From Mucilaginibacter pallidiroseus (lineage in GTDB: Bacteria; Bacteroidota; Bacteroidia; Sphingobacteriales; Sphingobacteriaceae), in the NCBI RefSeq assembly GCF_007846085.1, contig NZ_VOEJ01000006.1:1-64000 (forward strand): 64,000 nt of DNA, given 5' to 3'. Shown one piece after another: positions 1 through 64,000 of the stretch. The number at the start of each line of letters is the position of its first letter. The first letter of the stretch is position 1. Position numbers and translations under genes: made by a program. The notes under the pieces are model-generated. The model did not search any database and was not told the DNA's origin. It saw only the letters and a program-made list of their open reading frames with translations.

Positions 1-153
1 GCCCAGTACTGCGGGCTTGCCTTGTGCCTGTTTGCTGCGGATCAGCGCTGCTATGCGCCCCGCTACTGCCAGTGAGGCCGTCTGCTGATCGGCATATACC
101 GTTACCGGCAGCTTCTCATAACGCGTCTCTTCCAATAAATTTAATCTTGCCAT
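1..153 (-). CDS. nagB: Glucosamine-6-phosphate deaminase, N-terminal fragment
   Basis: Only the first 51 codons lie in the window; the gene runs off the left edge. The peptide starts MARLNLLEETRYEKLPV, continues through an alanine-rich helix (around residues 24-40) and ends GKPAVLG, the lead-in to the ATGSTP substrate loop of the NagB/6-phosphogluconolactonase fold. This N-terminus is typical of the Bacteroidota deaminases that convert glucosamine-6-phosphate to fructose-6-phosphate and ammonia in amino-sugar catabolism. The start is the ATG at 151-153. The catalytic residues are outside the window, so the call rests on the N-terminal match alone. Confidence 0.8.
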   Translation of the reverse strand, partial: MARLNLLEETRYEKLPVTVYADQQTASLAVAGRIAALIRSKQAQGKPAVLG

Positions 154-192
154 ATGTATGTTAAATAGAATCAGGTTTTTAATAATTGGCTG

Positions 193-222
193 CAAAAAAA
201 ATCCCCACCGAAGCGAGGATTT
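193..222 (-). terminator. Intrinsic terminator with UUCG-type tetraloop
   Basis: Read on the minus strand, a 10-bp stem (plus-strand arms 199-208 and 213-222, two G-T pairs) closes on a TTCG loop and is followed by a run of eight T. It lies about 135 bp after the stop at 358 and would end the permease/PLP-enzyme transcript before nagB. Confidence 0.8.
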
Positions 223-357
223 ACCAACCAATTAACTATAAAAATTAAACCCCTTACGCAGGGAGAACCAAAATGCTTTTGTAAATGATTGTCTATTAAT
301 CATTAAAACAAACTTAATAAACCAAATGGTAAAAAACAAAATACTTATTAAAAAAAT

Positions 358-1521
358 TTAAAAAGATAGGTTTAAGCTTCGTTTAAGGTCATTTATTAAA
401 TACTCAGGTTCCTCCAGCCCGACATAAACCCGGATTAATTGGTGGCGAAAGTTGCCGATGTCATAATCAGTCTTGGCAATGCCGGCAATAGCTGGTATAA
501 CCAGGCTTTCATGGCCGCCCCATGAAACAGCCATAAGGATATGCTTTAGATTATTGCAAAATGCTTCAATCTTTGGTAGTGTCGAATCTTTCAACGTAAA
601 GCTAAACAGACCACCGCAACCTGTCATTTGCTGGCGGGCCAAATCAGCTTGTTTAAAGTCGCCATCAAAGGGCCAAAGTACTTTATCTACCTGCGGTTGC
701 TGCTTAAGCCAGGCTATAACTTTACCGGTACTTTCAAAACTGCGTTGCAACCGGAGCGGTAGCGTGCGCAAGCCCCTTATAAGCAGCCATGCCGAGTGCG
801 GCGATAGGCTGGCACCTGTATTCATAAACTCATGATCGAAGATTTTTTTAATCAAAGCCTTGCTGCCCGTAAGAATGCCCGCTACAACATCAGAATGCCC
901 GCCAATATATTTGGTGGCCGACTGTGCCACGAGGTCGATACCCAACTTGGCAGGCTGCTGAAAAAGCGGCGTGCAGTAGCTGTTGTCGATCATGGTTATG
1001 ATGCCATGTTGTTTTGCCAGTACGGCCACAGCTTGCAAGTCCTGCAGATCGTAACTAAAAGTGTTAGGACTTTCCAGGTAAATGAGCCGGGTATTTGGCC
1101 GTAGGGCAAACTCAAAATTTTCGGTTTTAGTGCCGTCAACAAAAGTGGTTTCAATACCGAATTTTGCCAGGAAGTTTTTGAAAAGCTTAACCGTCCAGCT
1201 ATATGGATTGTCAACCGATATTATATGATCGCCCTGTTTAAGTAAGGCTAACACGGGTACGGTAATGGCCGCAATGCCGCTGCTAAATACCAATGCATCT
1301 TCGGCACCATCAAGCGCAGCCAATTTTTGGCGCAAAATATTCAGCGTGGGGTTATTACCACGCGAGTAAAGGTTGGCCTCAAACTCATCGCCCAGAGCAT
1401 TCCGGAAATCATCAACAGTATTAAAAGTAAAATTACTGCTTTGAATAATGGGCGGGGCAACGGCGTTAAAATAGCTGCCGCGTTCTTCGCCCAGCTCATT
1501 TATGATGTATGAAATATCCAT
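358..1521 (-). CDS. Trans-sulfuration family PLP-dependent enzyme (cystathionine beta-lyase/gamma-synthase-like)
   Basis: The 387-residue protein belongs to the Cys/Met metabolism PLP-dependent family (fold type I). Visible landmarks are the YSRGNNPT loop (residues 52-59; Tyr and Arg contact the PLP phosphate of the neighbouring subunit), SSGIAA (80-85), the cofactor-binding Asp in DNSY (179-182) and the Schiff-base lysine K204 in SATKYIGGHSD. Length is normal. Members include cystathionine gamma-synthase, cystathionine beta- and gamma-lyase and methionine gamma-lyase, and sequence alone does not separate them here. The gene sits 3 bp downstream of an amino-acid permease gene, so they are probably co-transcribed, which would fit uptake and breakdown of a sulfur amino acid (inference). 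Confidence 0.85.
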   Translation of the reverse strand: MDISYIINELGEERGSYFNAVAPPIIQSSNFTFNTVDDFRNALGDEFEANLYSRGNNPTLNILRQKLAALDGAEDALVFSSGIAAITVPVLALLKQGDHIISVDNPYSWTVKLFKNFLAKFGIETTFVDGTKTENFEFALRPNTRLIYLESPNTFSYDLQDLQAVAVLAKQHGIITMIDNSYCTPLFQQPAKLGIDLVAQSATKYIGGHSDVVAGILTGSKALIKKIFDHEFMNTGASLSPHSAWLLIRGLRTLPLRLQRSFESTGKVIAWLKQQPQVDKVLWPFDGDFKQADLARQQMTGCGGLFSFTLKDSTLPKIEAFCNNLKHILMAVSWGGHESLVIPAIAGIAKTDYDIGNFRHQLIRVYVGLEEPEYLINDLKRSLNLSF

Positions 1522-1524
1522 TAG

Positions 1525-2868
1525 TTAATTATCGGGTGAGGCTGTCTTTTTGTTGCGTGCGCCGATGTAATAAATACCCAGGCCAAGCACGTAAGCGGCA
1601 AGGCACCATAGGGCGGCGTAAGGATCATCTTTAAAAGTGATGAAGATATTAATGGTAACAAACCAATAAGCTATGATGAATACCAGGGGGATAAGCGGAA
1701 ACAACTTTATCGTGTAGATATTACTGGTATCCATATCCCTGGTTTTTTTGCGGAGGATAAAAATGGCTACTGCCGCTAATGATAGGCCAATGGTATCAAA
1801 AAACATTACATATTTAAGCATTTCGCTAAACGAGCCTACAAAGAAAAGGATAACTAATGCCGCGGCTACAAAAAAGCTCATGCCAAACTCCTGTACTTGC
1901 GTGCGCTGGTTTACGCGCTTAAATATGGATGGCAAGATGCCATCTTCGGCCATTGCATAGTACACGCGCGGGTTGGCCAAAATGTTTACATTAACATAGG
2001 CCAGCACCGATACAAACATTAATATAGATGTTATTTTGTAGCCTGTTGCGCCGAAAATAACCCCTGCCAAATGTGCTGCCAGCGTACGGGTTTGCTGCAG
2101 TCCGCCCAAGCCTAACACGGCATAGTAGGCGTAATTAATAGCCAAGTACAATACAATTACGGTGCCTATACCTACAAATACCGCCTTAGGAATATTGCGC
2201 TTGGCATCGATAATGTCACCACCAAAATTGATAGTTTGCTGATACCCGCCATAGGTGAAAAACACTGCAACCAGGCTAAGGCCAAAAGCCGTAACCATGT
2301 TGTAGTTTGCAGGCAGGGCAGCTATGGCAGCTTTAGGTGTAGCGTCACTTTTAAAAATGGCGGTGCATAAAATCAAAATAGCAACCACCTTAAAAATGCT
2401 GAGCACATTTTGCGCACGTGCGCTAAGCTTTATACCTAAAAAGTTTATAACATATAGCACCAAAACGGTTGCTATGGTGGTGAGCTTGGTGCCCGTTGCG
2501 TTTTGAAAGCTGGCCGGCAGTAAAATGGGGTTGATGTATTCGGCACCCAATAATGCCACCGCCGCAACAGATGCAGCATTACTGATAACCAGCACCCAAT
2601 TGATCATAAAAGCAAATGCCGGGTGGTAGCAATATGAGAACACCTTATAAAAACCACCGGTGGCAGGGTAGCGCGCACCTATTTCGGCAAAGGTAAGTGC
2701 ACCACACAGGGTAACAACGCCGCCAAATATCCAGGCGCCAAAAAATATCCAGGTATTGCCGGCCTTTACGGCAACATCGCTGGGGCTGCCAAATATACCC
2801 ATGCCAATTACCAGGCTTATAACAATCATGCTCAAATCAAACCGGGTTAGCCGTGGTTGTATGCTCAT
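1525..2868 (-). CDS. APC family amino acid permease
   Basis: The 447-residue protein is an integral membrane transporter with about 12 predicted hydrophobic segments. The start MSIQPRLTRFDLSMIVISLVIGMGIFGSP carries the unwound TM1 motif G(M)GIFGSP typical of the amino acid-polyamine-organocation superfamily, and TM2 follows with ALTFAEIGARYPATGG, also a family hallmark. It should act in the inner membrane as an amino acid uniporter or exchanger. The substrate cannot be read from the sequence; the adjacent trans-sulfuration enzyme gene suggests a sulfur amino acid or a precursor of one (inference). It is the first gene of a two-gene minus-strand unit and faces away from the gene at 2970. Confidence 0.88.
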   Translation of the reverse strand: MSIQPRLTRFDLSMIVISLVIGMGIFGSPSDVAVKAGNTWIFFGAWIFGGVVTLCGALTFAEIGARYPATGGFYKVFSYCYHPAFAFMINWVLVISNAASVAAVALLGAEYINPILLPASFQNATGTKLTTIATVLVLYVINFLGIKLSARAQNVLSIFKVVAILILCTAIFKSDATPKAAIAALPANYNMVTAFGLSLVAVFFTYGGYQQTINFGGDIIDAKRNIPKAVFVGIGTVIVLYLAINYAYYAVLGLGGLQQTRTLAAHLAGVIFGATGYKITSILMFVSVLAYVNVNILANPRVYYAMAEDGILPSIFKRVNQRTQVQEFGMSFFVAAALVILFFVGSFSEMLKYVMFFDTIGLSLAAVAIFILRKKTRDMDTSNIYTIKLFPLIPLVFIIAYWFVTINIFITFKDDPYAALWCLAAYVLGLGIYYIGARNKKTASPDN

Positions 2869-2969
2869 TTATACGCTACGTTTATTTTTAAATTTAAATT
2901 TTAATTGTAAAACCGAAGTATTAAATTCGGTAATTAGTTTTACATCTGCCCTAATTTCCAAAAAACTAC

Positions 2970-3653
2970 TTGAAGCAATTTAAGCAAATAATTACAACCC
3001 TCGTGCTGTTGTTTTGCGCCGCTACGCTGTGGGCTCAAAACAAGAAGCAGGCACCTAAAATCAATGGTCGGGTAAAAATTATGAAAGTTGCTGCACAAAA
3101 TAACAAACCGCAGCAGCCGGGCGCACGGCTAAAAGCTTTTAAAGAACTTGCAGAACAGGCTAGCCTGACTTTTACCTTTCCGGCCGGTTTCAGGGAAACG
3201 GTTGTACCCAATAACGAAGACTTTTCTTTCGACTATGGTATGGAGCTGCCCGGTAAGGAATTTGAAATATGGTTCCAGGTGCGGTCGCAAAAAGAGAACT
3301 GGGCAAGCTATGAAAAGAACCGTGATGATGACAAAGCTGAACTGGCCAACCCCGACTCCCTATACCTTGGTCTTGGTAATGCAACGGCTATCGCCCTTAC
3401 AGGCGAAACTAACTTTTTTACCCGTACCATACCGGCCAATCTTACCGCGCGCTATAATGCAGATGGCGGCCGATCGTACTTGTTAAACCTGCTGGATAGG
3501 AAAGTTACCAAGCGGTATAAATATGCATTGTTGGTGACCCTGCAAAAAGATCATATTGGTACCGTGCTTGCCGTTTGTTTCAGCAATGAAAAAGGCCCCG
3601 ACTTTTTTAAGTATGTAACCCAGGCCAGTACTTGCCTAAAGTTTAAAGAGTAA
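2970..3653 (+). CDS. Secreted protein of unknown function
   Basis: This 227-residue protein opens with a clear signal peptide (MKQFKQIITTLVLLFCAATLWAQ, cut after AQ). The start codon is TTG at 2970; no in-frame ATG precedes it after the stop at 2952, and the next ATG would delete the signal. The mature part has no motif I recognise; it contains aromatic-rich beta-type stretches (around residues 70-100) and looks like a periplasmic or lipoprotein-free exported protein. It is divergent from the permease gene and stands alone before parE. No function can be assigned. Confidence 0.7.
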   Translation: MKQFKQIITTLVLLFCAATLWAQNKKQAPKINGRVKIMKVAAQNNKPQQPGARLKAFKELAEQASLTFTFPAGFRETVVPNNEDFSFDYGMELPGKEFEIWFQVRSQKENWASYEKNRDDDKAELANPDSLYLGLGNATAIALTGETNFFTRTIPANLTARYNADGGRSYLLNLLDRKVTKRYKYALLVTLQKDHIGTVLAVCFSNEKGPDFFKYVTQASTCLKFKE

Positions 3654-3706
3654 TATTTAATGTTAATAAGTTGACACATTTAAACACGATTTTAGATGTG
3701 GAACTT

Positions 3707-3714
3707 TATTTTTG
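3707..3714 (+). promoter_or_regulatory. Bacteroidota -7 promoter element for parE
   Basis: TATTTTTG matches the TAnnTTTG element used by the primary sigma factor of this phylum. It lies 41 bp before the parE ATG. I see no good -33 TTTG at the usual spacing. Confidence 0.55.
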
Positions 3715-3755
3715 CAAATGGGGCGTATCGCAACCCCGCGAAACAGGATTGATAT

Positions 3756-5651
3756 ATGGCAGAGAATATAAATTATAACGACGATAGTATCCGCTCGCTC
3801 GACTGGAAAGAACACATCCGCTTAAGGCCGGGTATGTACATTGGTAAATTGGGCGATGGCTCCGCCTATGACGATGGCGTATATGTTTTGCTGAAAGAGA
3901 TTGTAGATAACTCGATTGATGAGTTTGTGATGGGTGCGGGCAGAACTATCGACATTAACATGAGCGACCACAAGGTTGCTGTGCGCGATTATGGCCGTGG
4001 CATACCGTTAGGTAAAGTAATTGATTGCGTATCCAAGATAAATACCGGTGGTAAGTACGACAGCAAGGCCTTCCAAAAGTCGGTAGGTTTAAATGGTGTA
4101 GGTACCAAGGCGGTAAATGCCTTGTCTACTTCCTTTACCGTGCAAAGCTACCGCGATGGCCGAACCAAAATAGCCGAGTTTGCCAAAGGCAAACTGGTAC
4201 GCGACGAGCCCGAAAAAGAAACTTCGCAGCGTAACGGTACTGCCATCAACTTTTACCCGGACGATTCGATATTTCGCCACTACCGTTTTATACCGGAGTT
4301 TGTGGAAAATATGATATGGAACTATGTTTTCCTGAACTCGGGCCTTACCATTAATTTCAACAACCAGAAATATTTTTCGGAGCGTGGACTTTATGATCTG
4401 CTTTCCCGTAATGCCGATACCGAAAACTTGCGCTATCCTATCATTCACCTTAAAGGAACAGATATCGAAATAGCCATGACGCACGGTCAAGCATACGGCG
4501 AGGAATATTATTCATTTGTTAATGGCCAGCATACCACGCAGGGCGGTACGCACCAGGCAGCCTTTCGCGAAGCTGTTGTAAAAACCATTAAGGAGTTTTA
4601 CGGGAAGGATTTTGAAGCAACAGACATCCGCGCGTCTATTGTAGCTGCTATCGCGGTGAAGGTGCAAGAGCCAGTTTTCGAGTCGCAAACTAAAACTAAA
4701 CTGGGTTCGCAAAATGTTGGTCCGGATGGGCCAAGCGTGCGCACTTTTATTGGCGATTTTGTAAAGCGCGAACTTGATAATTACCTGCATAAAAATCAGG
4801 CAACTGCTGACGCGTTAAAAGCAAGGATTCTGCAATCTGAAAGGGAACGAAAAGACATTGCCGGTATTAAAAAATTGGCTAATGATCGTGCAAAAAAAGC
4901 GTCGTTACACAACCGCAAGCTGCGCGATTGTAAGCTTCATTTTGATGATAACCACGAACGCAGGCAGGATACCACGCTTTTTATAACCGAGGGCGATTCG
5001 GCCAGCGGCTCCATCACAAAATCGCGTGATGTGATGACGCAGGCAGTGTTTAGCCTGAAGGGTAAGCCGCTTAACTGCTTTGGCCTTACCAAAAAGGTGG
5101 TTTACGAAAACGAAGAGTTTAACCTGTTGCAGCACGCCCTAAATATTGAAGACGGCATTGATGCCCTGCGCTATAACAACATAGTAATAGCAACAGATGC
5201 TGATGTTGATGGGATGCACATCCGTTTGCTGCTGATGACCTTCTTTTTGCAGTTCTTCCCTGACTTGGTGAAAGCCGGTCACGTATCTATTTTGCAAACG
5301 CCGCTATTCAGGGTGCGCAACAAAAAGGAAACTATTTATTGCTACAGCGATGAAGAACGCCGCAACGCCATTGCCAAACTGGGCAACAAGCCCGAGATAA
5401 CTCGCTTTAAAGGGCTGGGAGAGATATCGCCAGATGAGTTTGGATTGTTTATTGGTAAAGATATCCGCCTTGATCCGGTGATATTAAAGGGTGCCGATAT
5501 TAAAGGCCTGTTAGAATACTTCATGGGCAAGAATACCCCAACCCGTCAGCAACATATTGTAAATAACCTGCGGGTTGAGAAAGACGACGAAACCGTGAAT
5601 CCGCTCATAGCTGAAAACTTAACAGAAGAGGAGTTGCCGGTAGCGGTGTAA
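3756..5651 (+). CDS. parE: DNA topoisomerase IV subunit B (ATPase subunit)
   Basis: The 631-residue type IIA topoisomerase subunit supplies the ATPase and the metal-binding part of the DNA cleavage site in the A2B2 enzyme that unlinks daughter chromosomes. The GHKL ATPase domain shows EIVDNSIDE near residue 50, DYGRGIP near 78 and [14 protein letters not shown] near 110. The Toprim domain shows TEGDSASGS near 410 and [10 protein letters not shown] near 482. It lacks the long insertion of proteobacterial GyrB, and its length fits Bacteroidota ParE. The partner parC follows at 8873, separated by unrelated small genes. ParE rather than GyrB is inferred from this pairing and the shortness. Confidence 0.93.
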
Positions 5652-5671
5652 ACCCAATACATTATTTTTTC

Positions 5672-5703
5672 AAAGGAGACGCAAGGTATTGTGTCTCCTT
5701 TTT
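5672..5703 (+). terminator. Intrinsic terminator after parE
   Basis: A 9-bp stem AAAGGAGAC/GTCTCCTTT (5672-5680 with 5693-5701) is followed by a T-rich tail, 20 bp after the parE stop. Confidence 0.75.
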
Positions 5704-5778
5704 GTTTAGGGCTACTGTTGCTAATTAAATATAATTCCGCTATCTTGTATCCCCCTCTTTTTCAGGAGAGTTAAGTAA

Positions 5779-6273
5779 ATGACAGAACACGAAATTAAAA
5801 TAGCTTTTACCGAATACAACGCATTTGATGAATTAGTGCAGGCTGATAAAAACCTGTGCCTTGAAGCCGAAAAAGCTTTGGCTACCTCACATTCCCCTTA
5901 TTCAAAATTTAGGGTAGGCGTGGCACTGCAATTGCAAAGCGGTAAAATACTCCATGCCAGTAACCAGGAAAATGTTGCTTACCCATCGGGCCTTTGTGCC
6001 GAGCGTGTTGCGATTTTTAACTGGGGAGCCAATCATAAAAATGATCCCGTTATTAGCATGGCGGTTACTGCGCAGACCGATGAATTTGAGTTGCTTAAGC
6101 CTATTACATCATGCGGCTCGTGCCTGCAGGTAATGGCCGAGTGCGAAAAAATGCAAAACCAGTCGCTAAGGGTATTGTTATACTGCATAAATGGCCCTGT
6201 TTGGGTAATAAATAATATACAAAGCATGTTGCCGTTTATGTTTTTTGAAGAGCGTTTAACACATACCGCATGA
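5779..6273 (+). CDS. cdd: Cytidine deaminase
   Basis: The 164-residue protein is a zinc-dependent cytidine deaminase (cytidine to uridine, pyrimidine salvage). The active-site block is intact: C73-A-E75 gives the first zinc ligand and the proton-shuttling glutamate, and C112-G-S-C115 gives the other two ligands. The SPYSKFRVGVAL stretch (39-50) and NQENVAYPSGLCAER (62-76) are standard for the family. An AGGAGAG stretch 8 bp before the ATG is one of the few clear Shine-Dalgarno sites in the window. The stop overlaps the start of the next gene (ATGA), so the two are translationally coupled. Confidence 0.93.
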   Translation: MTEHEIKIAFTEYNAFDELVQADKNLCLEAEKALATSHSPYSKFRVGVALQLQSGKILHASNQENVAYPSGLCAERVAIFNWGANHKNDPVISMAVTAQTDEFELLKPITSCGSCLQVMAECEKMQNQSLRVLLYCINGPVWVINNIQSMLPFMFFEERLTHTA

Positions 6274-6929
6274 AACTAAAACTAATAATACTATTTATAC
6301 TGGGTACAGCCGCTATATCTGCAAAGGCGCAAACCGGTTTCCCTTTTGATAATGAGATCCGCGATTTTAAAAAGCAGGATAGCATTAGCATGCCGCCAAA
6401 AAACGGCATCCTGTTTATAGGCAGCTCGTCTATTCGTAAATGGACCGATCTTGAACAGCGCTTTAGCGATAAACCTATAATCAGGCGTGGGGTAGGCGGT
6501 AGTACGCTTGAGCAATTGGTAGATTATTATACGTCATATATCCTACTGCCCTATAAGCCAAAAAAGGTATTTATTTACGCAGGTGAAAATGATATAGCTG
6601 CCGGTAAAAGTGGCGTATTTGTAGCGCAAGAGTTTACAAAACTATGGGCTATGCTGGAGCAGAAATTGCCCAAGGCCGAAATCTATTTCATGTCGGTTAA
6701 GCCCAGCCCAAGTCGTGCTAAATATGACGACCAAGTACGTGCGGCTAACAGGCTGATAAAAATATTTTTGTTAAGCAGGGGAAACGGGCATTTTATTGAT
6801 GTATCAACCACCATTCTTGATCCGGTAACTTCAAAGCCCGACCCTGGATTATTCGAGAAGGATATGCTGCACCTTAACAGTCGCGGGTACGACAGGTGGC
6901 AGGCCGTATTGCAACCATATGTAAACTAA
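6270..6929 (+). CDS. Secreted SGNH/GDSL-family hydrolase
   Basis: The 219-residue protein has a signal peptide (first 20 residues, ending AKA-Q) and the four conserved blocks of SGNH esterases. Block I is FIGSSSI (G51-S54, containing the nucleophile), block II is the Gly in RGVGGS (73-78), block III is GEND (105-108, oxyanion Asn) and block V is DMLH (D198, H201). It should hydrolyse an ester, such as an acetylated sugar or lipid, in the periplasm; the substrate is unknown. It overlaps cdd by 4 bp, so it is expressed with it, although the two functions have no obvious link. Confidence 0.87.
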   Translation: MKLKLIILFILGTAAISAKAQTGFPFDNEIRDFKKQDSISMPPKNGILFIGSSSIRKWTDLEQRFSDKPIIRRGVGGSTLEQLVDYYTSYILLPYKPKKVFIYAGENDIAAGKSGVFVAQEFTKLWAMLEQKLPKAEIYFMSVKPSPSRAKYDDQVRAANRLIKIFLLSRGNGHFIDVSTTILDPVTSKPDPGLFEKDMLHLNSRGYDRWQAVLQPYVN

Positions 6930-6959
6930 AAAAGGCTCCCCGTTTATGGGGAGCCTTTT
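6930..6959. terminator. Bidirectional terminator between convergent genes
   Basis: A perfect 12-bp stem (AAAAGGCTCCCC at 6930-6941, complement at 6948-6959) with a 6-base loop and A/T tails on both sides. It can stop the hydrolase transcript from the left and the 6995-7429 transcript from the right. Confidence 0.9.
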
Positions 6960-6994
6960 CAACACTTAAACACTAACTTAACTATATAGAAGGA

Positions 6995-7429
6995 CTATTT
7001 AAAAACGCTGTACACTTTGGTAATTTTCCAGCCGTTGCCGGTATTGGCAATGGTTAAATAATTGCTGCGTACAAAGTTGTCATATTGCATATCAACACGT
7101 ATTACGGCAGCATCGTCATTACTTTCTACAATACTGGTGCTGGTTGTGCAAGCCTGAGATACATTCTTACCTTTCTGCATATACTGCATCATTTCTTTTT
7201 TATCGAAATTTAAAACCTGCTTGCCGCGCAGCATACTAAACCTGGCCGATTTGTCGAGCACGTCGTTAAAGCCGTCAAGTTTACCGCGCGTCATGGCGTT
7301 TACGTACGTATTAACGGCGTAGGTTTTGGTAAGTCCGTCGTTTTTATCAATAATGGCAGTTGCGTTAACCGATGTGCCGCATACTACTAAAAGGGCAAGG
7401 CCTAAAACAATTGATTTGATAGTTTTCAT
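6995..7429 (-). CDS. Exported NTF2-like protein (putative lumazine-binding family)
   Basis: The 144-residue protein carries a signal peptide (about residues 1-23, ending VNA). The rest fits the small alpha+beta cone of the NTF2-like superfamily, in the putative lumazine-binding branch: an N-terminal helix with YVNAMTRGKLDGF, then beta strands ending in NGWKITKVYSVFK, the usual C-terminal strand. In these proteins the pocket can bind small ligands, but catalytic residues are not conserved. The ligand and role are unknown. It is a single gene between convergent terminators. Confidence 0.7.
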   Translation of the reverse strand: MKTIKSIVLGLALLVVCGTSVNATAIIDKNDGLTKTYAVNTYVNAMTRGKLDGFNDVLDKSARFSMLRGKQVLNFDKKEMMQYMQKGKNVSQACTTSTSIVESNDDAAVIRVDMQYDNFVRSNYLTIANTGNGWKITKVYSVFK

Positions 7430-7556
7430 GGTATTTTTATTTTGTGGTTTTTAATAAATTTATATCTATAAGATGCAGGTGCGCATCGCTTCGTTACACC
7501 GTTTTGGCTCAAATTGAACGATTTAACAATCTTTTAACATTTGCACCCAACTGATG

Positions 7557-7564
7557 TATATTTG
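7557..7564 (+). promoter_or_regulatory. -7 promoter element just upstream of the 7572 gene
   Basis: TATATTTG matches TAnnTTTG. Only 7 bases separate it from the ATG at 7572, so transcription should start about at the start codon. It also overlaps the upstream ATG at 7554, which argues against that start. Confidence 0.5.
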
Positions 7565-7571
7565 TTTACTC

Positions 7572-8084
7572 ATGGTTGATTTTAACACCATTATTTTACA
7601 GGTTTCCGAGCCGGGAGATAAGAAAGGCTGGAGTTACATTGAGTTGCCGGCAGATTTAGCTCAAGATTTGCTGCCTGGAAATAAGCAAGCTTTCAGGGTA
7701 AAAGGTAAATTGGATGAAGTTGCGGTGAGCGGCTTATCGGCTATGCCTATGGGTAATGGTAACTTTTTGTTAGCAATAAAGCAACAGATAAGAAAGGCGT
7801 TGCGGAAAGAGGCAGGCGCTATGTTACGTGTAAGTCTGGCGCATGATAAGGATTTTAAGATCGAAGCTCCCGATGACCTGCTCGATTGCCTCGGGGACGA
7901 ACCACAAGCCCTGGCATTTTTTAATAGCCTGAGTAAATCTCACAGGGGCTATTTTATAAAGTGGATAAACGATGCCAAGACCGAGCAAACCCGCGCCAAC
8001 CGCATTGCTGCAACCATAAACGCAACCGCCCGCCATATGGATTACGGTGCAATGCTAAGGGAGTTGAAAAAGCTGAGGGAATAA
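7572..8084 (+). CDS. DUF1905 / YdeI-OmpD-associated family protein
   Basis: With the start at the second ATG (7572) the protein is 170 residues. The N-terminal half (about 1-85) is a small beta barrel of the DUF1905 type, with GWSYIELPADLAQDL and GKLDEVAVSG. The C-terminal half (about 95-165) is the YdeI/OmpD-associated helical region, with the hallmark FFNSLSKSHRGYFIKWI and a run leading to TRANRIAATI. Members have been linked to bacteriocin or peptide resistance in other bacteria, but the biochemical role is unknown. An upstream ATG at 7554 would add six residues but lies inside the promoter element. Confidence 0.8.
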   Translation: MVDFNTIILQVSEPGDKKGWSYIELPADLAQDLLPGNKQAFRVKGKLDEVAVSGLSAMPMGNGNFLLAIKQQIRKALRKEAGAMLRVSLAHDKDFKIEAPDDLLDCLGDEPQALAFFNSLSKSHRGYFIKWINDAKTEQTRANRIAATINATARHMDYGAMLRELKKLRE

Positions 8085-8088
8085 TTAG

Positions 8089-8718
8089 TTAAGACTTAAA
8101 GGTGTTTCCCCAAGATGTAATATCGAATTGAATTTTAAGGTTCAAATTATTAAGTAAGGTGATGCATTGCTCACTCAGGATGATCGAACCCAGCATTTGA
8201 TTCCTTCCATGAAAGTCCATGACAACATGAAGGTAATATGTTACAGCGTAAGATAGGCCAAGTAACTTTTCTTGATGGCTTTTAAGAATCAATAAAAGTT
8301 TAAGAATTTTATCTTCAAATTCATCGGGTTCCGGGTTGGGTTCGAATACTACATAACTTAACTTAGCTCCATCATTTATGTTGTCTTCAAAGTGCCAGTG
8401 GGTGGTGTAGCCAACAATGTCTAAATCTTCAAATATTTGTTTAGCAGTTAAGGTTGTAGACGTCGCTTTCAGAAACACAGAATTACGAGACTCTGTGATA
8501 ATCCCCGTAATGTCATTACTACTAACATTAATGTACAAGGCAAATGCAAAGTATTCGCCTTGTATTGGAACATAAGCTATAATAACCCCCTCTTTGTTGA
8601 CTTTTTCTCTGTCTATTCGTTCAATTTTTATTTGGTTACCGTCGTAAATCGGTTGATGTATATCAAGGTACTGCTCTGTAGTGGCCAAGGTCGGTGATCC
8701 AAACTCTCTGTTCACCAA
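8089..8718 (-). CDS. Unrecognised protein with DUF4279-like C-terminal half
   Basis: The reading frame gives 209 residues but has no ATG at its start: it begins at TTG (8716-8718) directly followed by GTG, with a stop four codons upstream. The second half resembles the immunity-like DUF4279 family: THWHFED near 110, a helix EDKILKLLLILKSHQEKL near 140, then strands and the terminal SEQCITLLNNLNLKIQFDI. The first half is unassigned. Base composition is more AT-rich than the neighbours. It may be a recently acquired or N-terminally altered gene. The convergent gene ends 4 bp away. Confidence 0.5.
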   Translation of the reverse strand: MVNREFGSPTLATTEQYLDIHQPIYDGNQIKIERIDREKVNKEGVIIAYVPIQGEYFAFALYINVSSNDITGIITESRNSVFLKATSTTLTAKQIFEDLDIVGYTTHWHFEDNINDGAKLSYVVFEPNPEPDEFEDKILKLLLILKSHQEKLLGLSYAVTYYLHVVMDFHGRNQMLGSIILSEQCITLLNNLNLKIQFDITSWGNTFKS

Positions 8719-8872
8719 GTCGGAAATTCTTTATCAGTCATTAAATATTTTTTGATCTGCAGATTTATTAGATGCCAACTTAATGTAATTATGCAAAACA
8801 TCAAAGCCATTTAAACTGGTAAAGTAAGCCCGGATGCTTATATTTACCAATCCGTAATTTTTTGAGTAACTA

Positions 8873-11704
8873 ATGAGCGACGATCTGAGTAATAACGATT
8901 TGCCCGAAAATATCGAAGAAAATAAGCTTCAAAACGTAACTTCTCTTAATGGCCTGTATGAAAACTGGTTTCTCGACTATGCTTCGTACGTGATACTTGA
9001 CCGTGCCGTACCCCACATTAACGATGGTTTAAAGCCGGTACAGCGCCGCATATTGCATTCCCTTAAGGAAATGGACGACGGGCGTTTTAATAAGGCCGCC
9101 AACGTTATTGGTAACACCATGAAGTACCACCCGCATGGCGACGCTTCTATTGGTGATGCAATGGTACAGATAGGGCAGAAGAACCTGCTGATAGATTGCC
9201 AGGGCAACTGGGGCGACCCTGTAACAGGCGACTCGGCCGCTGCACCGCGTTACATCGAAGCCAGGTTATCAAAGTTTGCGCTCGATGTGGTGTTTAACCC
9301 CGATACTACCGTTTGGCAAGCCAGTTATGACGGGCGTAACCGGGAGCCAATTACTTTACCGGTAAAGTTCCCGCTGTTGCTTGCCCAGGGAGCCGAAGGT
9401 ATAGCAGTAGGTTTGGCAACCAAGATTTTGCCGCATAATTTTATCGAGCTGATTGATGCATCCATAGGGGTACTACAGGGCGTAAGGCCTAACCTTGTGC
9501 CCGACTTTACCATGGGCGGCATGGCCGATACTACAAACTACAATGAGGGCCAGCGCGGCGGCAAGGTACGCGTGCGTGCCAAAATCATGGAGCGCGATAA
9601 AAAGACGCTTGTAATAACCGAGATACCATTCTCGACCACAACAGGCGGACTTATTGATAGTGTAATATCTGCCAATGATAAGGGCAAGATCAAGATCAAG
9701 AAGATTGAGGATAATACGGCTCAGAGTGTCGAGATCGTAGTGCACCTTGCGCCGGGCATATCTCCTGATGTTACCATTGATGCCTTGTATGCTTTTACCG
9801 ATTGCGAGGTATCTATATCGCCAAACACCTGCGTAATACAGGATGACAAGCCTCGCTTTATGAGCGTAAACGATATGCTTACCGAGAGTACGCATTTCAC
9901 CAAAGCGCTTTTAAAACAGGAGCTGGAAATAAGGTTGAAGGAGCTGATGGAGAAGATTTTCTTCAGCAGCCTTCTAAAAATATTTATCCAGGAGGGGATG
10001 TATAAGCATCCGGATTATGAAAGTTCTTCAGACTTTGAGACTGTAGTAGCTGTGCTCAACCGTTTGTTCGAGCCGTTTTTTGCACAGTTTTACCGCCCTA
10101 TAACCAACGAGGATTATAAAAGGCTTATTGATAAGCCAATGAGCAGCATTACCCGTTTTGATGTGAAGAAAACGGATGAGCAGATCAAAAATCTGGAGCA
10201 GGAAATTAAACAGGTTAAGCACCACCTTAAGCACCTTACCGATTACACTATTGCCTGGTTCGAAAAACTAAAAGAGAAGTACGGCAAGGGCCGCGAACGT
10301 AAAACCGAACTGCGCACTTTTGACAGGGTGGAAGCTGCACAGGTTGCGCTGGCCAACGTTAAGCTATATGTAAATAAGGTTGACGGCTTTATTGGTTCGG
10401 GCCTTAAAAAGGATGATAACGTTGAACTGGTTGGAGACTGCTCTGATATTGACGATATTATTGTGTTCCGTAACGATGGGCGCTTTATTGTAACTAAGGT
10501 TCAGGATAAGGTTTTTGTAGGTAAGGATATTCAACATGTTGCCGTCTTCAAGAAAAACGATGAGCGCACCGTTTACAACATGATTTACAAAGACGGTCAG
10601 ACAGGGGTTGCCTACATCAAACGTTTCTCGGTTACAGGTATCACCCGTGACAAGGAGTACGACCTTACGAAAGGTACCAAGGGCTCGAAAATGATTTACT
10701 TTACGGCCAATCCCAATGGCGAGGCCGAGGTGGTGAACGTGCAGCTAAAGCCTCATTCAAAACTGAAGAAATTGAATTTTGATGAGGACTTTGCCACAAT
10801 TGCCATCAAGGGCCGTGGCTCTATGGGTAATATCGTTACAAAATATCCTATCAAAAAAATTGTGCTGAAAAGCAAGGGCGTATCAACCCTGGCCGGGCGC
10901 AAAATATGGTATGATGATATCTTAAAACGCCTTAATGCCGATAGCCGGGGCAAATATCTTGGCGAGTTTGATGGCGACGATCGTGTACTTACCGTAATGA
11001 GCAACGGTATATATGAGCTTACCAGTTTTGACCTGAACAACCACTTTGATGACAAGATGATACTGATAGAAAAGTATGATCCGGCCAAGGTGTTTGCCGT
11101 TGTGCATTATGATGGTAAGAGTAAAAACTACATGGTTAAGCGTTTCTTGTTCGAGAATACGGTTATAGGTAAACAAACCAGCATCATTAGTGAGGAGGCT
11201 GGCTCGAAGCTAATCATCATAAGTGGCGCTGCGCAGCCGGTTGTAAAGGTTGAGCAACTGAAAGGCAAGGCATTGGTTGAGGAAATGGCCGAAATTAATC
11301 TTACCGACCTTATAGACATAAAGGGAATGAAGGCTATGGGTAATCGCCTGTCGGTACATCAAGTTAAGTCGGTTGAGTTAATTGCCGAGCATGATGATGA
11401 AGAAGATGTGCCGGACCCTGCCCCTGATTCTGTAGAGGATACGGAGATCATCATAACAGGCGAGGAGAAGGCTACTACAGATGAAGCACCTTTGGCCAGC
11501 ACTAAGCCACAATCTGAAGCGTCAAATTCCGTTAGTGATACAGCGGTAAATGAAAAATCACAGGAACTCTCACAGTCCGCTGATGCTGCGTTGAAGTCGG
11601 TGCAATCATCTTCCCAACCTGTGCCATCCAAAAAAATAGATTTGGAGATCACCAACCCCGATGATATCGACATGGATGATAAGGGCCAGTTGGGCCTGTT
11701 TTAA
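8873..11704 (+). CDS. parC: DNA topoisomerase IV subunit A
   Basis: The 943-residue protein is the DNA-breaking subunit that partners ParE. The N-terminal winged-helix/tower region contains the catalytic tyrosine in APRYIEA (near residue 126) and the helix block YHPHGDASIGDAMV, which corresponds to the quinolone-resistance region; it carries Ala at the usual Ser position and Asp at the downstream acidic position. A coiled-coil follows at about 430-470, then a beta-pinwheel C-terminal domain (about 505-830). The last 100 residues are acidic, Ser/Ala-rich and likely disordered, ending DDKGQLGLF, which explains the length. GyrA is excluded mainly by pairing with ParE and the absence of a clear GyrA box. 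Confidence 0.93.
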   Translation: MSDDLSNNDLPENIEENKLQNVTSLNGLYENWFLDYASYVILDRAVPHINDGLKPVQRRILHSLKEMDDGRFNKAANVIGNTMKYHPHGDASIGDAMVQIGQKNLLIDCQGNWGDPVTGDSAAAPRYIEARLSKFALDVVFNPDTTVWQASYDGRNREPITLPVKFPLLLAQGAEGIAVGLATKILPHNFIELIDASIGVLQGVRPNLVPDFTMGGMADTTNYNEGQRGGKVRVRAKIMERDKKTLVITEIPFSTTTGGLIDSVISANDKGKIKIKKIEDNTAQSVEIVVHLAPGISPDVTIDALYAFTDCEVSISPNTCVIQDDKPRFMSVNDMLTESTHFTKALLKQELEIRLKELMEKIFFSSLLKIFIQEGMYKHPDYESSSDFETVVAVLNRLFEPFFAQFYRPITNEDYKRLIDKPMSSITRFDVKKTDEQIKNLEQEIKQVKHHLKHLTDYTIAWFEKLKEKYGKGRERKTELRTFDRVEAAQVALANVKLYVNKVDGFIGSGLKKDDNVELVGDCSDIDDIIVFRNDGRFIVTKVQDKVFVGKDIQHVAVFKKNDERTVYNMIYKDGQTGVAYIKRFSVTGITRDKEYDLTKGTKGSKMIYFTANPNGEAEVVNVQLKPHSKLKKLNFDEDFATIAIKGRGSMGNIVTKYPIKKIVLKSKGVSTLAGRKIWYDDILKRLNADSRGKYLGEFDGDDRVLTVMSNGIYELTSFDLNNHFDDKMILIEKYDPAKVFAVVHYDGKSKNYMVKRFLFENTVIGKQTSIISEEAGSKLIIISGAAQPVVKVEQLKGKALVEEMAEINLTDLIDIKGMKAMGNRLSVHQVKSVELIAEHDDEEDVPDPAPDSVEDTEIIITGEEKATTDEAPLASTKPQSEASNSVSDTAVNEKSQELSQSADAALKSVQSSSQPVPSKKIDLEITNPDDIDMDDKGQLGLF

Positions 11705-11717
11705 CGGAGAAAAAAAA

Positions 11718-13571
11718 ATGCTGAAGCGATTATTACTTTGCTGTTCCCTGTTCTTTAGTTTGATCAACACGGTAACGGCACAAACTACCGAACATACCTT
11801 CGCACTTGGCGATAGCACATTTTTGCTTGACGGCAAGCCGCTGCAAATGATATCGGGCGAAATGCATTGTGCCCGTATACCGCGCGAATACTGGCGCGAA
11901 CGTATGAAAATGGCTAAGGCCATGGGATTGAATACTATTGGCACTTACGTTTTTTGGAACGCCCATGAGCCGGTACAGGGCAAGTACGATTTTAGCGGTA
12001 ACAATGATATTGCCGAATTTGTACGCATAGCAAAAGAGGAAGGCCTATGGGTAATTATGCGCCCGAGCCCCTATGCCTGCGCCGAATGGGAGTTTGGCGG
12101 ATACCCCTGGTGGTTGCTGAAAGACAAAAACATGAAAGTGCGCAGTAAAGATCCAGCCTTTATAAACGCCTACCGTAACTATATGATGCAACTGGGTAAG
12201 CAACTTGCCCCGCTGCAGGTAACGCATGGCGGCAATATCCTAATGGTGCAGATAGAAAACGAGTACGGCAGCTACAGCAACGATAAAGAATACCTTGATT
12301 TAAACCAAAAGATTTTTCGCGAGGCAGGCTTTGACGGTTTGCTGTTTACCTGCGATGGCGCAACGCAAATGCCTGCCGGTTATTTGCCGGGCCACTTGCC
12401 CGCTGTTAACGGCGAGGATGATCCGGGCAAGGTTAAGCAACTCATTAACAAATACCACAATGGCAAGGGACCTTACTACATTGCCGAGTGGTACCCAGGT
12501 TGGTTTGATAGCTGGGGTAAACACCATAGCGGCAGCAATGCTGATAACGACGCCAAAAAGCTTGATGCAGTATTGGCAGCGGGTATATCCATTAATATGT
12601 ATATGTTTCATGGTGGTACCACGCGCGATTTTATGAATGGCGCCAACATGAGCAAAACCGAGCCTTATTCGCCACAGACAGCCAGCTATGATTATGATGC
12701 CCCGTTAGACGAGTCGGGCAACCCCACGGCTAAATTTTTTAAGTTTAGAGAGGTTATTGGCAAACACTTGCCTCCTGGTGTAACATTGCCGCCTGTGCCC
12801 GAAAAAAAGAAGCGTACCATAGCGCTTGAAGCTATTAAAGTAAGCGGTGTTGCAAATATATTCAGCAACTTACCAAAGCCGGTAGAGGCTGATAAGCCAG
12901 TGAACTTTGAAGACCTTGACCAAGGGTATGGCTATGTACTTTACCGCACAACTTTGCCAAGTGCTGTAAACGGCTTGTTAAAAATTAAAGAGCTACGCGA
13001 CTATGCTACGGTATATTTGAATGGCAAACGCATCAGTATTTTGGATCGCCGGCTTAAACAGGATTCGGTCCAGTTAAACAGCCCCACAGCCAACAGCGTA
13101 TTGGATATTTTGGTAGAAAATAACGGGCGGATAAATTACGGTCCTTATCTGATTGATAACCACAAAGGCATTACAGAGAAAGTAACTATCAACGGGCAGG
13201 AACTCTTCGGCTGGAAGATGTACCAATTCCCGCTGTCAACAACAGCAGGCTTTAGGTTTTTGCCGCAACAGGCAGGAGATGTTGATCAGCCGGCCCTTTA
13301 CCGCGGAACATTTGCCTTACGCACTACCGGCGATACCTATTTAGATATGCACGGCTTTGGTAAAGGCGTGGTATTTTTAAATGGCCATAACCTGGGTAAA
13401 TATTGGCAAATAGGCCCAACCCAAACCATATACGTCCCTGCCGGATGGTTGAAGAAAGGTATTAATGAAGTAATAGTGTTTGATGAGTTGGGCGGAGACC
13501 ATAAAGATATATCTACATTGGATCATCCTGTATTAAGCGAATTATTACCATCGGCAGCTCCGGTAAAATAG
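11718..13571 (+). CDS. Glycoside hydrolase family 35 beta-galactosidase
   Basis: With the start at the ATG at 11718 (GGAG seven bases upstream, then a clean signal peptide ending TVTA-Q), the product is 617 residues. The GH35 (beta/alpha)8 barrel occupies about residues 25-350: GEMHCARIPREYW and GLNTIGTYVFWNAHEP are family signatures. The acid/base Glu lies in QIENEYGSY (near 180) and the nucleophile Glu in IAEWYPGWFDSWG (near 256). Two C-terminal beta-sandwich, galactose-binding-like regions follow (about 400-600, with YLNGKRI and FLNGHNLGKYW). It should release terminal beta-galactose from glycans in the periplasm or outside the cell. It starts 13 bp after parC, so some read-through from parC is possible. 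Confidence 0.92.
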   Translation: MLKRLLLCCSLFFSLINTVTAQTTEHTFALGDSTFLLDGKPLQMISGEMHCARIPREYWRERMKMAKAMGLNTIGTYVFWNAHEPVQGKYDFSGNNDIAEFVRIAKEEGLWVIMRPSPYACAEWEFGGYPWWLLKDKNMKVRSKDPAFINAYRNYMMQLGKQLAPLQVTHGGNILMVQIENEYGSYSNDKEYLDLNQKIFREAGFDGLLFTCDGATQMPAGYLPGHLPAVNGEDDPGKVKQLINKYHNGKGPYYIAEWYPGWFDSWGKHHSGSNADNDAKKLDAVLAAGISINMYMFHGGTTRDFMNGANMSKTEPYSPQTASYDYDAPLDESGNPTAKFFKFREVIGKHLPPGVTLPPVPEKKKRTIALEAIKVSGVANIFSNLPKPVEADKPVNFEDLDQGYGYVLYRTTLPSAVNGLLKIKELRDYATVYLNGKRISILDRRLKQDSVQLNSPTANSVLDILVENNGRINYGPYLIDNHKGITEKVTINGQELFGWKMYQFPLSTTAGFRFLPQQAGDVDQPALYRGTFALRTTGDTYLDMHGFGKGVVFLNGHNLGKYWQIGPTQTIYVPAGWLKKGINEVIVFDELGGDHKDISTLDHPVLSELLPSAAPVK

Positions 13572-13590
13572 AAGTGCAAGTACACAAAAT

Positions 13591-13627
13591 AAAAAAGGTT
13601 GCCTGCGGTACGCAGGCAACCTTTTTT
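13591..13627. terminator. Bidirectional terminator
   Basis: A 17-bp stem (13591-13607 with 13611-13627) on a 3-base loop, with six A before and six or more T after. It serves the GH35 gene and the convergent gene at 13646. Confidence 0.92.
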
Positions 13628-13645
13628 ATAAATACTGATGGCTGA

Positions 13646-13984
13646 TTATAAAATCAGGATCAATACCAAGATGATGATGATAATAGCACCAACTGAAAGG
13701 TAAACGCCGCCGCCACCCATTGCCTGAGCTTCGTGTTTAAGGCTTTTCAATTCAGATTTCAATTCTTTTTTCTCAGCTTTGTTCAAGCCAGATTTATCCA
13801 TTGCTTTGATCTCTTCAACGCGTTGTTTGATCTCAGCAACACGAGCATCTTTCTGCTCTTGTGTCATGTTAGCTGCAGCTTCTTTAAAAGCTTTCTTGTC
13901 GTCGTTAAAGGTTGCTGCGTTGCTGTTAAAAGCTGCTACCGTAAGCAGCATGGTCATTGCGATTAGATAAATTTTCTTTTTCAT
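13646..13984 (-). CDS. Small exported coiled-coil protein with C-terminal membrane segment
   Basis: The 112-residue protein has a signal peptide (first 23 residues, ending SNA-A), a highly charged helix predicted as a coiled coil (about 28-87, rich in Lys and Glu), a short glycine run GGGG (about 91-94) and a C-terminal hydrophobic stretch VYLSVGAIIIIILVLILIL that would anchor it in a membrane. Proteins with this arrangement and a VYLSVGAIIII tail recur in Bacteroidota; I know of no assigned function. It is monocistronic between the terminator at 13591 and the next gene cluster. Confidence 0.72.
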   Translation of the reverse strand: MKKKIYLIAMTMLLTVAAFNSNAATFNDDKKAFKEAAANMTQEQKDARVAEIKQRVEEIKAMDKSGLNKAEKKELKSELKSLKHEAQAMGGGGVYLSVGAIIIIILVLILIL

Positions 13985-14061
13985 AGTTTTAATATGTAAG
14001 TTTCATCAATTAATCATTAAACCAACGTAAATGTTTTAAAAAAGTTAAAAAACAACCTGGC

Positions 14062-14928
14062 TTAAATGCTGATGTAATACGATGCCTCGAAAACATGGCC
14101 CACATCAACCTTTTGTATAGCCTCTTTTGCTGAAATATCCGTTGGGCCTGATGCGCTGTCGGCACAGCCCAACCATGGTTCGATGCATAAAAAGTTTGCA
14201 CCTGGCTTATTCCATAATCCCAGATAGTTAAAATGCGGAAACTCTACAGAAAGTGTCCTGTCGTGCTTATCGCTTTTTATTGTTACCATCCTCGATCTGA
14301 TATTTTTAAAAACCAATGCATCAGCTGCAAATAAGTCTGCTGTTAAGTGAAGCTTTTTGTCGAGCGTTGGCACCGGGTGAGTTTCGCCTGTAAATGTACC
14401 CTGGGCGGATAGCAAATGTGTATGCAGTTCTTCCTGCATCTCAAACTTTAAATAATAGTCTTCAAACTTTTCGCCTTCATTAAACGGCACGTTAAACGCA
14501 GGATGCCCGCCTACAGAAAAGTAAACGCGTTTATCATCGCGGTTAATAACCTTGTACGTTACGCGCAAGGCATTGTCTATCAGCATATACAAAACCTGGA
14601 AATCAAATTTATAAGGATAGACCTCAAGCGTTAGTGGCGAGTATGGTAACGAGAAGCTGGCATGTGCATCGTCTGCATCAACCGTTATAAAATCGGTTTG
14701 GCGTGCAAAGCCGTGCCTTTTCATAGGGTACTTTTGCCCGTCAACTATCAGCTCGTCATTGTTAAGCTGGCCAACTATAGGGAAAAGGTTAGGTGCGTGG
14801 TAAGCCCAAACATCGGGGTTGGCCTGCCACATTTGCTCAAAGCCGGTTGCTTTATCTATTAACGAGGATAGCTGCGCTCCTTTAGGATCAATAGCAGCCT
14901 TTAAAAATTCATTTTCGAGGATAATCAT
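14062..14928 (-). CDS. Aldose 1-epimerase family protein
   Basis: The 288-residue protein has the galactose-mutarotase-like beta-sandwich fold. The N-terminal strand run ENEFLKAAIDPKGAQLSSL is typical of the LacX-type branch, RHGFARQ (around residue 74) supplies a catalytic-type His, and GGHPAFNVPF (around 140) supplies the second. Late in the protein, FLCIEPWLGCAD includes the conserved Glu. It should interconvert sugar anomers in the cytoplasm, as no signal peptide is visible. It is the last gene of a minus-strand series with the e(P4)-type phosphatase and msrA (gaps of 29 and 13 bp), although the functions are unrelated. Confidence 0.85.
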   Translation of the reverse strand: MIILENEFLKAAIDPKGAQLSSLIDKATGFEQMWQANPDVWAYHAPNLFPIVGQLNNDELIVDGQKYPMKRHGFARQTDFITVDADDAHASFSLPYSPLTLEVYPYKFDFQVLYMLIDNALRVTYKVINRDDKRVYFSVGGHPAFNVPFNEGEKFEDYYLKFEMQEELHTHLLSAQGTFTGETHPVPTLDKKLHLTADLFAADALVFKNIRSRMVTIKSDKHDRTLSVEFPHFNYLGLWNKPGANFLCIEPWLGCADSASGPTDISAKEAIQKVDVGHVFEASYYISI

Positions 14929-14957
14929 AGGTGGTGGATTGTTGGTAGAATAGTATT

Positions 14958-15770
14958 TTATTGCTTATCTGTTTTAACCTTACTATTGATAATACTGTCC
15001 TTTTGTGCTTGGGTAAGCTTGTAGTTGAAGTTAAATAACGCGCTTTCAAAGTCGCCGTATGCAGGGTTTGGCAGAACTATAAACTTTTTACCAAACTGTT
15101 CGCGTAGCTGCACAGTAACATCGTTCCGTTTTCCTTCGGCTGGCTTATTTTCATACAGCATGTCAAAGTCCGGCAGGTTATCGCCGCAAAGTAATACGAT
15201 ATTATGCGTTTTAAGTACCTGTAAACGGCGACTTTCCTTGCTTGATGTTGTTTGGCGCAACTGCAGGTGCTCGTTATCGGCGTTAGGTAAATTATACTTT
15301 TGCAGGTTTTTTAGCGTCGCAGCACGTTCATCCTCGTCGCGGTTGGTTATATAAAATACGGTAACACCTTTTGATGCTGCATACTTAAAAAATGCCGGCG
15401 CTCCGGGTACGGTGTCTGCTTCGGCTTTTGCTGTCCATGCTTTCCATGTTTTTGCATCAAAGTCAAGATTAGCAGACGCACGCATGGCGTCATAAGGGCT
15501 GTTATCAAGCACGGTTTCGTCAATATCTGTAACTACGGCAAGGGGTTTTTGCCCCGGGTTTTTTAAAGCTTCATCCAACCGTAATTTGGCTATATTGTAA
15601 GCCTGGTAGCAAAGCGCCTTATATTCTGCCGACCGTTGCTGCCAAATTGAAGCCCATAATTTGCCGCCATTGGTGATAGATGGGTTTGTATTTGCAACAG
15701 GTTTGGTAGATGAGCAGGCTGCCAAAAACAGGCCTCCAGTAACGGCTAAAACTAATACTGACTTTTTCAT
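14958..15770 (-). CDS. 5'-nucleotidase, lipoprotein e(P4) family
   Basis: The 270-residue protein is a class C acid phosphatase of the HAD superfamily. A lipobox FLAAC places the lipidated cysteine at residue 19. The catalytic motif is VTDIDETVLDN, with D82 the nucleophile and D84 the acid/base. Later blocks include FYITNRDEDERAAT and LLCGDNLPDFDML, the last with the metal-binding Asp residues. Members sit on the outer membrane and dephosphorylate nucleotides such as NMN or 5'-AMP for uptake. It lies 13 bp downstream of msrA and is probably in the same transcript. Confidence 0.9.
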   Translation of the reverse strand: MKKSVLVLAVTGGLFLAACSSTKPVANTNPSITNGGKLWASIWQQRSAEYKALCYQAYNIAKLRLDEALKNPGQKPLAVVTDIDETVLDNSPYDAMRASANLDFDAKTWKAWTAKAEADTVPGAPAFFKYAASKGVTVFYITNRDEDERAATLKNLQKYNLPNADNEHLQLRQTTSSKESRRLQVLKTHNIVLLCGDNLPDFDMLYENKPAEGKRNDVTVQLREQFGKKFIVLPNPAYGDFESALFNFNYKLTQAQKDSIINSKVKTDKQ

Positions 15771-15783
15771 TGGGGCTGTATTG

Positions 15784-16329
15784 TTATAATAACTCCGGCT
15801 TTATTTGCGCCGTAAATGTTTTAGCGAACTTAGTTAATTTAGGCTGTATCACAAAAACGCAGTAAGGCTTCATCTGGTTATCGGTGTAGTAGTTTTGGTG
15901 ATTTTCTTCTGCCTTGTAAAAATCACCAGCAGGTGTAATTTCGGTAACGATAGGTTGATCGAATACTTTTTCCTCAGTCAGTTTTCTGATCATCGCCTCT
16001 GCATGGCGTTGCTGCTCCGGGTTATGGTAAAAGATGGCCGAGCGATACTGGTTGCCCACATCATTACCTTGTTTGTTTAAAGTTGTAGGGTCATGCGTTT
16101 TAAAAAATATAAGCAGTAAATCGTCTAGGCTAATTTCGTCGGCATCAAATTCAATTTGCGTTACTTCGGCATGGCCGGTTTTTCCCATACATACTTCATC
16201 ATAAGTTGGGCTTTGTTTGTGGCCGCCCATATAACCCGATGTAACAGACAATACACCTTTAAGCGACTGAAACACAGCCTCGGTACACCAAAAGCAGCCC
16301 GCACCAAGCGTTATTTTTTTAATGTTCAT
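15784..16329 (-). CDS. msrA: Peptide-methionine (S)-S-oxide reductase
   Basis: The 181-residue protein repairs oxidised methionine (S epimer). The signature GAGCFWCTEAVF is at residues 9-20, with nucleophile C12. Further family landmarks are GYMGGHKQSPTYDEVC (33-48), GHAEV (53-57), and YRSAIFYH (93-100). The length is normal, and no MsrB domain is fused. No signal peptide is seen, so it acts in the cytoplasm. It is first in the minus-strand trio with the acid phosphatase and the epimerase-like gene. Confidence 0.95.
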   Translation of the reverse strand: MNIKKITLGAGCFWCTEAVFQSLKGVLSVTSGYMGGHKQSPTYDEVCMGKTGHAEVTQIEFDADEISLDDLLLIFFKTHDPTTLNKQGNDVGNQYRSAIFYHNPEQQRHAEAMIRKLTEEKVFDQPIVTEITPAGDFYKAEENHQNYYTDNQMKPYCVFVIQPKLTKFAKTFTAQIKPELL

Positions 16330-16442
16330 ATAAAATTGATAACGAACGGTTTATGTGTTTGGTTTATTGAAACTGTGAACGTAACTTTATTTTATTGCTA
16401 CAGTTGCAATACCTAAGTTGACCCCTAAAACACCTTTATTAC

Positions 16443-16837
16443 ATGAAAGCTATCGCGTTGACCTCCCGCATGCTGCTTGGCCTTATTTTCCTGATTTTCG
16501 GCCTCGATTTCTTCCTTCATTTCGATTCGTTATTAAACCTTCCCGGACTAAACCGGCAGGCCGACACTTATCTTAACGGACTTACCCGTGCCGAGTATTT
16601 TTTCCCGATTCTTAAAATAATTGAAATTGCCGGCGGGCTTGGCCTAATCATTAACCGTTATACTGCTATGTTTGTGGCGGGCCTGTTACCGGTTACACTC
16701 AATATATTTCTGTTTGATTTGTTTTTGGGTAAACCGCTGCTGCCACTCGGAGCTACAATGCTGTTTTAAACATTGTGTTGATTTACGCCTACCGCAAGTA
16801 TTATAAGTTTTTGTTTACCCTTGCACCGGCCGTTTAA
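16443..16837 (+). pseudogene. DoxX-like membrane protein, interrupted by a one-base frameshift
   Basis: The frame from ATG 16443 gives 108 residues with four hydrophobic segments of the DoxX type and then hits TAA at 16767-16769, inside a T4 run (16764-16767). If the run were T5, the reading continues through LNIVLIYAYRKYYKFLFTLAPAV and stops at 16835-16837, which completes the last transmembrane helix expected for the family. So one T is missing, either as a real mutation or as a homopolymer sequencing error. Intact, the protein would be about 131 residues. DoxX-like proteins are small membrane proteins of mostly unknown function, some linked to redox balance. The 3' end overlaps the convergent dehydrogenase gene by 23 bp. 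Confidence 0.75.
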
Positions 16838-17914
16838 CCCTCGCTGAGAGGGCCAGACCGAATTTCTCGGCGAGTTCATTCAGGTCTTCAATAACGGCCT
16901 GCTGTAATGTGATGCCGTTTTGCAGATGATACTCCTCTGCTGCTAACTCAGGCTCGCCGGGGATGATCATCTTTTGCGCAGGGTCGATTGTGGTGGCAGA
17001 TTTAAATCGGCTGATCCATGCGTCCATGTCGGCCTTAAAGTCAGCAACCGGCCTGAAGCCATCTACACGCATGGCACCTAAGAAATGGCCGATGCCCTTG
17101 CCGGGCGAGTTTGCGGGCGGCTCCAAAAACGATACAAAAGGGGCACCCAGGGCCCAAAGCCTGCACCGGATAATACGCCAGATAAAATATCTACAGTTGC
17201 CGAAAGCCCGAACCCTTTGTGGCTGCCATGCTCGCGATCGCTGCCCAGGGGTAACAGTGCGCCACCTGCTTTTAAGGCGTGTGGGTTGGTGGTATAGTTG
17301 CCCTGCTGGTCCTGTATCCAGCCTTCAGGCACTTGCTCGCCTTTGCGCTGTGCTATCTCCAGTTTGCCATTGGCCGCTGCCGATGTAGCCATATCCACAA
17401 CTACAGTCGGATAATTCCCCGCAGGGAATGCATAACACATAGGGTTTGTACCCAATAAACGTTCGTTAGAAAATGTTGGCGCAACCAAAGGGCTTGCGTT
17501 TGTCATGGCAAAGCCTATCATATCCTTTTCTACAGCCATAAGCGCGTGGTAACCTGCAATACCAAAATGGTTGGAGTTGCGTACCGATACCCAGCCGGAG
17601 CCATATTTTTCGGCCTTCTCCATTGCCACCTGCATGGCAAACGGCGCTACCACAAGCCCAAGCCCTGCATCGCCATCGACGGTCGCTGTTGTAGCCGTTT
17701 CATGTACGATTTGGATGTTAGGAGTAGGGTTGATGCGCTGCTTCTCCCACAGCCGCACATAGCCGCTAAGCCGCGCCACACCATGCGATTCGATGCCCCT
17801 AAGGTCCGACTTCAACAAAACATCCGCCGCCAAAACGGCGTGTGCATCACTGCAGCCTATACACAGGAATATATTTTGTGTAAATGTGCGGAGGGTGGAC
17901 TGGGGGATTGGCAT
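16815..17914 (-). pseudogene. Malate/L-lactate dehydrogenase family (Ldh2), interrupted by a one-base frameshift
   Basis: Two overlapping minus-strand frames together make one NAD(P)-dependent oxidoreductase of the malate/sulfolactate/ureidoglycolate dehydrogenase family. The first (17914 downwards) carries GIESHGVARL, VRNSNHFGIAGYH, GTNPMCYAFP and the GSHKGFGLS block. It loses register at a C4 run (plus-strand GGGG 17140-17143). Adding one C restores PFVSFLEPPANSP and joins directly to the second frame, which ends at 16815. The restored protein would be about 366 residues, normal for the family. The substrate is not determinable. This is the second one-base homopolymer loss within 380 bp, so sequencing error is at least as likely as true decay. 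Confidence 0.82.
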
Positions 17915-18106
17915 GATGATATAAGTTTTGTTATTTAAACTACAAAATAGAGCCTTTAGACAGATCGCAACAGAAAGGATATGGATGACTGAGTCTGCTA
18001 TAGTGAAAATCTGAATTGATCAATTGTAACTTAAATTGTCACAGAACATAGAAATCGTCGTGGGTGAGAAGACGTAAATGGTATATTCGAATACTTTTGA
18101 TCCCGT

Positions 18107-19261
18107 CTACTTCAATATATTTTCTACTTTGTCGGCGATTAATTTTTCGTTGTCTGACGTTAGTATAATCTCTCCTTTCTGATTAATGAGCACGTAGTAG
18201 GGAAAAGCTTGTACATGATAAAGTTCGCTTGCGCTGTTTTTTGAATCAATCTTATAATTTTTATCAATAACCTGCGGCCATGGCATTTTTTCTATATCAA
18301 GGGCTTTTGTCCAGTTATCCCACTTTGCATCGCCTGATATGCCTACGACCTCCAGTCCTTTAGGATGGTATTTGGCGTATAGCCTTTTCATGTCGGGGAT
18401 ATTTGCGCGGCAGGGTTTGCACCAACTCGCCCAAAAATCGAGTAACACCAAAGATCCTCGGGTGGAAGATAATTTTAGGTTTTGTTTATTCCTTTTCAAT
18501 AAGGTAAAGTCCGGCGCCCGTTTACCAGCCTGAAGTTGTTCCAGTTTTGACAACTCAGTATTCAGCCGCTGATAATATAATGAAGCCTTAGCCGGACCGG
18601 TGAATTGAGCCAATTTTGGCGCTAAATAAGATGCCGAACGCTCACCTGCTTCACGATAAAAATCCGCAAACACATAAATACCACCAACAGAGGCAGAGTT
18701 CTGGCTGATAAAGTTTTCTGTCCAATGCTTCACATTTTGAGGCAGTACGTTGCGTAATGAGTCGATTTGTTTAATGATTTTTGCTGCAGAATCCTTTTTT
18801 GCCAACCTCATATTTTTGGTTAGAATAAAGAACTCAATCAATCCCGTTTCCTTTAAATAGCGTTCGTAAACGTCAGCCATTGGTGACCCGGTTTGGGTAA
18901 TATGCCAGATTATTGGATAATCTTTACCATCTGCTAACTGATACTGAGCACCTGTGGTATCGATTTCCAACGTGCTGTGAGGGGCATCTATAAAAACCTG
19001 GAAAGTCCAGTTTCCTGGTTTAATCATAAAAGGTTTTCGTTCTTGTGCTCCTGAATTGCCGCTTATTGTAAATTTTCCATTAAGAATTTCCGCGCTGTCT
19101 ATAGGTTTGGAATCATAGCCAAGGTGATAAATTTTTCCAGAGTTTATACCTCTGATTTTCCCTTCAATAGTGTATGCGTTTTTTTCTCCATTCTGTGCTT
19201 TAGCTTGAAAGCTAATAAAGCAAATAATCAGCCATAAGGCAAATTTTAGATTTCTATTCAT
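18107..19261 (-). CDS. TlpA-like thioredoxin with N-terminal DUF4369-type domain
   Basis: The 384-residue protein has a signal peptide (first 22 residues, ending AKA-Q) and an N-terminal beta domain (about 28-125, starting YTIEGKIRGINSGKIYHL) of the DUF4369 type common in Bacteroidota. A helical linker follows, then a thioredoxin fold (about 245-384). Its active site WASWCKPCR near residue 280 is a CxxC reductase motif, and the cis-proline region follows in HVQAFPYYVLI. It should act as a periplasmic thiol reductase; the partner is unknown. The gene stands alone and is somewhat AT-rich. Confidence 0.87.
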   Translation of the reverse strand: MNRNLKFALWLIICFISFQAKAQNGEKNAYTIEGKIRGINSGKIYHLGYDSKPIDSAEILNGKFTISGNSGAQERKPFMIKPGNWTFQVFIDAPHSTLEIDTTGAQYQLADGKDYPIIWHITQTGSPMADVYERYLKETGLIEFFILTKNMRLAKKDSAAKIIKQIDSLRNVLPQNVKHWTENFISQNSASVGGIYVFADFYREAGERSASYLAPKLAQFTGPAKASLYYQRLNTELSKLEQLQAGKRAPDFTLLKRNKQNLKLSSTRGSLVLLDFWASWCKPCRANIPDMKRLYAKYHPKGLEVVGISGDAKWDNWTKALDIEKMPWPQVIDKNYKIDSKNSASELYHVQAFPYYVLINQKGEIILTSDNEKLIADKVENILK

Positions 19262-19323
19262 GGGAATTGCATTGATTTAGATTATTACAATATCGCCAAA
19301 TTTTAGGGAAATTAATGTATAAA

Positions 19324-19349
19324 AGATGCTTCGTTCCTCAGCATGACAG
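19324..19349 (-). repeat. Copy of the TGTCATnCTGAG..GAAG.ATCT interspersed repeat
   Basis: On the minus strand the bases read CTGTCATGCTGAGGAACG followed by AAGCATCT. This is the same dispersed element as at 28170-28200 and 48351-48381, here in inverse orientation. It lies between two minus-strand genes. Confidence 0.65.
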
Positions 19350-19397
19350 TAGATTTATATAAAACGAGGCCAAATGTGAATAAAACAAAACAGGAAC

Positions 19398-21002
19398 TTA
19401 CTCCGTCAACACTGTAAACTTAAAATCAAGCGGCTCAAAGTTGCGGATGAGTTCATCTATAAATAAATGGCCCCATTTAACGTAGCTCAGGCCGAAATTT
19501 TCACTGCGTTCCTGCAAGCTATTTTTGGGGAATATGTCCTGTTTAATTTGTTCTATTTGCTCCAGGCGGGTTTCATAATTGCGTTTCTCGGCTTTTACCA
19601 GCTTTTTTTCGAAGTTATCCAAGGCATGCTTCAGGCGAGCCTGCACAGCCATGGCAGATACGCTAAGTGTGCTGTCGATTTTATGTGCTCGCAATTTAAT
19701 CTTCTCAAATGTGCGTTCAAATTCGCGCCACTCTTCGGTAAGTGTAAGGTCGTGATCGCTATGCTTTTTTACCCAGGCATTCTTGATCTCATCCGTGCTT
19801 TTAAAGATATCGGCAGGGCTAAGCTCCATACTGTTGATTTTTGCAGCAGTTTCTTTTTTTATTACCAAACCAGAATTACGAAGTATCAGGATTGGAAAAT
19901 CAATACCATATTGATCGAAATTGGATTTCAGTTCCAGCCAGTAAACCACCTCGGCACCACCGCCTATGTAGGCAATGTTGGGTAAAATGCATTCCTGGTA
20001 AAGCGGGCGCATAACAACGTTGGGGCTAAATCGTTCGGGCGTACTTGCTATTTCCTGCTTCAATTCAGCTTCGCTAAAGCTTATATCGGTATTCATTACC
20101 AGGTAACGGTCGTTCTCGAAAACCAAGCGTTCGCGCAGGTTATCCTTCAGGTAAAAAAAGTTTATTTCGCGTGGGTTTACCTGTATGTGCACGCCAAGGT
20201 TTTGCAATTGCGCATTTACAGCAGATATATTTTTAAAGCTATTCTGCTCAATAATGTCGCGCTCCATAATAGGGGCAAACTCTTGTTTGAGGCGATGGTC
20301 GTCGGCATCAATAATTACCAAACCATAGCGGCCAAATATGGCGTTAACAAGGTAGCGGGTAGCATCGGCCAGTTTCTCAAATTTGGTATAGGCGGTTTCA
20401 ACCATTTCGCCCAACTCTTCCGAGTAGCCGTCGATACCTAAAACACCCTTGTATTGGTTGATGGCCTGGCGCATGGTATCCGGGTTGATACGACCCGTAG
20501 CACCGGAAGCTTCGTACCACCAGTGTACTTTTTTACCGCCTATGTTGGTGTAGTTGATCTCGGCAAAGTCGTGATCTTCTGACGCCATCCAGTAAACAGG
20601 CACAAAGTTTTTATCCGGGAAGTTTTCCTTCAATTGGCCAGCCAGCTTAATGGCGGTAACAATCTTATAAATGAAATAAAGCGGACCTGTAAATATATTA
20701 AGCTGATGGCCTGTAGTAATTGTAAAGGTATCATCAGACGACAGCAGATCGATATTTTGTTTAATAATTGCTGCCGAATCCAACTCCGGATGGCCTGTAT
20801 TACCAAAATACTGTTCGTTTAATACCTGGGTTAGTAGCGGGCGGTTAGCAACTACCTTTTTATGTTTGAACAGATCGGCAAAGCCCTGCATGGTAGGGCG
20901 ATGGCTGTAAAAAGATTTAAGCTCCGGCACATCGTCAAGGTAATCAATTACCGTTTGCGAAAAGTATCCGGTGTCTTTATAGTCGATACAGGCTGCATCC
21001 AT
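19398..21002 (-). CDS. bshC: Bacillithiol biosynthesis cysteine-adding enzyme
   Basis: The 534-residue protein matches BshC, which joins cysteine to glucosamine-malate in the last step of bacillithiol synthesis. Landmarks are FTITTGHQLNIFTGPLYFIYK (around residues 93-113), a nucleotide-binding-type stretch, PVYWMASEDHDFAEIN (about 135-150) and PNIAYIGGGAEVVYWLEL (about 338-355). A C-terminal coiled-coil (about 440-500) is also expected in the family. Length is normal. The other bsh genes are not in the window. Bacillithiol serves as the main low-molecular-weight thiol in this branch of Bacteroidota. Confidence 0.93.
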   Translation of the reverse strand: MDAACIDYKDTGYFSQTVIDYLDDVPELKSFYSHRPTMQGFADLFKHKKVVANRPLLTQVLNEQYFGNTGHPELDSAAIIKQNIDLLSSDDTFTITTGHQLNIFTGPLYFIYKIVTAIKLAGQLKENFPDKNFVPVYWMASEDHDFAEINYTNIGGKKVHWWYEASGATGRINPDTMRQAINQYKGVLGIDGYSEELGEMVETAYTKFEKLADATRYLVNAIFGRYGLVIIDADDHRLKQEFAPIMERDIIEQNSFKNISAVNAQLQNLGVHIQVNPREINFFYLKDNLRERLVFENDRYLVMNTDISFSEAELKQEIASTPERFSPNVVMRPLYQECILPNIAYIGGGAEVVYWLELKSNFDQYGIDFPILILRNSGLVIKKETAAKINSMELSPADIFKSTDEIKNAWVKKHSDHDLTLTEEWREFERTFEKIKLRAHKIDSTLSVSAMAVQARLKHALDNFEKKLVKAEKRNYETRLEQIEQIKQDIFPKNSLQERSENFGLSYVKWGHLFIDELIRNFEPLDFKFTVLTE

Positions 21003-21117
21003 ATTGTAATATCAATATTAAAGTCTGAAGCGAAAATACGTCAAACCCGTTTAATAGTGAGTGCCGAATTTAGATGTTAAAATCCTATTAACAACATGGT
21101 GCAACCTTAAAGGGTTT

Positions 21118-21140
21118 TATTTTACAATTTGTCCATAAAG
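21118..21140 (+). repeat. Left copy of a 23-bp direct repeat matching the rimO 3' end
   Basis: The 23 bases here are identical to those at 21924-21946, which form the last codons and part of the stop codon of rimO. Read on the minus strand this copy also gives the codons for LYGQIVK followed by a stop (TAA instead of TAG). The two copies bracket the single gene 21194-21862. Confidence 0.85.
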
Positions 21141-21193
21141 ACTTTTGAAAAATAAATTGAGAACATTAGCTTTAAGCCCTTAAACCATTTCAC

Positions 21194-21862
21194 ATGAAAT
21201 TTTCTTTTACATTCTTTTTTTTATTACTCCTTGCCATTATATCTAAGCACGCTCATTCTCAAAGCCGGGTAGATGCCGCCTTGCTCAAATTAGATAGTGT
21301 TTCTCAAGATATTCCTAATGTAAAGTCTTGGATTTTTGTCCCAGCAACCGGAAAATGGGATGGCGATGGGGGGATTCCCAAGTTTGTCAGATGGGCCGTA
21401 TTTACCCACAAAGGTCAAAAATACCACGCCTTTATTTATCGAAAAATTTCTGGCTTTTATAAATACCCACATATTAAAGAGGGCTACACAAACACCTTTT
21501 ATGCAAATTTTATAATTTTTAAAGAGAAAGAATTTCAAGATATTATAAATAAGCTAAATAATAAAAGCGGAAAAAATATCAATATAAAATCATACAATAA
21601 TGGATCTGTTTTTATATCTGCTATTGATAGTTTCAATGAAGCAACGGGTGATGTATTTTTAAAAGCTTTGACTGATGTAATGAACAAGTCAATATTTAGT
21701 AAAAGGAACGAAATTTTTCCGCTGAATTCTCAGACAGTTGATGGTGTAGATGTAGTAAGATTCGGGATGCCTGCTAACCCGGAAACTGAGGATTATTCTA
21801 TTAAAACGGCTTACTATGAGGCGCCATTTTCGGACTTCATAAACACAATGATTATGAAGTAG
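21194..21862 (+). CDS. AT-rich gene for an exported protein of unknown function, inside a direct-repeat-bounded block
   Basis: The 222-residue product has a strong signal peptide (MKFSFTFFFLLLLAIISKHAHSQ). The mature part is rich in Lys, Asn, Ile and Phe, and contains WIFVPATGKWDGDGGIPKFVRWAVFTHKG (given here as residues about 39-68 in outline: W, P, GKWDGDGG, FVRW). It looks like an alpha/beta domain, but I recognise no family. Base composition is clearly more AT-rich than the rimO and bshC neighbours. The gene and its terminator lie between two 23-bp direct repeats of the rimO 3' end, which points to acquisition as a cassette (inference). Confidence 0.7.
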   Translation: MKFSFTFFFLLLLAIISKHAHSQSRVDAALLKLDSVSQDIPNVKSWIFVPATGKWDGDGGIPKFVRWAVFTHKGQKYHAFIYRKISGFYKYPHIKEGYTNTFYANFIIFKEKEFQDIINKLNNKSGKNINIKSYNNGSVFISAIDSFNEATGDVFLKALTDVMNKSIFSKRNEIFPLNSQTVDGVDVVRFGMPANPETEDYSIKTAYYEAPFSDFINTMIMK

Positions 21863-21870
21863 CTAATAAA

Positions 21871-21900
21871 AAAAAGCTCAACCAACTGGTTGAGCTTTTT
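21871..21900. terminator. Bidirectional terminator between the cassette gene and rimO
   Basis: A 14-bp stem (AAAAAGCTCAACCA at 21871-21884 with its complement at 21887-21900) with A and T tails. It lies just inside the right direct repeat and can serve both convergent genes. Confidence 0.85.
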
Positions 21901-21922
21901 ACTTTTAAAATTTACTTCTTTC

Positions 21923-23254
21923 CTATTTTACAATTTGTCCATAAAGGTCAAAGTCTTCGGCGCTGTTAATTTTTACGTTAACAAAACTGCCCACTGCTGC
22001 ATAGTTTATGCTGGCATCAATCAGCACTTCGTTGTCAACTTCGGGCGAGTCATATTCGGTACGGCCTACAAAGTAGTTGCCGTCTTTCTTGTCAATCAAC
22101 ACCTTGTAGGTATTCCCGATTTTTTCTTGGTTTTTTTCGAAGGAGATGCCTTGCTGTATCTCCATGATCGCATCGGCACGTTCCTGTTTCACTTCTTCGG
22201 GCACATCATCGATGAGTGTATGGGCGTGGGTTTTCTCCTCGTGTGAGTAGGTAAAGCAACCCAAGCGGTCAAACCTGGTATCCTCAACCCATTGCGCCAT
22301 TTCTTCAAAGTCCTGCTGGGTTTCACCAGGATAACCGGTAATCAGCGTGGTGCGCATGGCTATGTTTGGTACACGGTCGCGTATCTCGTTAACCACATCA
22401 ATGGTTTTTTGCTTGGTTAAGCCACGGCGCATAGATTTTAGCATATTATCTGTAATGTGCTGTAAAGGCATATCCAGGTACTTGCAAATGTTATCACGCT
22501 CGTTCATCACATCAAGCACTTCCATCGGGAAACCTGAAGGGTAGGCGTATTGCATACGGATCCATTCTACACCATTTACATCGCTCAGGCGTCGTAACAA
22601 CTCGTCGAGGTTGCGTTTGCCATACAAGTCCAGGCCGTAATAAGTTAAATCCTGCGCAATCAGTATTAATTCTTTTGTTCCGTTGGCCACCAGGCTTTCG
22701 GCATTTTTAACCAACTGATCAATCGGTGTACTTACGTGCTTACCACGCATCAATGGGATAGCGCAAAAAGAGCAGGGGCGGTTGCAACCCTCCGCAATTT
22801 TAAAATATGCAAAATGCGAAGGTGTTGTGAGTAAGCGTTCGCCAATCAGTTCGTGGCGATAATCAGCACCTATATTTGTGAGAATGTTTTGCAAATCATT
22901 TGTGCCGAAGTAAGCATCAACATTGGTTATCTCTGCCTCAAGCTCGGGCTTGTAACGCTCGCTAAGGCAACCGGTAACAATTACTTTGCCTACTTTACCT
23001 TGTTCTTTAAGCTCACTGTATTGCAATATAGTATCGATAGATTCCTGCTTGGCATTGTCGATAAAGCCACAGGTATTAATAACTACGATATCGTTTTTGC
23101 CAACCTTATCAGCCTCATGCACTACATCATAAGCGTTGCCTTTGAGCTGCCCCATCAGCACTTCGCTATCATATATATTTTTTGAACATCCAAGCGTAAC
23201 TACGTTTACACGTGGTTTAATCACTGATTTCACTGATTGACTTCGTACTTTCAT
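21923..23254 (-). CDS. rimO: Ribosomal protein S12 methylthiotransferase
   Basis: The 443-residue radical SAM enzyme adds a methylthio group to an aspartate of ribosomal protein S12. The N-terminal MTTase domain (about 15-120) starts VNVVTLGCSKNIYDSE and supplies three cysteines for the auxiliary cluster (C24, then INTCGF and VTGCLSER). The radical SAM motif is GCNRPCSFC (CxxxCxxC, about residue 156-164), and a C-terminal TRAM domain follows. The first 15 residues include QSVKSVIK, encoded by a repeat-like sequence (see findings). The gene ends inside one copy of the 23-bp repeat. In related genomes it directly follows ftsY; here a GxxExxY gene sits between. Confidence 0.94.
   Translation of the reverse strand: MKVRSQSVKSVIKPRVNVVTLGCSKNIYDSEVLMGQLKGNAYDVVHEADKVGKNDIVVINTCGFIDNAKQESIDTILQYSELKEQGKVGKVIVTGCLSERYKPELEAEITNVDAYFGTNDLQNILTNIGADYRHELIGERLLTTPSHFAYFKIAEGCNRPCSFCAIPLMRGKHVSTPIDQLVKNAESLVANGTKELILIAQDLTYYGLDLYGKRNLDELLRRLSDVNGVEWIRMQYAYPSGFPMEVLDVMNERDNICKYLDMPLQHITDNMLKSMRRGLTKQKTIDVVNEIRDRVPNIAMRTTLITGYPGETQQDFEEMAQWVEDTRFDRLGCFTYSHEEKTHAHTLIDDVPEEVKQERADAIMEIQQGISFEKNQEKIGNTYKVLIDKKDGNYFVGRTEYDSPEVDNEVLIDASINYAAVGSFVNVKINSAEDFDLYGQIVK
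21924..21946 (+). repeat. Right copy of the 23-bp direct repeat, within the rimO 3' end
   Basis: These bases are the last seven rimO codons plus the first two bases of the stop, read on the minus strand. They are identical to 21118-21140, 806 bp away and in the same orientation. Confidence 0.85.
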
Positions 23255-23266
23255 TGTATAAATTTT

Positions 23267-23685
23267 GATTCCACTGATAATTGTTAGTGAAATGCTTAGT
23301 ATGATATTCTTTTTACCTCACAGCTTTCATTACCGAAATTGATAAGAAGGCCTGTTTTAACTTTGCTTGCCCTTAAGTAAGATAGTACCTGATTATGAAA
23401 TAGCTTTGGTATAAAACCTGTAACTGATTTTAACTCTACAATAACTAAATCTTCTACAAACAAATCACATCTAAATTTGCCTAAAAATTGTTCGTCGAAG
23501 TAAACGCTAAACTCTTTCTCTGCCTCAAACTTTAACGCCCGGCTTTTTAGCTGATGTTGAAGTGCCCTAGCATATATCTTTTCATTAAAACCTGGGCCCA
23601 ATGCCGTGTGTACTTGAAAACAACATCCAATTATTTTCTGAGTTAAGGCATCGTGTTCGAAATTTTCCATGCAATCGGTGGAATC
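23267..23685. repeat. 12-bp inverted repeats flanking the GxxExxY gene
   Basis: GATTCCACTGAT at 23267-23278 and its near-perfect inverse complement ATCGGTGGAATC at 23674-23685 (one mismatch) bracket the gene at 23296-23670. A related AATCAGTGAAATCAGTGA stretch lies in the rimO 5' end (23222-23238). Confidence 0.6.
23296..23670 (-). CDS. GxxExxY protein (small nuclease-fold-like protein)
   Basis: Starting at ATG 23670 the protein is 124 residues and carries the name-giving motif in GPGFNEKIY (residues about 25-33). The central part KFRCDLFVEDLVIVELKSV has the D...E-x-K arrangement of PD-(D/E)xK nuclease folds, and LLINFGNES is the usual C-terminal strand. The biochemical role of the family is unknown. 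An ATG eight codons upstream (23694) would place one flanking inverted repeat inside the reading frame, so the inner ATG is preferred. It interrupts the usual ftsY-rimO adjacency, which suggests it inserted there. Confidence 0.85.
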   Translation of the reverse strand: MENFEHDALTQKIIGCCFQVHTALGPGFNEKIYARALQHQLKSRALKFEAEKEFSVYFDEQFLGKFRCDLFVEDLVIVELKSVTGFIPKLFHNQVLSYLRASKVKTGLLINFGNESCEVKRISY

Positions 23686-23703
23686 GATCAACAATCAATA
23701 AAA

Positions 23704-24669
23704 TCAGTTATTAAACAAACTATTTACAAAGTCTGTGCGGTCAAAAAGCTGGAGGTGGTCCATGCCTTCGCCAACACCTATATATTTAACGGGTATCTTA
23801 AACTGATCAGATATACCTATAACAACGCCGCCTTTGGCCGTGCCATCCAATTTGGTAAGAGCTAACGCATTTACGTTGGTAGCCTCGGTAAACTGCTTGC
23901 ACTGCTCAATAGCATTCTGCCCTGTAGAAGCATCAAGAACCAACAAAATTTCATGCGGTGCGCCGGGTATAACCTTTTGCATCACATTTTTAATTTTGGT
24001 AAGCTCGTTCATTAGCCCCACCTTATTATGTAAACGACCGGCAGTATCAATAATTGCCACATCATCTCCATTTGCCACGGCAGAGCGTAAGGTGTCATAA
24101 GCTACAGAAGCCGGGTCGCTGCCCATTGCCTGGGCTACCACTTTAACACCAACACGCTCGCCCCAAAGTTTTATTTGATCAACAGCTGCAGCGCGGAAGG
24201 TGTCCGCAGCGCCCAGCACCACCTGGTTGCCCGCCTGTTTTAGCTTGTGTGCCAGTTTGCCAATAGTGGTGGTTTTGCCAACGCCGTTAACGCCAACAAC
24301 CATTATAACATAAGGCTTATGTGTGCCGTACTCAAACGTGCGGAAATCGTTGCTGTTGTTTTCGGCAAGCAGCTTTTGTATCTCGTCCTTTAGCAGGTTG
24401 TTAAGCTCGGACGTGCTTACATATTTATCGCGGGCAACGCGGGCCTCTATACGCTCAATAATTTTAAGCGTGGTGCTCACACCAACGTCAGATGTTACTA
24501 AAACTTCTTCAAGTTCGTCAAGCACATCATCATCAACGGTTGATTTACCGGCAACTGCTTTAGTGAGCTTCGAAAAAAAGCTATCCTTGGTCTTCTCAAG
24601 CCCGGTATCAAGTGCCTGCTGCTCTTGCTGAGTGTTTTCTTTCTTTTTAAAAAAATCGAATAATCCCAT
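23704..24669 (-). CDS. ftsY: Signal recognition particle receptor
   Basis: The 321-residue SRP GTPase brings ribosome-SRP complexes to the inner membrane translocon. It has a short charged N-terminus with MGLFDFFKKKE, the four-helix N domain (about 25-110) and the G domain: P-loop GVNGVGKTT (126-134), the insertion region DTFRAAA (about 155-161), DTAGRLHNK (about 208-216) and TKLDGTAKGG (about 272-281). The membrane-targeting A domain is minimal, as is normal in Bacteroidota. It lies after a terminator and repeat separating it from rpmB-rpmG-DUF4295. Confidence 0.96.
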   Translation of the reverse strand: MGLFDFFKKKENTQQEQQALDTGLEKTKDSFFSKLTKAVAGKSTVDDDVLDELEEVLVTSDVGVSTTLKIIERIEARVARDKYVSTSELNNLLKDEIQKLLAENNSNDFRTFEYGTHKPYVIMVVGVNGVGKTTTIGKLAHKLKQAGNQVVLGAADTFRAAAVDQIKLWGERVGVKVVAQAMGSDPASVAYDTLRSAVANGDDVAIIDTAGRLHNKVGLMNELTKIKNVMQKVIPGAPHEILLVLDASTGQNAIEQCKQFTEATNVNALALTKLDGTAKGGVVIGISDQFKIPVKYIGVGEGMDHLQLFDRTDFVNSLFNN

Positions 24670-24674
24670 GAGTG

Positions 24675-24773
24675 ATCAGAATTTACAGAATTTTAGGATT
24701 CTCAGAATTGTATCTGACTCAAAACACAGGGCTTAAAGGATTCTGTAAATTCTCTAATCCTGCAAATTCTGAT
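24675..24773. repeat. Imperfect palindromic intergenic element (ATCAGAATTT family)
   Basis: The outer arms ATCAGAATTT (24675-24684) and AAATTCTGAT (24764-24773) are perfect inverse complements, and pairing continues inwards with mismatches around ACAGAATT and GGATT. The roughly 100-bp element lies between ftsY and the DUF4295 gene. Confidence 0.55.
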
Positions 24774-24792
24774 TCAGATGAATTATAACAAA

Positions 24793-24825
24793 AAAAGCCC
24801 TCTCGTTATCAACAAGACGGCTTTT
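24793..24825 (-). terminator. Terminator after the DUF4295 gene
   Basis: AAAAGCC and GGCTTTT arms with an irregular inner stem; read on the minus strand the hairpin is followed by a T run. It would separate the ribosomal-protein unit from ftsY. Confidence 0.6.
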
Positions 24826-24844
24826 ATATATTTATCAAAAGTGA

Positions 24845-25003
24845 TTACAGTTTACCTGCAATAGCATCTTTAACGTTATCGTTAGGAACGATTTGCTCTT
24901 TGAATGAGTAAGCACCGGTACGAGGCGACTTAGTCATGGTAATAACTTTTGAAAACTCTTTACCTTTACCTGTTTTAAGGGTTGCAACTACTTTCTTTGC
25001 CAT
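24845..25003 (-). CDS. DUF4295 small protein
   Basis: The 52-residue basic protein begins MAKKVVATLKTGKGKEF and ends NDNVKDAIAGKL. This is the DUF4295 family, found in Bacteroidota directly after rpmG. Its position with L28 and L33 and its high lysine content suggest a ribosome-associated protein, but that role is an inference. The start at 25003 leaves a 73-bp gap to rpmG. Confidence 0.88.
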   Translation of the reverse strand: MAKKVVATLKTGKGKEFSKVITMTKSPRTGAYSFKEQIVPNDNVKDAIAGKL

Positions 25004-25076
25004 GTTTTTATGTTTTTAATGTTGTAAAGTTATTATAACGATATCACATCGCCAAAACAACCGCGTGTCAACAAAA

Positions 25077-25259
25077 TTATTTAATCTCTTTGTGAACTGT
25101 TACTTTGCGCAATACAGGGTTAAATTTCTTCAACTCCAAACGCTCTGTAGTATTCTTTTTGTTTTTGGTGGTAATATAACGAGACATACCTGGCATGCCG
25201 CTGGTTTTGTGCTCTGTGCACTCCAATATTACCTGAACCCTGTTACCTTTTTTAGCCAT
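25077..25259 (-). CDS. rpmG: 50S ribosomal protein L33
   Basis: The 60-residue protein starts [18 protein letters not shown] and includes the family block [21 protein letters not shown]. It keeps only one cysteine (C14), so it is the zinc-free type (C-minus). It follows rpmB by 70 bp and is in the same transcription unit. Confidence 0.96.
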
Positions 25260-25329
25260 CTTTATATATTTTTATGTGATAGTTTAACCAAGTAAATAGT
25301 ACTCCTATTCACTTAAAAACCATTCACTA

Positions 25330-25563
25330 TTAAATGTATCCTTTTTTTACAAATTTATTGATACAAGCGCTGATTCCGTTTTTGCTGATAGTTTTAACGG
25401 CAGAAGTAGATACTTTTAAAGTAATCCATTTATCTTCCTCAGGAATGTAAAACTTTTTAAGTTTTAGGTTTGGATAGAACTTACGTTTGGTTTTAGCGTT
25501 TGAGTTAGAAACGTTATTACCGTTCATGTAGCCTTTTCCTGTTAGATCACAAATTCTTGACAT
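25330..25563 (-). CDS. rpmB: 50S ribosomal protein L28
   Basis: The 77-residue protein begins [29 protein letters not shown] in outline (CDLTGK, then the basic [13 protein letters not shown] block), as expected for L28, and ends with [10 protein letters not shown] and a lysine-rich tail. A single Cys near the N-terminus and no second CxxC pair indicate the zinc-free form. It is the first gene of the unit, with a promoter candidate at 25609-25640. Confidence 0.95.
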
Positions 25564-25608
25564 GACAATTGTTTTTTAATATCTCGCTCTTCTCCTAAAA
25601 AGAGTTTG

Positions 25609-25640
25609 CAAATATCAGACATTTAAGTGATAAACGCAAT
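25609..25640 (-). promoter_or_regulatory. Promoter candidate for rpmB-rpmG-DUF4295
   Basis: On the minus strand, TTG (from ATTG at 25637-25640) is followed after about 20 bases by GATATTTG (25609-25616), one mismatch from TAnnTTTG. It would start transcription about 40 bp before the rpmB ATG. Confidence 0.45.
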
Positions 25641-25836
25641 ACTGTTTGTGCTAATTTTTCAAGTTTTTTTGATCTCGTGCTAAAATCAGGGTCGAATGTG
25701 TAATCCAATAACAGTCACTGCATAATTTATGTTATTCCTTCAAACAAAAAGAGAGCTGCATTGCATACGGTCATTTCAAAATTAATTTACACATAACGCA
25801 TAAATTACTAATTTACGCCACCATTATATCCTTAAT

Positions 25837-27738
25837 ATGCAAGTAAAAACATTTGACGAGTACCAGCAGGTATACCGTAAAAGCGTGGAAGAGCCTGAAG
25901 CTTTTTGGGCAGAAATAGCCGAAAATTTTAAATGGCGCAAAAAGTGGGATAAGGTTTTGGAGTGGAACTTTACCGAACCAAAAGTTGAGTGGTTTAAAGG
26001 TGCGAAACTAAACATAACCGAAAACTGCCTTGACCGCCACCTGGAAAATAATGCCGACACCCCAGCTATTATCTGGGAACCGAATGACCCGTCTGAAAAC
26101 CACCGTATACTTACTTATAAGCAACTGCATGATAAGGTTTGCCAGTTTGCCAATGTATTAAAAAACAATGGAGCAAAAAAAGGCGACCGTATATGTATAT
26201 ATATGCCAATGGTGCCCGAGCTGGCCATCGCCGTTTTAGCCTGCGCGCGCTTGGGCGCAGTGCACTCGGTAGTGTTTGGCGGGTTCTCGGCGCAATCTAT
26301 TGCTGACAGGATCAAGGATGCCGAATGTAATATTGTAATAACAGCAGATGGTGCCGAGCGCGGTAATAAGAATGTTCCGCTTAAGTCTGTAATTGATGAT
26401 GCTTTGGTACAATGCCCAAGCATTAAAAGGGTAATTGTACTTACGCGCAGCCACACGCCGGTATCCATGATAAAGGGCCGTGATGTTTGGTGGGAAGATG
26501 AGGTTAAAAAGGTGGAAACCCAGGGTAACCCGGATTGCCCCGCCGAAGAAATGGATACTGAGGACATGCTATTCATCCTTTATACATCCGGCTCAACGGG
26601 CAAGCCAAAAGGTGTGGTGCATACCTGCGGTGGTTACATGGTTTATGCGGGCTATACATTCGCCAATGCTTTTCAATACCAACCGGGCGAGGTTTACTTT
26701 TGCACGGCCGATATTGGCTGGATAACCGGGCACTCATATATTGCTTACGGCCCGCTTACCCAAGGGGCTACAGTGGTAATGTTTGAAGGGATACCAACCT
26801 ACCCGGATGCGGGCCGCTTTTGGGATATTGTAGATAAATTTAAAGTAAACATATTTTATACCGCGCCAACTGCCATACGCTCACTGATGAGCTTTGGCGA
26901 CGATATTTTGAAGGGAAAAGACCTAAGCTCGCTAACAAAGCTAGGCTCGGTAGGCGAACCGCTTAACGAGGAAGCCTGGCACTGGTTTAACGATAAGATA
27001 GGCAAAGGCAAATGCCCTATTGTTGATACCTGGTGGCAGACCGAAACAGGCGGTTTTATGATATCGCCTATTGCCAACGTAACACCGCTTAAGCCGGGTT
27101 ATGCCAGCCTGCCTTTGCCAGGTGTGCAAACGGTTTTGGTTGATGAAAACGGTAAAGAAATTGAAGGTAACGGCGTAAGCGGAAACTTATGTATCAAGTT
27201 CCCGTGGCCGGGTATATTGCGCACAACATACGGCGATCACGAACGCTGCCGGCAAACCTACTTTGCTACGTATGAAAATATGTACTTTACCGGCGATGGT
27301 GTTTTGCGAGACGAGGATGGTTACTATCGCATCACCGGCAGGGTAGATGATGTGTTAAATGTATCTGGCCACCGCATTGGCACCGCCGAGGTAGAGAACG
27401 CACTGAACATGCACAGTAGTGTTGTTGAAAGTGCCGTAGTTGGCTACCCGCATGATATAAAGGGCCAAGGTGTTTACGCCTTTGTGGTAAGCCCGGATAA
27501 ACATGGCAATGAGGATATTACCCGCAAAGACATCATCATGACGGTATCCCGCATTATTGGTCCGATTGCAAAGCCCGATAAAATTCAATTTGTATCGGGC
27601 TTGCCTAAAACACGGTCGGGTAAGATCATGCGCCGCATCCTCAGGAAGATTGCCGAAGGAGACACCTCAAACCTTGGTGACACGTCAACGCTGCTGGATC
27701 CAGGTGTGGTTGAGGAGATCAAGGCGGGAGCTTTGTAA
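25837..27738 (+). CDS. acs: Acetyl-CoA synthetase (AMP-forming)
   Basis: The 633-residue protein activates acetate through acetyl-AMP to acetyl-CoA. The adenylation core YTSGSTGKPKGVVHT is near residue 248, the DTWWQTETGG block near 398, and YYRITGRVDDV near 492. The terminal LPKTRSGKIMRR (near 588) contains the lysine that acetylation uses to switch the enzyme off. Length is slightly below the 650 of enterobacterial Acs. It is monocistronic: a hairpin follows and the CsbD gene has its own ribosome-binding site. Confidence 0.95.
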   Translation: MQVKTFDEYQQVYRKSVEEPEAFWAEIAENFKWRKKWDKVLEWNFTEPKVEWFKGAKLNITENCLDRHLENNADTPAIIWEPNDPSENHRILTYKQLHDKVCQFANVLKNNGAKKGDRICIYMPMVPELAIAVLACARLGAVHSVVFGGFSAQSIADRIKDAECNIVITADGAERGNKNVPLKSVIDDALVQCPSIKRVIVLTRSHTPVSMIKGRDVWWEDEVKKVETQGNPDCPAEEMDTEDMLFILYTSGSTGKPKGVVHTCGGYMVYAGYTFANAFQYQPGEVYFCTADIGWITGHSYIAYGPLTQGATVVMFEGIPTYPDAGRFWDIVDKFKVNIFYTAPTAIRSLMSFGDDILKGKDLSSLTKLGSVGEPLNEEAWHWFNDKIGKGKCPIVDTWWQTETGGFMISPIANVTPLKPGYASLPLPGVQTVLVDENGKEIEGNGVSGNLCIKFPWPGILRTTYGDHERCRQTYFATYENMYFTGDGVLRDEDGYYRITGRVDDVLNVSGHRIGTAEVENALNMHSSVVESAVVGYPHDIKGQGVYAFVVSPDKHGNEDITRKDIIMTVSRIIGPIAKPDKIQFVSGLPKTRSGKIMRRILRKIAEGDTSNLGDTSTLLDPGVVEEIKAGAL

Positions 27739-27763
27739 ATAAAGTCAGAACATATTAATAGAA

Positions 27764-27784
27764 GCCGGGATACAACAACCCGGC
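27764..27784 (+). terminator. Possible terminator after acs
   Basis: GCCGGG (27764-27769) and CCCGGC (27779-27784) form a short GC stem 26 bp after the acs stop. The T tract after it is poor, so termination may be weak. Confidence 0.4.
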
Positions 27785-27890
27785 CTTGTGTTTGGTGCCT
27801 TAAATATCCATTGCTGCGCAAATAATTATTTGAAACCAAACGCGGCATGTGCTGTTTCTATAATACATCTAAATTTAAGGAGAAACAAAA

Positions 27891-28076
27891 ATGGATAAGT
27901 TAGAATTAAAAGGTGGCTGGAACGAGCTGAAAGGTAAAATTAAACAGGCATATGCTGACATTACCGACGACGATTTGAAACACGAAGAAGGTAAAGACGA
28001 TGAAACCCTGGGCCGTATACAGCAAAAAACCGGTAAAACCCGTGAAGGTGTTATCGACTGGCTGAAAAGCTTATAG
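27891..28076 (+). CDS. CsbD family stress protein
   Basis: The 61-residue hydrophilic protein begins [21 protein letters not shown] and includes [29 protein letters not shown] in outline, the standard CsbD pattern. Members are induced by general or envelope stress in many bacteria; their molecular role is not known. AAGGAGA nine bases before the ATG is a clear ribosome-binding site. A terminator follows at 28134. Confidence 0.9.
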
Positions 28077-28133
28077 TCGGTTGATCAGTAACCTGTAATC
28101 AGATATTAATTCTGATTGATACTTATAAAGATA

Positions 28134-28154
28134 GGCCCCAAACCGGGGTCTTTT
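28134..28154 (+). terminator. Terminator after the CsbD gene
   Basis: GGCCCC (28134-28139) pairs with GGGGTC (28145-28150, one G-T pair), followed by TTTTCTATTT. It separates the CsbD and surE units. Confidence 0.6.
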
Positions 28155-28169
28155 CTATTTATAAAAAAT

Positions 28170-28200
28170 CCTGTCATTTTAAGCATAGCGAAGAATCTAT
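28170..28200 (+). repeat. Copy of the TGTCATnCTGAG..GAAG.ATCT interspersed repeat
   Basis: CCTGTCATTTTAAGCATAGC then GAAGAATCTAT matches the copy at 48351-48381 with four differences. It lies upstream of the surE promoter. It creates a spurious in-frame extension of surE. Confidence 0.65.
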
Positions 28201-28255
28201 CCACTTGTACGGATGCTCACTACAATAATTCTATAAACCTACCCCTCAAAATAGC

Positions 28256-28263
28256 TATTTTTG
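28256..28263 (+). promoter_or_regulatory. -7 promoter element of surE
   Basis: TATTTTTG matches TAnnTTTG and ends 5 bases before the surE ATG, so the mRNA should have almost no leader. Confidence 0.5.
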
Positions 28264-28268
28264 CCCCA

Positions 28269-29048
28269 ATGATAAAAGCCAAACAACCTACTATACTTGT
28301 AGTAAACGATGACGGAATAACAGCGCCGGGTATCAAGGCCCTTATGCATGCCATGAAAGATCTTGGCCGCGTAGTGGTTGTAGCGCCGGATAGCCCGCAA
28401 TCTGGTATGGGCCACGCCATTACTATTGGCAAACCGCTGCGTTTAGATAGGATTGAACTTTACGACGGTATTGAAACATACCGCTGCAGCGGTACCCCGG
28501 TAGACTGTGTAAAGCTTGCTGTAACCAAAATATTCAAAGGTCAAAAACCTGATTTGTGTGTGTCGGGCATTAATCATGGGCTCAACAACTCTATAAACGT
28601 ATTGTACTCCGGTACTATGTCGGCAGCTGTTGAGGGCGGTATAGAAAGTATACCCTCTGTGGGCTTTTCGCTGGATGATTATACCATGGAGGCTGATTTT
28701 GAGCCATGCATAAAGTTTGTAAAGGAAATTGCTGTGCAGGTACTTAACAACGGTCTGCCAATTGGCACGGTGCTTAACGTTAATTTCCCGGTTGGCGATA
28801 AGATAAAAGGCATTAAAATTTGCCGCCAGGCCAATGCTAAATGGGCCGAAGAATTTGATGAGCGTATGGACCCATATAAACGCCCTTACTATTGGTTAAC
28901 GGGTGTTTTTCAAAATAACGATAAAGGTGAGGATACGGATGTTTGGGCGCTTGATCATGGGTATGCATCTGTAGTGCCGGTTCAGTTTGATATGACGGCC
29001 CACCATGCCGTATCTGTACTAAATAGCTGGAAATTTGATGTTCAATAG
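28269..29048 (+). CDS. surE: 5'/3'-nucleotidase
   Basis: From ATG 28269 the protein is 259 residues. The metal site is formed by VVNDDGI (residues about 11-17, two Asp), then APDSPQSGMGHA (Ser and the phosphate-binding loop, about 43-54) and VSGINHGLNN (Asn, about 101-110), all diagnostic for SurE, which removes phosphate from nucleoside monophosphates. The longer frame from 28116 would include a dispersed repeat and the promoter and is rejected. The stop overlaps the next small gene by 11 bp, and lpxB follows, an arrangement common in Bacteroidota. Confidence 0.94.
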   Translation: MIKAKQPTILVVNDDGITAPGIKALMHAMKDLGRVVVVAPDSPQSGMGHAITIGKPLRLDRIELYDGIETYRCSGTPVDCVKLAVTKIFKGQKPDLCVSGINHGLNNSINVLYSGTMSAAVEGGIESIPSVGFSLDDYTMEADFEPCIKFVKEIAVQVLNNGLPIGTVLNVNFPVGDKIKGIKICRQANAKWAEEFDERMDPYKRPYYWLTGVFQNNDKGEDTDVWALDHGYASVVPVQFDMTAHHAVSVLNSWKFDVQ

Positions 29049-29301
29049 AGATAGTGTAGGCCTTGGCTTGGTTGCAGGTGCTGTGTTGCCGGTCCTTTCA
29101 TGGTTTGTGTTTGATTATATTTTGCAAAACGATGCTATTATCATGAACAAACCTGGCGTGCCTTACCTTATCGCAGCCCTGCTTAATTTATTACTAATGC
29201 GATACCTGCTCAAGGTAGATAAAGATAACACAGCTAAAGGGGTGATGATGACTACCTTTGCCTTTATGCTGGTGGTGTTTATATTTAAGATACACTTTTA
29301 A
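29038..29301 (+). CDS. Small integral membrane protein between surE and lpxB
   Basis: Starting at ATG 29038 (a TTG directly before it is the alternative) the protein has 87 residues and three hydrophobic segments (about 9-27, 41-56 and 69-86). The last segment runs to the C-terminus, FIFKIHF. It overlaps surE by 11 bp and ends 4 bp before lpxB, so all three are co-translated. I do not recognise a family. The surE-membrane protein-lpxB order suggests an envelope role (inference). Confidence 0.75.
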   Translation: MFNRDSVGLGLVAGAVLPVLSWFVFDYILQNDAIIMNKPGVPYLIAALLNLLLMRYLLKVDKDNTAKGVMMTTFAFMLVVFIFKIHF

Positions 29302-29305
29302 GTAA

Positions 29306-30418
29306 ATGAAGTATTACCTGGTAGCCGGCGAGGCCTCTGGCGATTTGCATGGGGCAAACCTGATGAAGGCGCTAAAAGAGCTGGATAACCAGGCCGATTT
29401 TCGCTTTTTTGGCGGCGACCTTATGCAAGCCGAAGGTGGTACCCTGGTTAAGCACTATGCTGATATGGCTTACATGGGCTTCTTGGAAGTGGTCCTCAAC
29501 CTGCGCCCCATATTGCAAAACATGAAGGCATGCAAAAAGGATGTTCTCGAATGGCAGCCCGATGTTTTGATATTGATAGATTTCCCCGGATTTAATTTAA
29601 AAATAGCTGAGTTTGCAAAAAGCAAGGGGTTTCTGGTATGCTATTACATATCACCAAAAGTATGGGCATGGAACCAAAAGCGTGTGCTCAAAATAAAGCG
29701 CGTTGTCAACCATCTTTTTTGTATCCTGCCTTTTGAGGTGGATTTTTATAAAAGCTGGGGTATGGATATCGATTATGTGGGCAACCCATTGTTAGATGCA
29801 GTAGATGCATTTAAGCCGGACAGTACTTTTATAGAAAAGAATAACCTGGGTGGGAAAAAATTGATAGCACTACTGCCCGGTAGCCGTAAGCAGGAGATAA
29901 GCCGATTAATGCCCGATATGGTTGCCGTAACAGACGTATATCCGTCATACCATTTTGTTATCGCCGTTGCACCATCGTTTAACGCAGACTACTACCAGGA
30001 ATATATACTCGGTAAAGATATTTCCATTGTTTTTGGGGCCACTTACGATCTGTTGCATAATGCCGAAGCTGCCATAGTAGCGTCGGGCACGGCAACATTA
30101 GAGACAGCTTTATTCAATGTGCCCCAGGTAGTTGTTTACAAAGGTAGCCCGGTTACTATAACTATTGCCCGTATGCTGATCAAGATCAGGTTTATATCAT
30201 TGGTGAATTTGATTATGGACAAATTGGTGGTAAAGGAGCTGATACAGCAGGACTGCAACCCGGTACAAATCGGAAAGGAGTTAAATAATCTACTAAACAA
30301 GGGAGATTACCGCAAAACGATGCTTGATAATTATGATGAGCTCGACCAAAAAATGGGCGCACCCGGGGCATCACAAAAAACAGCAGCACTAATCATCAAA
30401 TACGCATCAAAAAAATAA
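29306..30418 (+). CDS. lpxB: Lipid-A-disaccharide synthase
   Basis: The 370-residue GT19 glycosyltransferase joins UDP-diacylglucosamine and lipid X to form the lipid A disaccharide at the inner membrane. It starts MKYYLVAGEASGDLHGANLM, the family hallmark, and continues with VLIDFPGFNLKIA (about 90-102), YYISPKVWAWNQKR (about 112-125), ILPFE (about 140) and LLPGSRKQEI (about 192-201). Length is normal. It is last in the surE unit. Confidence 0.95.
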   Translation: MKYYLVAGEASGDLHGANLMKALKELDNQADFRFFGGDLMQAEGGTLVKHYADMAYMGFLEVVLNLRPILQNMKACKKDVLEWQPDVLILIDFPGFNLKIAEFAKSKGFLVCYYISPKVWAWNQKRVLKIKRVVNHLFCILPFEVDFYKSWGMDIDYVGNPLLDAVDAFKPDSTFIEKNNLGGKKLIALLPGSRKQEISRLMPDMVAVTDVYPSYHFVIAVAPSFNADYYQEYILGKDISIVFGATYDLLHNAEAAIVASGTATLETALFNVPQVVVYKGSPVTITIARMLIKIRFISLVNLIMDKLVVKELIQQDCNPVQIGKELNNLLNKGDYRKTMLDNYDELDQKMGAPGASQKTAALIIKYASKK

Positions 30419-30439
30419 GGCTTTACAATTTGTAAAGCC
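30419..30439. terminator. Terminator between lpxB and the small minus-strand genes
   Basis: GGCTTTACA (30419-30427) pairs with TGTAAAGCC (30431-30439). The A-rich bases before it make a U tract on the minus strand, so it best serves the gene at 30497. The plus-strand tail is weaker. Confidence 0.6.
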
Positions 30440-30496
30440 CTATCCGTTCTCAAAGGTGTAATGTTTATTATAGAATAGATGTGATGTGCGTATGCT

Positions 30497-30658
30497 TTAA
30501 GCAGCTTTTAAACCGCTCTGTATAGCTTGTTTATTATTGTTGCTCACAAACTGTGTTTTCTCCCTAAAAGCTTTCAGGTCATTCATTAACAAGTCTTTCA
30601 ATTCTTGATCAAAACGGGCAACTAATTTGCTGGTAGCTATTTTATTGTAAGTTTTCAT
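30497..30658 (-). CDS. Small protein, paralogue of the next gene (53 aa)
   Basis: This 53-residue frame starts at ATG 30658. Its first 30 residues (MKTYNKIATSKLVARFD, then LLMNDLKA) match the neighbouring 41-residue protein closely: MKTY.K.ATSKLVARFD, two leucine-rich turns, then LLM.DLKA. The tail (SNNNKQAIQSGLKAA) differs. It lacks a signal peptide and cysteines and would be an amphipathic helical peptide. Conservation between the two copies with different DNA sequence supports real coding. I do not know the family. Possible roles are a regulatory or secreted peptide, but nothing in the sequence decides. Confidence 0.65.
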   Translation of the reverse strand: MKTYNKIATSKLVARFDQELKDLLMNDLKAFREKTQFVSNNNKQAIQSGLKAA

Positions 30659-30699
30659 AGGTAGATGTTTTAGTTGTGAGTATTGTTTAAGTTTAATTA

Positions 30700-30825
30700 C
30701 TAAGCAGCTGCGTTAAGTTGTTTTGCAGCTTTTACCGCTTTAAGGTCGCTCATTAACAGTTCCATTAACATTTTGTCGAAACGTGCTACTAATTTGCTTG
30801 TTGCTGGTTTTTGGTAAGTTTTCAT
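30700..30825 (-). CDS. Small protein, paralogue of the previous gene (41 aa)
   Basis: The 41-residue frame from ATG 30825 reads MKTYQKPATSKLVARFDKML and then MELLMSDLKAVKAAKQLNAAA. It shares the core ATSKLVARFD and LLM.DLKA with the gene at 30497-30658. It ends with TAG immediately followed by TAA. The gap to its paralogue is 41 bp. The pair looks like a tandem duplication whose 3' ends have diverged. No function is known to me. Confidence 0.62.
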   Translation of the reverse strand: MKTYQKPATSKLVARFDKMLMELLMSDLKAVKAAKQLNAAA

Positions 30826-30854
30826 ATTCAAATGTCTTTAGTTAAGTTATATTT

Positions 30855-31034
30855 TTAGTCTTGTTGATCTTTTTGTTCTTCTTGATTTTCGGTTAGGTTA
30901 TCGTGTCTGCGTTTTGCTTCTTGATGTTGCCTTTCCATTTGTTCATCATCTCTCGCGTCAGAGATTTTTTCGGGAGCGGTTGGGTTTTCCCAATCTTTTT
31001 CACCCTCTTGTGTAGCTTTCTTTACGATTACCAT
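30855..31034 (-). CDS. Small charged protein (59 aa)
   Basis: The 59-residue frame starts at ATG 31034: MVIVKKATQEGEKDWENPTA, then a highly charged Asp/Glu/Arg/Gln-rich stretch to the C-terminus (EEQKDQQD). It has no hydrophobic segment and is probably disordered. It is first in a close series with the two paralogues (gap 29 bp), so one transcript probably covers all three, ending at the 30419 hairpin. No family is recognised. Confidence 0.6.
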   Translation of the reverse strand: MVIVKKATQEGEKDWENPTAPEKISDARDDEQMERQHQEAKRRHDNLTENQEEQKDQQD

Positions 31035-31138
31035 TTTTACGCTGTTTGATAATTATTATTCCAAATCAGTGCCAAACATTACAACCTCTGCAAAATTGTT
31101 TTAATAAATGCATGGGTTGTTAAACAAACTGCACGAAA

Positions 31139-31167
31139 AAGGCTCAAAAATTATGTTTTTGAGCCTT
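31139..31167 (-). terminator. Terminator after the MFS gene
   Basis: A 12-bp stem, AAGGCTCAAAAA (31139-31150) with its complement (31156-31167), lies 98 bp after the MFS stop. Read on the minus strand the 3' side continues TTTTTCG. Confidence 0.75.
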
Positions 31168-31264
31168 CATGATACTGTTATGACTATTAATGAGTACTGT
31201 ACTTAACTACAATGTGCTGTATAAATTAGTCGTTTTGCAGAATTTTGAATTTTTTGACTGACCG

Positions 31265-32455
31265 TTATCGAACAGTTTGCTGCATGGTTTTGCGCGTTAA
31301 TAAGTGTATAATAATTGCTACAGATGATAATGCTATACATACAAGGCACACGCCAGTCCACCCGTAAATGTCCCAAACGTGCGATGCAATGAAGGTACCT
31401 GTAGCTCCACCAACAAAATAGGTAACCATATATACGGTATTGATGCGGTTTCGTGCCGCAGGGTTTAGTGAAAATATTAGCGCCTGATTTGATATGTGCG
31501 TGGCCTGTACGCCCATGTCCATTACAATCACACCTATAACAAGTCCTGCAATGCTGCTTGCCGAAAACATGAATATCACAAATGAGATTACTATCAGCGC
31601 CAGCGTAAATGTAGCAAGCTTATATCCATCCATCTTATCTGTAAGTTTACCCATGGCACCCACTGAAATGGCCCCGGCAGCGCCCGCCAATCCAAAAGCT
31701 CCGGCAACATCGCTCCCTTCGTTAAATTGTTGCTTTAACAAAAATACAAGTGTGGTCCAAAACGCGCTGAAACATGCGAAGCACAACGCGCCCCTTAGTG
31801 ATGCAAGCCTTAATTTAGGTTCGTCCCTCACCAGGTGAATCAACGATTTCATGAGTTGCTTGTAATTACCTTTGTAATCAGGCTCAACTTCGGGCAACAG
31901 AAAATATACCAGTGCCCACATAATAAGCATAATGCCGGCTGCAATGTAAAACATAGCGCGCCAGCCCATGTGCGCACCAATAAAACCGCTTAGTGTTCGT
32001 GATAATAATATACCTATTAGTAAGCCACTCATTACAAAGCCTATTTTTTTCCCGCGTTCTTCGGGTTTGGCCAGGTGGGCGGCCATAGGGATAAGTAATT
32101 GTGGGATGATAGAGGTGCAGCCAATTAAAAAACCTGATAGGATAAGTATGTGAATGTTGGGCGCAAGTGCTGTAATAAGTAGTGCTATTATAATAAAGGC
32201 AAAATCAATCAGCATTAGCCGCTTTCTTTTCACCATATCTGCCAGTGGTACTAAAAAAAACATACCAGCAGCATAGCCTACCTGTGTTAACATCGAAACC
32301 TGGCCTGCTTTTCCGCTGCTTACTTTACAAGTAGCGGCCATATCCTCTAATAATGGTTGATTATAATATAAATTGGCCACTACAAGGCCTGTAGTGAGTG
32401 TCATAACCCATAATGTGAGCGTTGTAAGCCCAGGGTGAGTTAATTTATTGTGCAT
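31265..32455 (-). CDS. Major facilitator superfamily transporter
   Basis: The 396-residue protein has about 12 hydrophobic segments in two halves. The start MHNKLTHPGLTTLTLWVMTLTTGLVVANLYYNQPLL in outline (TTGLVVANLYYNQPLL) and the loop PLADMVKRKRLM (about 73-84, the MFS motif A region) match the YnfM/drug-exporter-like branch common in Bacteroidota. The second half shows GKLTDKMDGYK. It should export a small molecule driven by protons. The divergent AraC gene could control it, but the 390 bp between also hold another transcription unit. Confidence 0.88.
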   Translation of the reverse strand: MHNKLTHPGLTTLTLWVMTLTTGLVVANLYYNQPLLEDMAATCKVSSGKAGQVSMLTQVGYAAGMFFLVPLADMVKRKRLMLIDFAFIIIALLITALAPNIHILILSGFLIGCTSIIPQLLIPMAAHLAKPEERGKKIGFVMSGLLIGILLSRTLSGFIGAHMGWRAMFYIAAGIMLIMWALVYFLLPEVEPDYKGNYKQLMKSLIHLVRDEPKLRLASLRGALCFACFSAFWTTLVFLLKQQFNEGSDVAGAFGLAGAAGAISVGAMGKLTDKMDGYKLATFTLALIVISFVIFMFSASSIAGLVIGVIVMDMGVQATHISNQALIFSLNPAARNRINTVYMVTYFVGGATGTFIASHVWDIYGWTGVCLVCIALSSVAIIIHLLTRKTMQQTVR

Positions 32456-32649
32456 ATTTTTAATATAATGCGCAAAAGTGTTAAAGTAATTTTAACAAAT
32501 GGTAATACTAATATCATCATTGCTGTAAAATAAATTCTGAAAAACGTCGTATAATTGCTAAACAAATGCTGCGATAGTTATTACACATTGGATATTGTAA
32601 AAAAAATTAAAAAAATTCTTTGCAATTGAAAACTTAGTGTTACTTTTAC

Positions 32650-32737
32650 ACTATCGAAAGATAACAAACAAGTCTTCTCATAATTTAGGTTTATAATTGG
32701 TTAGTAAAGGCCCCTGCCCATCAGGGGCTTTACTTTT
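32650..32737 (+). ncRNA. Candidate small RNA in the MFS-AraC intergenic region
   Basis: The 391-bp gap between the divergent genes at 32455 and 32847 holds a promoter-like pair (TTTG at 32619-32622, 18 bases, then TACTTTTA at 32641-32648, one mismatch from TAnnTTTG). About 55 bases later comes a strong terminator: GTAAAGGCCCCTG (32704-32716) with CAGGGGCTTTAC (32722-32733, one bulge) and six T. The transcript of about 85 nt contains no ATG and no open frame. No known RNA family is recognised. Confidence 0.45.
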
Positions 32738-32834
32738 TTATTAGCTTTTCTGTTTCTTTCCCATAACGATTTTATGTTCCGTTGTTATTTCCTGTCAAGT
32801 AGCGTTAATTACAATAAATTGCATATCTGATAAC

Positions 32835-32842
32835 TACCTTTG
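32835..32842 (+). promoter_or_regulatory. -7 promoter element of the AraC gene
   Basis: TACCTTTG matches TAnnTTTG and ends 4 bases before the ATG at 32847, which predicts a leaderless mRNA. Confidence 0.45.
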
Positions 32843-32846
32843 ATTA

Positions 32847-33743
32847 ATGATTGAGCAGCATTACATAAATGATTATGCGCCCGGCCTTACAGATACTATC
32901 AGCGGTGGTAATTTCGCGGCTGTAAAGCTTGATGATTTTTCGGCCGAAAGTGTGGCTGCTACGAGGCGATACAGTCGTAAAGATTTTTATAAAATTTCTC
33001 TGTTGACCGGGCACTCCACATACCATTATCGTGATGTTGAACATAATTTTAAAAGTGGCGAATGGGCGCTTGCATTTACCAACCGCGATGTACCATACCG
33101 ATGGGAAGTGCACAGTGGCAGTTGCAGTGGCTACGCATGTATGTTTACCGAAGATTTTTTACCCCTCCATACGCATATTCGACCGGCAGATTGGGCCGTC
33201 TTTAACGGAGCGGCAACCCCGGTTTACAGGCTAAGTCTGCATGAGCAAGAATTGTTCGAAAATCTTTTTAAGAGGATGCTTGCCGAGCAGGATTCGGTTT
33301 ATGAGCATAAATATCAGTTGTTATTTTTATATGTACTGGAGTGTATTCACTTAGCTTTAAAACTTCAACCCGAACCTGATGCTGATAACAAGCAAACCGC
33401 TGCCTTCCGCCTTGCGCAAAGTTTTAAGACACTGTTGGCTGGGCAGTTTCCGCTGGTTGAGCCCGTGCAAAAAATAAAATTACGCACTCCGCAGCATTTT
33501 GCCGATAAACTGGCTGTTCACACCAATTCGCTAAACCGCGCGCTTAAGGATGTAACCGGAAAAACTACCAGTCAGCTTATTAATGAACGTATAATGCAGG
33601 AGGCCCGTGCGCTTTTGAAGTATTCGAACTGGAGCATAGGTCAGATCAGCAACTGCCTGGGTTTTGAAGAACCAACGCATTTCACACGCGCATTTAAAGC
33701 GTCAACTGGCCAAACACCATCGTCGGTACGTCAATTGGTTTGA
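32847..33743 (+). CDS. AraC family transcriptional regulator
   Basis: The 298-residue protein has an N-terminal cupin-like effector region (about 20-160) and a C-terminal pair of helix-turn-helix motifs (about 205-298). The second ends with SNCLGFEEPTHFTRAFKASTGQTPSSVRQ, the usual AraC signature region. LAVHTNSLNRALKDVTGKTTSQLI is the first HTH. The gene for an SDR dehydrogenase follows 65 bp downstream in the same orientation, but with its own promoter element. Regulators of this arrangement often control the adjacent SDR gene (inference). The effector is unknown. Confidence 0.9.
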   Translation: MIEQHYINDYAPGLTDTISGGNFAAVKLDDFSAESVAATRRYSRKDFYKISLLTGHSTYHYRDVEHNFKSGEWALAFTNRDVPYRWEVHSGSCSGYACMFTEDFLPLHTHIRPADWAVFNGAATPVYRLSLHEQELFENLFKRMLAEQDSVYEHKYQLLFLYVLECIHLALKLQPEPDADNKQTAAFRLAQSFKTLLAGQFPLVEPVQKIKLRTPQHFADKLAVHTNSLNRALKDVTGKTTSQLINERIMQEARALLKYSNWSIGQISNCLGFEEPTHFTRAFKASTGQTPSSVRQLV

Positions 33744-33795
33744 TGGTGGACACTTTCGGTTTGCTTATGGTTAGCTAAGGCGCAATAAGTGACTG

Positions 33796-33803
33796 TAATT
33801 TTG
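33796..33803 (+). promoter_or_regulatory. -7 promoter element of the SDR gene
   Basis: TAATTTTG matches TAnnTTTG and ends 5 bases before the ATG at 33809, which again predicts almost no leader. Confidence 0.5.
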
Positions 33804-33808
33804 TCGTT

Positions 33809-34651
33809 ATGAAAAACGAACAAAATAAAACGTGGTTCATCACTGGTACTTCTACCGGGTTGGGGCGCATACTTACCGAAAAACTATTAGAACAGGGCCA
33901 CAACGTGGCGGCCACTGCCCGCAAGCCGGAAACTTTACAAAGTTTGATAGCGCAATATCCGCATCAGTTATGGGTAGCCGCGCTTGATGTTACCAATACT
34001 GTTGCCGTAAATGACATAGTTAATAATGCATTTGCACATTTTGGACGCATTGATGTTGTTGTGAATAACGCAGGTTACGCGCTTTTTTGCTCAGTAGAAG
34101 AGGCGGCTGACGAGCAGATACGCAAGCAAATTGATACCAACGTTATTGGTTCTATTCAGGTTATTAGGGCGGCGCTTCCGCATTTGCGTGCGCAGGGTGG
34201 AGGCAGCATATTGCAACTTTCATCTGCAGGCGGGCAAACCACTTATCCAAATTTTAGCTACTACCATACCACCAAATGGGCTATTGAAGGCTTTTGCGAT
34301 ACATTAACGAAAGAAGTTGAGCCGTTTAATATAGGTGTAACCATAGTTGAACCAGGTGCGCATAAAACATCATTCGGTACCGGCATGGAAACCGCCCCGG
34401 TAATGGATGCGTACGATCAAACACCTGCCGGAGATGTAAGGAGAGCCGTAGCCTCGGGCGCATTCCCTATACGCGGCGATGTAAATAAAACCGTACAAGC
34501 AATGATAGATGTGGTTGATCAAAACCCGATGCCTAAAAGGTTGGCGCTTGGCGGCGATGCTTACCGCGATATGCGTGCGGCACTTGCGGGCCGACTTGCC
34601 GAGCTCGACGGGCAAAAGGATATTGCACTGGCCAGCGAAATGGAAGAATAA
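33809..34651 (+). CDS. Short-chain dehydrogenase/reductase
   Basis: The 280-residue protein is a classical SDR oxidoreductase. The cofactor motif is TGTSTGLGR (13-21), followed by NNAGYA (about 89-94), the catalytic Ser in LQLSSAGG (about 136-143) and the Tyr-Lys pair in YYHTTKWAIEGF (about 150-162). A basic residue after the first strand (ATARKPE) suggests NADP(H). The substrate cannot be told. It follows the AraC gene and ends at a terminator at 34674, so the two form a regulator-enzyme pair. Confidence 0.92.
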   Translation: MKNEQNKTWFITGTSTGLGRILTEKLLEQGHNVAATARKPETLQSLIAQYPHQLWVAALDVTNTVAVNDIVNNAFAHFGRIDVVVNNAGYALFCSVEEAADEQIRKQIDTNVIGSIQVIRAALPHLRAQGGGSILQLSSAGGQTTYPNFSYYHTTKWAIEGFCDTLTKEVEPFNIGVTIVEPGAHKTSFGTGMETAPVMDAYDQTPAGDVRRAVASGAFPIRGDVNKTVQAMIDVVDQNPMPKRLALGGDAYRDMRAALAGRLAELDGQKDIALASEMEE

Positions 34652-34673
34652 CTTACCTATTCAACAGAAATTA

Positions 34674-34705
34674 TAAAGGCTGCGCTGTTAAAGGCGCGGC
34701 CTTTT
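34674..34705 (+). terminator. Terminator after the SDR gene
   Basis: AAAGGCTGCGC (34675-34685) pairs with GCGCGGCCTTT (34694-34704, one T-G pair), followed by T. Confidence 0.75.
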
Positions 34706-34757
34706 AGTTGTGCAGAATGATTAAATGCGCTTTGTGGCTATTTAAACACTGTTTTTA

Positions 34758-34765
34758 TATATTTG
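34758..34765 (+). promoter_or_regulatory. Promoter of the M81 family gene
   Basis: TATATTTG matches TAnnTTTG; TTTG at 34731-34734 lies 23 bases upstream, slightly wider than usual. It is 62 bp before the chosen start at 34828 and lies inside the longer frame that begins at 34708, arguing against that start. Confidence 0.5.
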
Positions 34766-34827
34766 AGAGGATCCTCATTGGTTCTTTAAGAGACACTTTT
34801 CAAATAGCTTCTTCATCTAATATCTGT

Positions 34828-36423
34828 ATGAATAAAAACTACTTCGTTTTGTTAATGGCCTTAATGTTGTTGAGCGGTGCTGTTGCGCAACCTATTGTAA
34901 AGTCAACGGAAGCCAACAACAGGGCATTTAAAGCAAAGCTTCCTAAGATTGCCATTGCTGGATTGGGTATCGAGTCGAGCACCTTCTCTCCGGCGTTGAC
35001 AGATGAGGAGGCTTTTCACGCAACTTATGGCGCGGATGTATTTTCGCGCTATCCTTTTATCGCTAAAGATTCGGCCTTACGCAAACAGGCTTTTTGGGTG
35101 CCCACCCTAGTTGGTAAATCGTTACCCGGCGGGGCCGTAACCAGGGTTGCTTATGAGTCGCTGGTTAACAAAACACTCGATTCACTTAAAAAGCACCTGC
35201 CATATGATGGCTTATACTATGATATACATGGAGCCATGAGTGTAGTTGGTCTTGATGACCCAGAGGGCGATTTTATTGAGCGGATTAGAAAGGTAGTTGG
35301 TTATAAAACTATCATATCAACATCAATGGATTTGCATGGCAATGTATCACAGCGCCTGGCTAAAAATTCGGACCTGATAACCTGTTACAGGATGGCGCCG
35401 CATGAAGACGCCATGCAGACCAAAGCCCGTGCGGTTAAAAATTTAATTGATCGTATTAACAGTGGTAAAGGAAAGCCTGCTTATAAGGCCTGGATACCCA
35501 TCCCAATATTGTTGCCCGGCGAAAAAACAAGTACACGTATTGAACCAGGCAAAAGCATCTATGCGCAAGTTGAACCCGCATCAAAACAAGCGGGAGTAGT
35601 TGACGCAGCTATTTGGATAGGTTACGCCTGGGCAGACGAGCCCCGTAACCATGCTGTAGTAATGGTTACAGGCGATGATAAGCAAAAAGTAAAGAATACT
35701 GCAGAAAAGCTGGCGCGGGATTTTTGGGCAAAGCGAAATGAATTTGCCTTTGTTGCGCCGACAAGTAACTTGCAGTATTGCCTCGACAAGGCTTTGGCAA
35801 GTGATAAGCATCCGTTCTTTATAAGTGACTCGGGTGATAACCCTACAGCGGGCGGGGCAGGAGATGCTACCTGGACACTTACCGAAATACTCAAACGGCC
35901 GGAATTTAAACAAGCCGGCGGGCCATCATTAATATATGCATCCATACCCGGCCCGGAGCTTGTGGCAAAAGCAATAGCTGCAGGTGTTGGCAACCAAATA
36001 ACTGGTAGAGCGGGCGCTGCTGTTAATGCGCGTTTTGCCCCACCCGTTGAGCTTAGTGGCGTGGTTGAAGCGATTGTTTATGGTGATAAAGATGCCGAAG
36101 TAGAAGTGGTTATTAAAGTTGGGAGCACACATATTATAGTTACGAAAAAGAGAAAGCCTTACCACAAGGAGGCAGATTTTACCCGCCTGGGTCTTACCCC
36201 ACGAAAAGCAGATATTGTGGTTGTTAAAATTGGCTACCTGGAGCCAGAGCTGTATGCCATGCGTGCCGATTGGTTATTGGCTCTTACGCCGGGAGGGGTC
36301 GATCAGGATATTGAGCACCTGCCTTACAAGCGCATTATAAGACCGATGTTTCCGTTTGATCAATCAATGGAAGATCCCGATCTGTCTGCTCGTTTAATTC
36401 CACTATCTGGAAGCAGCAAATAA
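34828..36423 (+). CDS. Exported M81 family (MlrC-like) metallopeptidase-like protein
   Basis: From ATG 34828 the protein is 531 residues, with a signal peptide ending VAQ (about residue 22). The rest matches the microcystinase C (MlrC) family, M81. Motifs visible are GIESSTFSP (about 47-55), YYDIHGAMSV (about 130-139), SMDLHGNVS (about 166-174), CYRMAPHEDAMQT (about 190-202) and SDSGDNPTAGGAGD (about 332-345), which supply the putative zinc ligands His and Asp. Despite the name, natural substrates of most members are unknown. A periplasmic location is unusual relative to the cytosolic prototype. The gene is transcribed alone. Confidence 0.85.
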   Translation: MNKNYFVLLMALMLLSGAVAQPIVKSTEANNRAFKAKLPKIAIAGLGIESSTFSPALTDEEAFHATYGADVFSRYPFIAKDSALRKQAFWVPTLVGKSLPGGAVTRVAYESLVNKTLDSLKKHLPYDGLYYDIHGAMSVVGLDDPEGDFIERIRKVVGYKTIISTSMDLHGNVSQRLAKNSDLITCYRMAPHEDAMQTKARAVKNLIDRINSGKGKPAYKAWIPIPILLPGEKTSTRIEPGKSIYAQVEPASKQAGVVDAAIWIGYAWADEPRNHAVVMVTGDDKQKVKNTAEKLARDFWAKRNEFAFVAPTSNLQYCLDKALASDKHPFFISDSGDNPTAGGAGDATWTLTEILKRPEFKQAGGPSLIYASIPGPELVAKAIAAGVGNQITGRAGAAVNARFAPPVELSGVVEAIVYGDKDAEVEVVIKVGSTHIIVTKKRKPYHKEADFTRLGLTPRKADIVVVKIGYLEPELYAMRADWLLALTPGGVDQDIEHLPYKRIIRPMFPFDQSMEDPDLSARLIPLSGSSK

Positions 36424-36501
36424 ATGGCATTTAGGGGTAAGCACATAACATTTTGATAAGGGAATAAGCTCCAATTATTTTTACAACTAAACAGAATAGT
36501 C

Positions 36502-36509
36502 TATTTTTG
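36502..36509 (+). promoter_or_regulatory. -7 promoter element of the 36522 gene
   Basis: TATTTTTG matches TAnnTTTG and ends 12 bases before the ATG, giving a leader of a few bases. Confidence 0.5.
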
Positions 36510-36521
36510 TTTATATAAGTT

Positions 36522-36833
36522 ATGTTGTACCTACTCATCGCAGCCGCAGCCATATTTTTCATTATGCATGTGGTATTGTTATTTACATCGTTTCGCAATG
36601 CCCAGCTTGCTAAACGCCGTTATTTTTATTCGCACCTTACCTTGTGGATAACTGGCGGTGCGGTTTTCTTAATGGCCTTACTTTATAGCGGTGATGGTGA
36701 ATCAGGTTTTTTAGATTACTTTAATACTGCTTATAAACGTGCACTTATTATTGTTTTTACCCTGGCACTTTCGCTTGCAGCACATTTATTGGTCCGCTTC
36801 GTAGCGCTGCCGCTCATGGCTAAGCGTGCATGA
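36522..36833 (+). CDS. Small integral membrane protein (103 aa)
   Basis: The 103-residue protein has three likely membrane helices (about 1-22, 37-56 and 72-96) joined by short basic loops (RNAQLAKRRYF, YKRA). I do not recognise a family. It stands alone between the M81 gene and tRNA-Ala, with its own promoter element. No function is inferred. Confidence 0.7.
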   Translation: MLYLLIAAAAIFFIMHVVLLFTSFRNAQLAKRRYFYSHLTLWITGGAVFLMALLYSGDGESGFLDYFNTAYKRALIIVFTLALSLAAHLLVRFVALPLMAKRA

Positions 36834-36913
36834 ATATTAAAATTTTTTTGTTGGCAGGCCTGCAGTATTTGCGGACTCGTTTTATTGTTGAGGAAGCAGA
36901 AACAGGTGTAAAT

Positions 36914-36940
36914 AAAAAAAGCTACCTGTTGGTAGCCTTT
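36914..36940 (-). terminator. Terminator of the tRNA-Ala gene
   Basis: On the minus strand, AAAGGCTACC, a TGTT-region loop, then GGTAGCT with a run of T follow the tRNA by about 5 bp. The stem has one mismatch. Confidence 0.65.
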
Positions 36941-36944
36941 AATG

Positions 36945-37018
<74 letters not shown>

Positions 37019-37030
37019 GTCTGTAGGGTG

Positions 37031-37038
37031 CAAATATA
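37031..37038 (-). promoter_or_regulatory. -7 promoter element of tRNA-Ala
   Basis: On the minus strand TATATTTG matches TAnnTTTG and ends 12 bases before the mature tRNA 5' end. A TTTG lies 23 bases further upstream (37062-37065). Confidence 0.6.
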
Positions 37039-37120
37039 GTAGTTCGTTTGTAAGTTAAAAACAAATAAAAAAGAAATCTGCTTTCTTTTTCTCTTTAACT
37101 CAATCATCAATACCACCCGA

Positions 37121-37351
37121 TCAAGAAAATTTATTGGAACGCTCTTGTAGATTTAATTTTTTAAATACTTCATTATAATTCTGAGTAGTAAAACAAATTG
37201 ACTTTTCACAATCCAGTTTACACGGAAATCCGTAACTGTGCCTAAAGGTGAAATTAATCATGGCGTTGCTTGGCTTTTTATTTGCCTTATAAAAGATAGA
37301 AAACCAAGTGTTTATTGCTATGAGTGCCTTTAAACGCTGTTTGCTGGTCAT
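37121..37351 (-). CDS. Doubtful small ORF (76 aa) in the gap after tRNA-Ala
   Basis: The 611-bp gap between the tRNA and the giant gene holds one frame from ATG 37351. The peptide is basic and mixed, with three cysteines, and has no recognisable motif, signal peptide or membrane segment. It could be a remnant of something inserted near the tRNA or plain chance. The rest of the gap (37352-37629) is AT-rich; I see only the presumed promoter region of the next gene there. Confidence 0.25.
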   Translation of the reverse strand: MTSKQRLKALIAINTWFSIFYKANKKPSNAMINFTFRHSYGFPCKLDCEKSICFTTQNYNEVFKKLNLQERSNKFS

Positions 37352-37629
37352 GGCTTAATGTTTCTTATAAAAATCAAGAAAAAGCAGTCGAGAGTTGAGC
37401 CGAGTAATGAGCAAGGTGTTGCACATTGGTGTGGAATTTTTTACCCACTATTAGCAGCCTTGAACTTTTTAAGAACATATAGGAATGTTTTTTTGTGAAT
37501 CGCTTGTTTAAAAATTAACACGTTTCATATAACGAAAATTCGTAATATAATATACCAGTTATTAAATATAATGCATTGATTTGCACCGTTTTTGATTAAT
37601 TTTACAATAGCTATTCATACCCTAAACAA

Positions 37630-40600
37630 TTGAAAACACATTTACTAAAGCTGTTGCTTTTTATTGTATCATTAAGCTTCCCGGCAATTCTGTTTGGGCA
37701 GGAAACTTTCGACGGTACTAATAATCCTCGAGAGTGGTATTACAATAATCTAGAATCTGCAACGGCAGCTGACCCTGCTACCTACATGCCCGGTGCGGGT
37801 TCAACTAGGAACGCTTCTCCGGCAACTATCAATCTGGCTGCCTCTTCTTCTTTAAATAACAGCAAAAGCTATTCGACGTCGGCTCTTTCTTCGGTAGGTT
37901 ACCTGAGATGGAACTTTTTTGGAACCGGAGCAAGTTCTGTCAACTTAAATAGTACGAACTGGGAATGGGAGTTTGATTATAAAAATACCGGCAGCTTCTC
38001 AGCGGCCGATCCTAATCCGTCGACAGTTACAAACTCATGGAAATATTGGCTCATTACTTCGGCTTATAACGGTAACAGCACACTGGGTACCTACGTTACG
38101 CAGGTTGGTAGCAATTTTTATTTAAGGACTAAGACCGGTACAAACTCCAACGAATATTTTGATAATGCTACTATTTCAATGCCTTTAAATGGTCATACCT
38201 ATCAGGTTCGCATATTAAGAAATACCGTTGGCTACTTTTATGTTTATCTGCTCGATCGTTCTACTGGCGTTACAAGCACCAATGGGCCTTACAACGTGGG
38301 GACTACTTATAGTGTTTACTCATATAGTTACCTTGAAGCGTCGTCTGGCGCAGCTGATAGATTTCAGTGGGATAATTTCAACTTTTACAGGCCTAAGCTC
38401 GACTTTACACCTATATCTGGCAACGGAGTGTCAACTTCAATTTATCCCGGCATTGTTAACGCAATACCATACGGTGTAAACGTAAGCGTCCGTGGCGATA
38501 TTTATATTGGCAGATTGCGTTTCCCAACCACCACCGATGCACAATCATTGTTTGCTGATAACAGCGGGGTCTTATACAAAACAACTACTTTGCCTTTGGC
38601 AATCAACAATGCAACTTCTTTAGTAAGCAATATTGGTTTATTTAATACAGGTACGTCGCAGTTTACTGTTCCTACGTCAGAGTACTACTATTCGCCCGGT
38701 AACACCGCAAATGGAAATACGGTAAATGTCATAAATTATTTTTTGGTTGCTCAAGGCCGTAATCCATTTTATAACGGATACCCATCATCCATTTCTTTTT
38801 CGGTAAGCAATACCGGCGACGATACGTATCAATCTTTTTACGGAACAACCGGTCCTTACTATGGTGCGCAGTCAACATCGTCAAGCACTTCAACACCTAC
38901 AGCTGCTTCAGCCCCGCCAACAATATCATATACTACGCCTCAAAACTTAACGGTGGGTAATGCAGTTAATATAACACCTAGTGTTACAAATAGTACTACA
39001 AGTTATTCCATATCGGCCACTTTACCTGCTGGTTTGTCTTTCAGTACAACCAACGGCTCAATTACCGGCACACCAACTGTTACGTCGGCTGCAACAAATT
39101 ATACCGTTACTGCCACAAATGCAGGAGGGAGCGCTACAACAGTAATTAACATCGCAGTAACTGGTTTTACCATAACCGCACCGGCATCCGGCACATCCTA
39201 CAATATCGGAACTAACTTCACTTTTACCGTTGGTAGTGTGCCAGCCGGAACGCAAAGGGTTGAATATATTGTTAATGGTGCATTTTTTGGCTCTTCAACT
39301 ACATCTCCATTTTCTTTAGCAGCGAGTACGACAACAGGTGGCAGCTATTCTGTGATTGCAAGGGCATATAATGCTACATCGGGTGGCACATTGCTAAATA
39401 CAACACCGGCTATAACTGTTAATGTATATCCGCCGGCACCATCCACTACGGGTGCTTCAAGGTGCGGATCTGGGACTGTAACGCTTACTGCAAATGGAAC
39501 AACACCATCGGGCGGAAACTATAACTGGTACGCTGCATCAACCGGAGGCACTGCATTGCAAACCGGCGCGTCGAATACTTATACACCTAACGTTACTGCT
39601 ACTACTACCTACTATGTGTCTTATGTGGTAAGTGGTGTGGAAAGCACATCGCGAACTGCAGTAACGGCTACTGTAAATCCTCTACCTGCCGCTACATTTA
39701 CCGCCACATCATCAGTAGTTGTAAATACAGATGCCACGGTTACACTAACCAGCACTTATTCAAGCTCCAATACTTATGCATGGGATTTTAACGGTGGTAC
39801 TCCGTCTACCGGTAACGGTCAAGGTCCGTTTACAGTAAGATGGTCTACTGCCGGTACAAAAACTATAACATTAACTGTTACAACCACAGCAACAGGGTGT
39901 AGTACAGTTGCAACTCAAACTGTAACGGTAACTAATGCCGTACCAACAACGCCAATAGATATCAACACGACCGCAAACACTATTCCTGAAAACTCGGTAG
40001 CTGGTACACTCACTAACGTTACTGCTTATGCTTATGATCCTAACTTAACATCAAATGGTACTAATCTTGCATTAAATAAGCCGGTTACAGTCACTTCTTT
40101 GGAAAATGGGAATCAATTTCCAGGATCTGCAGCAGTTGATGGAAATTACACTACCGGCTCAAGGTGGTCAAGTGCATTTTCAGACCCGCAATCGTTAACT
40201 GTTGATCTTGGTGCTGTATATGATATAGGGAGAGTAAAAATTACTTGGCAGACAGCCTTAGGTAAAGACTATCAGATACAGGTTTCTACAGACGGAACAG
40301 TTTTTAATACATTAAAAGGCATTGTTGGAAATACCACACTTGAAAATGATCACACAATGCTTTCAAAAGCTGATAGAAGCAGTTTAGCCAGATATGTAAG
40401 AATTTACGGAACAGCGAGGGGGACCGGTTACGGCTATTCAATTATTGAGTTTGAAGTTTACCGCTCGGGTGTTGACTATTCACTTTCAAATAATGCGGGC
40501 AATAGATTTACTATTGATCAGGGTACAGGTGTGATTACCGCAGGTAGCGTTGCTACGGATTATGAAACGGCTACATCCCATAGCGTAACTGTAGTTGCTA

Positions 40601-43600
40601 CAACGCCAAGCGGCACTTCGTCTCAAACCTTTAATATCACGGTAAGTGATGTGAACGATAATACTCCGGTTATTACGTCAACCAATACAGCATCTGTTAC
40701 AGAGGGTACTACCGCTGTAAAAACAATTACCGCTACAGATGCCGACGGTACATCGCCTAATAGTACCATAACTACGTATGCTATTGCTGGTGGCACCAAT
40801 GCTTCTTTGTTTACCATAAATGCCACTACAGGTGCCCTTGCATTTGTAACTGCGCCCGTGTACTCCACATCAGGCAGCAACAGCTATGTTGTTAACGTTA
40901 CAGCTAAAGATGGTGGAACACCTGCACTAACTTCGACGGCTCAGGCTTTGACAGTTACCGTTACACGTTCTACTTTTGATTCTTATGCATACCGCATGCC
41001 TATCACTTTACAGTCGCAGGGCATTGGTATGTCAGGTAACCTAACAAATTTTCCGGTGTTGGTAAGCGTGCAAAACAATGCAGATTTAGCGGTTACGGCT
41101 GGTGTTTGTACAAATAAAATACAATACCCGGCAGGGCCTAATTATGATATTGCATTTGTTGATGCCGCCGGTAATGAGCTAAATTATCAAATAGAGAAAT
41201 ACGATGCCTCCACAGGAACGCTACTGGCTTGGGTGAGGGTACCTGTACTTTATTCGGCAGCTAACACATCGTTGTACCTTTATTTTGGCAGGGCGGTCGC
41301 GCCAACAAACCATACAACTGCCTTTGCAAATGCTACTTGGAGCAATGTTACCTCTTCACCAACTACTTACCAGGCAGTATGGCACTTTAATGAGGTGCCA
41401 TCTACTACTACTTCTTCGGTAGTTGATGCAACAGGATCTGGCGATAATTTGATAGCCAGTAAGACAACAGTTGTACAAAATGCAAATTCAATAATTCAAA
41501 ACGGCGTCACGCTAAGTGGTGGCACGCTGTCGAAAAGTGCTGCAACAGGCCTTACAGCGTTAAACACATCCTTTACCATGTCATCATGGGTTTATTACAC
41601 AGCTTATCCAAATTTTGCTGACAATGTTATGGTTCTGCAGGATGGTGGCTCTTACGTACAAATGGCTTTCCGCGGCACATCAAATAACTCGGTAAGCGCA
41701 AACGTAGGTGGCGGTGGTATATTAGTTAGCAGCAACCTTACACCGGCAGCTAATGCATGGCACCATATTGTCTATTCTTACAACGGCACAACTAACAGTA
41801 TATATGTAGATGGTGCACTTGCCAACACGAGTACAACAGCGCCGAACACGGGCACGCCTAACACCATTGTGTTTGGTAGTTACGCAGTTGGCAACGGCGA
41901 AAACTTTTATGGCACCGTTGACGAAGCAAGATTAATAAATACGACCTTATCTGCAGACTGGGTAAAAGCAGAATATGCTAACCAGCGTGCGCCGCTAACC
42001 TTTTGTGTTACCGGTGCTACCAATGCAGATGCGACCAATGTTTTAACTATCCCAGGTGGTGTAATTTATACTTACAATGGTTCTACATACACGCCGAACG
42101 TAACAGGTGTATCTGCAACGCCAAGCTTTAATGGTAAGGAAAGTTTCATTCTGTCAGGCAATACAACCCTTGGCGGTAACTACAGCGCATATGCAGTAAC
42201 GGTAAACAACGGTGTAACGTTCAACTTAAACGGGCAAACGCTAAATGTGGCTTGTAATGTTATAAACAATGGAACTATAAGCTCGACCAACGATAACTCA
42301 ACCTTAAATTTTAACGGCACAACAGCCGGACAGACATTTACCGCTGGCGCAACTTCAAATATTGCGACAACAGGCAAACTTACTATCAACAACACCTACA
42401 CAGCAAGCCCAAGTGTAACTATTAAAGGTGGTCCTTTTAATATCACCAGCTTACTTACAATAACCAGCGGCAATCTGATAGTTGATAACGCGAGTAATGG
42501 TACATTAACCTTAAAAAGTACTGCAACACAAACTGCCAATGTTGCAGCTATACCTGCCGCTTACAGTGTTACAGGTAACGTAAGCGTAGAGCGCTATTTT
42601 ACCGGTGGCAGTGCCAACAGTCGCGGTTATAGGTTGCTTTCATCGCCGGTATCGGTATCTGCAGCGAGCAAAATTTTGCCTAATTTGCTTTATCTAAAAG
42701 ATAATGCGTATTTGACAGGCACCGGTGGCACAACAAACGGGTTTGATGTTGCCGGTAACCCAACCTTGTATTTCTATAGAGAAAACCTGGTGCCAAGTTA
42801 TTTATCATTCTTAACCAGCAACTTCAGAGGTGTTAAAACCATAAACACAGCTTCAAGTTTTACGATGGATAACGAAAGCGGTAACTACACGCTGCCCGCC
42901 GGTAATGGATTTTTGTTTTTCTTCAGGGGTAACCGCGCTTCAAACTCAACAACCAACACAGCGGCCATTGCAAATACAGCTACCTTCGTATCGTCAGGTT
43001 ATCTTAACCAGGGCGATGTTACAGTTACCCACTGGTATACCGGTGGGAACCTGCAATACAATGTTATTACGGGTAACGAAAACGTAAGGGGCTTTAACCT
43101 TGTTGGTAACCCTTACGCAAGTTCAATAGACTGGGATGGAACAGGTATAACAACCAGTTCGAGCATATCATCAACAATATGGGTTTATAACCCACAACGT
43201 AAGATATATGCAACTTATATTAAGGGGAGTGGCGGTGTAGGTACAAACTTTAACGGCGGTGCAGCTAATATTCTTCCGAGCGGGCAGGGCTTTTTGGTAA
43301 GGGCTACTTCAAACTCGCCTGTACCAAGTGTTAAATTTACCGAGGCTGCTAAGGTTGCAAATCAGGTAACTTCGGCAACGTTATTAATGTCGACAGGTGG
43401 TACAACAAGCACAACGCAGCCGCTACAATACCTGCGCCTTGAACTTTCTAAGGACTCTTTGAATAGGGAGGACGCATTGATATTCTTTAAAAGTACATCC
43501 AAAGATGTATACGTTAATAATGAAGATGCTCAGTATCTTCGTGGTAATAACACGTTAACCATGTCTACTTTATCGTCCGACAAAAAAGATGTGGCTATCA

Positions 43601-44415
43601 ACTCTATTCCATACCCAAAAACCAATACTACGGTTATCCCGGTAAACTCTAATATTTCAGTATCTGGTCTGTATCAAATTAATCTCACCGAGGCAAAAAA
43701 TATTCCTGATCTATATGAGGTTTATCTGATAGATGCGTTTAAAAAAGATTCGTTAGACATATTGAGGAATAAAACCTATAACTTTAACGCCGTTGCAGGC
43801 GATAGCACAACGTTTGGTAACAAACGCTTTAAACTTGTTATTCGCCAGAAAGCATCGATGGCTTTGCGTCTGTTGGATTTTAGCGCGTCGAAAGTATCTA
43901 ATGGTGCCCAGCTTGACTGGACGACAGAAAACGAAAGGGACTATACCAACTTTACCGTTGAGCGTAGTACCGATGGTGGCAAAACGTTTGACGTTATTGG
44001 TGGTTTTGCATCGGCAGATAAAGGAAATTATTTCCTTATTGACAAAAACCCTATCATCGGCCTTAACCAGTACCGATTAAAACAGGACGATGTTAACGGT
44101 GCCATCAGCTATTCAAAAATAGTTAACCTGATGTATAGCAAAACGGCAGGCAGCAGCGTTTCTGTTAATAATGTTGCTGTATTTCCTAACCCTGCTACAA
44201 CCACCATTAATGTTGGTATAACCGAACAGGCAAACTCACCGGTTTATGCAATACGCATTACTGATGGTTTAGGGATGGTGGTACGGTCTGTAACAACAAC
44301 GCAAACAACATGGCAAAGCAACATAAGTGGCTTGCTGCCCGGCACCTACTTCGTACAGGTTACAAATAACACAACAAAGGCTATAGTGGGTAACGGTAAA
44401 TTTATAAAACAGTGA
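37630..44415 (+). CDS. Giant multidomain surface protein with T9SS sorting domain
   Basis: The 2261-residue protein starts at TTG (37630) with a signal peptide ending LFGQ (about residue 23). Outline: an N-terminal jelly-roll-like region (about 25-260); a putative-Ig repeat (about 428-511); further Ig/PKD-type domains (about 515-770); a cadherin-like domain (about 775-1010) interrupted by a discoidin (F5/8 type C) domain (about 810-946, NLALNKP to IIEFEVYRSG); a second cadherin-like domain (about 1012-1115); a DUF2341-type region (about 1116-1240); a LamG/concanavalin-like domain (about 1245-1450); a long beta-rich region; and a C-terminal type A sorting domain from VAVFPNPATTT (about 2183). 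It should be exported by T9SS and held on the cell surface as an adhesin or sugar-binding protein (inference). Confidence 0.88.
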   Translation: MKTHLLKLLLFIVSLSFPAILFGQETFDGTNNPREWYYNNLESATAADPATYMPGAGSTRNASPATINLAASSSLNNSKSYSTSALSSVGYLRWNFFGTGASSVNLNSTNWEWEFDYKNTGSFSAADPNPSTVTNSWKYWLITSAYNGNSTLGTYVTQVGSNFYLRTKTGTNSNEYFDNATISMPLNGHTYQVRILRNTVGYFYVYLLDRSTGVTSTNGPYNVGTTYSVYSYSYLEASSGAADRFQWDNFNFYRPKLDFTPISGNGVSTSIYPGIVNAIPYGVNVSVRGDIYIGRLRFPTTTDAQSLFADNSGVLYKTTTLPLAINNATSLVSNIGLFNTGTSQFTVPTSEYYYSPGNTANGNTVNVINYFLVAQGRNPFYNGYPSSISFSVSNTGDDTYQSFYGTTGPYYGAQSTSSSTSTPTAASAPPTISYTTPQNLTVGNAVNITPSVTNSTTSYSISATLPAGLSFSTTNGSITGTPTVTSAATNYTVTATNAGGSATTVINIAVTGFTITAPASGTSYNIGTNFTFTVGSVPAGTQRVEYIVNGAFFGSSTTSPFSLAASTTTGGSYSVIARAYNATSGGTLLNTTPAITVNVYPPAPSTTGASRCGSGTVTLTANGTTPSGGNYNWYAASTGGTALQTGASNTYTPNVTATTTYYVSYVVSGVESTSRTAVTATVNPLPAATFTATSSVVVNTDATVTLTSTYSSSNTYAWDFNGGTPSTGNGQGPFTVRWSTAGTKTITLTVTTTATGCSTVATQTVTVTNAVPTTPIDINTTANTIPENSVAGTLTNVTAYAYDPNLTSNGTNLALNKPVTVTSLENGNQFPGSAAVDGNYTTGSRWSSAFSDPQSLTVDLGAVYDIGRVKITWQTALGKDYQIQVSTDGTVFNTLKGIVGNTTLENDHTMLSKADRSSLARYVRIYGTARGTGYGYSIIEFEVYRSGVDYSLSNNAGNRFTIDQGTGVITAGSVATDYETATSHSVTVVATTPSGTSSQTFNITVSDVNDNTPVITSTNTASVTEGTTAVKTITATDADGTSPNSTITTYAIAGGTNASLFTINATTGALAFVTAPVYSTSGSNSYVVNVTAKDGGTPALTSTAQALTVTVTRSTFDSYAYRMPITLQSQGIGMSGNLTNFPVLVSVQNNADLAVTAGVCTNKIQYPAGPNYDIAFVDAAGNELNYQIEKYDASTGTLLAWVRVPVLYSAANTSLYLYFGRAVAPTNHTTAFANATWSNVTSSPTTYQAVWHFNEVPSTTTSSVVDATGSGDNLIASKTTVVQNANSIIQNGVTLSGGTLSKSAATGLTALNTSFTMSSWVYYTAYPNFADNVMVLQDGGSYVQMAFRGTSNNSVSANVGGGGILVSSNLTPAANAWHHIVYSYNGTTNSIYVDGALANTSTTAPNTGTPNTIVFGSYAVGNGENFYGTVDEARLINTTLSADWVKAEYANQRAPLTFCVTGATNADATNVLTIPGGVIYTYNGSTYTPNVTGVSATPSFNGKESFILSGNTTLGGNYSAYAVTVNNGVTFNLNGQTLNVACNVINNGTISSTNDNSTLNFNGTTAGQTFTAGATSNIATTGKLTINNTYTASPSVTIKGGPFNITSLLTITSGNLIVDNASNGTLTLKSTATQTANVAAIPAAYSVTGNVSVERYFTGGSANSRGYRLLSSPVSVSAASKILPNLLYLKDNAYLTGTGGTTNGFDVAGNPTLYFYRENLVPSYLSFLTSNFRGVKTINTASSFTMDNESGNYTLPAGNGFLFFFRGNRASNSTTNTAAIANTATFVSSGYLNQGDVTVTHWYTGGNLQYNVITGNENVRGFNLVGNPYASSIDWDGTGITTSSSISSTIWVYNPQRKIYATYIKGSGGVGTNFNGGAANILPSGQGFLVRATSNSPVPSVKFTEAAKVANQVTSATLLMSTGGTTSTTQPLQYLRLELSKDSLNREDALIFFKSTSKDVYVNNEDAQYLRGNNTLTMSTLSSDKKDVAINSIPYPKTNTTVIPVNSNISVSGLYQINLTEAKNIPDLYEVYLIDAFKKDSLDILRNKTYNFNAVAGDSTTFGNKRFKLVIRQKASMALRLLDFSASKVSNGAQLDWTTENERDYTNFTVERSTDGGKTFDVIGGFASADKGNYFLIDKNPIIGLNQYRLKQDDVNGAISYSKIVNLMYSKTAGSSVSVNNVAVFPNPATTTINVGITEQANSPVYAIRITDGLGMVVRSVTTTQTTWQSNISGLLPGTYFVQVTNNTTKAIVGNGKFIKQ

Positions 44416-44425
44416 TAATTGGCTG

Positions 44426-44656
44426 ATGAAGGGGATAATTTTTAAACGAACGCTTTTTACTCTTACAGGTACTTTACTTTTAAACCTTTGTGCGTTTGCA
44501 CAGGATTGCGAAGATGGGCCTGGTTTACCGGGTGCCGACCCAGATGCAGGCCCCTGCGAAATACCGCTTGATACCTGGGTGATAGTATTGGTAATTGTTG
44601 CTGTAATATTCGCTGCTTACCGTTTAAATCAAAAACAGAGAAGCCTGACTGCTTAA
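44426..44656 (+). CDS. Tiny exported membrane protein next to the T9SS adhesin
   Basis: The 76-residue product has a signal peptide (ending CAFAQ, about residue 26), a short acidic mature part DCEDGPGLPGADPDAGPCEIPLD, written here only as its pattern (two Cys, PG and DPD turns, PLD), and a C-terminal hydrophobic segment WVIVLVIVAVIFAAYRL followed by basic residues NQKQR. This build resembles the short Bacteroidota proteins with a P-[IL]-D-plus-membrane-helix tail (PID-CTERM-like). It starts 10 bp after the giant gene, so it is co-transcribed. Its job is unknown; a role in surface assembly is a guess. Confidence 0.7.
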   Translation: MKGIIFKRTLFTLTGTLLLNLCAFAQDCEDGPGLPGADPDAGPCEIPLDTWVIVLVIVAVIFAAYRLNQKQRSLTA

Positions 44657-44681
44657 ACATAATTAAGCTTGGCTCAATAAC

Positions 44682-44718
44682 AAAAAACGCGCCGGTGATG
44701 TATCACCGGGGCGTTTTT
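44682..44718. terminator. Bidirectional terminator after the adhesin unit
   Basis: AAAAAACGC, one unpaired base, then CCGGTGAT pair with ATCACCGG and GCGTTTTT around a 2-base loop. It ends the plus-strand pair and the minus-strand gene at 44741. Confidence 0.9.
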
Positions 44719-44740
44719 AATAATGTAGATATTGTAATAC

Positions 44741-45367
44741 CTAAGATTTAAGTGGAGCAGGTACAAGCTCCAATTGCTTAATAATACCTTCAACCACCTT
44801 TGGTACTTCTTTAAGTGTTTGTTTAGGGTTGGTAAGCTCGCCTACGCCATAACCGCGCCATACAATTGCCTGTGTTTTGCTGTCAATCAGGTCGATGATG
44901 ATAGTACCTTCTTTATACGGAACGCGCTGCGCATAAGTGCCACCCCAACCGCCATAATATGGCCAACCCCAGCCACCGTAAAAGTAAGGGCGGTAAAAGC
45001 CACCCCAACCCCAGCCGCCCCATCCCCAGCCACCATAAGGGTAGCCCCACGGCGATGAATATCTTATTTTGGTACCACGGCCGGTAACAGTTGCGTAGGT
45101 CACTAATAAATCAGGGTTTTGATTGGACATGGTTAGGCCTTTGGCCGTTAATGCGTTTTCTGTAGCCTGTTGTATTTTGCCGTTGCCAATTTCGGTAAGC
45201 GGGCGCCACTGCTTGTTTGGGTTTTGCGGAGCAGGCGCCATTGCGAAAGTTTTGTACTGGCTAAGGTTAGTTTTGTTTGCTGCAGCGGTGTAATAGTTGT
45301 AGCTGCTGCATGATGTTAGCACCGATATAAACAGGGCTGCCAGCATCAAAGGGATATATTTTTTCAT
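44741..45367 (-). CDS. DUF4136 lipoprotein with a Gly/Trp/Tyr-rich insert
   Basis: The 208-residue protein has a lipobox SVLTSC (lipidated Cys at residue 20). The flanking parts YKTFAMAPAP (about 38-47) and TIIIDLIDSKTQAIVWRGYGVGEL (about 155-178) in outline match DUF4136. Between them (about 105-145) lies a low-complexity stretch of WG, GWGW, YPYGG and FYGG repeats, which is common in this family. It is anchored to a membrane, probably the outer one; function is unknown. Confidence 0.88.
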   Translation of the reverse strand: MKKYIPLMLAALFISVLTSCSSYNYYTAAANKTNLSQYKTFAMAPAPQNPNKQWRPLTEIGNGKIQQATENALTAKGLTMSNQNPDLLVTYATVTGRGTKIRYSSPWGYPYGGWGWGGWGWGGFYRPYFYGGWGWPYYGGWGGTYAQRVPYKEGTIIIDLIDSKTQAIVWRGYGVGELTNPKQTLKEVPKVVEGIIKQLELVPAPLKS

Positions 45368-45465
45368 GACGTCTTGATAAATTAGTATTTGTTAGACAAA
45401 CTGGACAGCAAAGGTTTAACGGCTTAAATTATTTTTATAAATATTTTAATTGCAAAATTCCTGGC

Positions 45466-47115
45466 TTACGCCAGGTACTTACCAACTATTGGCATCCTGC
45501 GGCCCATGCCAAATGCTTTTGGTGATACGCGTAATATTGGTGGTGTTTGGTAGCGCTTATGCTCGGCATTGTTTATCATCTTAATTACCCTTTGTACAGT
45601 ACTGCTTTCATAGCCAAGCTTAATAATTTGTGCCGATGAGCAGCGCTTTTCAACGTATTCTTCAATTATCTTGTCAAGCACGTCGTATTCGGGAAGCGAG
45701 TCAGTATCTTTTTGACCGGGCCTTAATTCGGCAGATGGTGGTTTAACTATCGAGTTAATAGGTATAATCTCCTTATTGCGGTTAATGTAACGCGCCAATT
45801 GGAAAACCTGCGTTTTGTAAACATCGCCCAGTACAGATATACCGCCGCACATATCTCCATATAAGGTACCATAGCCTACAGCTGCTTCGCTTTTGTTGGA
45901 TGTGTTGAGTAGGATATAGCCAAACTTATTACACATGGCCATCAAGATAACGGCACGGCTACGCGATTGTATATTTTCTTCGGCAATGTTAAATGGCAGG
46001 TTTTTAAATTGCGGATGCAGCTGCTGCTCAAAAGCGTCGGTAATATGCGCAATGTTCACCGTTTCTGACAAGCAGCCCAAATTGGTAATCAGGTCCTGGG
46101 CATCTTTGATAGAGTGATCGCTTGAGAATTTTGAAGGCAGCAGTACTGCCATTACATTTTCCGGGCCCAGGGCCTCGGCAGCTAACGCACATACCACAGC
46201 CGAATCAATACCACCTGACAGGCCAAGGATAGCTTGTTTAAACCCTGATTTATGAAAGTAATCGCGGATACCGAGTATCAAGCCCTGGTGTATTTGTTCG
46301 ATATCTGTTTGGCGGCTTTCTTTGGCGGTAGACGCATGCTCAAAAGATATTGATCCATCATCTGCCAAAGTGTAGTATTTTAAATCCTCCGCAAAATACG
46401 GCATCTCATCGGCTATCTTCCCGTTGCTGTCAAATACTAAAGATCCGCCATCGAATATCAATTCAGTTTGGGCACCCACGTGGTTAACATAAAACAACGG
46501 CAATTTATAGCGTTGCGCATTGTCGCTCAGTATGGCAATTCGCTCTTCGTCGTGATTGTAAGCAAAAGGTGATGCTGCAATATTTATCATTACATCAGGT
46601 TGCTGTTCTATCAGCACATCCATGGGTCTTGTAATGTACAGCGGGTTTTCAATAGTGTTCCATAAATCCTCGCATATGGTTAGCGCAATACGTTTGCCCT
46701 TAAAATCGATACAGTTAAACTGGGTTGATGGTTCAAAATATCGGTACTCGTCAAACACGTCATAATTGGGTAGCAGGGCTTTGTTTACAATTGCTTTTAC
46801 CTTACCATCTTCTATAAAGTATGCCGAGTTGTTAAGGTCCTTACCCTGCGGATTATGGTTTGGTGTAGGGATGCCTAATATGCATGCAATGCCAATACAT
46901 TCGGCGGCAATTTTTTGGGCAGCCTCCTCGCACAGGTTAATAAATTCGGTAAATTCCAGGAAATCGCGGGCCGGATAACCGCAGATACAAAGTTCGGCAA
47001 ACACCACAAGATCGGCCCCTTCAGCCTTAGCCTTTTGTATGCCGGCTATTATTTTTGCCGTGTTCGATTCAAAATTACCAATATGATAGTTGAGCTGTGC
47101 TAATGCAATTTTCAT
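45466..47115 (-). CDS. nadE: Glutamine-dependent NAD+ synthetase
   Basis: The 549-residue two-domain enzyme makes NAD from deamido-NAD. The N-terminal nitrilase-type glutaminase carries the Glu-Lys-Cys triad E41 (FAELCICGYP), K112 (NKALLPNYDVF) and C148 (LTICEDLW). The C-terminal ATP-pyrophosphatase domain carries SGGIDS (300-305). Ammonia released at C148 is channelled to the second site. The gene is divergent from gldB, with 65 bp between; the nadE-gldB neighbourhood recurs in Bacteroidota. Confidence 0.95.
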   Translation of the reverse strand: MKIALAQLNYHIGNFESNTAKIIAGIQKAKAEGADLVVFAELCICGYPARDFLEFTEFINLCEEAAQKIAAECIGIACILGIPTPNHNPQGKDLNNSAYFIEDGKVKAIVNKALLPNYDVFDEYRYFEPSTQFNCIDFKGKRIALTICEDLWNTIENPLYITRPMDVLIEQQPDVMINIAASPFAYNHDEERIAILSDNAQRYKLPLFYVNHVGAQTELIFDGGSLVFDSNGKIADEMPYFAEDLKYYTLADDGSISFEHASTAKESRQTDIEQIHQGLILGIRDYFHKSGFKQAILGLSGGIDSAVVCALAAEALGPENVMAVLLPSKFSSDHSIKDAQDLITNLGCLSETVNIAHITDAFEQQLHPQFKNLPFNIAEENIQSRSRAVILMAMCNKFGYILLNTSNKSEAAVGYGTLYGDMCGGISVLGDVYKTQVFQLARYINRNKEIIPINSIVKPPSAELRPGQKDTDSLPEYDVLDKIIEEYVEKRCSSAQIIKLGYESSTVQRVIKMINNAEHKRYQTPPILRVSPKAFGMGRRMPIVGKYLA

Positions 47116-47160
47116 GAGATGGAGGGTGGGCGTTTACCCGTGTAATGCAAATAAAAAAAT

Positions 47161-47168
47161 TATTTTTG
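47161..47168 (+). promoter_or_regulatory. -7 promoter element of gldB
   Basis: TATTTTTG matches TAnnTTTG and ends 12 bases before ATG 47181. It excludes the in-frame upstream start at 47145. Confidence 0.55.
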
Positions 47169-47180
47169 CTAAAAGCTAAA

Positions 47181-48233
47181 ATGATGCGTTATTACCTAAA
47201 AACAAGGCTTGTTTATTTAAGTTTTGCCGTTGCCCTTATTTTTACCGCCTGTAACAACTCACCTAAAAAGGTTGATGTTAGTAACATACCGGTTGATGTA
47301 AAGATAGAGCGTTTTGATCGTGATTTTGATTCGCTACGTATCAAGCCAATGGCACAGCAGGCGGCTTTTTTACAACAGAAATACGGCGTTTTTTATATTG
47401 ATTTTATTGAAAAGATACTAAAGGCCGGTGCTGTAAACGATACCTCATATTTTAAGACCCTGCGAGAGGTTTTTGCGGGCAAAGCCTATATGGATCTGAA
47501 GCACGATGTTGATTCGGTTTACAAAAACCTGGATACACAAGATGCCGAATTAACGGATGCCTTCAGGCGCATTAAATATTACTTTCCTCAAAAGCGCCTG
47601 CCTAGAGTATACGCTTATTTTTCGGGCTTCCAGGCGCAAACCTCTATAGGCAACGGCTATTACGGTATAGGGCTGGATTTATTTTTAGGCAGGAACTCGC
47701 GCTTTTATCCTGCTTTGATAGAAAACTTCCCGATGTACATATCACGCAGGTTTACGCCCGAAAATATTGCACCGCGTGTGTTGGAAGGCATAGCACGCGA
47801 AGATATGTTTCCTGAAACCGACGGGGGCGACCAAACGCTGTTGGCAAAGATGATTTACAACGGGAAGATCATGTATTTTATGGACAAAACCTTACCAGAT
47901 GTAGCCGACTCTACCAAGATAGGATACACCACAAAGCAGGAGGCCTGGTGCAGGGATTATAAAGCCGAGATATGGAGTTTTTTCCTGGAAGAAAATCTTT
48001 TGTACGACAGCGATTTTCAAAAGATACAACGTTACCTTAACGAAGCGCCATTTACGCCAGGCCTTGGGCAGGACAACGAGGCCGCTCCTAAACTGGCTGT
48101 GTGGACGGGCTGGCAAATTGTAAGGCAATACATGGAAAAGCACCCCGACGTAACGCTTGCACAATTGATGGCAGAAAAGGACGCCCAAAAGATACTCAAC
48201 GCAGCCAAATACCGGCCTAAAAGGGAAGAATAG
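47181..48233 (+). CDS. gldB: Gliding motility lipoprotein GldB
   Basis: From ATG 47181 (or the adjacent ATG at 47184) the protein is 350 residues, with a lipobox LIFTAC about residues 19-24. The mature part starts IPVDVKIERFDRDFDSL and includes RVYAYFSGFQAQTSIGNGYYGIGLDLFLG in outline (FSGFQAQ, GIGLDLFLG), as in the DUF2268-related GldB family, and a late GWQIVRQYMEK. In Flavobacterium gldB is needed for gliding; in non-gliding relatives it is kept and its role is unclear. The gldC gene often next to it is not seen here. Confidence 0.85.
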   Translation: MMRYYLKTRLVYLSFAVALIFTACNNSPKKVDVSNIPVDVKIERFDRDFDSLRIKPMAQQAAFLQQKYGVFYIDFIEKILKAGAVNDTSYFKTLREVFAGKAYMDLKHDVDSVYKNLDTQDAELTDAFRRIKYYFPQKRLPRVYAYFSGFQAQTSIGNGYYGIGLDLFLGRNSRFYPALIENFPMYISRRFTPENIAPRVLEGIAREDMFPETDGGDQTLLAKMIYNGKIMYFMDKTLPDVADSTKIGYTTKQEAWCRDYKAEIWSFFLEENLLYDSDFQKIQRYLNEAPFTPGLGQDNEAAPKLAVWTGWQIVRQYMEKHPDVTLAQLMAEKDAQKILNAAKYRPKREE

Positions 48234-48243
48234 TAAATTACGG

Positions 48244-48329
48244 TGTCATTGCGAGTGTAGTATGGCAATCTCGTCGCCGGTTAGTAGACACAAGGAGATT
48301 GCCGCGTCGCTATGCTCCTCGCAAAGGCA
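48244..48329. repeat. Palindromic repeat element (TGTCATTGCGAG family)
   Basis: Inverse arms TGTCATTGCGAG (48244-48255) and CTCGCAAAGGCA (48318-48329) enclose a second pair, GGCAATCTC and GAGATTGCC. The whole makes a large imperfect hairpin of 86 bp, of the kind dispersed in Sphingobacteriaceae genomes. Confidence 0.7.
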
Positions 48330-48350
48330 TAAATGATTAATAATTACAAA

Positions 48351-48381
48351 CCTGTCATTCTGAGCGTAGCGAAGAATCTGT
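48351..48381 (+). repeat. Copy of the TGTCATnCTGAG..GAAG.ATCT interspersed repeat
   Basis: CCTGTCATTCTGAGCGTAGC then GAAGAATCTGT. This is the cleanest of the three copies in the window and lies 21 bp after the palindromic element. The rest of the 280-bp gap (48234-48513) holds the terminator at 48463 and no gene. Confidence 0.7.
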
Positions 48382-48462
48382 CTGCGAGCATTCCATTATA
48401 AACAAGATCTAGGGCCTGCGTTTCCTCTTACTGGCAAACAACAGTTGATTTGTAAATAAAAA

Positions 48463-48491
48463 AAGCGCCTATGGAACAATCATAGGCGCTT
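48463..48491 (-). terminator. Terminator after the 48514 gene
   Basis: AAGCGCCTATG (48463-48473) pairs with CATAGGCGCTT (48481-48491). On the minus strand it is followed by seven T. Confidence 0.85.
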
Positions 48492-48513
48492 ATATTTTGA
48501 AAGACTATTAAAT

Positions 48514-48702
48514 TTAGTCTAAAATTGCGAAAACTCCTTTTAAGGCAACTATTACACCAATAACCAATATGATGTTTGATAAGGTTGAAGCAAGGCCAAA
48601 ATCAGCAAAGCGTAGAAACACGCCTACTAAACCTATAGCAATAGCAACAACTAATAATTTATAGTGGCTTTCTGAATTGGCGTTTTGAGTTGATGGATTC
48701 AT
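48514..48702 (-). CDS. Small membrane protein (62 aa)
   Basis: The 62-residue product has a hydrophilic N-terminus (about 1-14) and two hydrophobic segments (about 15-33 and 38-60: KLLVVAIAIGLVGVFL and LSNIILVIGVIVALKGVFAI). The very short loop between them suggests a helical hairpin in the inner membrane. I recognise no family. It is monocistronic, ending at the terminator at 48463. Confidence 0.75.
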   Translation of the reverse strand: MNPSTQNANSESHYKLLVVAIAIGLVGVFLRFADFGLASTLSNIILVIGVIVALKGVFAILD

Positions 48703-48760
48703 TGCGTTTTTATTTGTGGCAAAAATATAAATGTTTAACGAAAATCTATACTGTTATTGT

Positions 48761-49756
48761 TTATTTTTTGTTCCAACCTTCGGGCAGGTTTTCTTCAATT
48801 TCAATGTTTTCAAATTCGGCACTTGCTCTTGAACCGACCACCATGGCCCAGGCAGCCATTTTTGCAATACCTTCTTCCAGGCTAACGTTTTTGCTGTTGC
48901 CAAAAACTCCCGCAGCTTTAGAGTGATCGCTATGGGCGTGCATTACTTCTTTGCGGGCCTGCAGGTGGGTAACCTGCGGGTCAACGCCCAATTCTTTCGC
49001 TACCACTTGTACCAACTCGTTAACGGTGTAAGGCTTATCCGCACCAACGTTAAATACCTGGTTGTAGGCGCCCGGTACGTTTACGCAATTTGCTATGTGC
49101 GGTGCTACGTCATCAATGTAGCTAAATGCACGGGTTTGCTCACCATCGCCAAAAATAGTCATTGGCTTTTGCTGCATTATCTGGTTCATGAAAATGCCAA
49201 TCACATTACGGTACTTGTCGCCAATGTTTTGGTTTTCGCCATACACATTGTGCGGACGGAAGATCACGTAATTTAAACCAAACATGTGTTGCGCAGCTTT
49301 AAGATCCATCTCGACAGCATATTTTGCCACACCGTACGGGTCTTCGGGCTGTGGAACCATGCTTTCAAGCATTGGTAACTGGCCTGCGCCGTAAACGGCA
49401 ATCGACGAAGTGAAAACAAAGCACTTTACCTTATATAATACTGCCAGGTTAATGAGGTTTACAGAGCCAATTAAATTGTTATTATAATTAAACCTGCGGA
49501 TGAAGTGAGATAAGCCTTCGGCAGCGTAGGCAGCCAAATGATAAACATAATCAAACTTATGTTCGGCAAATAGTTTTTCAAGCAGGTCAACATCGTTTAT
49601 GGATCCTAAAACAAACTCAACGCCTGCGGGTACATGATCTTCGAAACCGCCACTCAGGTCGTCAAGCACTATAACTTTATGCCCAAGGTCTAAACAATGC
49701 TTCGCAACGTGCGACCCGATGAATCCGGCACCGCCGGTAACCAATGATGTAATCAT
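48761..49756 (-). CDS. NAD-dependent epimerase/dehydratase (UDP-glucose 4-epimerase-like)
   Basis: From ATG 49756 the protein is 331 residues. It is an extended SDR: nucleotide motif TGGAGFIGSH (residues 6-15), DDLSGGFEDHV, the catalytic Thr/Ser region FVFTSSIAVYG (about 107-117) and the YGVAKYAVE Tyr-Lys pair (about 133-141). A substrate-loop RPHNVYGENQNIGDKY follows (about 162-177). It should change a nucleotide sugar in the cytoplasm for surface glycan synthesis. A TAATTTTG promoter element on the minus strand (49799-49806) overlaps the longer upstream start and supports the chosen ATG. Confidence 0.88.
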   Translation of the reverse strand: MITSLVTGGAGFIGSHVAKHCLDLGHKVIVLDDLSGGFEDHVPAGVEFVLGSINDVDLLEKLFAEHKFDYVYHLAAYAAEGLSHFIRRFNYNNNLIGSVNLINLAVLYKVKCFVFTSSIAVYGAGQLPMLESMVPQPEDPYGVAKYAVEMDLKAAQHMFGLNYVIFRPHNVYGENQNIGDKYRNVIGIFMNQIMQQKPMTIFGDGEQTRAFSYIDDVAPHIANCVNVPGAYNQVFNVGADKPYTVNELVQVVAKELGVDPQVTHLQARKEVMHAHSDHSKAAGVFGNSKNVSLEEGIAKMAAWAMVVGSRASAEFENIEIEENLPEGWNKK

Positions 49757-49798
49757 AATAAAGTGATAAAAGGTTGATGAATGCTTTGGCATCCACCT

Positions 49799-49806
49799 CA
49801 AAATTA
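49799..49806 (-). promoter_or_regulatory. -7 promoter element of the epimerase gene
   Basis: On the minus strand TAATTTTG matches TAnnTTTG, 42 bp before ATG 49756. Confidence 0.5.
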
Positions 49807-49892
49807 TAAAAAGAGTTTAGTTAATGGCCATACTTCGCAAAAACCAGACCGCGACCGGGTTTTTATGGCTAGCACTACATACGTTATAAGTT

Positions 49893-50660
49893 TCACTTTG
49901 ATTTTGCAGCCGCCCAAAATATCGCATTTTTAAAAAGCCGTGTATAAGCCGGGTTATTAAATAGCGTTGGTGAATGGCCCATGAAAATGTAAACGTTGCG
50001 TGCCTTTACATGCTCATTTACCCATATTACCGGATGATCGCCCATTTTTATAGCTGAATTTGGCTTGTAGGTATCCTCGTTAACCGTTGCAAGCACCCGC
50101 ACATTGGGGCGTGGGCTTTGGTTGTATATATAAAACTCCTCTTGTTTTATTATGAAGGATGATGGGATGCCTTGCATTACCCGGTGCTTTGCATTTTCAA
50201 CACTTATGGTGCCTTGAACAAACGTGGCTATGTAATCTTTGTAGATGATATTCCCCATGAATGTCGAAAACCATTGCCACATGGGGAAGGCATCAAATTC
50301 GCCCAGTAAGGTTGCATGATGAAAGCCAATCCAGCCGCCCTTGCCGTTTTCAATATAATCCTGAAAGGCAGCCGCGGCAGCAGGTTTCCAGCCGTAGGGT
50401 GGGTAATCAAGTTGGATGAATAACTGGTAGTGCGATAAAAAGGCAGTGTCTATTTTGTCGGTATTTTGGATATAATCTATTTTGAAATGATTGGTGGCAG
50501 CAAGCTTATTAAGCCAAACCTTTGCAGCAGCCGAATAAGCTACATGATGGCCGCCGTTTTCATACAAGGCCAATACATTAAACTTGTTTTTGACTTTTTG
50601 ACCAAAGCCATAACTGCAGATTATAAAACCAAGGCAAAATAGGATGAAACACTTTTTCAT
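49893..50660 (-). CDS. Exported ThuA domain protein
   Basis: The 255-residue protein has a signal peptide (ending YGFGQ, about 21) and a ThuA-type class-I glutamine-amidotransferase-like fold. Landmarks are FNVLALYENGGHHVAYS (about 28-44), LFIQLDYPPYGW (about 85-96), GWIGFHHAT (about 110-118) and the late HPVIWVNEH (about 213-221), with conserved histidines. ThuA proteins are linked to carbohydrate use, and in Bacteroidota are often exported and sit near glycosidases; here the neighbour is an alpha-amylase. The exact reaction is unknown. Confidence 0.85.
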   Translation of the reverse strand: MKKCFILFCLGFIICSYGFGQKVKNKFNVLALYENGGHHVAYSAAAKVWLNKLAATNHFKIDYIQNTDKIDTAFLSHYQLFIQLDYPPYGWKPAAAAAFQDYIENGKGGWIGFHHATLLGEFDAFPMWQWFSTFMGNIIYKDYIATFVQGTISVENAKHRVMQGIPSSFIIKQEEFYIYNQSPRPNVRVLATVNEDTYKPNSAIKMGDHPVIWVNEHVKARNVYIFMGHSPTLFNNPAYTRLFKNAIFWAAAKSK

Positions 50661-50664
50661 AAAA

Positions 50665-50688
50665 AGGGCAGCACAATTGCGCTGCCCT
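50665..50688 (-). terminator. Terminator after the alpha-amylase gene
   Basis: AGGGCAGC (50665-50672) pairs with GCTGCCCT (50681-50688). On the minus strand it is followed by five T, ending at the ThuA start codon. It separates amylase from ThuA expression, at least in part. Confidence 0.75.
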
Positions 50689-50700
50689 AAAATAGCTAAA

Positions 50701-52185
50701 TTAGTTTTTAATTGCCCACACGGATACAGAGCCCGCGCGGCAATAGAATTCGGCCCAGCCGTTTTCGTCTATTACAATTTCGGCGTCGTGCTTGCCCAGG
50801 TAATCAACAAAGGTTTTGCCTGCGTGCAGCTTGCCAATCTCCATTGATTTTGATCCTTCGTCGCCGTTTGATATCACTACCGCACAGCCCGAGTTTTCGT
50901 GGTCGCCGTCGCCTTCACGTGTCCAGCCAATACAGTTAGGGTGGTCAAAATAATCGCGCTGCATACCGTACGCCACATTTTTGCGAGCGTACAATAGTGC
51001 TTCGAGCCCTTCGCAAGGCTCAATTATCACCTCGTGGTCGTTACCATCATCACCTTTGCCGGTGTACTTTGTGCCATACATGTCCGGATAGAATATGCAG
51101 GGGTAGCCAGCCTCGCGCAGTAATATCAACGCATAAGATATCGGTTTAAACCATTGCTCAACCGGCATGGCTAGGGATTGCAAAGGTTGGGTATCATGAT
51201 TTTCAACCAATGTAACCGCGAGCAATGGATTGGCTACAACAAGAGTATTGTCAAATATGGTTCGCATATCATAACCGCTGCCGCCAGATGATGCATTGTG
51301 CAGGTTCAAGTGCAATGGCGCATCAAATAACGATACCTTGCCATCCATACGGTCAATGTATGCCTGCAGCGTACCAACATCGTACGACCAGTATTCGGCT
51401 ACGGTGAAAAGTTCCTTACCGGTTTCGTTACGCATGTAGTCCAGCCATTCGTGATAGAAGCCCGGCTCGATATGCTTCACGGCATCAAGGCGCAAGCCGT
51501 TGTATGGTACTGTCGCTAAAAACCATTTGCCCCAGCGCTTAAGTTCCTCGCGCACTGCAGGGTTTCTAAAGTCAATATCGGCAGCCATCAGGTAATCATA
51601 GTTGCCGTTCTCATCATCAAACACATCCTCCCAGCCTTCGCCGTATTGGTTTTGTATGCTGTATATAGCTGTTTCCTGGGTTTTCTGATCGTAATCAACC
51701 CCGGTAAAGCACTGGTGATCCCAAATAAAGTTTGAGTGTTGCCCACCCCTGCCTGGAAAAGTAAATTTTGTAAACGCTTCAATCTCATAAGCATCGCTTA
51801 TAAACTCGTTGCGGTTATCAGGATTAACCTTGCGTGCCATAACTTTCTCGGTTTCGTCTGCACCGCTCATATGATTTAGTACAATGTCTGCATAAACGTT
51901 CAGCCCGGCATCACGTGCTGTTTTTACAGCATCAATTAACTCTTGCTTTGTGCCATATTTTGTACGTACCGAACCTTTTTGATCAAATTCGCCCAAGTCA
52001 TAAATATCGTAGCTGTCGTAACCAACCGAGTAGCCGCCTGCCGCGCCCTTGTGAGCCGGCGGGAGCCAAATAGCGTCTACCCCTAAATCTTTAAGGTAGC
52101 CGGTTTGGTCTTTAAGACGGTTCCACAGGCTGCCATCAGTAGGGTAATACCAGCCAAAAAATTGCATCATCGTATAATTTTCCAT
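50701..52185 (-). CDS. Cytoplasmic alpha-amylase (GH13)
   Basis: The 494-residue protein has no signal peptide. It has the GH13 barrel, starting YTMMQFFGWYYPTDG, with ADIVLNHMSG (region I, about 99-108), GLRLDAVKH (region II, nucleophile Asp near 233), FTVAEYW (region III, acid/base Glu near 263) and VENHDTQ (region IV, Asp near 330). Dense aspartates near 105-200 fit calcium binding. The layout matches the GH13_5 liquefying amylases; without a signal, it would cut internal alpha-glucans or maltodextrins. A C-terminal beta domain ends in FYCRAGSVSVWAI. Confidence 0.92.
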   Translation of the reverse strand: MENYTMMQFFGWYYPTDGSLWNRLKDQTGYLKDLGVDAIWLPPAHKGAAGGYSVGYDSYDIYDLGEFDQKGSVRTKYGTKQELIDAVKTARDAGLNVYADIVLNHMSGADETEKVMARKVNPDNRNEFISDAYEIEAFTKFTFPGRGGQHSNFIWDHQCFTGVDYDQKTQETAIYSIQNQYGEGWEDVFDDENGNYDYLMAADIDFRNPAVREELKRWGKWFLATVPYNGLRLDAVKHIEPGFYHEWLDYMRNETGKELFTVAEYWSYDVGTLQAYIDRMDGKVSLFDAPLHLNLHNASSGGSGYDMRTIFDNTLVVANPLLAVTLVENHDTQPLQSLAMPVEQWFKPISYALILLREAGYPCIFYPDMYGTKYTGKGDDGNDHEVIIEPCEGLEALLYARKNVAYGMQRDYFDHPNCIGWTREGDGDHENSGCAVVISNGDEGSKSMEIGKLHAGKTFVDYLGKHDAEIVIDENGWAEFYCRAGSVSVWAIKN

Positions 52186-52329
52186 GTATGTAGAGGTAAT
52201 TGTTGTTTAAACATCTTACAACCAGCAAATAGAGTTATGGTTTGAGGCACGATGTTATTTGTTTAGACGCTTTTTATTGGCATTATAGTTGTATTAAACA
52301 GTTTACTATTTACCTAAAACATTAAAAAA

Positions 52330-52533
52330 ATGGGCTTATTAAGATTTATAGCGGTAGGTGCCGCAATAGGATACGGAATAAACTATATCACAAAAAAAGG
52401 TGCAAACGGTCGTTCAATTTTGGATGATATTACCGAGGATGCACCACAATGGTTTGATAAGGCAAAGCAGTACGCTGCAGAGAAAGTTGACCTTGCAACC
52501 GAAAAAATACAAGAGGAAAGAAATAGGTTTTAA
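52330..52533 (+). CDS. Small YtxH-like protein (67 aa)
   Basis: The 67-residue product has one short hydrophobic N-terminus (LLRFIAVGAAIGYGINYI, about 3-20) and a charged helical tail (DKAKQYAAEKVDLATEKIQEERNRF). This fits the loose YtxH/gas-vesicle-like group of small membrane-anchored stress proteins. The match is by pattern only. It is monocistronic with a terminator at 52561. Confidence 0.7.
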   Translation: MGLLRFIAVGAAIGYGINYITKKGANGRSILDDITEDAPQWFDKAKQYAAEKVDLATEKIQEERNRF

Positions 52534-52560
52534 TAATCTGTTATAGATCCTCACTTTAAA

Positions 52561-52590
52561 CTCTCGCCCGTTTTGGGCGGGAGTTTTTTT
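52561..52590 (+). terminator. Terminator after the YtxH-like gene
   Basis: CTCTCGCCC (52561-52569) pairs with GGGCGGGAG (52575-52583, one T-G pair), followed by seven T. Confidence 0.9.
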
Positions 52591-52707
52591 GTTTATTCAA
52601 GATACCATAAGGCCTTTTAAAACGTTAATATTTGTATACATCTCCCGGCACATATTATTTATAAACCAATTGGGCTGCGCTCTTAACAGCTTTTAAATTT
52701 TACGGCC

Positions 52708-52881
52708 ATGATAAGTAACAAAAAATCTGAAACAGCTACAGTAGCTGATGCTTGGTTAAGGACTGAAGGCCCTCTTTGCGAAAAGGATGAACAGGCCCGT
52801 ACCGTTGAGTTACTGCGCAAGCAGCAGGATGAAGCGGCTAAACGGTGGAACGCGTTACAAGCCGCTAAAAAACAACACTAA
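52708..52881 (+). CDS. Small charged helical protein (57 aa)
   Basis: The 57-residue frame from ATG 52708 reads MISNKKSETATVADAWLRTE, then a helix rich in Glu, Lys, Arg and Gln (DEQARTVELLRKQQDEAAKRW). It has one cysteine and no signal peptide. Codon use is like its neighbours. I recognise no family; the charged helical profile resembles small stress-type proteins such as the gene before it. Confidence 0.55.
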   Translation: MISNKKSETATVADAWLRTEGPLCEKDEQARTVELLRKQQDEAAKRWNALQAAKKQH

Positions 52882-52895
52882 TTTTATTTAAAGGC

Positions 52896-53186
52896 TTATG
52901 CCGACTTCCAAATTTTGAATACGTTTTTGTAGCGGGCATCATTGTCAGTTATCACAATTGACAGGTGCTCGGTACGTACGGGGAAACGTTTGTCAATCAC
53001 GGTTTGTATTTGCTGTAGCAGGTTACCCATGCGCTGCTCAAAATCGTTACGGCTTATTTTAATCAGGAGTTGATTGCCGGCAATGGCAACAATACCCACA
53101 CCTTTGAGTTCTGAAGATAACAGCTGTAATACACCGTGGCTCAATGTCCGAAGAGAGAGTTCTGCAATAGATATGATTTCGTTCAT
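52896..53186 (-). CDS. Hypothetical protein (96 aa)
   Basis: The 96-residue protein has an N-terminal helix, beta strands (KGVGIVAIAGNQLLIKI, about 28-44), a helix NDFEQRMGNLLQQIQTVIDKRF and a final strand HLSIVITDND. It looks like a compact soluble alpha/beta domain. I know no family for it. It converges on the gene at 52708, ending 14 bp from it. Its upstream region is the 306-bp gap to 53493. Confidence 0.6.
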   Translation of the reverse strand: MNEIISIAELSLRTLSHGVLQLLSSELKGVGIVAIAGNQLLIKISRNDFEQRMGNLLQQIQTVIDKRFPVRTEHLSIVITDNDARYKNVFKIWKSA

Positions 53187-53492
53187 CGTAATAGGAAATT
53201 TAAATTATACGCATCAATTAATAGCAGTGCTTAAATTTAATAAACGTATTTTATTTTCTGCAATAAAATTGTGTTTAATAGTCGCCTTTAGTTTTGACAA
53301 CGTCCCGTTCGTTTATGCAGAATAGTCTTGGTGGGGCTTTTTAAATTGCTCTTCATCATTTCTTTCCTTCGGTTTGTTATTGGGCAAACGGCAATTCAAC
53401 ACTTGGTTGCGTTACCTGTTTTCCTGCTTAACATTACATATATATTAAGGTTTTTGCAAAAAAAAATTTTAACAAAATTTTACAATTGCAGT
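53187..53492. other. Intergenic stretch without a supported gene
   Basis: The 306 bp between two minus-strand genes are AT-rich, with A and T runs near 53460-53480. Short plus-strand frames here overlap the end of the channel gene in antisense and have no supporting features. It presumably holds the promoter of the 52896 gene and the 3' region of the channel gene; I see no clear hairpin. Confidence 0.5.
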
Positions 53493-54464
53493 TTAATTAC
53501 TGCTGGCAATTGCCTGCCATATGAGCCAGGTATTTATCATTATATAGCCAGCAAGCAAAACCTGTGCGCATATAAAATCGAAGCGTTTGGCACGTTCAAT
53601 CTGCTCGCGTTTTATTAAAAGTAATGAAAAGGATGTAGAAACAATTACGGCAAGTATAAATAATAGCGTAACACCGTGCAGCGCATCAACCAGCGTAAAT
53701 GACGTTGACTCGGGCAGCGACGAATCGATAATATATTTGTTACCTATCACCGCAAACAGCGCACCTACACTGAGGCCAAAGCGCGAGTCGATACTATCGA
53801 AGTGAATGTAAAAACACATATACGCGATAAGGAACGCTACGTACATGCCCAAAAACATTTTCCAGAACAGGCCGATGGCATTGCGATCTATTTTTAATTT
53901 GACGCGATAGGCACTATATTCGGTATGGGGCTTCTTAAGGCTGATATCGCCAAAGGCTGTTTCATACTGCTTAACGCCGGTAGTGATGCCAACACTATCA
54001 ATATTCCAGCCCTGCAATAAAAAGCGTGGGTCGAAATGCTTACCTGATAAATCTGCCTTAAAAACCAGAGATTTGGAATCGAACTGCGAGTTTTCTATTG
54101 AGAAGCGCAATGTTTGCTTATCAAACGGGAAATTATCGATCTTCCAGGAGTCTTTCATTACACATTGCAGCTTCATCAGCATGAAGACCTGGTTATCGCT
54201 CGAGTCGACAGTTGTAAATGATTTTGTTACTTCTTTTGCCAGGGGCACTTCCAGATTTTTATCAAAATCAAATTTTTTGTTTTTGTACCTAAGCCACAAC
54301 CACAGGTTAACACTATACTCCTTGTCTTTAAAATTAACATCGTGTATGCTGGTGATGTATATGCCGGTTAAAACCGTATCGGGTACCTGCGCTTGTGCGT
54401 GGCTTTTATTAATGATACCACATAACAATGCTATCAATAATAAGATACGGGCAGGGGCTTTCAT
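53493..54464 (-). CDS. Pentameric ligand-gated ion channel homologue (Cys-loop receptor superfamily)
   Basis: The 323-residue protein has a signal peptide (about 1-24), an extracellular-type beta domain (about 25-195) and four membrane helices (about 199-220, 227-249, 259-284 and 295-317). The beta domain contains VNLWLWLRY (52-60) and W107-KIDNFPFDKQTL (108-119), the Pro-loop of the superfamily with FPFD but without the flanking cysteines, as in bacterial channels GLIC and ELIC. The second helix (RFGLSVGALFAVIGNKYIIDSSLP) fits the pore-lining M2. It should form a cation or anion channel in the inner membrane; the ligand is unknown. No partner gene is adjacent. Confidence 0.82.
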   Translation of the reverse strand: MKAPARILLLIALLCGIINKSHAQAQVPDTVLTGIYITSIHDVNFKDKEYSVNLWLWLRYKNKKFDFDKNLEVPLAKEVTKSFTTVDSSDNQVFMLMKLQCVMKDSWKIDNFPFDKQTLRFSIENSQFDSKSLVFKADLSGKHFDPRFLLQGWNIDSVGITTGVKQYETAFGDISLKKPHTEYSAYRVKLKIDRNAIGLFWKMFLGMYVAFLIAYMCFYIHFDSIDSRFGLSVGALFAVIGNKYIIDSSLPESTSFTLVDALHGVTLLFILAVIVSTSFSLLLIKREQIERAKRFDFICAQVLLAGYIMINTWLIWQAIASSN

Positions 54465-54619
54465 CTTGTGGTGGTGTTTGGGCTATATAAAGTTAAATTT
54501 ATAAAAATTGTTTTGATAGCTTTTATATGCCGAAAGCTTATGTAAATGCATATTAAACAATATTTTATAATACCGCACTATTTACTGAAATTGCTGCATC
54601 TTTTACGTATCACAATTAT

Positions 54620-57600
54620 ATGGGTAAACTTTACCGGGCCATTTTAATATTCTTATTGTTTACCGGTTTAACTGATGCTGCCTTCGCGCAAAAGCAATTG
54701 GTAAGTACCGCTCAAAAAAATCAGCTCGACCAGCTTTCACTTAGTGCCGATAAGGCTTTTTCTGCAGGCTACCAGCGTGCTTTATCGCTGGCTCCGTCAA
54801 GGGGCTGGGCTGTGCGCCGGGAAGGACCGGGCGGTGCTGTGATACAATTGCAAGGCGTAAATAACTTGGGTTTCCCGGTGTTTCGTACAACCTTTAACAA
54901 TGTACTTGCAGCTGCAACAACCGCTACAAACGCTGTGCAGCCGGGCGGCGAGTTGGGACTGAATCTGTCGGGTTCCAGTACATTTTTAAATAACAAGCTT
55001 GGTATTTGGGATGGCGGCCAGGTATACAGCCAGCATACCGAGTTTGCAGGCAAAACCATTACTGCTAAAGATAATTCATCAATTATACAACATGCTACGC
55101 ACGTGGCCGGTACCATGGTGGCCCGGGGCGCTTTTGCGCCGGCTAAAGGAATGGCTTTTAATGCCGCCACACTGCAGGCCTGGGATTTTGATAATGATGT
55201 TACAGAAATGAGCGGTGCGGCTGCGAGCCTCATCTTATCAAATCACTCGTATGGCGATGTTGCAGGCTGGAACTATAATTCTACCCAGGCCCGTTGGGAG
55301 TGGTACGGCCTACCCGGCGACACCGAGGATTACACTTTTGGTTTTTATGACGACAGGGCACAGTCTTTTGATAACATCGCGTACAACGCACCTTATTATT
55401 TGATTGTGGAGGCTTCGGGTAATTCGCGCAGCAGCACGGGCCCGGCAGTTGGCGAAACTTATTACGGCTACACATCCCGCACAAACCCTACCATTATCAA
55501 CAAAGGGCCAAGGCCTGCAGGTATTAGCAATAACGATGGTTATGATATTATAAGTACTACAGGCAATGCCAAAAATATCCTTACTGTGGGCGCTATTTCG
55601 CCATTACCTAACGGGCCGGTGAACCGTTCTGATGTGGCTATTGCATTTTTTAGCAGTTGGGGCCCTACGGATGATGGGCGTATAAAACCGGATATTGTAG
55701 GCGACGGCGTAAACGTAACATCAACAAGCAACGCAGGCACCAATTCATACGCTACACTATCAGGCACATCAATGGCTACGCCTAACGTAACCGGATCGCT
55801 TTATTTACTACAGGAGTACTATGCCCAAAAGAACAATGGAAACTTTATGCGGGCAGCAACCCTTAAAGGACTGGCATGCCATACTGCCTTTGATGCAGGT
55901 AACGTAGGGCCCGACTATATTTATGGTTGGGGCGTTTTAAATATGCGCGCCGCTGCCAAGGCAATTACCGAGAACAATACCCTTAGCATGATCAGTGAAA
56001 ACTCACTTGCACAAGGTCAAACGCGTACCTTGGAGGTAGTGGCCTCAGGCGATGGGCCGCTGGCCATAACCATTAGCTGGACAGATCCTGCCGCTGCACC
56101 AACGGCCGCAGGCACTCTAAACAGCCGTACGCCAAAACTGGTAAATGATCTTGACCTGCGCATTAGCGATGGCACTACAACCTTTACACCCTGGGTGCTA
56201 ACGCCTAACAGTCCATCGGCAGCGGCAACCACCGGCGATAATATTCGTGACAACATCGAGCAGGTTTATATTGCCAACGCTACACCGGGCAAGCGTTATA
56301 GCGTCACCATCTCTCATAAGGGGACGCTATCGTCGGGTAGCCAGGCGTACTCAGTTATTGCTACAGGCGTAGGCGGTAACTCGTACTGTGCGTCTGCCCC
56401 GGCATCAACTGCTGATTCTAAAATTGTGAGTTTTGCTTTATCAAACGTAAATTATACAGCGGGCGCAGGCTGCACAGGATATGTTGATAACACCAGCCAA
56501 ACCATAACCCTCGAGCAGGCCCGAGCTTACCCGTTTGGTATTAACCTGGGCACCTGCGGAGGAAACTTTAATAAAGCAGCCAAAATATTTGTAGACTGGA
56601 ACGGCAATGGCACTTTCGAAACCGACGAGCTGGCCGCTACCACTAATATAATAAACGGAACAGGCGCATATACAGGAACCATCAATGTGCCTTTAACGGT
56701 AACACCAGGCAACTTTAGTCTGTTGCGAATTGTACTATCCGAAACAAATGACGCCTCATCAATTTTGGCATGTGGCACTTACGCCAAAGGCGAAACACAA
56801 GACTATAGAGTGCAGTTTACCCTGCCGGCCAACGATGCCGGGGTAACAGCTGTTGTAACGCCCGATGCGCTATCATCATGCGCGGTTGCTACATCCGTTA
56901 CTTTGAAGCTTAAAAACTTTGGCGGTGCAGCCATCAGCAATGTTCCTGTAAATGTTACCGTAACCAGCCCCGGCAATGCTGCGGTAACGTTTAATGAAAT
57001 TTATACAGGTACCATAAACCCGCAACAAGAGGCAGATTTTACGCTATCCGGCAGGTTTAACACTACGGCCGGTACCACCTATACAATTACTGCTACAACG
57101 CAGCTGGCTAATGATCCAATTACAACAAATAACCAGGCCAATGGCACGCTAAGCATCAGCCAGCCACCAACCTTAAGCGGACTCTCGGCCTATCAGTGCG
57201 GCAACAGCAACTCCTACCTTTTAAATGCCACAGGTGCGGGGCAGGTGCTTTGGTACACATCGGCCACGGCAACATTACCTGTAGCTTTTGGCTCGTCGGT
57301 AAGGGTGAATACCGCTGCTGCCAGCAGTAATTTTTATGCAGGACTAAATGATTTTAGCGGCAATGTTGGCCCTGCAACAAAAAACGCTTTCAGCGCAGGT
57401 GGTTACAATCAGTTTACACCGGATGTTAAAGTATATACAGCTGTGCCGGTAACTATTGAAAGTGCAAGGCTTTATGTGGGTAATGCGGGTCGTGTTACGT
57501 TCAGCGTAACAAATTCGGCCGGGCAGGTGGTGTCAACATCAAGCATCAATGTAACTGCCACACGCAGAAACCCTGCAGCTGGTGCACTGGATGATGACGC

Positions 57601-58366
57601 AACAGACCAGGGCCGTGTGTACACCCTAAACTTACAGTTGCCTGCTGCAGGCAACTATACTATTACGCCAAGTTACGAGAACGGTGCAAGCCTTTACCGC
57701 AGCAATAGCGGGGTTACAGGTTACCCTTTTAAAATAGGCAATGTGTTTAGCATAACAGGCAACACGGCAACATCGCCAACTAATGCAAGTGATACTACCT
57801 ACTACCGAAATTTTTACTATTTCTTTTACGATATGCGGGTAAAAAGCACAGGCTGTCCGGCTATATCAAGGCAGGCAGTTACAGTTGGCAACCCGGTGAT
57901 AACGCAAAACGGTGAGGTGCTTAACTCAAGCGTTGGATTGGGTAACCAATGGCTGCTCGATGGTGTGGAGATAGCCGGTGCAACAGGGCAAAGCTATACG
58001 CCTTTGCAAAGCGGCAATTACCAGGTGGCCGTAAATATGGGCGATGGCTGTGTAGCGCTATCGGAAGTGTACCGCTACGCCATTATTGCTAAAAACCCGG
58101 GGCAGGATACCGATATCGGGCTCACCATGTTCCCGGTGCCGGCAAGTACAATTTTGAATATCGTTTTCGTTGCAAAAGAGGCTGGGCCACTCAAAATTTC
58201 ATTGCTTACCTCTGCCGGGCAAATAGTTCATGAGCAGTCGCAAAATATAAGCGCGGGTAACTACAGTACCGTAATTAATGTAGCCAACAAGCTTCCCGGA
58301 ACTTACTTTTTGAAAATTGTGCTCGGGCAAAAAATCTACTCCAAAAAGGTCATTATCATAAAGTAA
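54620..58366 (+). CDS. Secreted subtilisin-family protease with T9SS sorting domain
   Basis: The 1248-residue protein has a signal peptide (ending AAFAQ, about 24), a short propeptide-like region, and an S8 catalytic domain (about 110-455). The triad is D131 (GIWDGG), H161 (HATHVAGT) and S384 (SGTSMATPN). A P/jelly-roll domain follows (about 460-590), then a GEVED-type domain with FVDWNGNGTF (about 595-735), a CARDB-like beta domain (about 740-850), Ig-like regions (about 855-1160), and a type A C-terminal sorting domain from IGLTMFPVPAST (about 1165). It should be exported by T9SS and degrade proteins outside the cell. Substrate specificity is unknown. Confidence 0.92.
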   Translation: MGKLYRAILIFLLFTGLTDAAFAQKQLVSTAQKNQLDQLSLSADKAFSAGYQRALSLAPSRGWAVRREGPGGAVIQLQGVNNLGFPVFRTTFNNVLAAATTATNAVQPGGELGLNLSGSSTFLNNKLGIWDGGQVYSQHTEFAGKTITAKDNSSIIQHATHVAGTMVARGAFAPAKGMAFNAATLQAWDFDNDVTEMSGAAASLILSNHSYGDVAGWNYNSTQARWEWYGLPGDTEDYTFGFYDDRAQSFDNIAYNAPYYLIVEASGNSRSSTGPAVGETYYGYTSRTNPTIINKGPRPAGISNNDGYDIISTTGNAKNILTVGAISPLPNGPVNRSDVAIAFFSSWGPTDDGRIKPDIVGDGVNVTSTSNAGTNSYATLSGTSMATPNVTGSLYLLQEYYAQKNNGNFMRAATLKGLACHTAFDAGNVGPDYIYGWGVLNMRAAAKAITENNTLSMISENSLAQGQTRTLEVVASGDGPLAITISWTDPAAAPTAAGTLNSRTPKLVNDLDLRISDGTTTFTPWVLTPNSPSAAATTGDNIRDNIEQVYIANATPGKRYSVTISHKGTLSSGSQAYSVIATGVGGNSYCASAPASTADSKIVSFALSNVNYTAGAGCTGYVDNTSQTITLEQARAYPFGINLGTCGGNFNKAAKIFVDWNGNGTFETDELAATTNIINGTGAYTGTINVPLTVTPGNFSLLRIVLSETNDASSILACGTYAKGETQDYRVQFTLPANDAGVTAVVTPDALSSCAVATSVTLKLKNFGGAAISNVPVNVTVTSPGNAAVTFNEIYTGTINPQQEADFTLSGRFNTTAGTTYTITATTQLANDPITTNNQANGTLSISQPPTLSGLSAYQCGNSNSYLLNATGAGQVLWYTSATATLPVAFGSSVRVNTAAASSNFYAGLNDFSGNVGPATKNAFSAGGYNQFTPDVKVYTAVPVTIESARLYVGNAGRVTFSVTNSAGQVVSTSSINVTATRRNPAAGALDDDATDQGRVYTLNLQLPAAGNYTITPSYENGASLYRSNSGVTGYPFKIGNVFSITGNTATSPTNASDTTYYRNFYYFFYDMRVKSTGCPAISRQAVTVGNPVITQNGEVLNSSVGLGNQWLLDGVEIAGATGQSYTPLQSGNYQVAVNMGDGCVALSEVYRYAIIAKNPGQDTDIGLTMFPVPASTILNIVFVAKEAGPLKISLLTSAGQIVHEQSQNISAGNYSTVINVANKLPGTYFLKIVLGQKIYSKKVIIIK

Positions 58367-58409
58367 TTTATTGATTGCATTGCCTTATCGGCAGCAAACC
58401 ATTAATAAT

Positions 58410-58444
58410 AAACAAGGCCACGCTGTAAATGCGTGGCCTTGTTT
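58410..58444. terminator. Bidirectional terminator
   Basis: A perfect 14-bp stem, AAACAAGGCCACGC (58410-58423) with its complement (58431-58444), loop of 7. It serves the protease gene and the convergent 58464 gene. Confidence 0.9.
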
Positions 58445-58463
58445 ATTTAAGTTTTTAGGCAAT

Positions 58464-58955
58464 TTAAAAGGTGTATTTGATACCCAGGCCCGGTGCAACG
58501 TCAAAGAAAGGGCCGGTAGCCAGCTCAAGTCGTGGGTTAAGGTCCAGGCTCACGGCAATAGGCGCATCCGGAAATTTATACTCAAGGCCCAAAACAGCAT
58601 CGGCACCTAACAGCAGGTGGCTACTGTCGTAATAGCGGTCGTCACCAAAACGCCTGAATTCGCCTTTGCCAATTGCACCAATGTGGGCACCCGCACCATA
58701 ATAAAAGTTTAGCAAGGGTACATTAAACGCTTGCTGATGCAACTCATACAGCCCGGTAAATACAGCACCACGGCTGCGAAAGCCCAGGACACCTTCGAGC
58801 GCGGTTCCCTTGTCCATAAAATATTTTACCGAAATGCCGTTTTCAAAAGCACCAAATTTACCACCAACGGCGGTTTTATAATCCTGCGCGGAGGCACGTT
58901 TGGTTACCACCAAAAAGCAAAACAGTACAAGTGTAATTGAGGCAAGTTTTTTCAT
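58464..58955 (-). CDS. Outer membrane beta-barrel protein
   Basis: The 163-residue protein has a signal peptide (ending RASAQ, about 24) and alternating hydrophobic strands: KTAVGGKFGAFENGISVKYF, GVLGFRSRGAVFTGLYE and LLNFYYGAGAHIG. It ends in an aromatic residue (GLGIKYTF) as outer membrane barrels do. Eight strands would fit the length. Function and ligand are unknown. It is monocistronic. Confidence 0.75.
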   Translation of the reverse strand: MKKLASITLVLFCFLVVTKRASAQDYKTAVGGKFGAFENGISVKYFMDKGTALEGVLGFRSRGAVFTGLYELHQQAFNVPLLNFYYGAGAHIGAIGKGEFRRFGDDRYYDSSHLLLGADAVLGLEYKFPDAPIAVSLDLNPRLELATGPFFDVAPGLGIKYTF

Positions 58956-59192
58956 TACGTAATTTTAGGGTTAGCAAAAGCTGCCGATAAAAAAGGCAGC
59001 ACAATTAGTAGGTTTTTAAGGTAAACAGATGTAGTATTATCGCCCTAATAACGTATTAATTGTGTTTTTATGCAACGGCGTACAAAATATGTGCGATAGC
59101 TTACTGGTTTTCAGCAGCAAAAATCACGTTTATGTTTTGTGATTTGGTAGCAAATGGAGAAATTGTGGCGTTAAACGTGATAAATCTATATA

Positions 59193-60902
59193 ATGAGTAG
59201 CAGGTTGGGTATCCTAAATAAAACAATTGTATTAGCAATACTTCTATTTTCTTCTGCATCATGCGTGCAAGGGCAGTTGGGCCGGAATAACAGTGCACAA
59301 TATCGTAACGGCATGGTGGTTTGTGCCTACCCGGATGCAGCAAAAGCGGGGCTTGATATTCTGAAGAAAGGTGGCAATGCGGTTGATGCCGCGGTAGCCG
59401 TTCACTTTGCCCTGGCGGTTACGCTGCCCCAGGCGGGCAATCTTGGAGGCGGGGGCTTTATGGTTTATCGTGGTAAAAAAGGGGAGGTGGCTACCCTTGA
59501 TTTCAGGGAGAAAGCCCCGGAAGCGGCTAACGCTAATATGTATCTTGATGCAAACGGCAATGTAATACCCGATAAAAGCTTATATACGCATCAGGCATCG
59601 GGCGTGCCCGGCTCTGTTGACGGGATGATACAGGCACACAAAAAGTACGGCAAACTTAAATGGGCCGACCTGCTGCAACCCGCTATTGATTTAGCTACAA
59701 AAGGTTTTAAAGTGACAACTCACCTGGCTAATGATCTTAACAAAAACAAGGCACAATTTACCAGGCTAAACCCCGGTAAAAATTATTTTGTAAAAACTAC
59801 CGACTGGAAAGAAGGTGATATCCTAACACAAGCTGATCTTGGCAAAACGCTGGAAGCAATACAAGCAAAAGGCAGGGCCGGATTTTACGAAGGTACAGTT
59901 GCCGACCAGATAGTTGCCGAAATGAAAAGCGGCGCAGGGCTGATTAAAAAAAAGGATCTGCAAAATTATCATTCGGTATGGCGCAAGCCTTTGATTGGGC
60001 AATACAAAGGGTACAAGATCATTACCATGCCGCCGCCATCAAGCGGAGGGATTGCGCTTTTACAATTACTGCAATCTGTAGAACCCTATCCCTTGTCGCG
60101 TTGGGGCTATAACCGCGACTCGACCGTGCAGGTTATGGTAGAGGCCGAGCGCAGGGTGTATGCAGACAGGTCCAAATACCTCGGCGACCCTGACTATTAT
60201 AAGGTGCCAGTTGACAGTCTGCTAAATGCAAAGTATATTTTGAGCCGTATGCAAAGCTTTAAATGGGAAGCGGCAACGCCAAGCACAACCATACAGCCGG
60301 GTAGCTTTGCCGGTTACGAAAGCGACCAAACCACTCATTATTCTATTGTTGACCGCGACGGTAATGCCGTATCTATCACAACAACCCTTAACGACTCATT
60401 CGGCTCTAAGATCTTTGTGGCAGGAGCGGGGTTTCTGCTTAATAATGAAATGGATGATTTTAGCGCCAAGCCGGGCGTGCCAAATATGTACGGTTTAATA
60501 GGGGGCAAGGCCAACAGCATACAACCGGGGAAGCGTATGCTATCATCAATGACGCCGACCATCATCGAGCAAAATGGAGATTTATTTATGGTTGTTGGTA
60601 CTCCCGGCGGATCAACCATCATGACATCGGTTTTCCAGACAGTGCTTAACGTGATAGCATTTGATAAAAGCATGCAGGCTGCCGTTGCCGCTAAGCGTTT
60701 TCACCACCAGTGGCTGCCCGATGTTATATACACGGAAGAGGGGGCGCTTGACAGTGTAACTGCAGGTATACTCACAAAAAAAGGTTATGTGCTAAAACCT
60801 CGTGGGCCAATTGGCCGGGTAGATGCTATACTAAAAACAAAGTGGGGTTACTATGAGGGTGGCGCCGATCCGCGTGGCGACGATACCAAATTAGGTTGGT
60901 AA
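59193..60902 (+). CDS. ggt: Gamma-glutamyltransferase
   Basis: The 569-residue protein is a periplasmic Ntn-hydrolase that moves or hydrolyses the gamma-glutamyl group of glutathione-like peptides. A signal peptide or lipobox-like stretch ends near residue 27 (SSASCVQGQ; the Cys could be lipidated). The large-subunit block NAVDAAVAVHFALAV (about 62-76) is typical. Autocleavage should occur before T380 in TTHYSIVDRDGNAVS, the N-terminal nucleophile of the small subunit. GTPGGSTI (about 470-477) supplies the oxyanion region. Length is normal. The chromosome also encodes BshC, so the physiological substrate may not be glutathione (inference). Confidence 0.93.
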   Translation: MSSRLGILNKTIVLAILLFSSASCVQGQLGRNNSAQYRNGMVVCAYPDAAKAGLDILKKGGNAVDAAVAVHFALAVTLPQAGNLGGGGFMVYRGKKGEVATLDFREKAPEAANANMYLDANGNVIPDKSLYTHQASGVPGSVDGMIQAHKKYGKLKWADLLQPAIDLATKGFKVTTHLANDLNKNKAQFTRLNPGKNYFVKTTDWKEGDILTQADLGKTLEAIQAKGRAGFYEGTVADQIVAEMKSGAGLIKKKDLQNYHSVWRKPLIGQYKGYKIITMPPPSSGGIALLQLLQSVEPYPLSRWGYNRDSTVQVMVEAERRVYADRSKYLGDPDYYKVPVDSLLNAKYILSRMQSFKWEAATPSTTIQPGSFAGYESDQTTHYSIVDRDGNAVSITTTLNDSFGSKIFVAGAGFLLNNEMDDFSAKPGVPNMYGLIGGKANSIQPGKRMLSSMTPTIIEQNGDLFMVVGTPGGSTIMTSVFQTVLNVIAFDKSMQAAVAAKRFHHQWLPDVIYTEEGALDSVTAGILTKKGYVLKPRGPIGRVDAILKTKWGYYEGGADPRGDDTKLGW

Positions 60903-60966
60903 ATTTTGGATTATAAGTAACCGCTATATTATTGCCGAATACATATTATGCGATAAAAAAATACGT

Positions 60967-60974
60967 TATGTTTG
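60967..60974 (+). promoter_or_regulatory. -7 promoter element of the MarR gene
   Basis: TATGTTTG matches TAnnTTTG and ends 6 bases before ATG 60981. It overlaps the alternative TTG start at 60972. Confidence 0.45.
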
Positions 60975-60980
60975 CTGCCT

Positions 60981-61421
60981 ATGCGTAACAGTGTAAAACA
61001 CCAGGAAACTATCGACTATTTTTTAAAAATAGTGTGGCAAACGGTTGCCAACAGGTATAACCAATTGGTTACAGAGTTTGGCATTACACAATCTATCGGT
61101 TACCTGCTTATCAATATTGATGAAGAGGGTACAACAGTATCGCAGGCAGCTGCGTTGCTCGGCTTAAAATCTACAAGTTTGTCGCGTATGCTTAATCAGC
61201 TGGAGCAAAGCGGGCTTATTTACCGTAAAAGCAATGCCGGCGATAAACGATCTGTTAAAATATACCTTACCGACCTTGGTAAGGAAAAGCGCCAGCTAGC
61301 TAAGAATGTGGTTAAGCAATTTAATAACTATTTAAATGCTCATATCAGCGACGCCGATAAACAGTATTTAACCGAGATGCTAAAGAAAATCAATCAACTC
61401 ACCCTTAACTATAAACCCTGA
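60981..61421 (+). CDS. MarR family transcriptional regulator
   Basis: From ATG 60981 the protein is 146 residues. It has the MarR winged helix: SIGYLLINIDEEGTTVSQAAALLGLKSTSLSRMLNQLEQSGLIYRK in outline (positions about 38-83: helix 3 and recognition helix TSLSRMLNQLE, then the wing with GDKRSVKIYLTDLG). It would act as a dimeric repressor with a small-molecule effector. Its target is unknown; the FKBP genes downstream have their own promoter element. The TTG start three codons upstream lies in the promoter and is not preferred. Confidence 0.88.
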   Translation: MRNSVKHQETIDYFLKIVWQTVANRYNQLVTEFGITQSIGYLLINIDEEGTTVSQAAALLGLKSTSLSRMLNQLEQSGLIYRKSNAGDKRSVKIYLTDLGKEKRQLAKNVVKQFNNYLNAHISDADKQYLTEMLKKINQLTLNYKP

Positions 61422-61489
61422 TCTGGCCGGGTTTTACTACATCCAAGTGTTAAAAAGTGTTAAGCTGCTGTTTTTGAATTATAAAACGA

Positions 61490-61497
61490 TAAATTTG
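61490..61497 (+). promoter_or_regulatory. -7 promoter element of the FKBP gene pair
   Basis: TAAATTTG matches TAnnTTTG, 16 bases before the ATG at 61514. Confidence 0.5.
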
Positions 61498-61513
61498 CCG
61501 TTTGTAAGGTAGC

Positions 61514-62017
61514 ATGAAAAGGGTACTGTATATATTGTTGATGCTTGTAGCGGGTTTAACCGCATGCAAAAAAGGCTATGATGCTGCCGATGAGGCTATG
61601 GCACAGGCCGAGGCCGACGATAAAATAGTGCAGGATTATCTTGCTGCCAATCCCGATGTTAAAGCAGTACGCCTGGATAGCGCCAATGTGCAAACCGGTA
61701 TATATTACGTTGTGGTTGCGCCGGGATCAGGCAACAGTTTATTTACCAGCTCAACTTCTGTTACGGTAGATTACGTAGGCCGCAAGCTTTTAACAGGCGA
61801 AGTATTTTCACAATCAAATAATTTCCACCCATCCTTTAGATTGGGCGAAGTGATAAGGGCATGGAAACTGGCGCTGCCAAAAATCAATAAGGGTGGGCGG
61901 ATACGAATTATTGCACCGTCGCGTTATGCATACGGCGCTTACGACCAGCCCAGTATAGGTTTACCGGCAAACTCGATAGTTGATTTTGATATACAACTTT
62001 TAGATGTAACGAATTAG
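61514..62017 (+). CDS. FKBP-type peptidyl-prolyl isomerase lipoprotein
   Basis: The 167-residue protein has a lipobox GLTAC (Cys at residue 18), a linker, and one FKBP domain (about 60-165) with VTVDYVGRKLLTGEVFS (about 88-104), WKLALPKINKGG and IIAPSRYAYGAY, then the family end IVDFDIQLLDV. FKBPs catalyse cis/trans isomerisation of prolyl bonds and help fold exported proteins. It lies 5 bp before a second FKBP gene and forms an operon with it. Confidence 0.9.
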   Translation: MKRVLYILLMLVAGLTACKKGYDAADEAMAQAEADDKIVQDYLAANPDVKAVRLDSANVQTGIYYVVVAPGSGNSLFTSSTSVTVDYVGRKLLTGEVFSQSNNFHPSFRLGEVIRAWKLALPKINKGGRIRIIAPSRYAYGAYDQPSIGLPANSIVDFDIQLLDVTN

Positions 62018-62022
62018 AATAG

Positions 62023-62946
62023 ATGAAACAAAGGATTTTTACTTTTTTACTACTTACCATTACTGCATTGACGGCTTGCCGTAAAGATCGCAACGAACCG
62101 TCAATTAAAGAGTACGACGATGCGCAAATACAGGCATACATGAGCACGAACAGTCTAAGTGACTTTAAACGTGATACAACTGACGGAGACACGACCGGCT
62201 TGTACTATAAAATAATAAATAAAGGTTCGGGAGCGCCGCTGGAGTATTCTGATTTCATATCATTGGTTTACACCTTGCGCTCTATGGACGGCAAATACAC
62301 CGCTTCAGACACTATTTTAAATCATCAGTATTTACTTTTAGGCTATGTATCGAAGTCTTTGCCTAAGGGCTTACAGCTGGGTATTAAAAATGCACTGAAG
62401 TTCCGTGGCGCAAGTATGCGCTTGCTTATACCATCGCGCCTGGCTTATGGCAAAAGTGGCTTTGGTACCGGTAGCATTACTAACACAAACGGGCGCATAG
62501 CGGGCAATCAGTCATTAGATATGTATGTACACGTAATTAATGACCAACAGGTTTACGATGATCTGGTAATTCGCAACTATATGAGTGCAAACGGTTTAAC
62601 CGGCTACACAAAAGCTGCGGATGGCACCTATTACAAAATTATTACTGCGGGTACATCATCTGTAACGCTTAACGAGTTTTCGACAGTTACCTGTACATTC
62701 ACTGCAAACCTAATGAACGGCACAGCAGTGAATGAAGTATATAAAACATCCAGTGGTGCCCTCGCGGTATCCTCAACTTTCCCTTTGGGCGTCATTAATA
62801 TACTCAAAACTTCAGGCAAAGTTGGTAGCTCTTTATCTATTATAATCCCTTCTCGTCTTGGAGCGGGTACACAAGGTGTTGGAGTTGTGCCACCAAATGC
62901 ACCCGTAAGGTATGATATCCAGATAACTGATATTACAAATCCTTAA
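62023..62946 (+). CDS. Double FKBP-like lipoprotein
   Basis: The 307-residue protein has a lipobox ALTAC (Cys at residue 19) and two tandem FKBP-like units (about 30-180 and 185-305). Each starts with a helix containing YMS.N.L and then TYYKII or LYYKII, and ends with LLIPSRLAYG or IIIPSRLGAG and a final DI or V.V strand. The second unit is shorter and keeps few aromatic residues of the active pocket, so it may bind without catalysis (inference). It is co-transcribed with the gene before it. A role in periplasmic folding is likely. Confidence 0.85.
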   Translation: MKQRIFTFLLLTITALTACRKDRNEPSIKEYDDAQIQAYMSTNSLSDFKRDTTDGDTTGLYYKIINKGSGAPLEYSDFISLVYTLRSMDGKYTASDTILNHQYLLLGYVSKSLPKGLQLGIKNALKFRGASMRLLIPSRLAYGKSGFGTGSITNTNGRIAGNQSLDMYVHVINDQQVYDDLVIRNYMSANGLTGYTKAADGTYYKIITAGTSSVTLNEFSTVTCTFTANLMNGTAVNEVYKTSSGALAVSSTFPLGVINILKTSGKVGSSLSIIIPSRLGAGTQGVGVVPPNAPVRYDIQITDITNP

Positions 62947-62950
62947 AAAA

Positions 62951-64000
62951 CTATTTATTTAGTGCTTTTTTAAAAGCCTTAAGGCAGCGCTCCCGCGCGA
63001 AAGCGTGGTCGACAATGGGGTTTGGATATTTGCTGAAGTCGGCATATTCCGGAACCCATTTTTTTATGTATTCCATTTTAGGATCAAACTTTTTCTGCTG
63101 GCTTTCTGGGTTAAATATTCTAAAATAGGGAGCCGCATCTGTGCCACTGCCGGCTGCCCATTGCCAGCCGCCTACGTTACTGGCCATTTCATAATCCAAT
63201 AGTTTACGGGCAAAATAATGTTCGCCTAAGCGCCAGTCAATCAGTAAGTCTTTACTTAAAAAGCTGGCGGTTACCATGCGCACCCTGTTGTGCATAAATC
63301 CTGTGGCGTTTAGCTGGCGCATGCCGGCATCTACCAATGGGTAGCCTGTTTCGCCTTTGCACCAGGCTGCAAATTGTTTTTCATCATTCACCCATTCAAC
63401 CCTGTCATACTCCGGCCTGAAGGCATATTTAGCCGTGTGCGGAAAATGGTAAAGGATCATGCTGTAAAATTCGCGCCATATCAACTCGTTGAGCCAGGTT
63501 TTGTTACGTGCTTCGTTCGCATCATCGGCACATTTCCTGATGCTCACTGTGCCAAAGCGCAGGTGCAATCCAATGCGTGATGTACCGTGTACGGCCGGAT
63601 AATCGCGTTTTTCGGCGTAATCATCAATTACATCTGCATACTTTTTGTCCGGGATGCATTGGTCGCTTTTTACAAAGCCCATTTCCTTTAAAGTAGGCGA
63701 TGCTGCCGGGCTAAATTTAAAAAAGTTTTTGAAGTGCTTTTTGTTAGGATATGCCTTAAGGTAGAAAGGCTTGAGTTTTTGCAGCCACTTATTTTTGTAA
63801 GGAGTAAAAACGGTGTATGGTTTGCCGTCATCCTTTACCACTTCGGCCTTTTCGAAAATTACCTGGTCCTTAAAAGTCTTAAATTCAATTTTATGTTTTG
63901 CCAGATCAGCCTTAATTGCCTCATCACGTTCTTTGGCGTAAGGCTCATAGTCGTGGTTGGTGTAAACTCCGGCCACCTGGTAATCATTTAGCAATTGTTT
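62951..64000 (-). CDS. phr: Deoxyribodipyrimidine photolyase, C-terminal 349 codons
   Basis: The gene runs off the right edge, so the N-terminal part of the antenna domain is missing. The visible part includes the tail of the alpha/beta domain and the FAD-binding helical domain. Landmarks are TSRIGLHLRFGTVS (FAD contact), WLNELIWREFYSMIL (the E-W and R of the photolyase pocket), GYPLVDAGMRQLNATGFMHNRVRM and DYEMASNVGGWQWAAGSGTDAAPYFRIFNP, shown here as positions about residues 240-310 of the window part (NVGGWQW, GTDAAPYFR). The Trp residues of the electron chain look present. It repairs UV dimers using light. Confidence 0.93.
   Translation of the reverse strand, partial: KQLLNDYQVAGVYTNHDYEPYAKERDEAIKADLAKHKIEFKTFKDQVIFEKAEVVKDDGKPYTVFTPYKNKWLQKLKPFYLKAYPNKKHFKNFFKFSPAASPTLKEMGFVKSDQCIPDKKYADVIDDYAEKRDYPAVHGTSRIGLHLRFGTVSIRKCADDANEARNKTWLNELIWREFYSMILYHFPHTAKYAFRPEYDRVEWVNDEKQFAAWCKGETGYPLVDAGMRQLNATGFMHNRVRMVTASFLSKDLLIDWRLGEHYFARKLLDYEMASNVGGWQWAAGSGTDAAPYFRIFNPESQQKKFDPKMEYIKKWVPEYADFSKYPNPIVDHAFARERCLKAFKKALNK

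Follow-up and report, generated by a model that had tools for sequence, protein, structure and literature searches.

Integrative elements use the 3' ends of conserved genes, both tRNA genes and some protein-coding genes. Certain activator sites, such as the class I sites of CRP, act in phase with the promoter at positions one helical turn apart. The rimO-bshC locus of Mucilaginibacter pallidiroseus recalls both. With integrative elements at gene 3' ends it shares a repeated gene end, a restored reading frame, empty sites and varied cargo; however, no recombinase gene and no shared insert ends were seen here, and the repeat is put down, on our preferred reading, to a promoter element belonging to the gene that follows. 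The likeness to phased activator sites lies in the spacing, with two distances permitted, some 11 nt from each other, and none in between, although a plain pattern search of 13 genomes gave no regulon for the repeated block: besides the rimO copies, only matches with three mismatches to the ungapped 22-base pattern were found.

Promoters of the Bacteroidota primary sigma factor carry TTTG near -33 and TAnnTTTG at -7 (PMC7366714, PMC9723704). The box ahead of bshC resembles the latter, being TAnnTTTG or a one-letter variant and phased in 157 of 160 loci, whereas the consensus, as given in the excerpts of these papers, has no further-upstream 24-nt element lying partly inside a neighbouring gene. 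We consider it probable (about 0.8) that CTTTATGGACAAATTGTAAAATAA, a block of 24 nt, is an upstream element of the bshC promoter, an activator site or similar, and that the repeat reflects selection on a block with two uses and not the work of a dedicated recombinase. The block would be bound by a protein and may control bshC expression.

The window, that is, the whole stretch of DNA analysed, comprises 64,000 nucleotides (contig NZ_VOEJ01000006.1, positions 1 to 64,000). An exact direct repeat, TATTTTACAATTTGTCCATAAAG, was located at 21118-21140 and 21924-21946 on the same strand, with 23 of 23 bases identical and a spacing of 806 bp. It takes in the final seven rimO codons plus two bases of the stop codon, and the minus strand of both copies reads LYGQIVK-stop. 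The rimO-side copy (21924-21946, minus strand) encodes the RimO C-terminus and ends in TAG, whereas the far copy ends in TAA; therefore the exact repeat measures 23 rather than 24 bp. With up to three mismatches, TATTTTACAATTTGTCCATAAAG occurred at just these two places in the window and not at all in 100 shuffles. It was the longest exact direct repeat of the window at spacings of 100-15000 bp, the next being 18 bp, and the longest direct repeat in Markov-chain shuffles of the window (n = 10) was 16 bp. One extra site with three mismatches was present in the 4.25-Mb genome, on contig C11; it falls in the final part of a different ORF and seems to be a chance match.

Specifically, rimO (21923-23254, minus strand; 443 aa) was taken from the ORF list and matched the Pfam families UPF0004, Radical_SAM and TRAM_2, and its last eight codons contain the element. 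The far copy corresponds to the complete 24-nt element (21117-21140, minus strand), whose first 23 nt are the repeat of the rimO end. Past it, on the same strand as rimO, lies bshC (19398-21002; 534 aa; ORF list), with Pfam matches to Rossmann-like_BshC and CC_BshC. A putative -7 box of bshC, TAAATTCG (21065-21072, minus strand; consensus TAnnTTTG), begins 44 nt past the element, a spacing found in empty genomes as well. A possible -33 TTG (21092-21094, minus strand), 19 nt from the -7 box, is weak. Just upstream of rimO, the same strand encodes a PDDEXK_3 family protein of 132 aa (23296-23694), with a TTG start as listed.

Between the repeat copies there is one ORF of note, the cargo gene (21194-21862, plus strand; ORF list), which encodes 222 aa with a hydrophobic N-terminus. 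The GC content of the insert DNA is about 30-35%, compared with about 42-48% within the flanking genes. A terminator-like inverted repeat with T runs (21864-21907; arms of 21 nt, 86% complementary) separates the cargo gene from rimO. No recombinase gene was found in the rimO-bshC interval of the window. Thus, the description in the earlier note held in each of these respects: a 23-bp repeat in the same orientation at the rimO end, a far copy that also spells LYGQIVK-stop, a single AT-rich gene with its own terminator between the copies, and no encoded integrase.

The cargo protein had no Pfam match above the cutoff, only weak matches below it, and none among the PADLOC defence models; its fold prediction from two sequences reached a mean pLDDT of 40, too low to be of use. 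A search of 301 family genomes returned one relative besides the protein itself, 41% identical, in M. aquatilis (G146), and a protein search of the genome contigs, from which records of the window's own genome may be excluded, likewise gave M. aquatilis alone. The cargo gene of the window is thus rare, and the explanation of the repeat does not require its function. The M. aquatilis gene (L005:1358-2154) starts 65 nt past a tRNA-Met gene, in the interval separating era from an opposite-strand gene, and no repeat of the tRNA-Met end was found behind it.

For comparison, rimO ends were collected from 136 of the 141 Mucilaginibacter genomes with a rimO match, together with 40 loci of other family genera, the closest in sequence among the matches listed. 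Four genus genomes with partial rimO matches (G331, G334, G347 and G379) were left out, and another, G349 (L230), was added later, bringing the genus genomes viewed to 137 of 141; it enters none of the counts. Duplicate rows (L009, L012, L020, L021, L023 and L031, from the same genomes as L144, L147, L145, L146, L143 and L142, respectively) were dropped. Among the 176 distinct loci, bshC follows the rimO stop in 167, overlaps rimO in one and is absent from the stretch examined in eight. Subtracting these eight and a further eight with no usable block (L139, L191, L193, L197, L205, L208, L217 and L218) leaves the 160 loci counted below. The tree was built with FastTree from RimO and BshC fragments, with six rows omitted as too short.

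A recognisable block is present in all of these 160 loci. In 143 of them it occurs once, ends with the rimO stop and is accompanied by no insert (empty loci); the remaining 17, the window included, have an insert and a displaced copy, with differing cargo (occupied loci). In the window, the sequence that follows the far copy is similar to the empty site in L013, a near relative, indicating that the far copy marks the ancestral junction. Comparison with relatives thus shows a real insertion in the window. The two checks proposed in the earlier note, for relatives with an empty single-copy site and for other cargo in the same place, thus both turned out positive, the latter with a HAD_SAK_2 protein, exported proteins, a zeta-toxin-like kinase and others.

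The occupants are diverse. L142 (G264) has a 30-bp repeat, read from the sequences, with two genes inside, one encoding the HAD_SAK_2 protein, a 57% identical homologue of which is encoded in the insert of L143 (G258). The insert of L105 encodes a protein with a signal-like N-terminus, that of L185 two proteins, one signal-bearing and the other an HTH protein, and that of L187 the zeta-toxin-like kinase and a 49-aa ORF. In L189, the nearest relative of L187, seeming remnants of this pair were seen. No clear gene was recognised in the inserts of L064, L053 and L044, which by eye contain inverted-repeat-like DNA. The largest displaced insert measures 2.9 kb (L206). No recombinase was present among the longest few ORFs read per insert, and no common motif was apparent by eye at the insert ends. 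On the tree, displacement requires at least eight changes, six of them forced by well supported branches.

The block is conserved beyond what its coding function asks for. In 128 empty genus genomes, the most frequent codon at each of the last eight rimO positions had a frequency of 0.98 (Leu), 0.99 (Tyr), 0.98 (Gly), 0.90 (Gln), 0.99 (Ile), 1.00 (Val), 1.00 (Lys) and 0.99 (stop), compared with 0.30-0.85 at the remaining 38 four- or six-fold codons among the last 100. Because synonymous sites are near-frozen at the rimO end, the DNA, and not the protein alone, is under selection.

Moreover, the block keeps a fixed relation to the next promoter. A TAnnTTYG box lay 32-34 or 43-45 nt downstream of the block in the 157 loci mentioned above; of 163 such boxes, 157 fell in these two bands and none at 35-42 nt, compared with 1.1 of 16.6 boxes in the same bands in dinucleotide-like shuffles. 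The two distances differ by one helical turn. At least 20 switches between the two spacing classes are counted on the FastTree tree. L056 and L104 differ by a plain 11-nt length difference, and in L054 and L055 the entire interval is different, which suggests that exchange of intervals also occurs. Close tree relatives with quite different intervals were seen in L054/L055, L105/L114 and L062/L064; some of these intervals are short and have the box directly ahead of the ATG, others are long and include a 5' leader, which looks like an exchange of entire intervals. Since TTG stands 16-21 nt before the box in just 55 of 157 loci, we make no claim for a -33 box. The -7 box lies only 4-9 nt ahead of the bshC ATG in many loci, and 16 single-block loci have more than 120 nt from box to ATG. 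In L118, L125 and L144-L147, which have a single block, DNA rich in inverted repeats separates the -7 box from the bshC ATG and makes for leaders of 204-305 nt.

Loci in which bshC lies away from rimO give the strongest test of whether the block belongs to one gene or the other. In all eight such genomes of genus g14, TGTAAAATA starts at a distance of exactly 57 nt upstream of the bshC ATG, and TAT stands 8 nt ahead of TGTAAAATA; a box follows at 33 nt in four and at 23 nt in three, and none fits the pattern in one. The rimO end lacks the block in seven of these eight genomes. In G206, rimO still ends in ATTGTAAAATAA though bshC is elsewhere. No element was recognised by pattern in three genus g3 loci where bshC adjoins rimO. 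Seven loci with rimO followed by bshC lack the strict block, two of them with almost no gap, as does L208, with its overlap; the block is altered in L139, L191, L193, L205 and L218. Given the g3 loci and the five altered blocks, the element is not universal. It stays with bshC when the neighbourhood changes in g14, a single genus, and by the pattern is missing in the three g3 loci, where bshC is still next to rimO.

The occupied loci point in the same direction. Of the 17 occupied loci, one retained the strict block where rimO ends, compared with 129 of 143 empty ones, and the rimO stop was TAG in 9 of 17 compared with 1 of 143 (Fisher p = 1.5e-9, a guide only because the loci are related). 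The bshC-side copies were found by searching the TGTAAAATA tail, so their retention of GTAAAATA follows from the search; their other features are independent of it. These copies have TAT 8 nt ahead of TGTAAAATA, with the last T in 17 of 17, the A in 15 of 17 and the first T in 13 of 17, and 16 of 17 preserve the distance to the box; the other bases of the block's upstream half are gone in most. The constraint therefore goes with the bshC-side copy, while the rimO-side copy drifts. G349, outside the counts, supplies an eighteenth occupied locus. Here rimO ends in CTTTATGGGCATATCGTAAAATAA, with two synonymous changes, and an intact copy, TTTTATGGACATATTGTAAAATAA, lies 585 bp past the rimO end, followed after 34 nt by the box TACATTTG and immediately by bshC; the insert contains a 138-aa ORF with a lipoprotein-like N-terminus. 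This arrangement matches what a promoter element of bshC predicts.

We propose that, in most of the Sphingobacteriaceae loci examined, one stretch of DNA encodes the RimO C-terminus and would also serve the bshC promoter. An insertion between rimO and that promoter would disrupt either the protein end or the promoter, except where both sides come to carry the block. In the window, the rimO copy would restore the protein end, and the bshC copy would keep the promoter. Insertions that leave the block twice would persist, producing an att-like footprint without an integrase, and inserts downstream of the box would require no second block.

The alternative that survives best is site-specific recombination in trans: a recombinase encoded elsewhere would place small cassettes at the 3' end of rimO, with the 23-bp repeat as attL and attR and the cassette bringing a replacement gene end. 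It would fit the single-copy empty sites, the varied cargo, the restored rimO end and the six or more independent displacements forced by well supported branches, as well as the location of the sole other cargo-gene relative found, 65 nt past a tRNA-Met gene. It would likewise fit the sharp edges of the repeat, which in the window (23 bp), L142 (30 bp) and L143 are close to the block: the window repeat starts exactly at the block and that of L142 six bases before. Such edges also fit a recombinase core and count against the promoter reading, and because of them we still give this alternative some weight, though we regard it as unlikely and nothing found calls for it. Against it, no recombinase was seen among the insert ORFs read and no shared end motif by eye, only three site copies with one or two mismatches occurred outside rimO loci in 149 genus genomes, and a 22-mer with one free base matched no viral contigs. 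Additionally, it leaves the frozen synonymous sites, the phased spacing and the element at distant bshC genes unaccounted for. The proposal of integration at the rimO 3' end in the earlier note therefore divides: insertion as such is borne out by empty sites and varied cargo, but the repeat as an attachment site is disfavoured, as the block tracks bshC. Two narrower candidates were rejected, namely an integrase-bearing island at rimO, given the 2.9-kb maximum insert size and the longest ORFs free of recombinases, and a phage att site, given the absence of viral matches to the 22-mer.

A compound of the two ideas strikes us as rather improbable: the block would combine three roles, as operator of bshC, as RimO C-terminus and as the point of crossover for a trans-acting recombinase, which would exchange integrase-less single-gene cassettes at a site preserved by selection on other grounds. 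We give still less credence to the block working in RNA, at the end of the rimO mRNA or in the bshC leader, instead of as a promoter site: co-transcription of the two genes is conceivable in empty genomes, but a -7 box at two distances one helical turn apart shows phasing expected of DNA sites, and the position of that box directly before the bshC ATG in many loci also speaks against it. Chance, or a simple local duplication to which the neighbours are irrelevant, is hardly credible, since shuffles exclude the former, displaced copies with cargo recur in 17 of 160 loci with conserved spacing, and the case that the earlier note would have taken as refutation, a local duplication with no empty site anywhere, is contradicted by the 143 empty relatives.

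Among the papers listed in the literature searches, none dealt with the control of bshC in Sphingobacteriaceae, judged by title or abstract start, and none, by title, with RimO among the matches listed for integration at rimO, which mostly concerned Streptomyces. No relevant paper was found on bacillithiol together with rimO, judged by title, or on methylthiotransferase with islands; searches on Mucilaginibacter gave no papers, and those on promoters none of relevance. Direct repeats at gene ends are commonly read as attachment sites of mobile elements, and a promoter element of bshC would give the same footprint; the rimO-bshC case is therefore a caution for island detection. Selection on a shared promoter element would also explain why the rimO-bshC gap holds cargo in one form only. 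For the Sphingobacteriaceae, the block is a conserved sequence and a candidate site for the regulation of bacillithiol synthesis.
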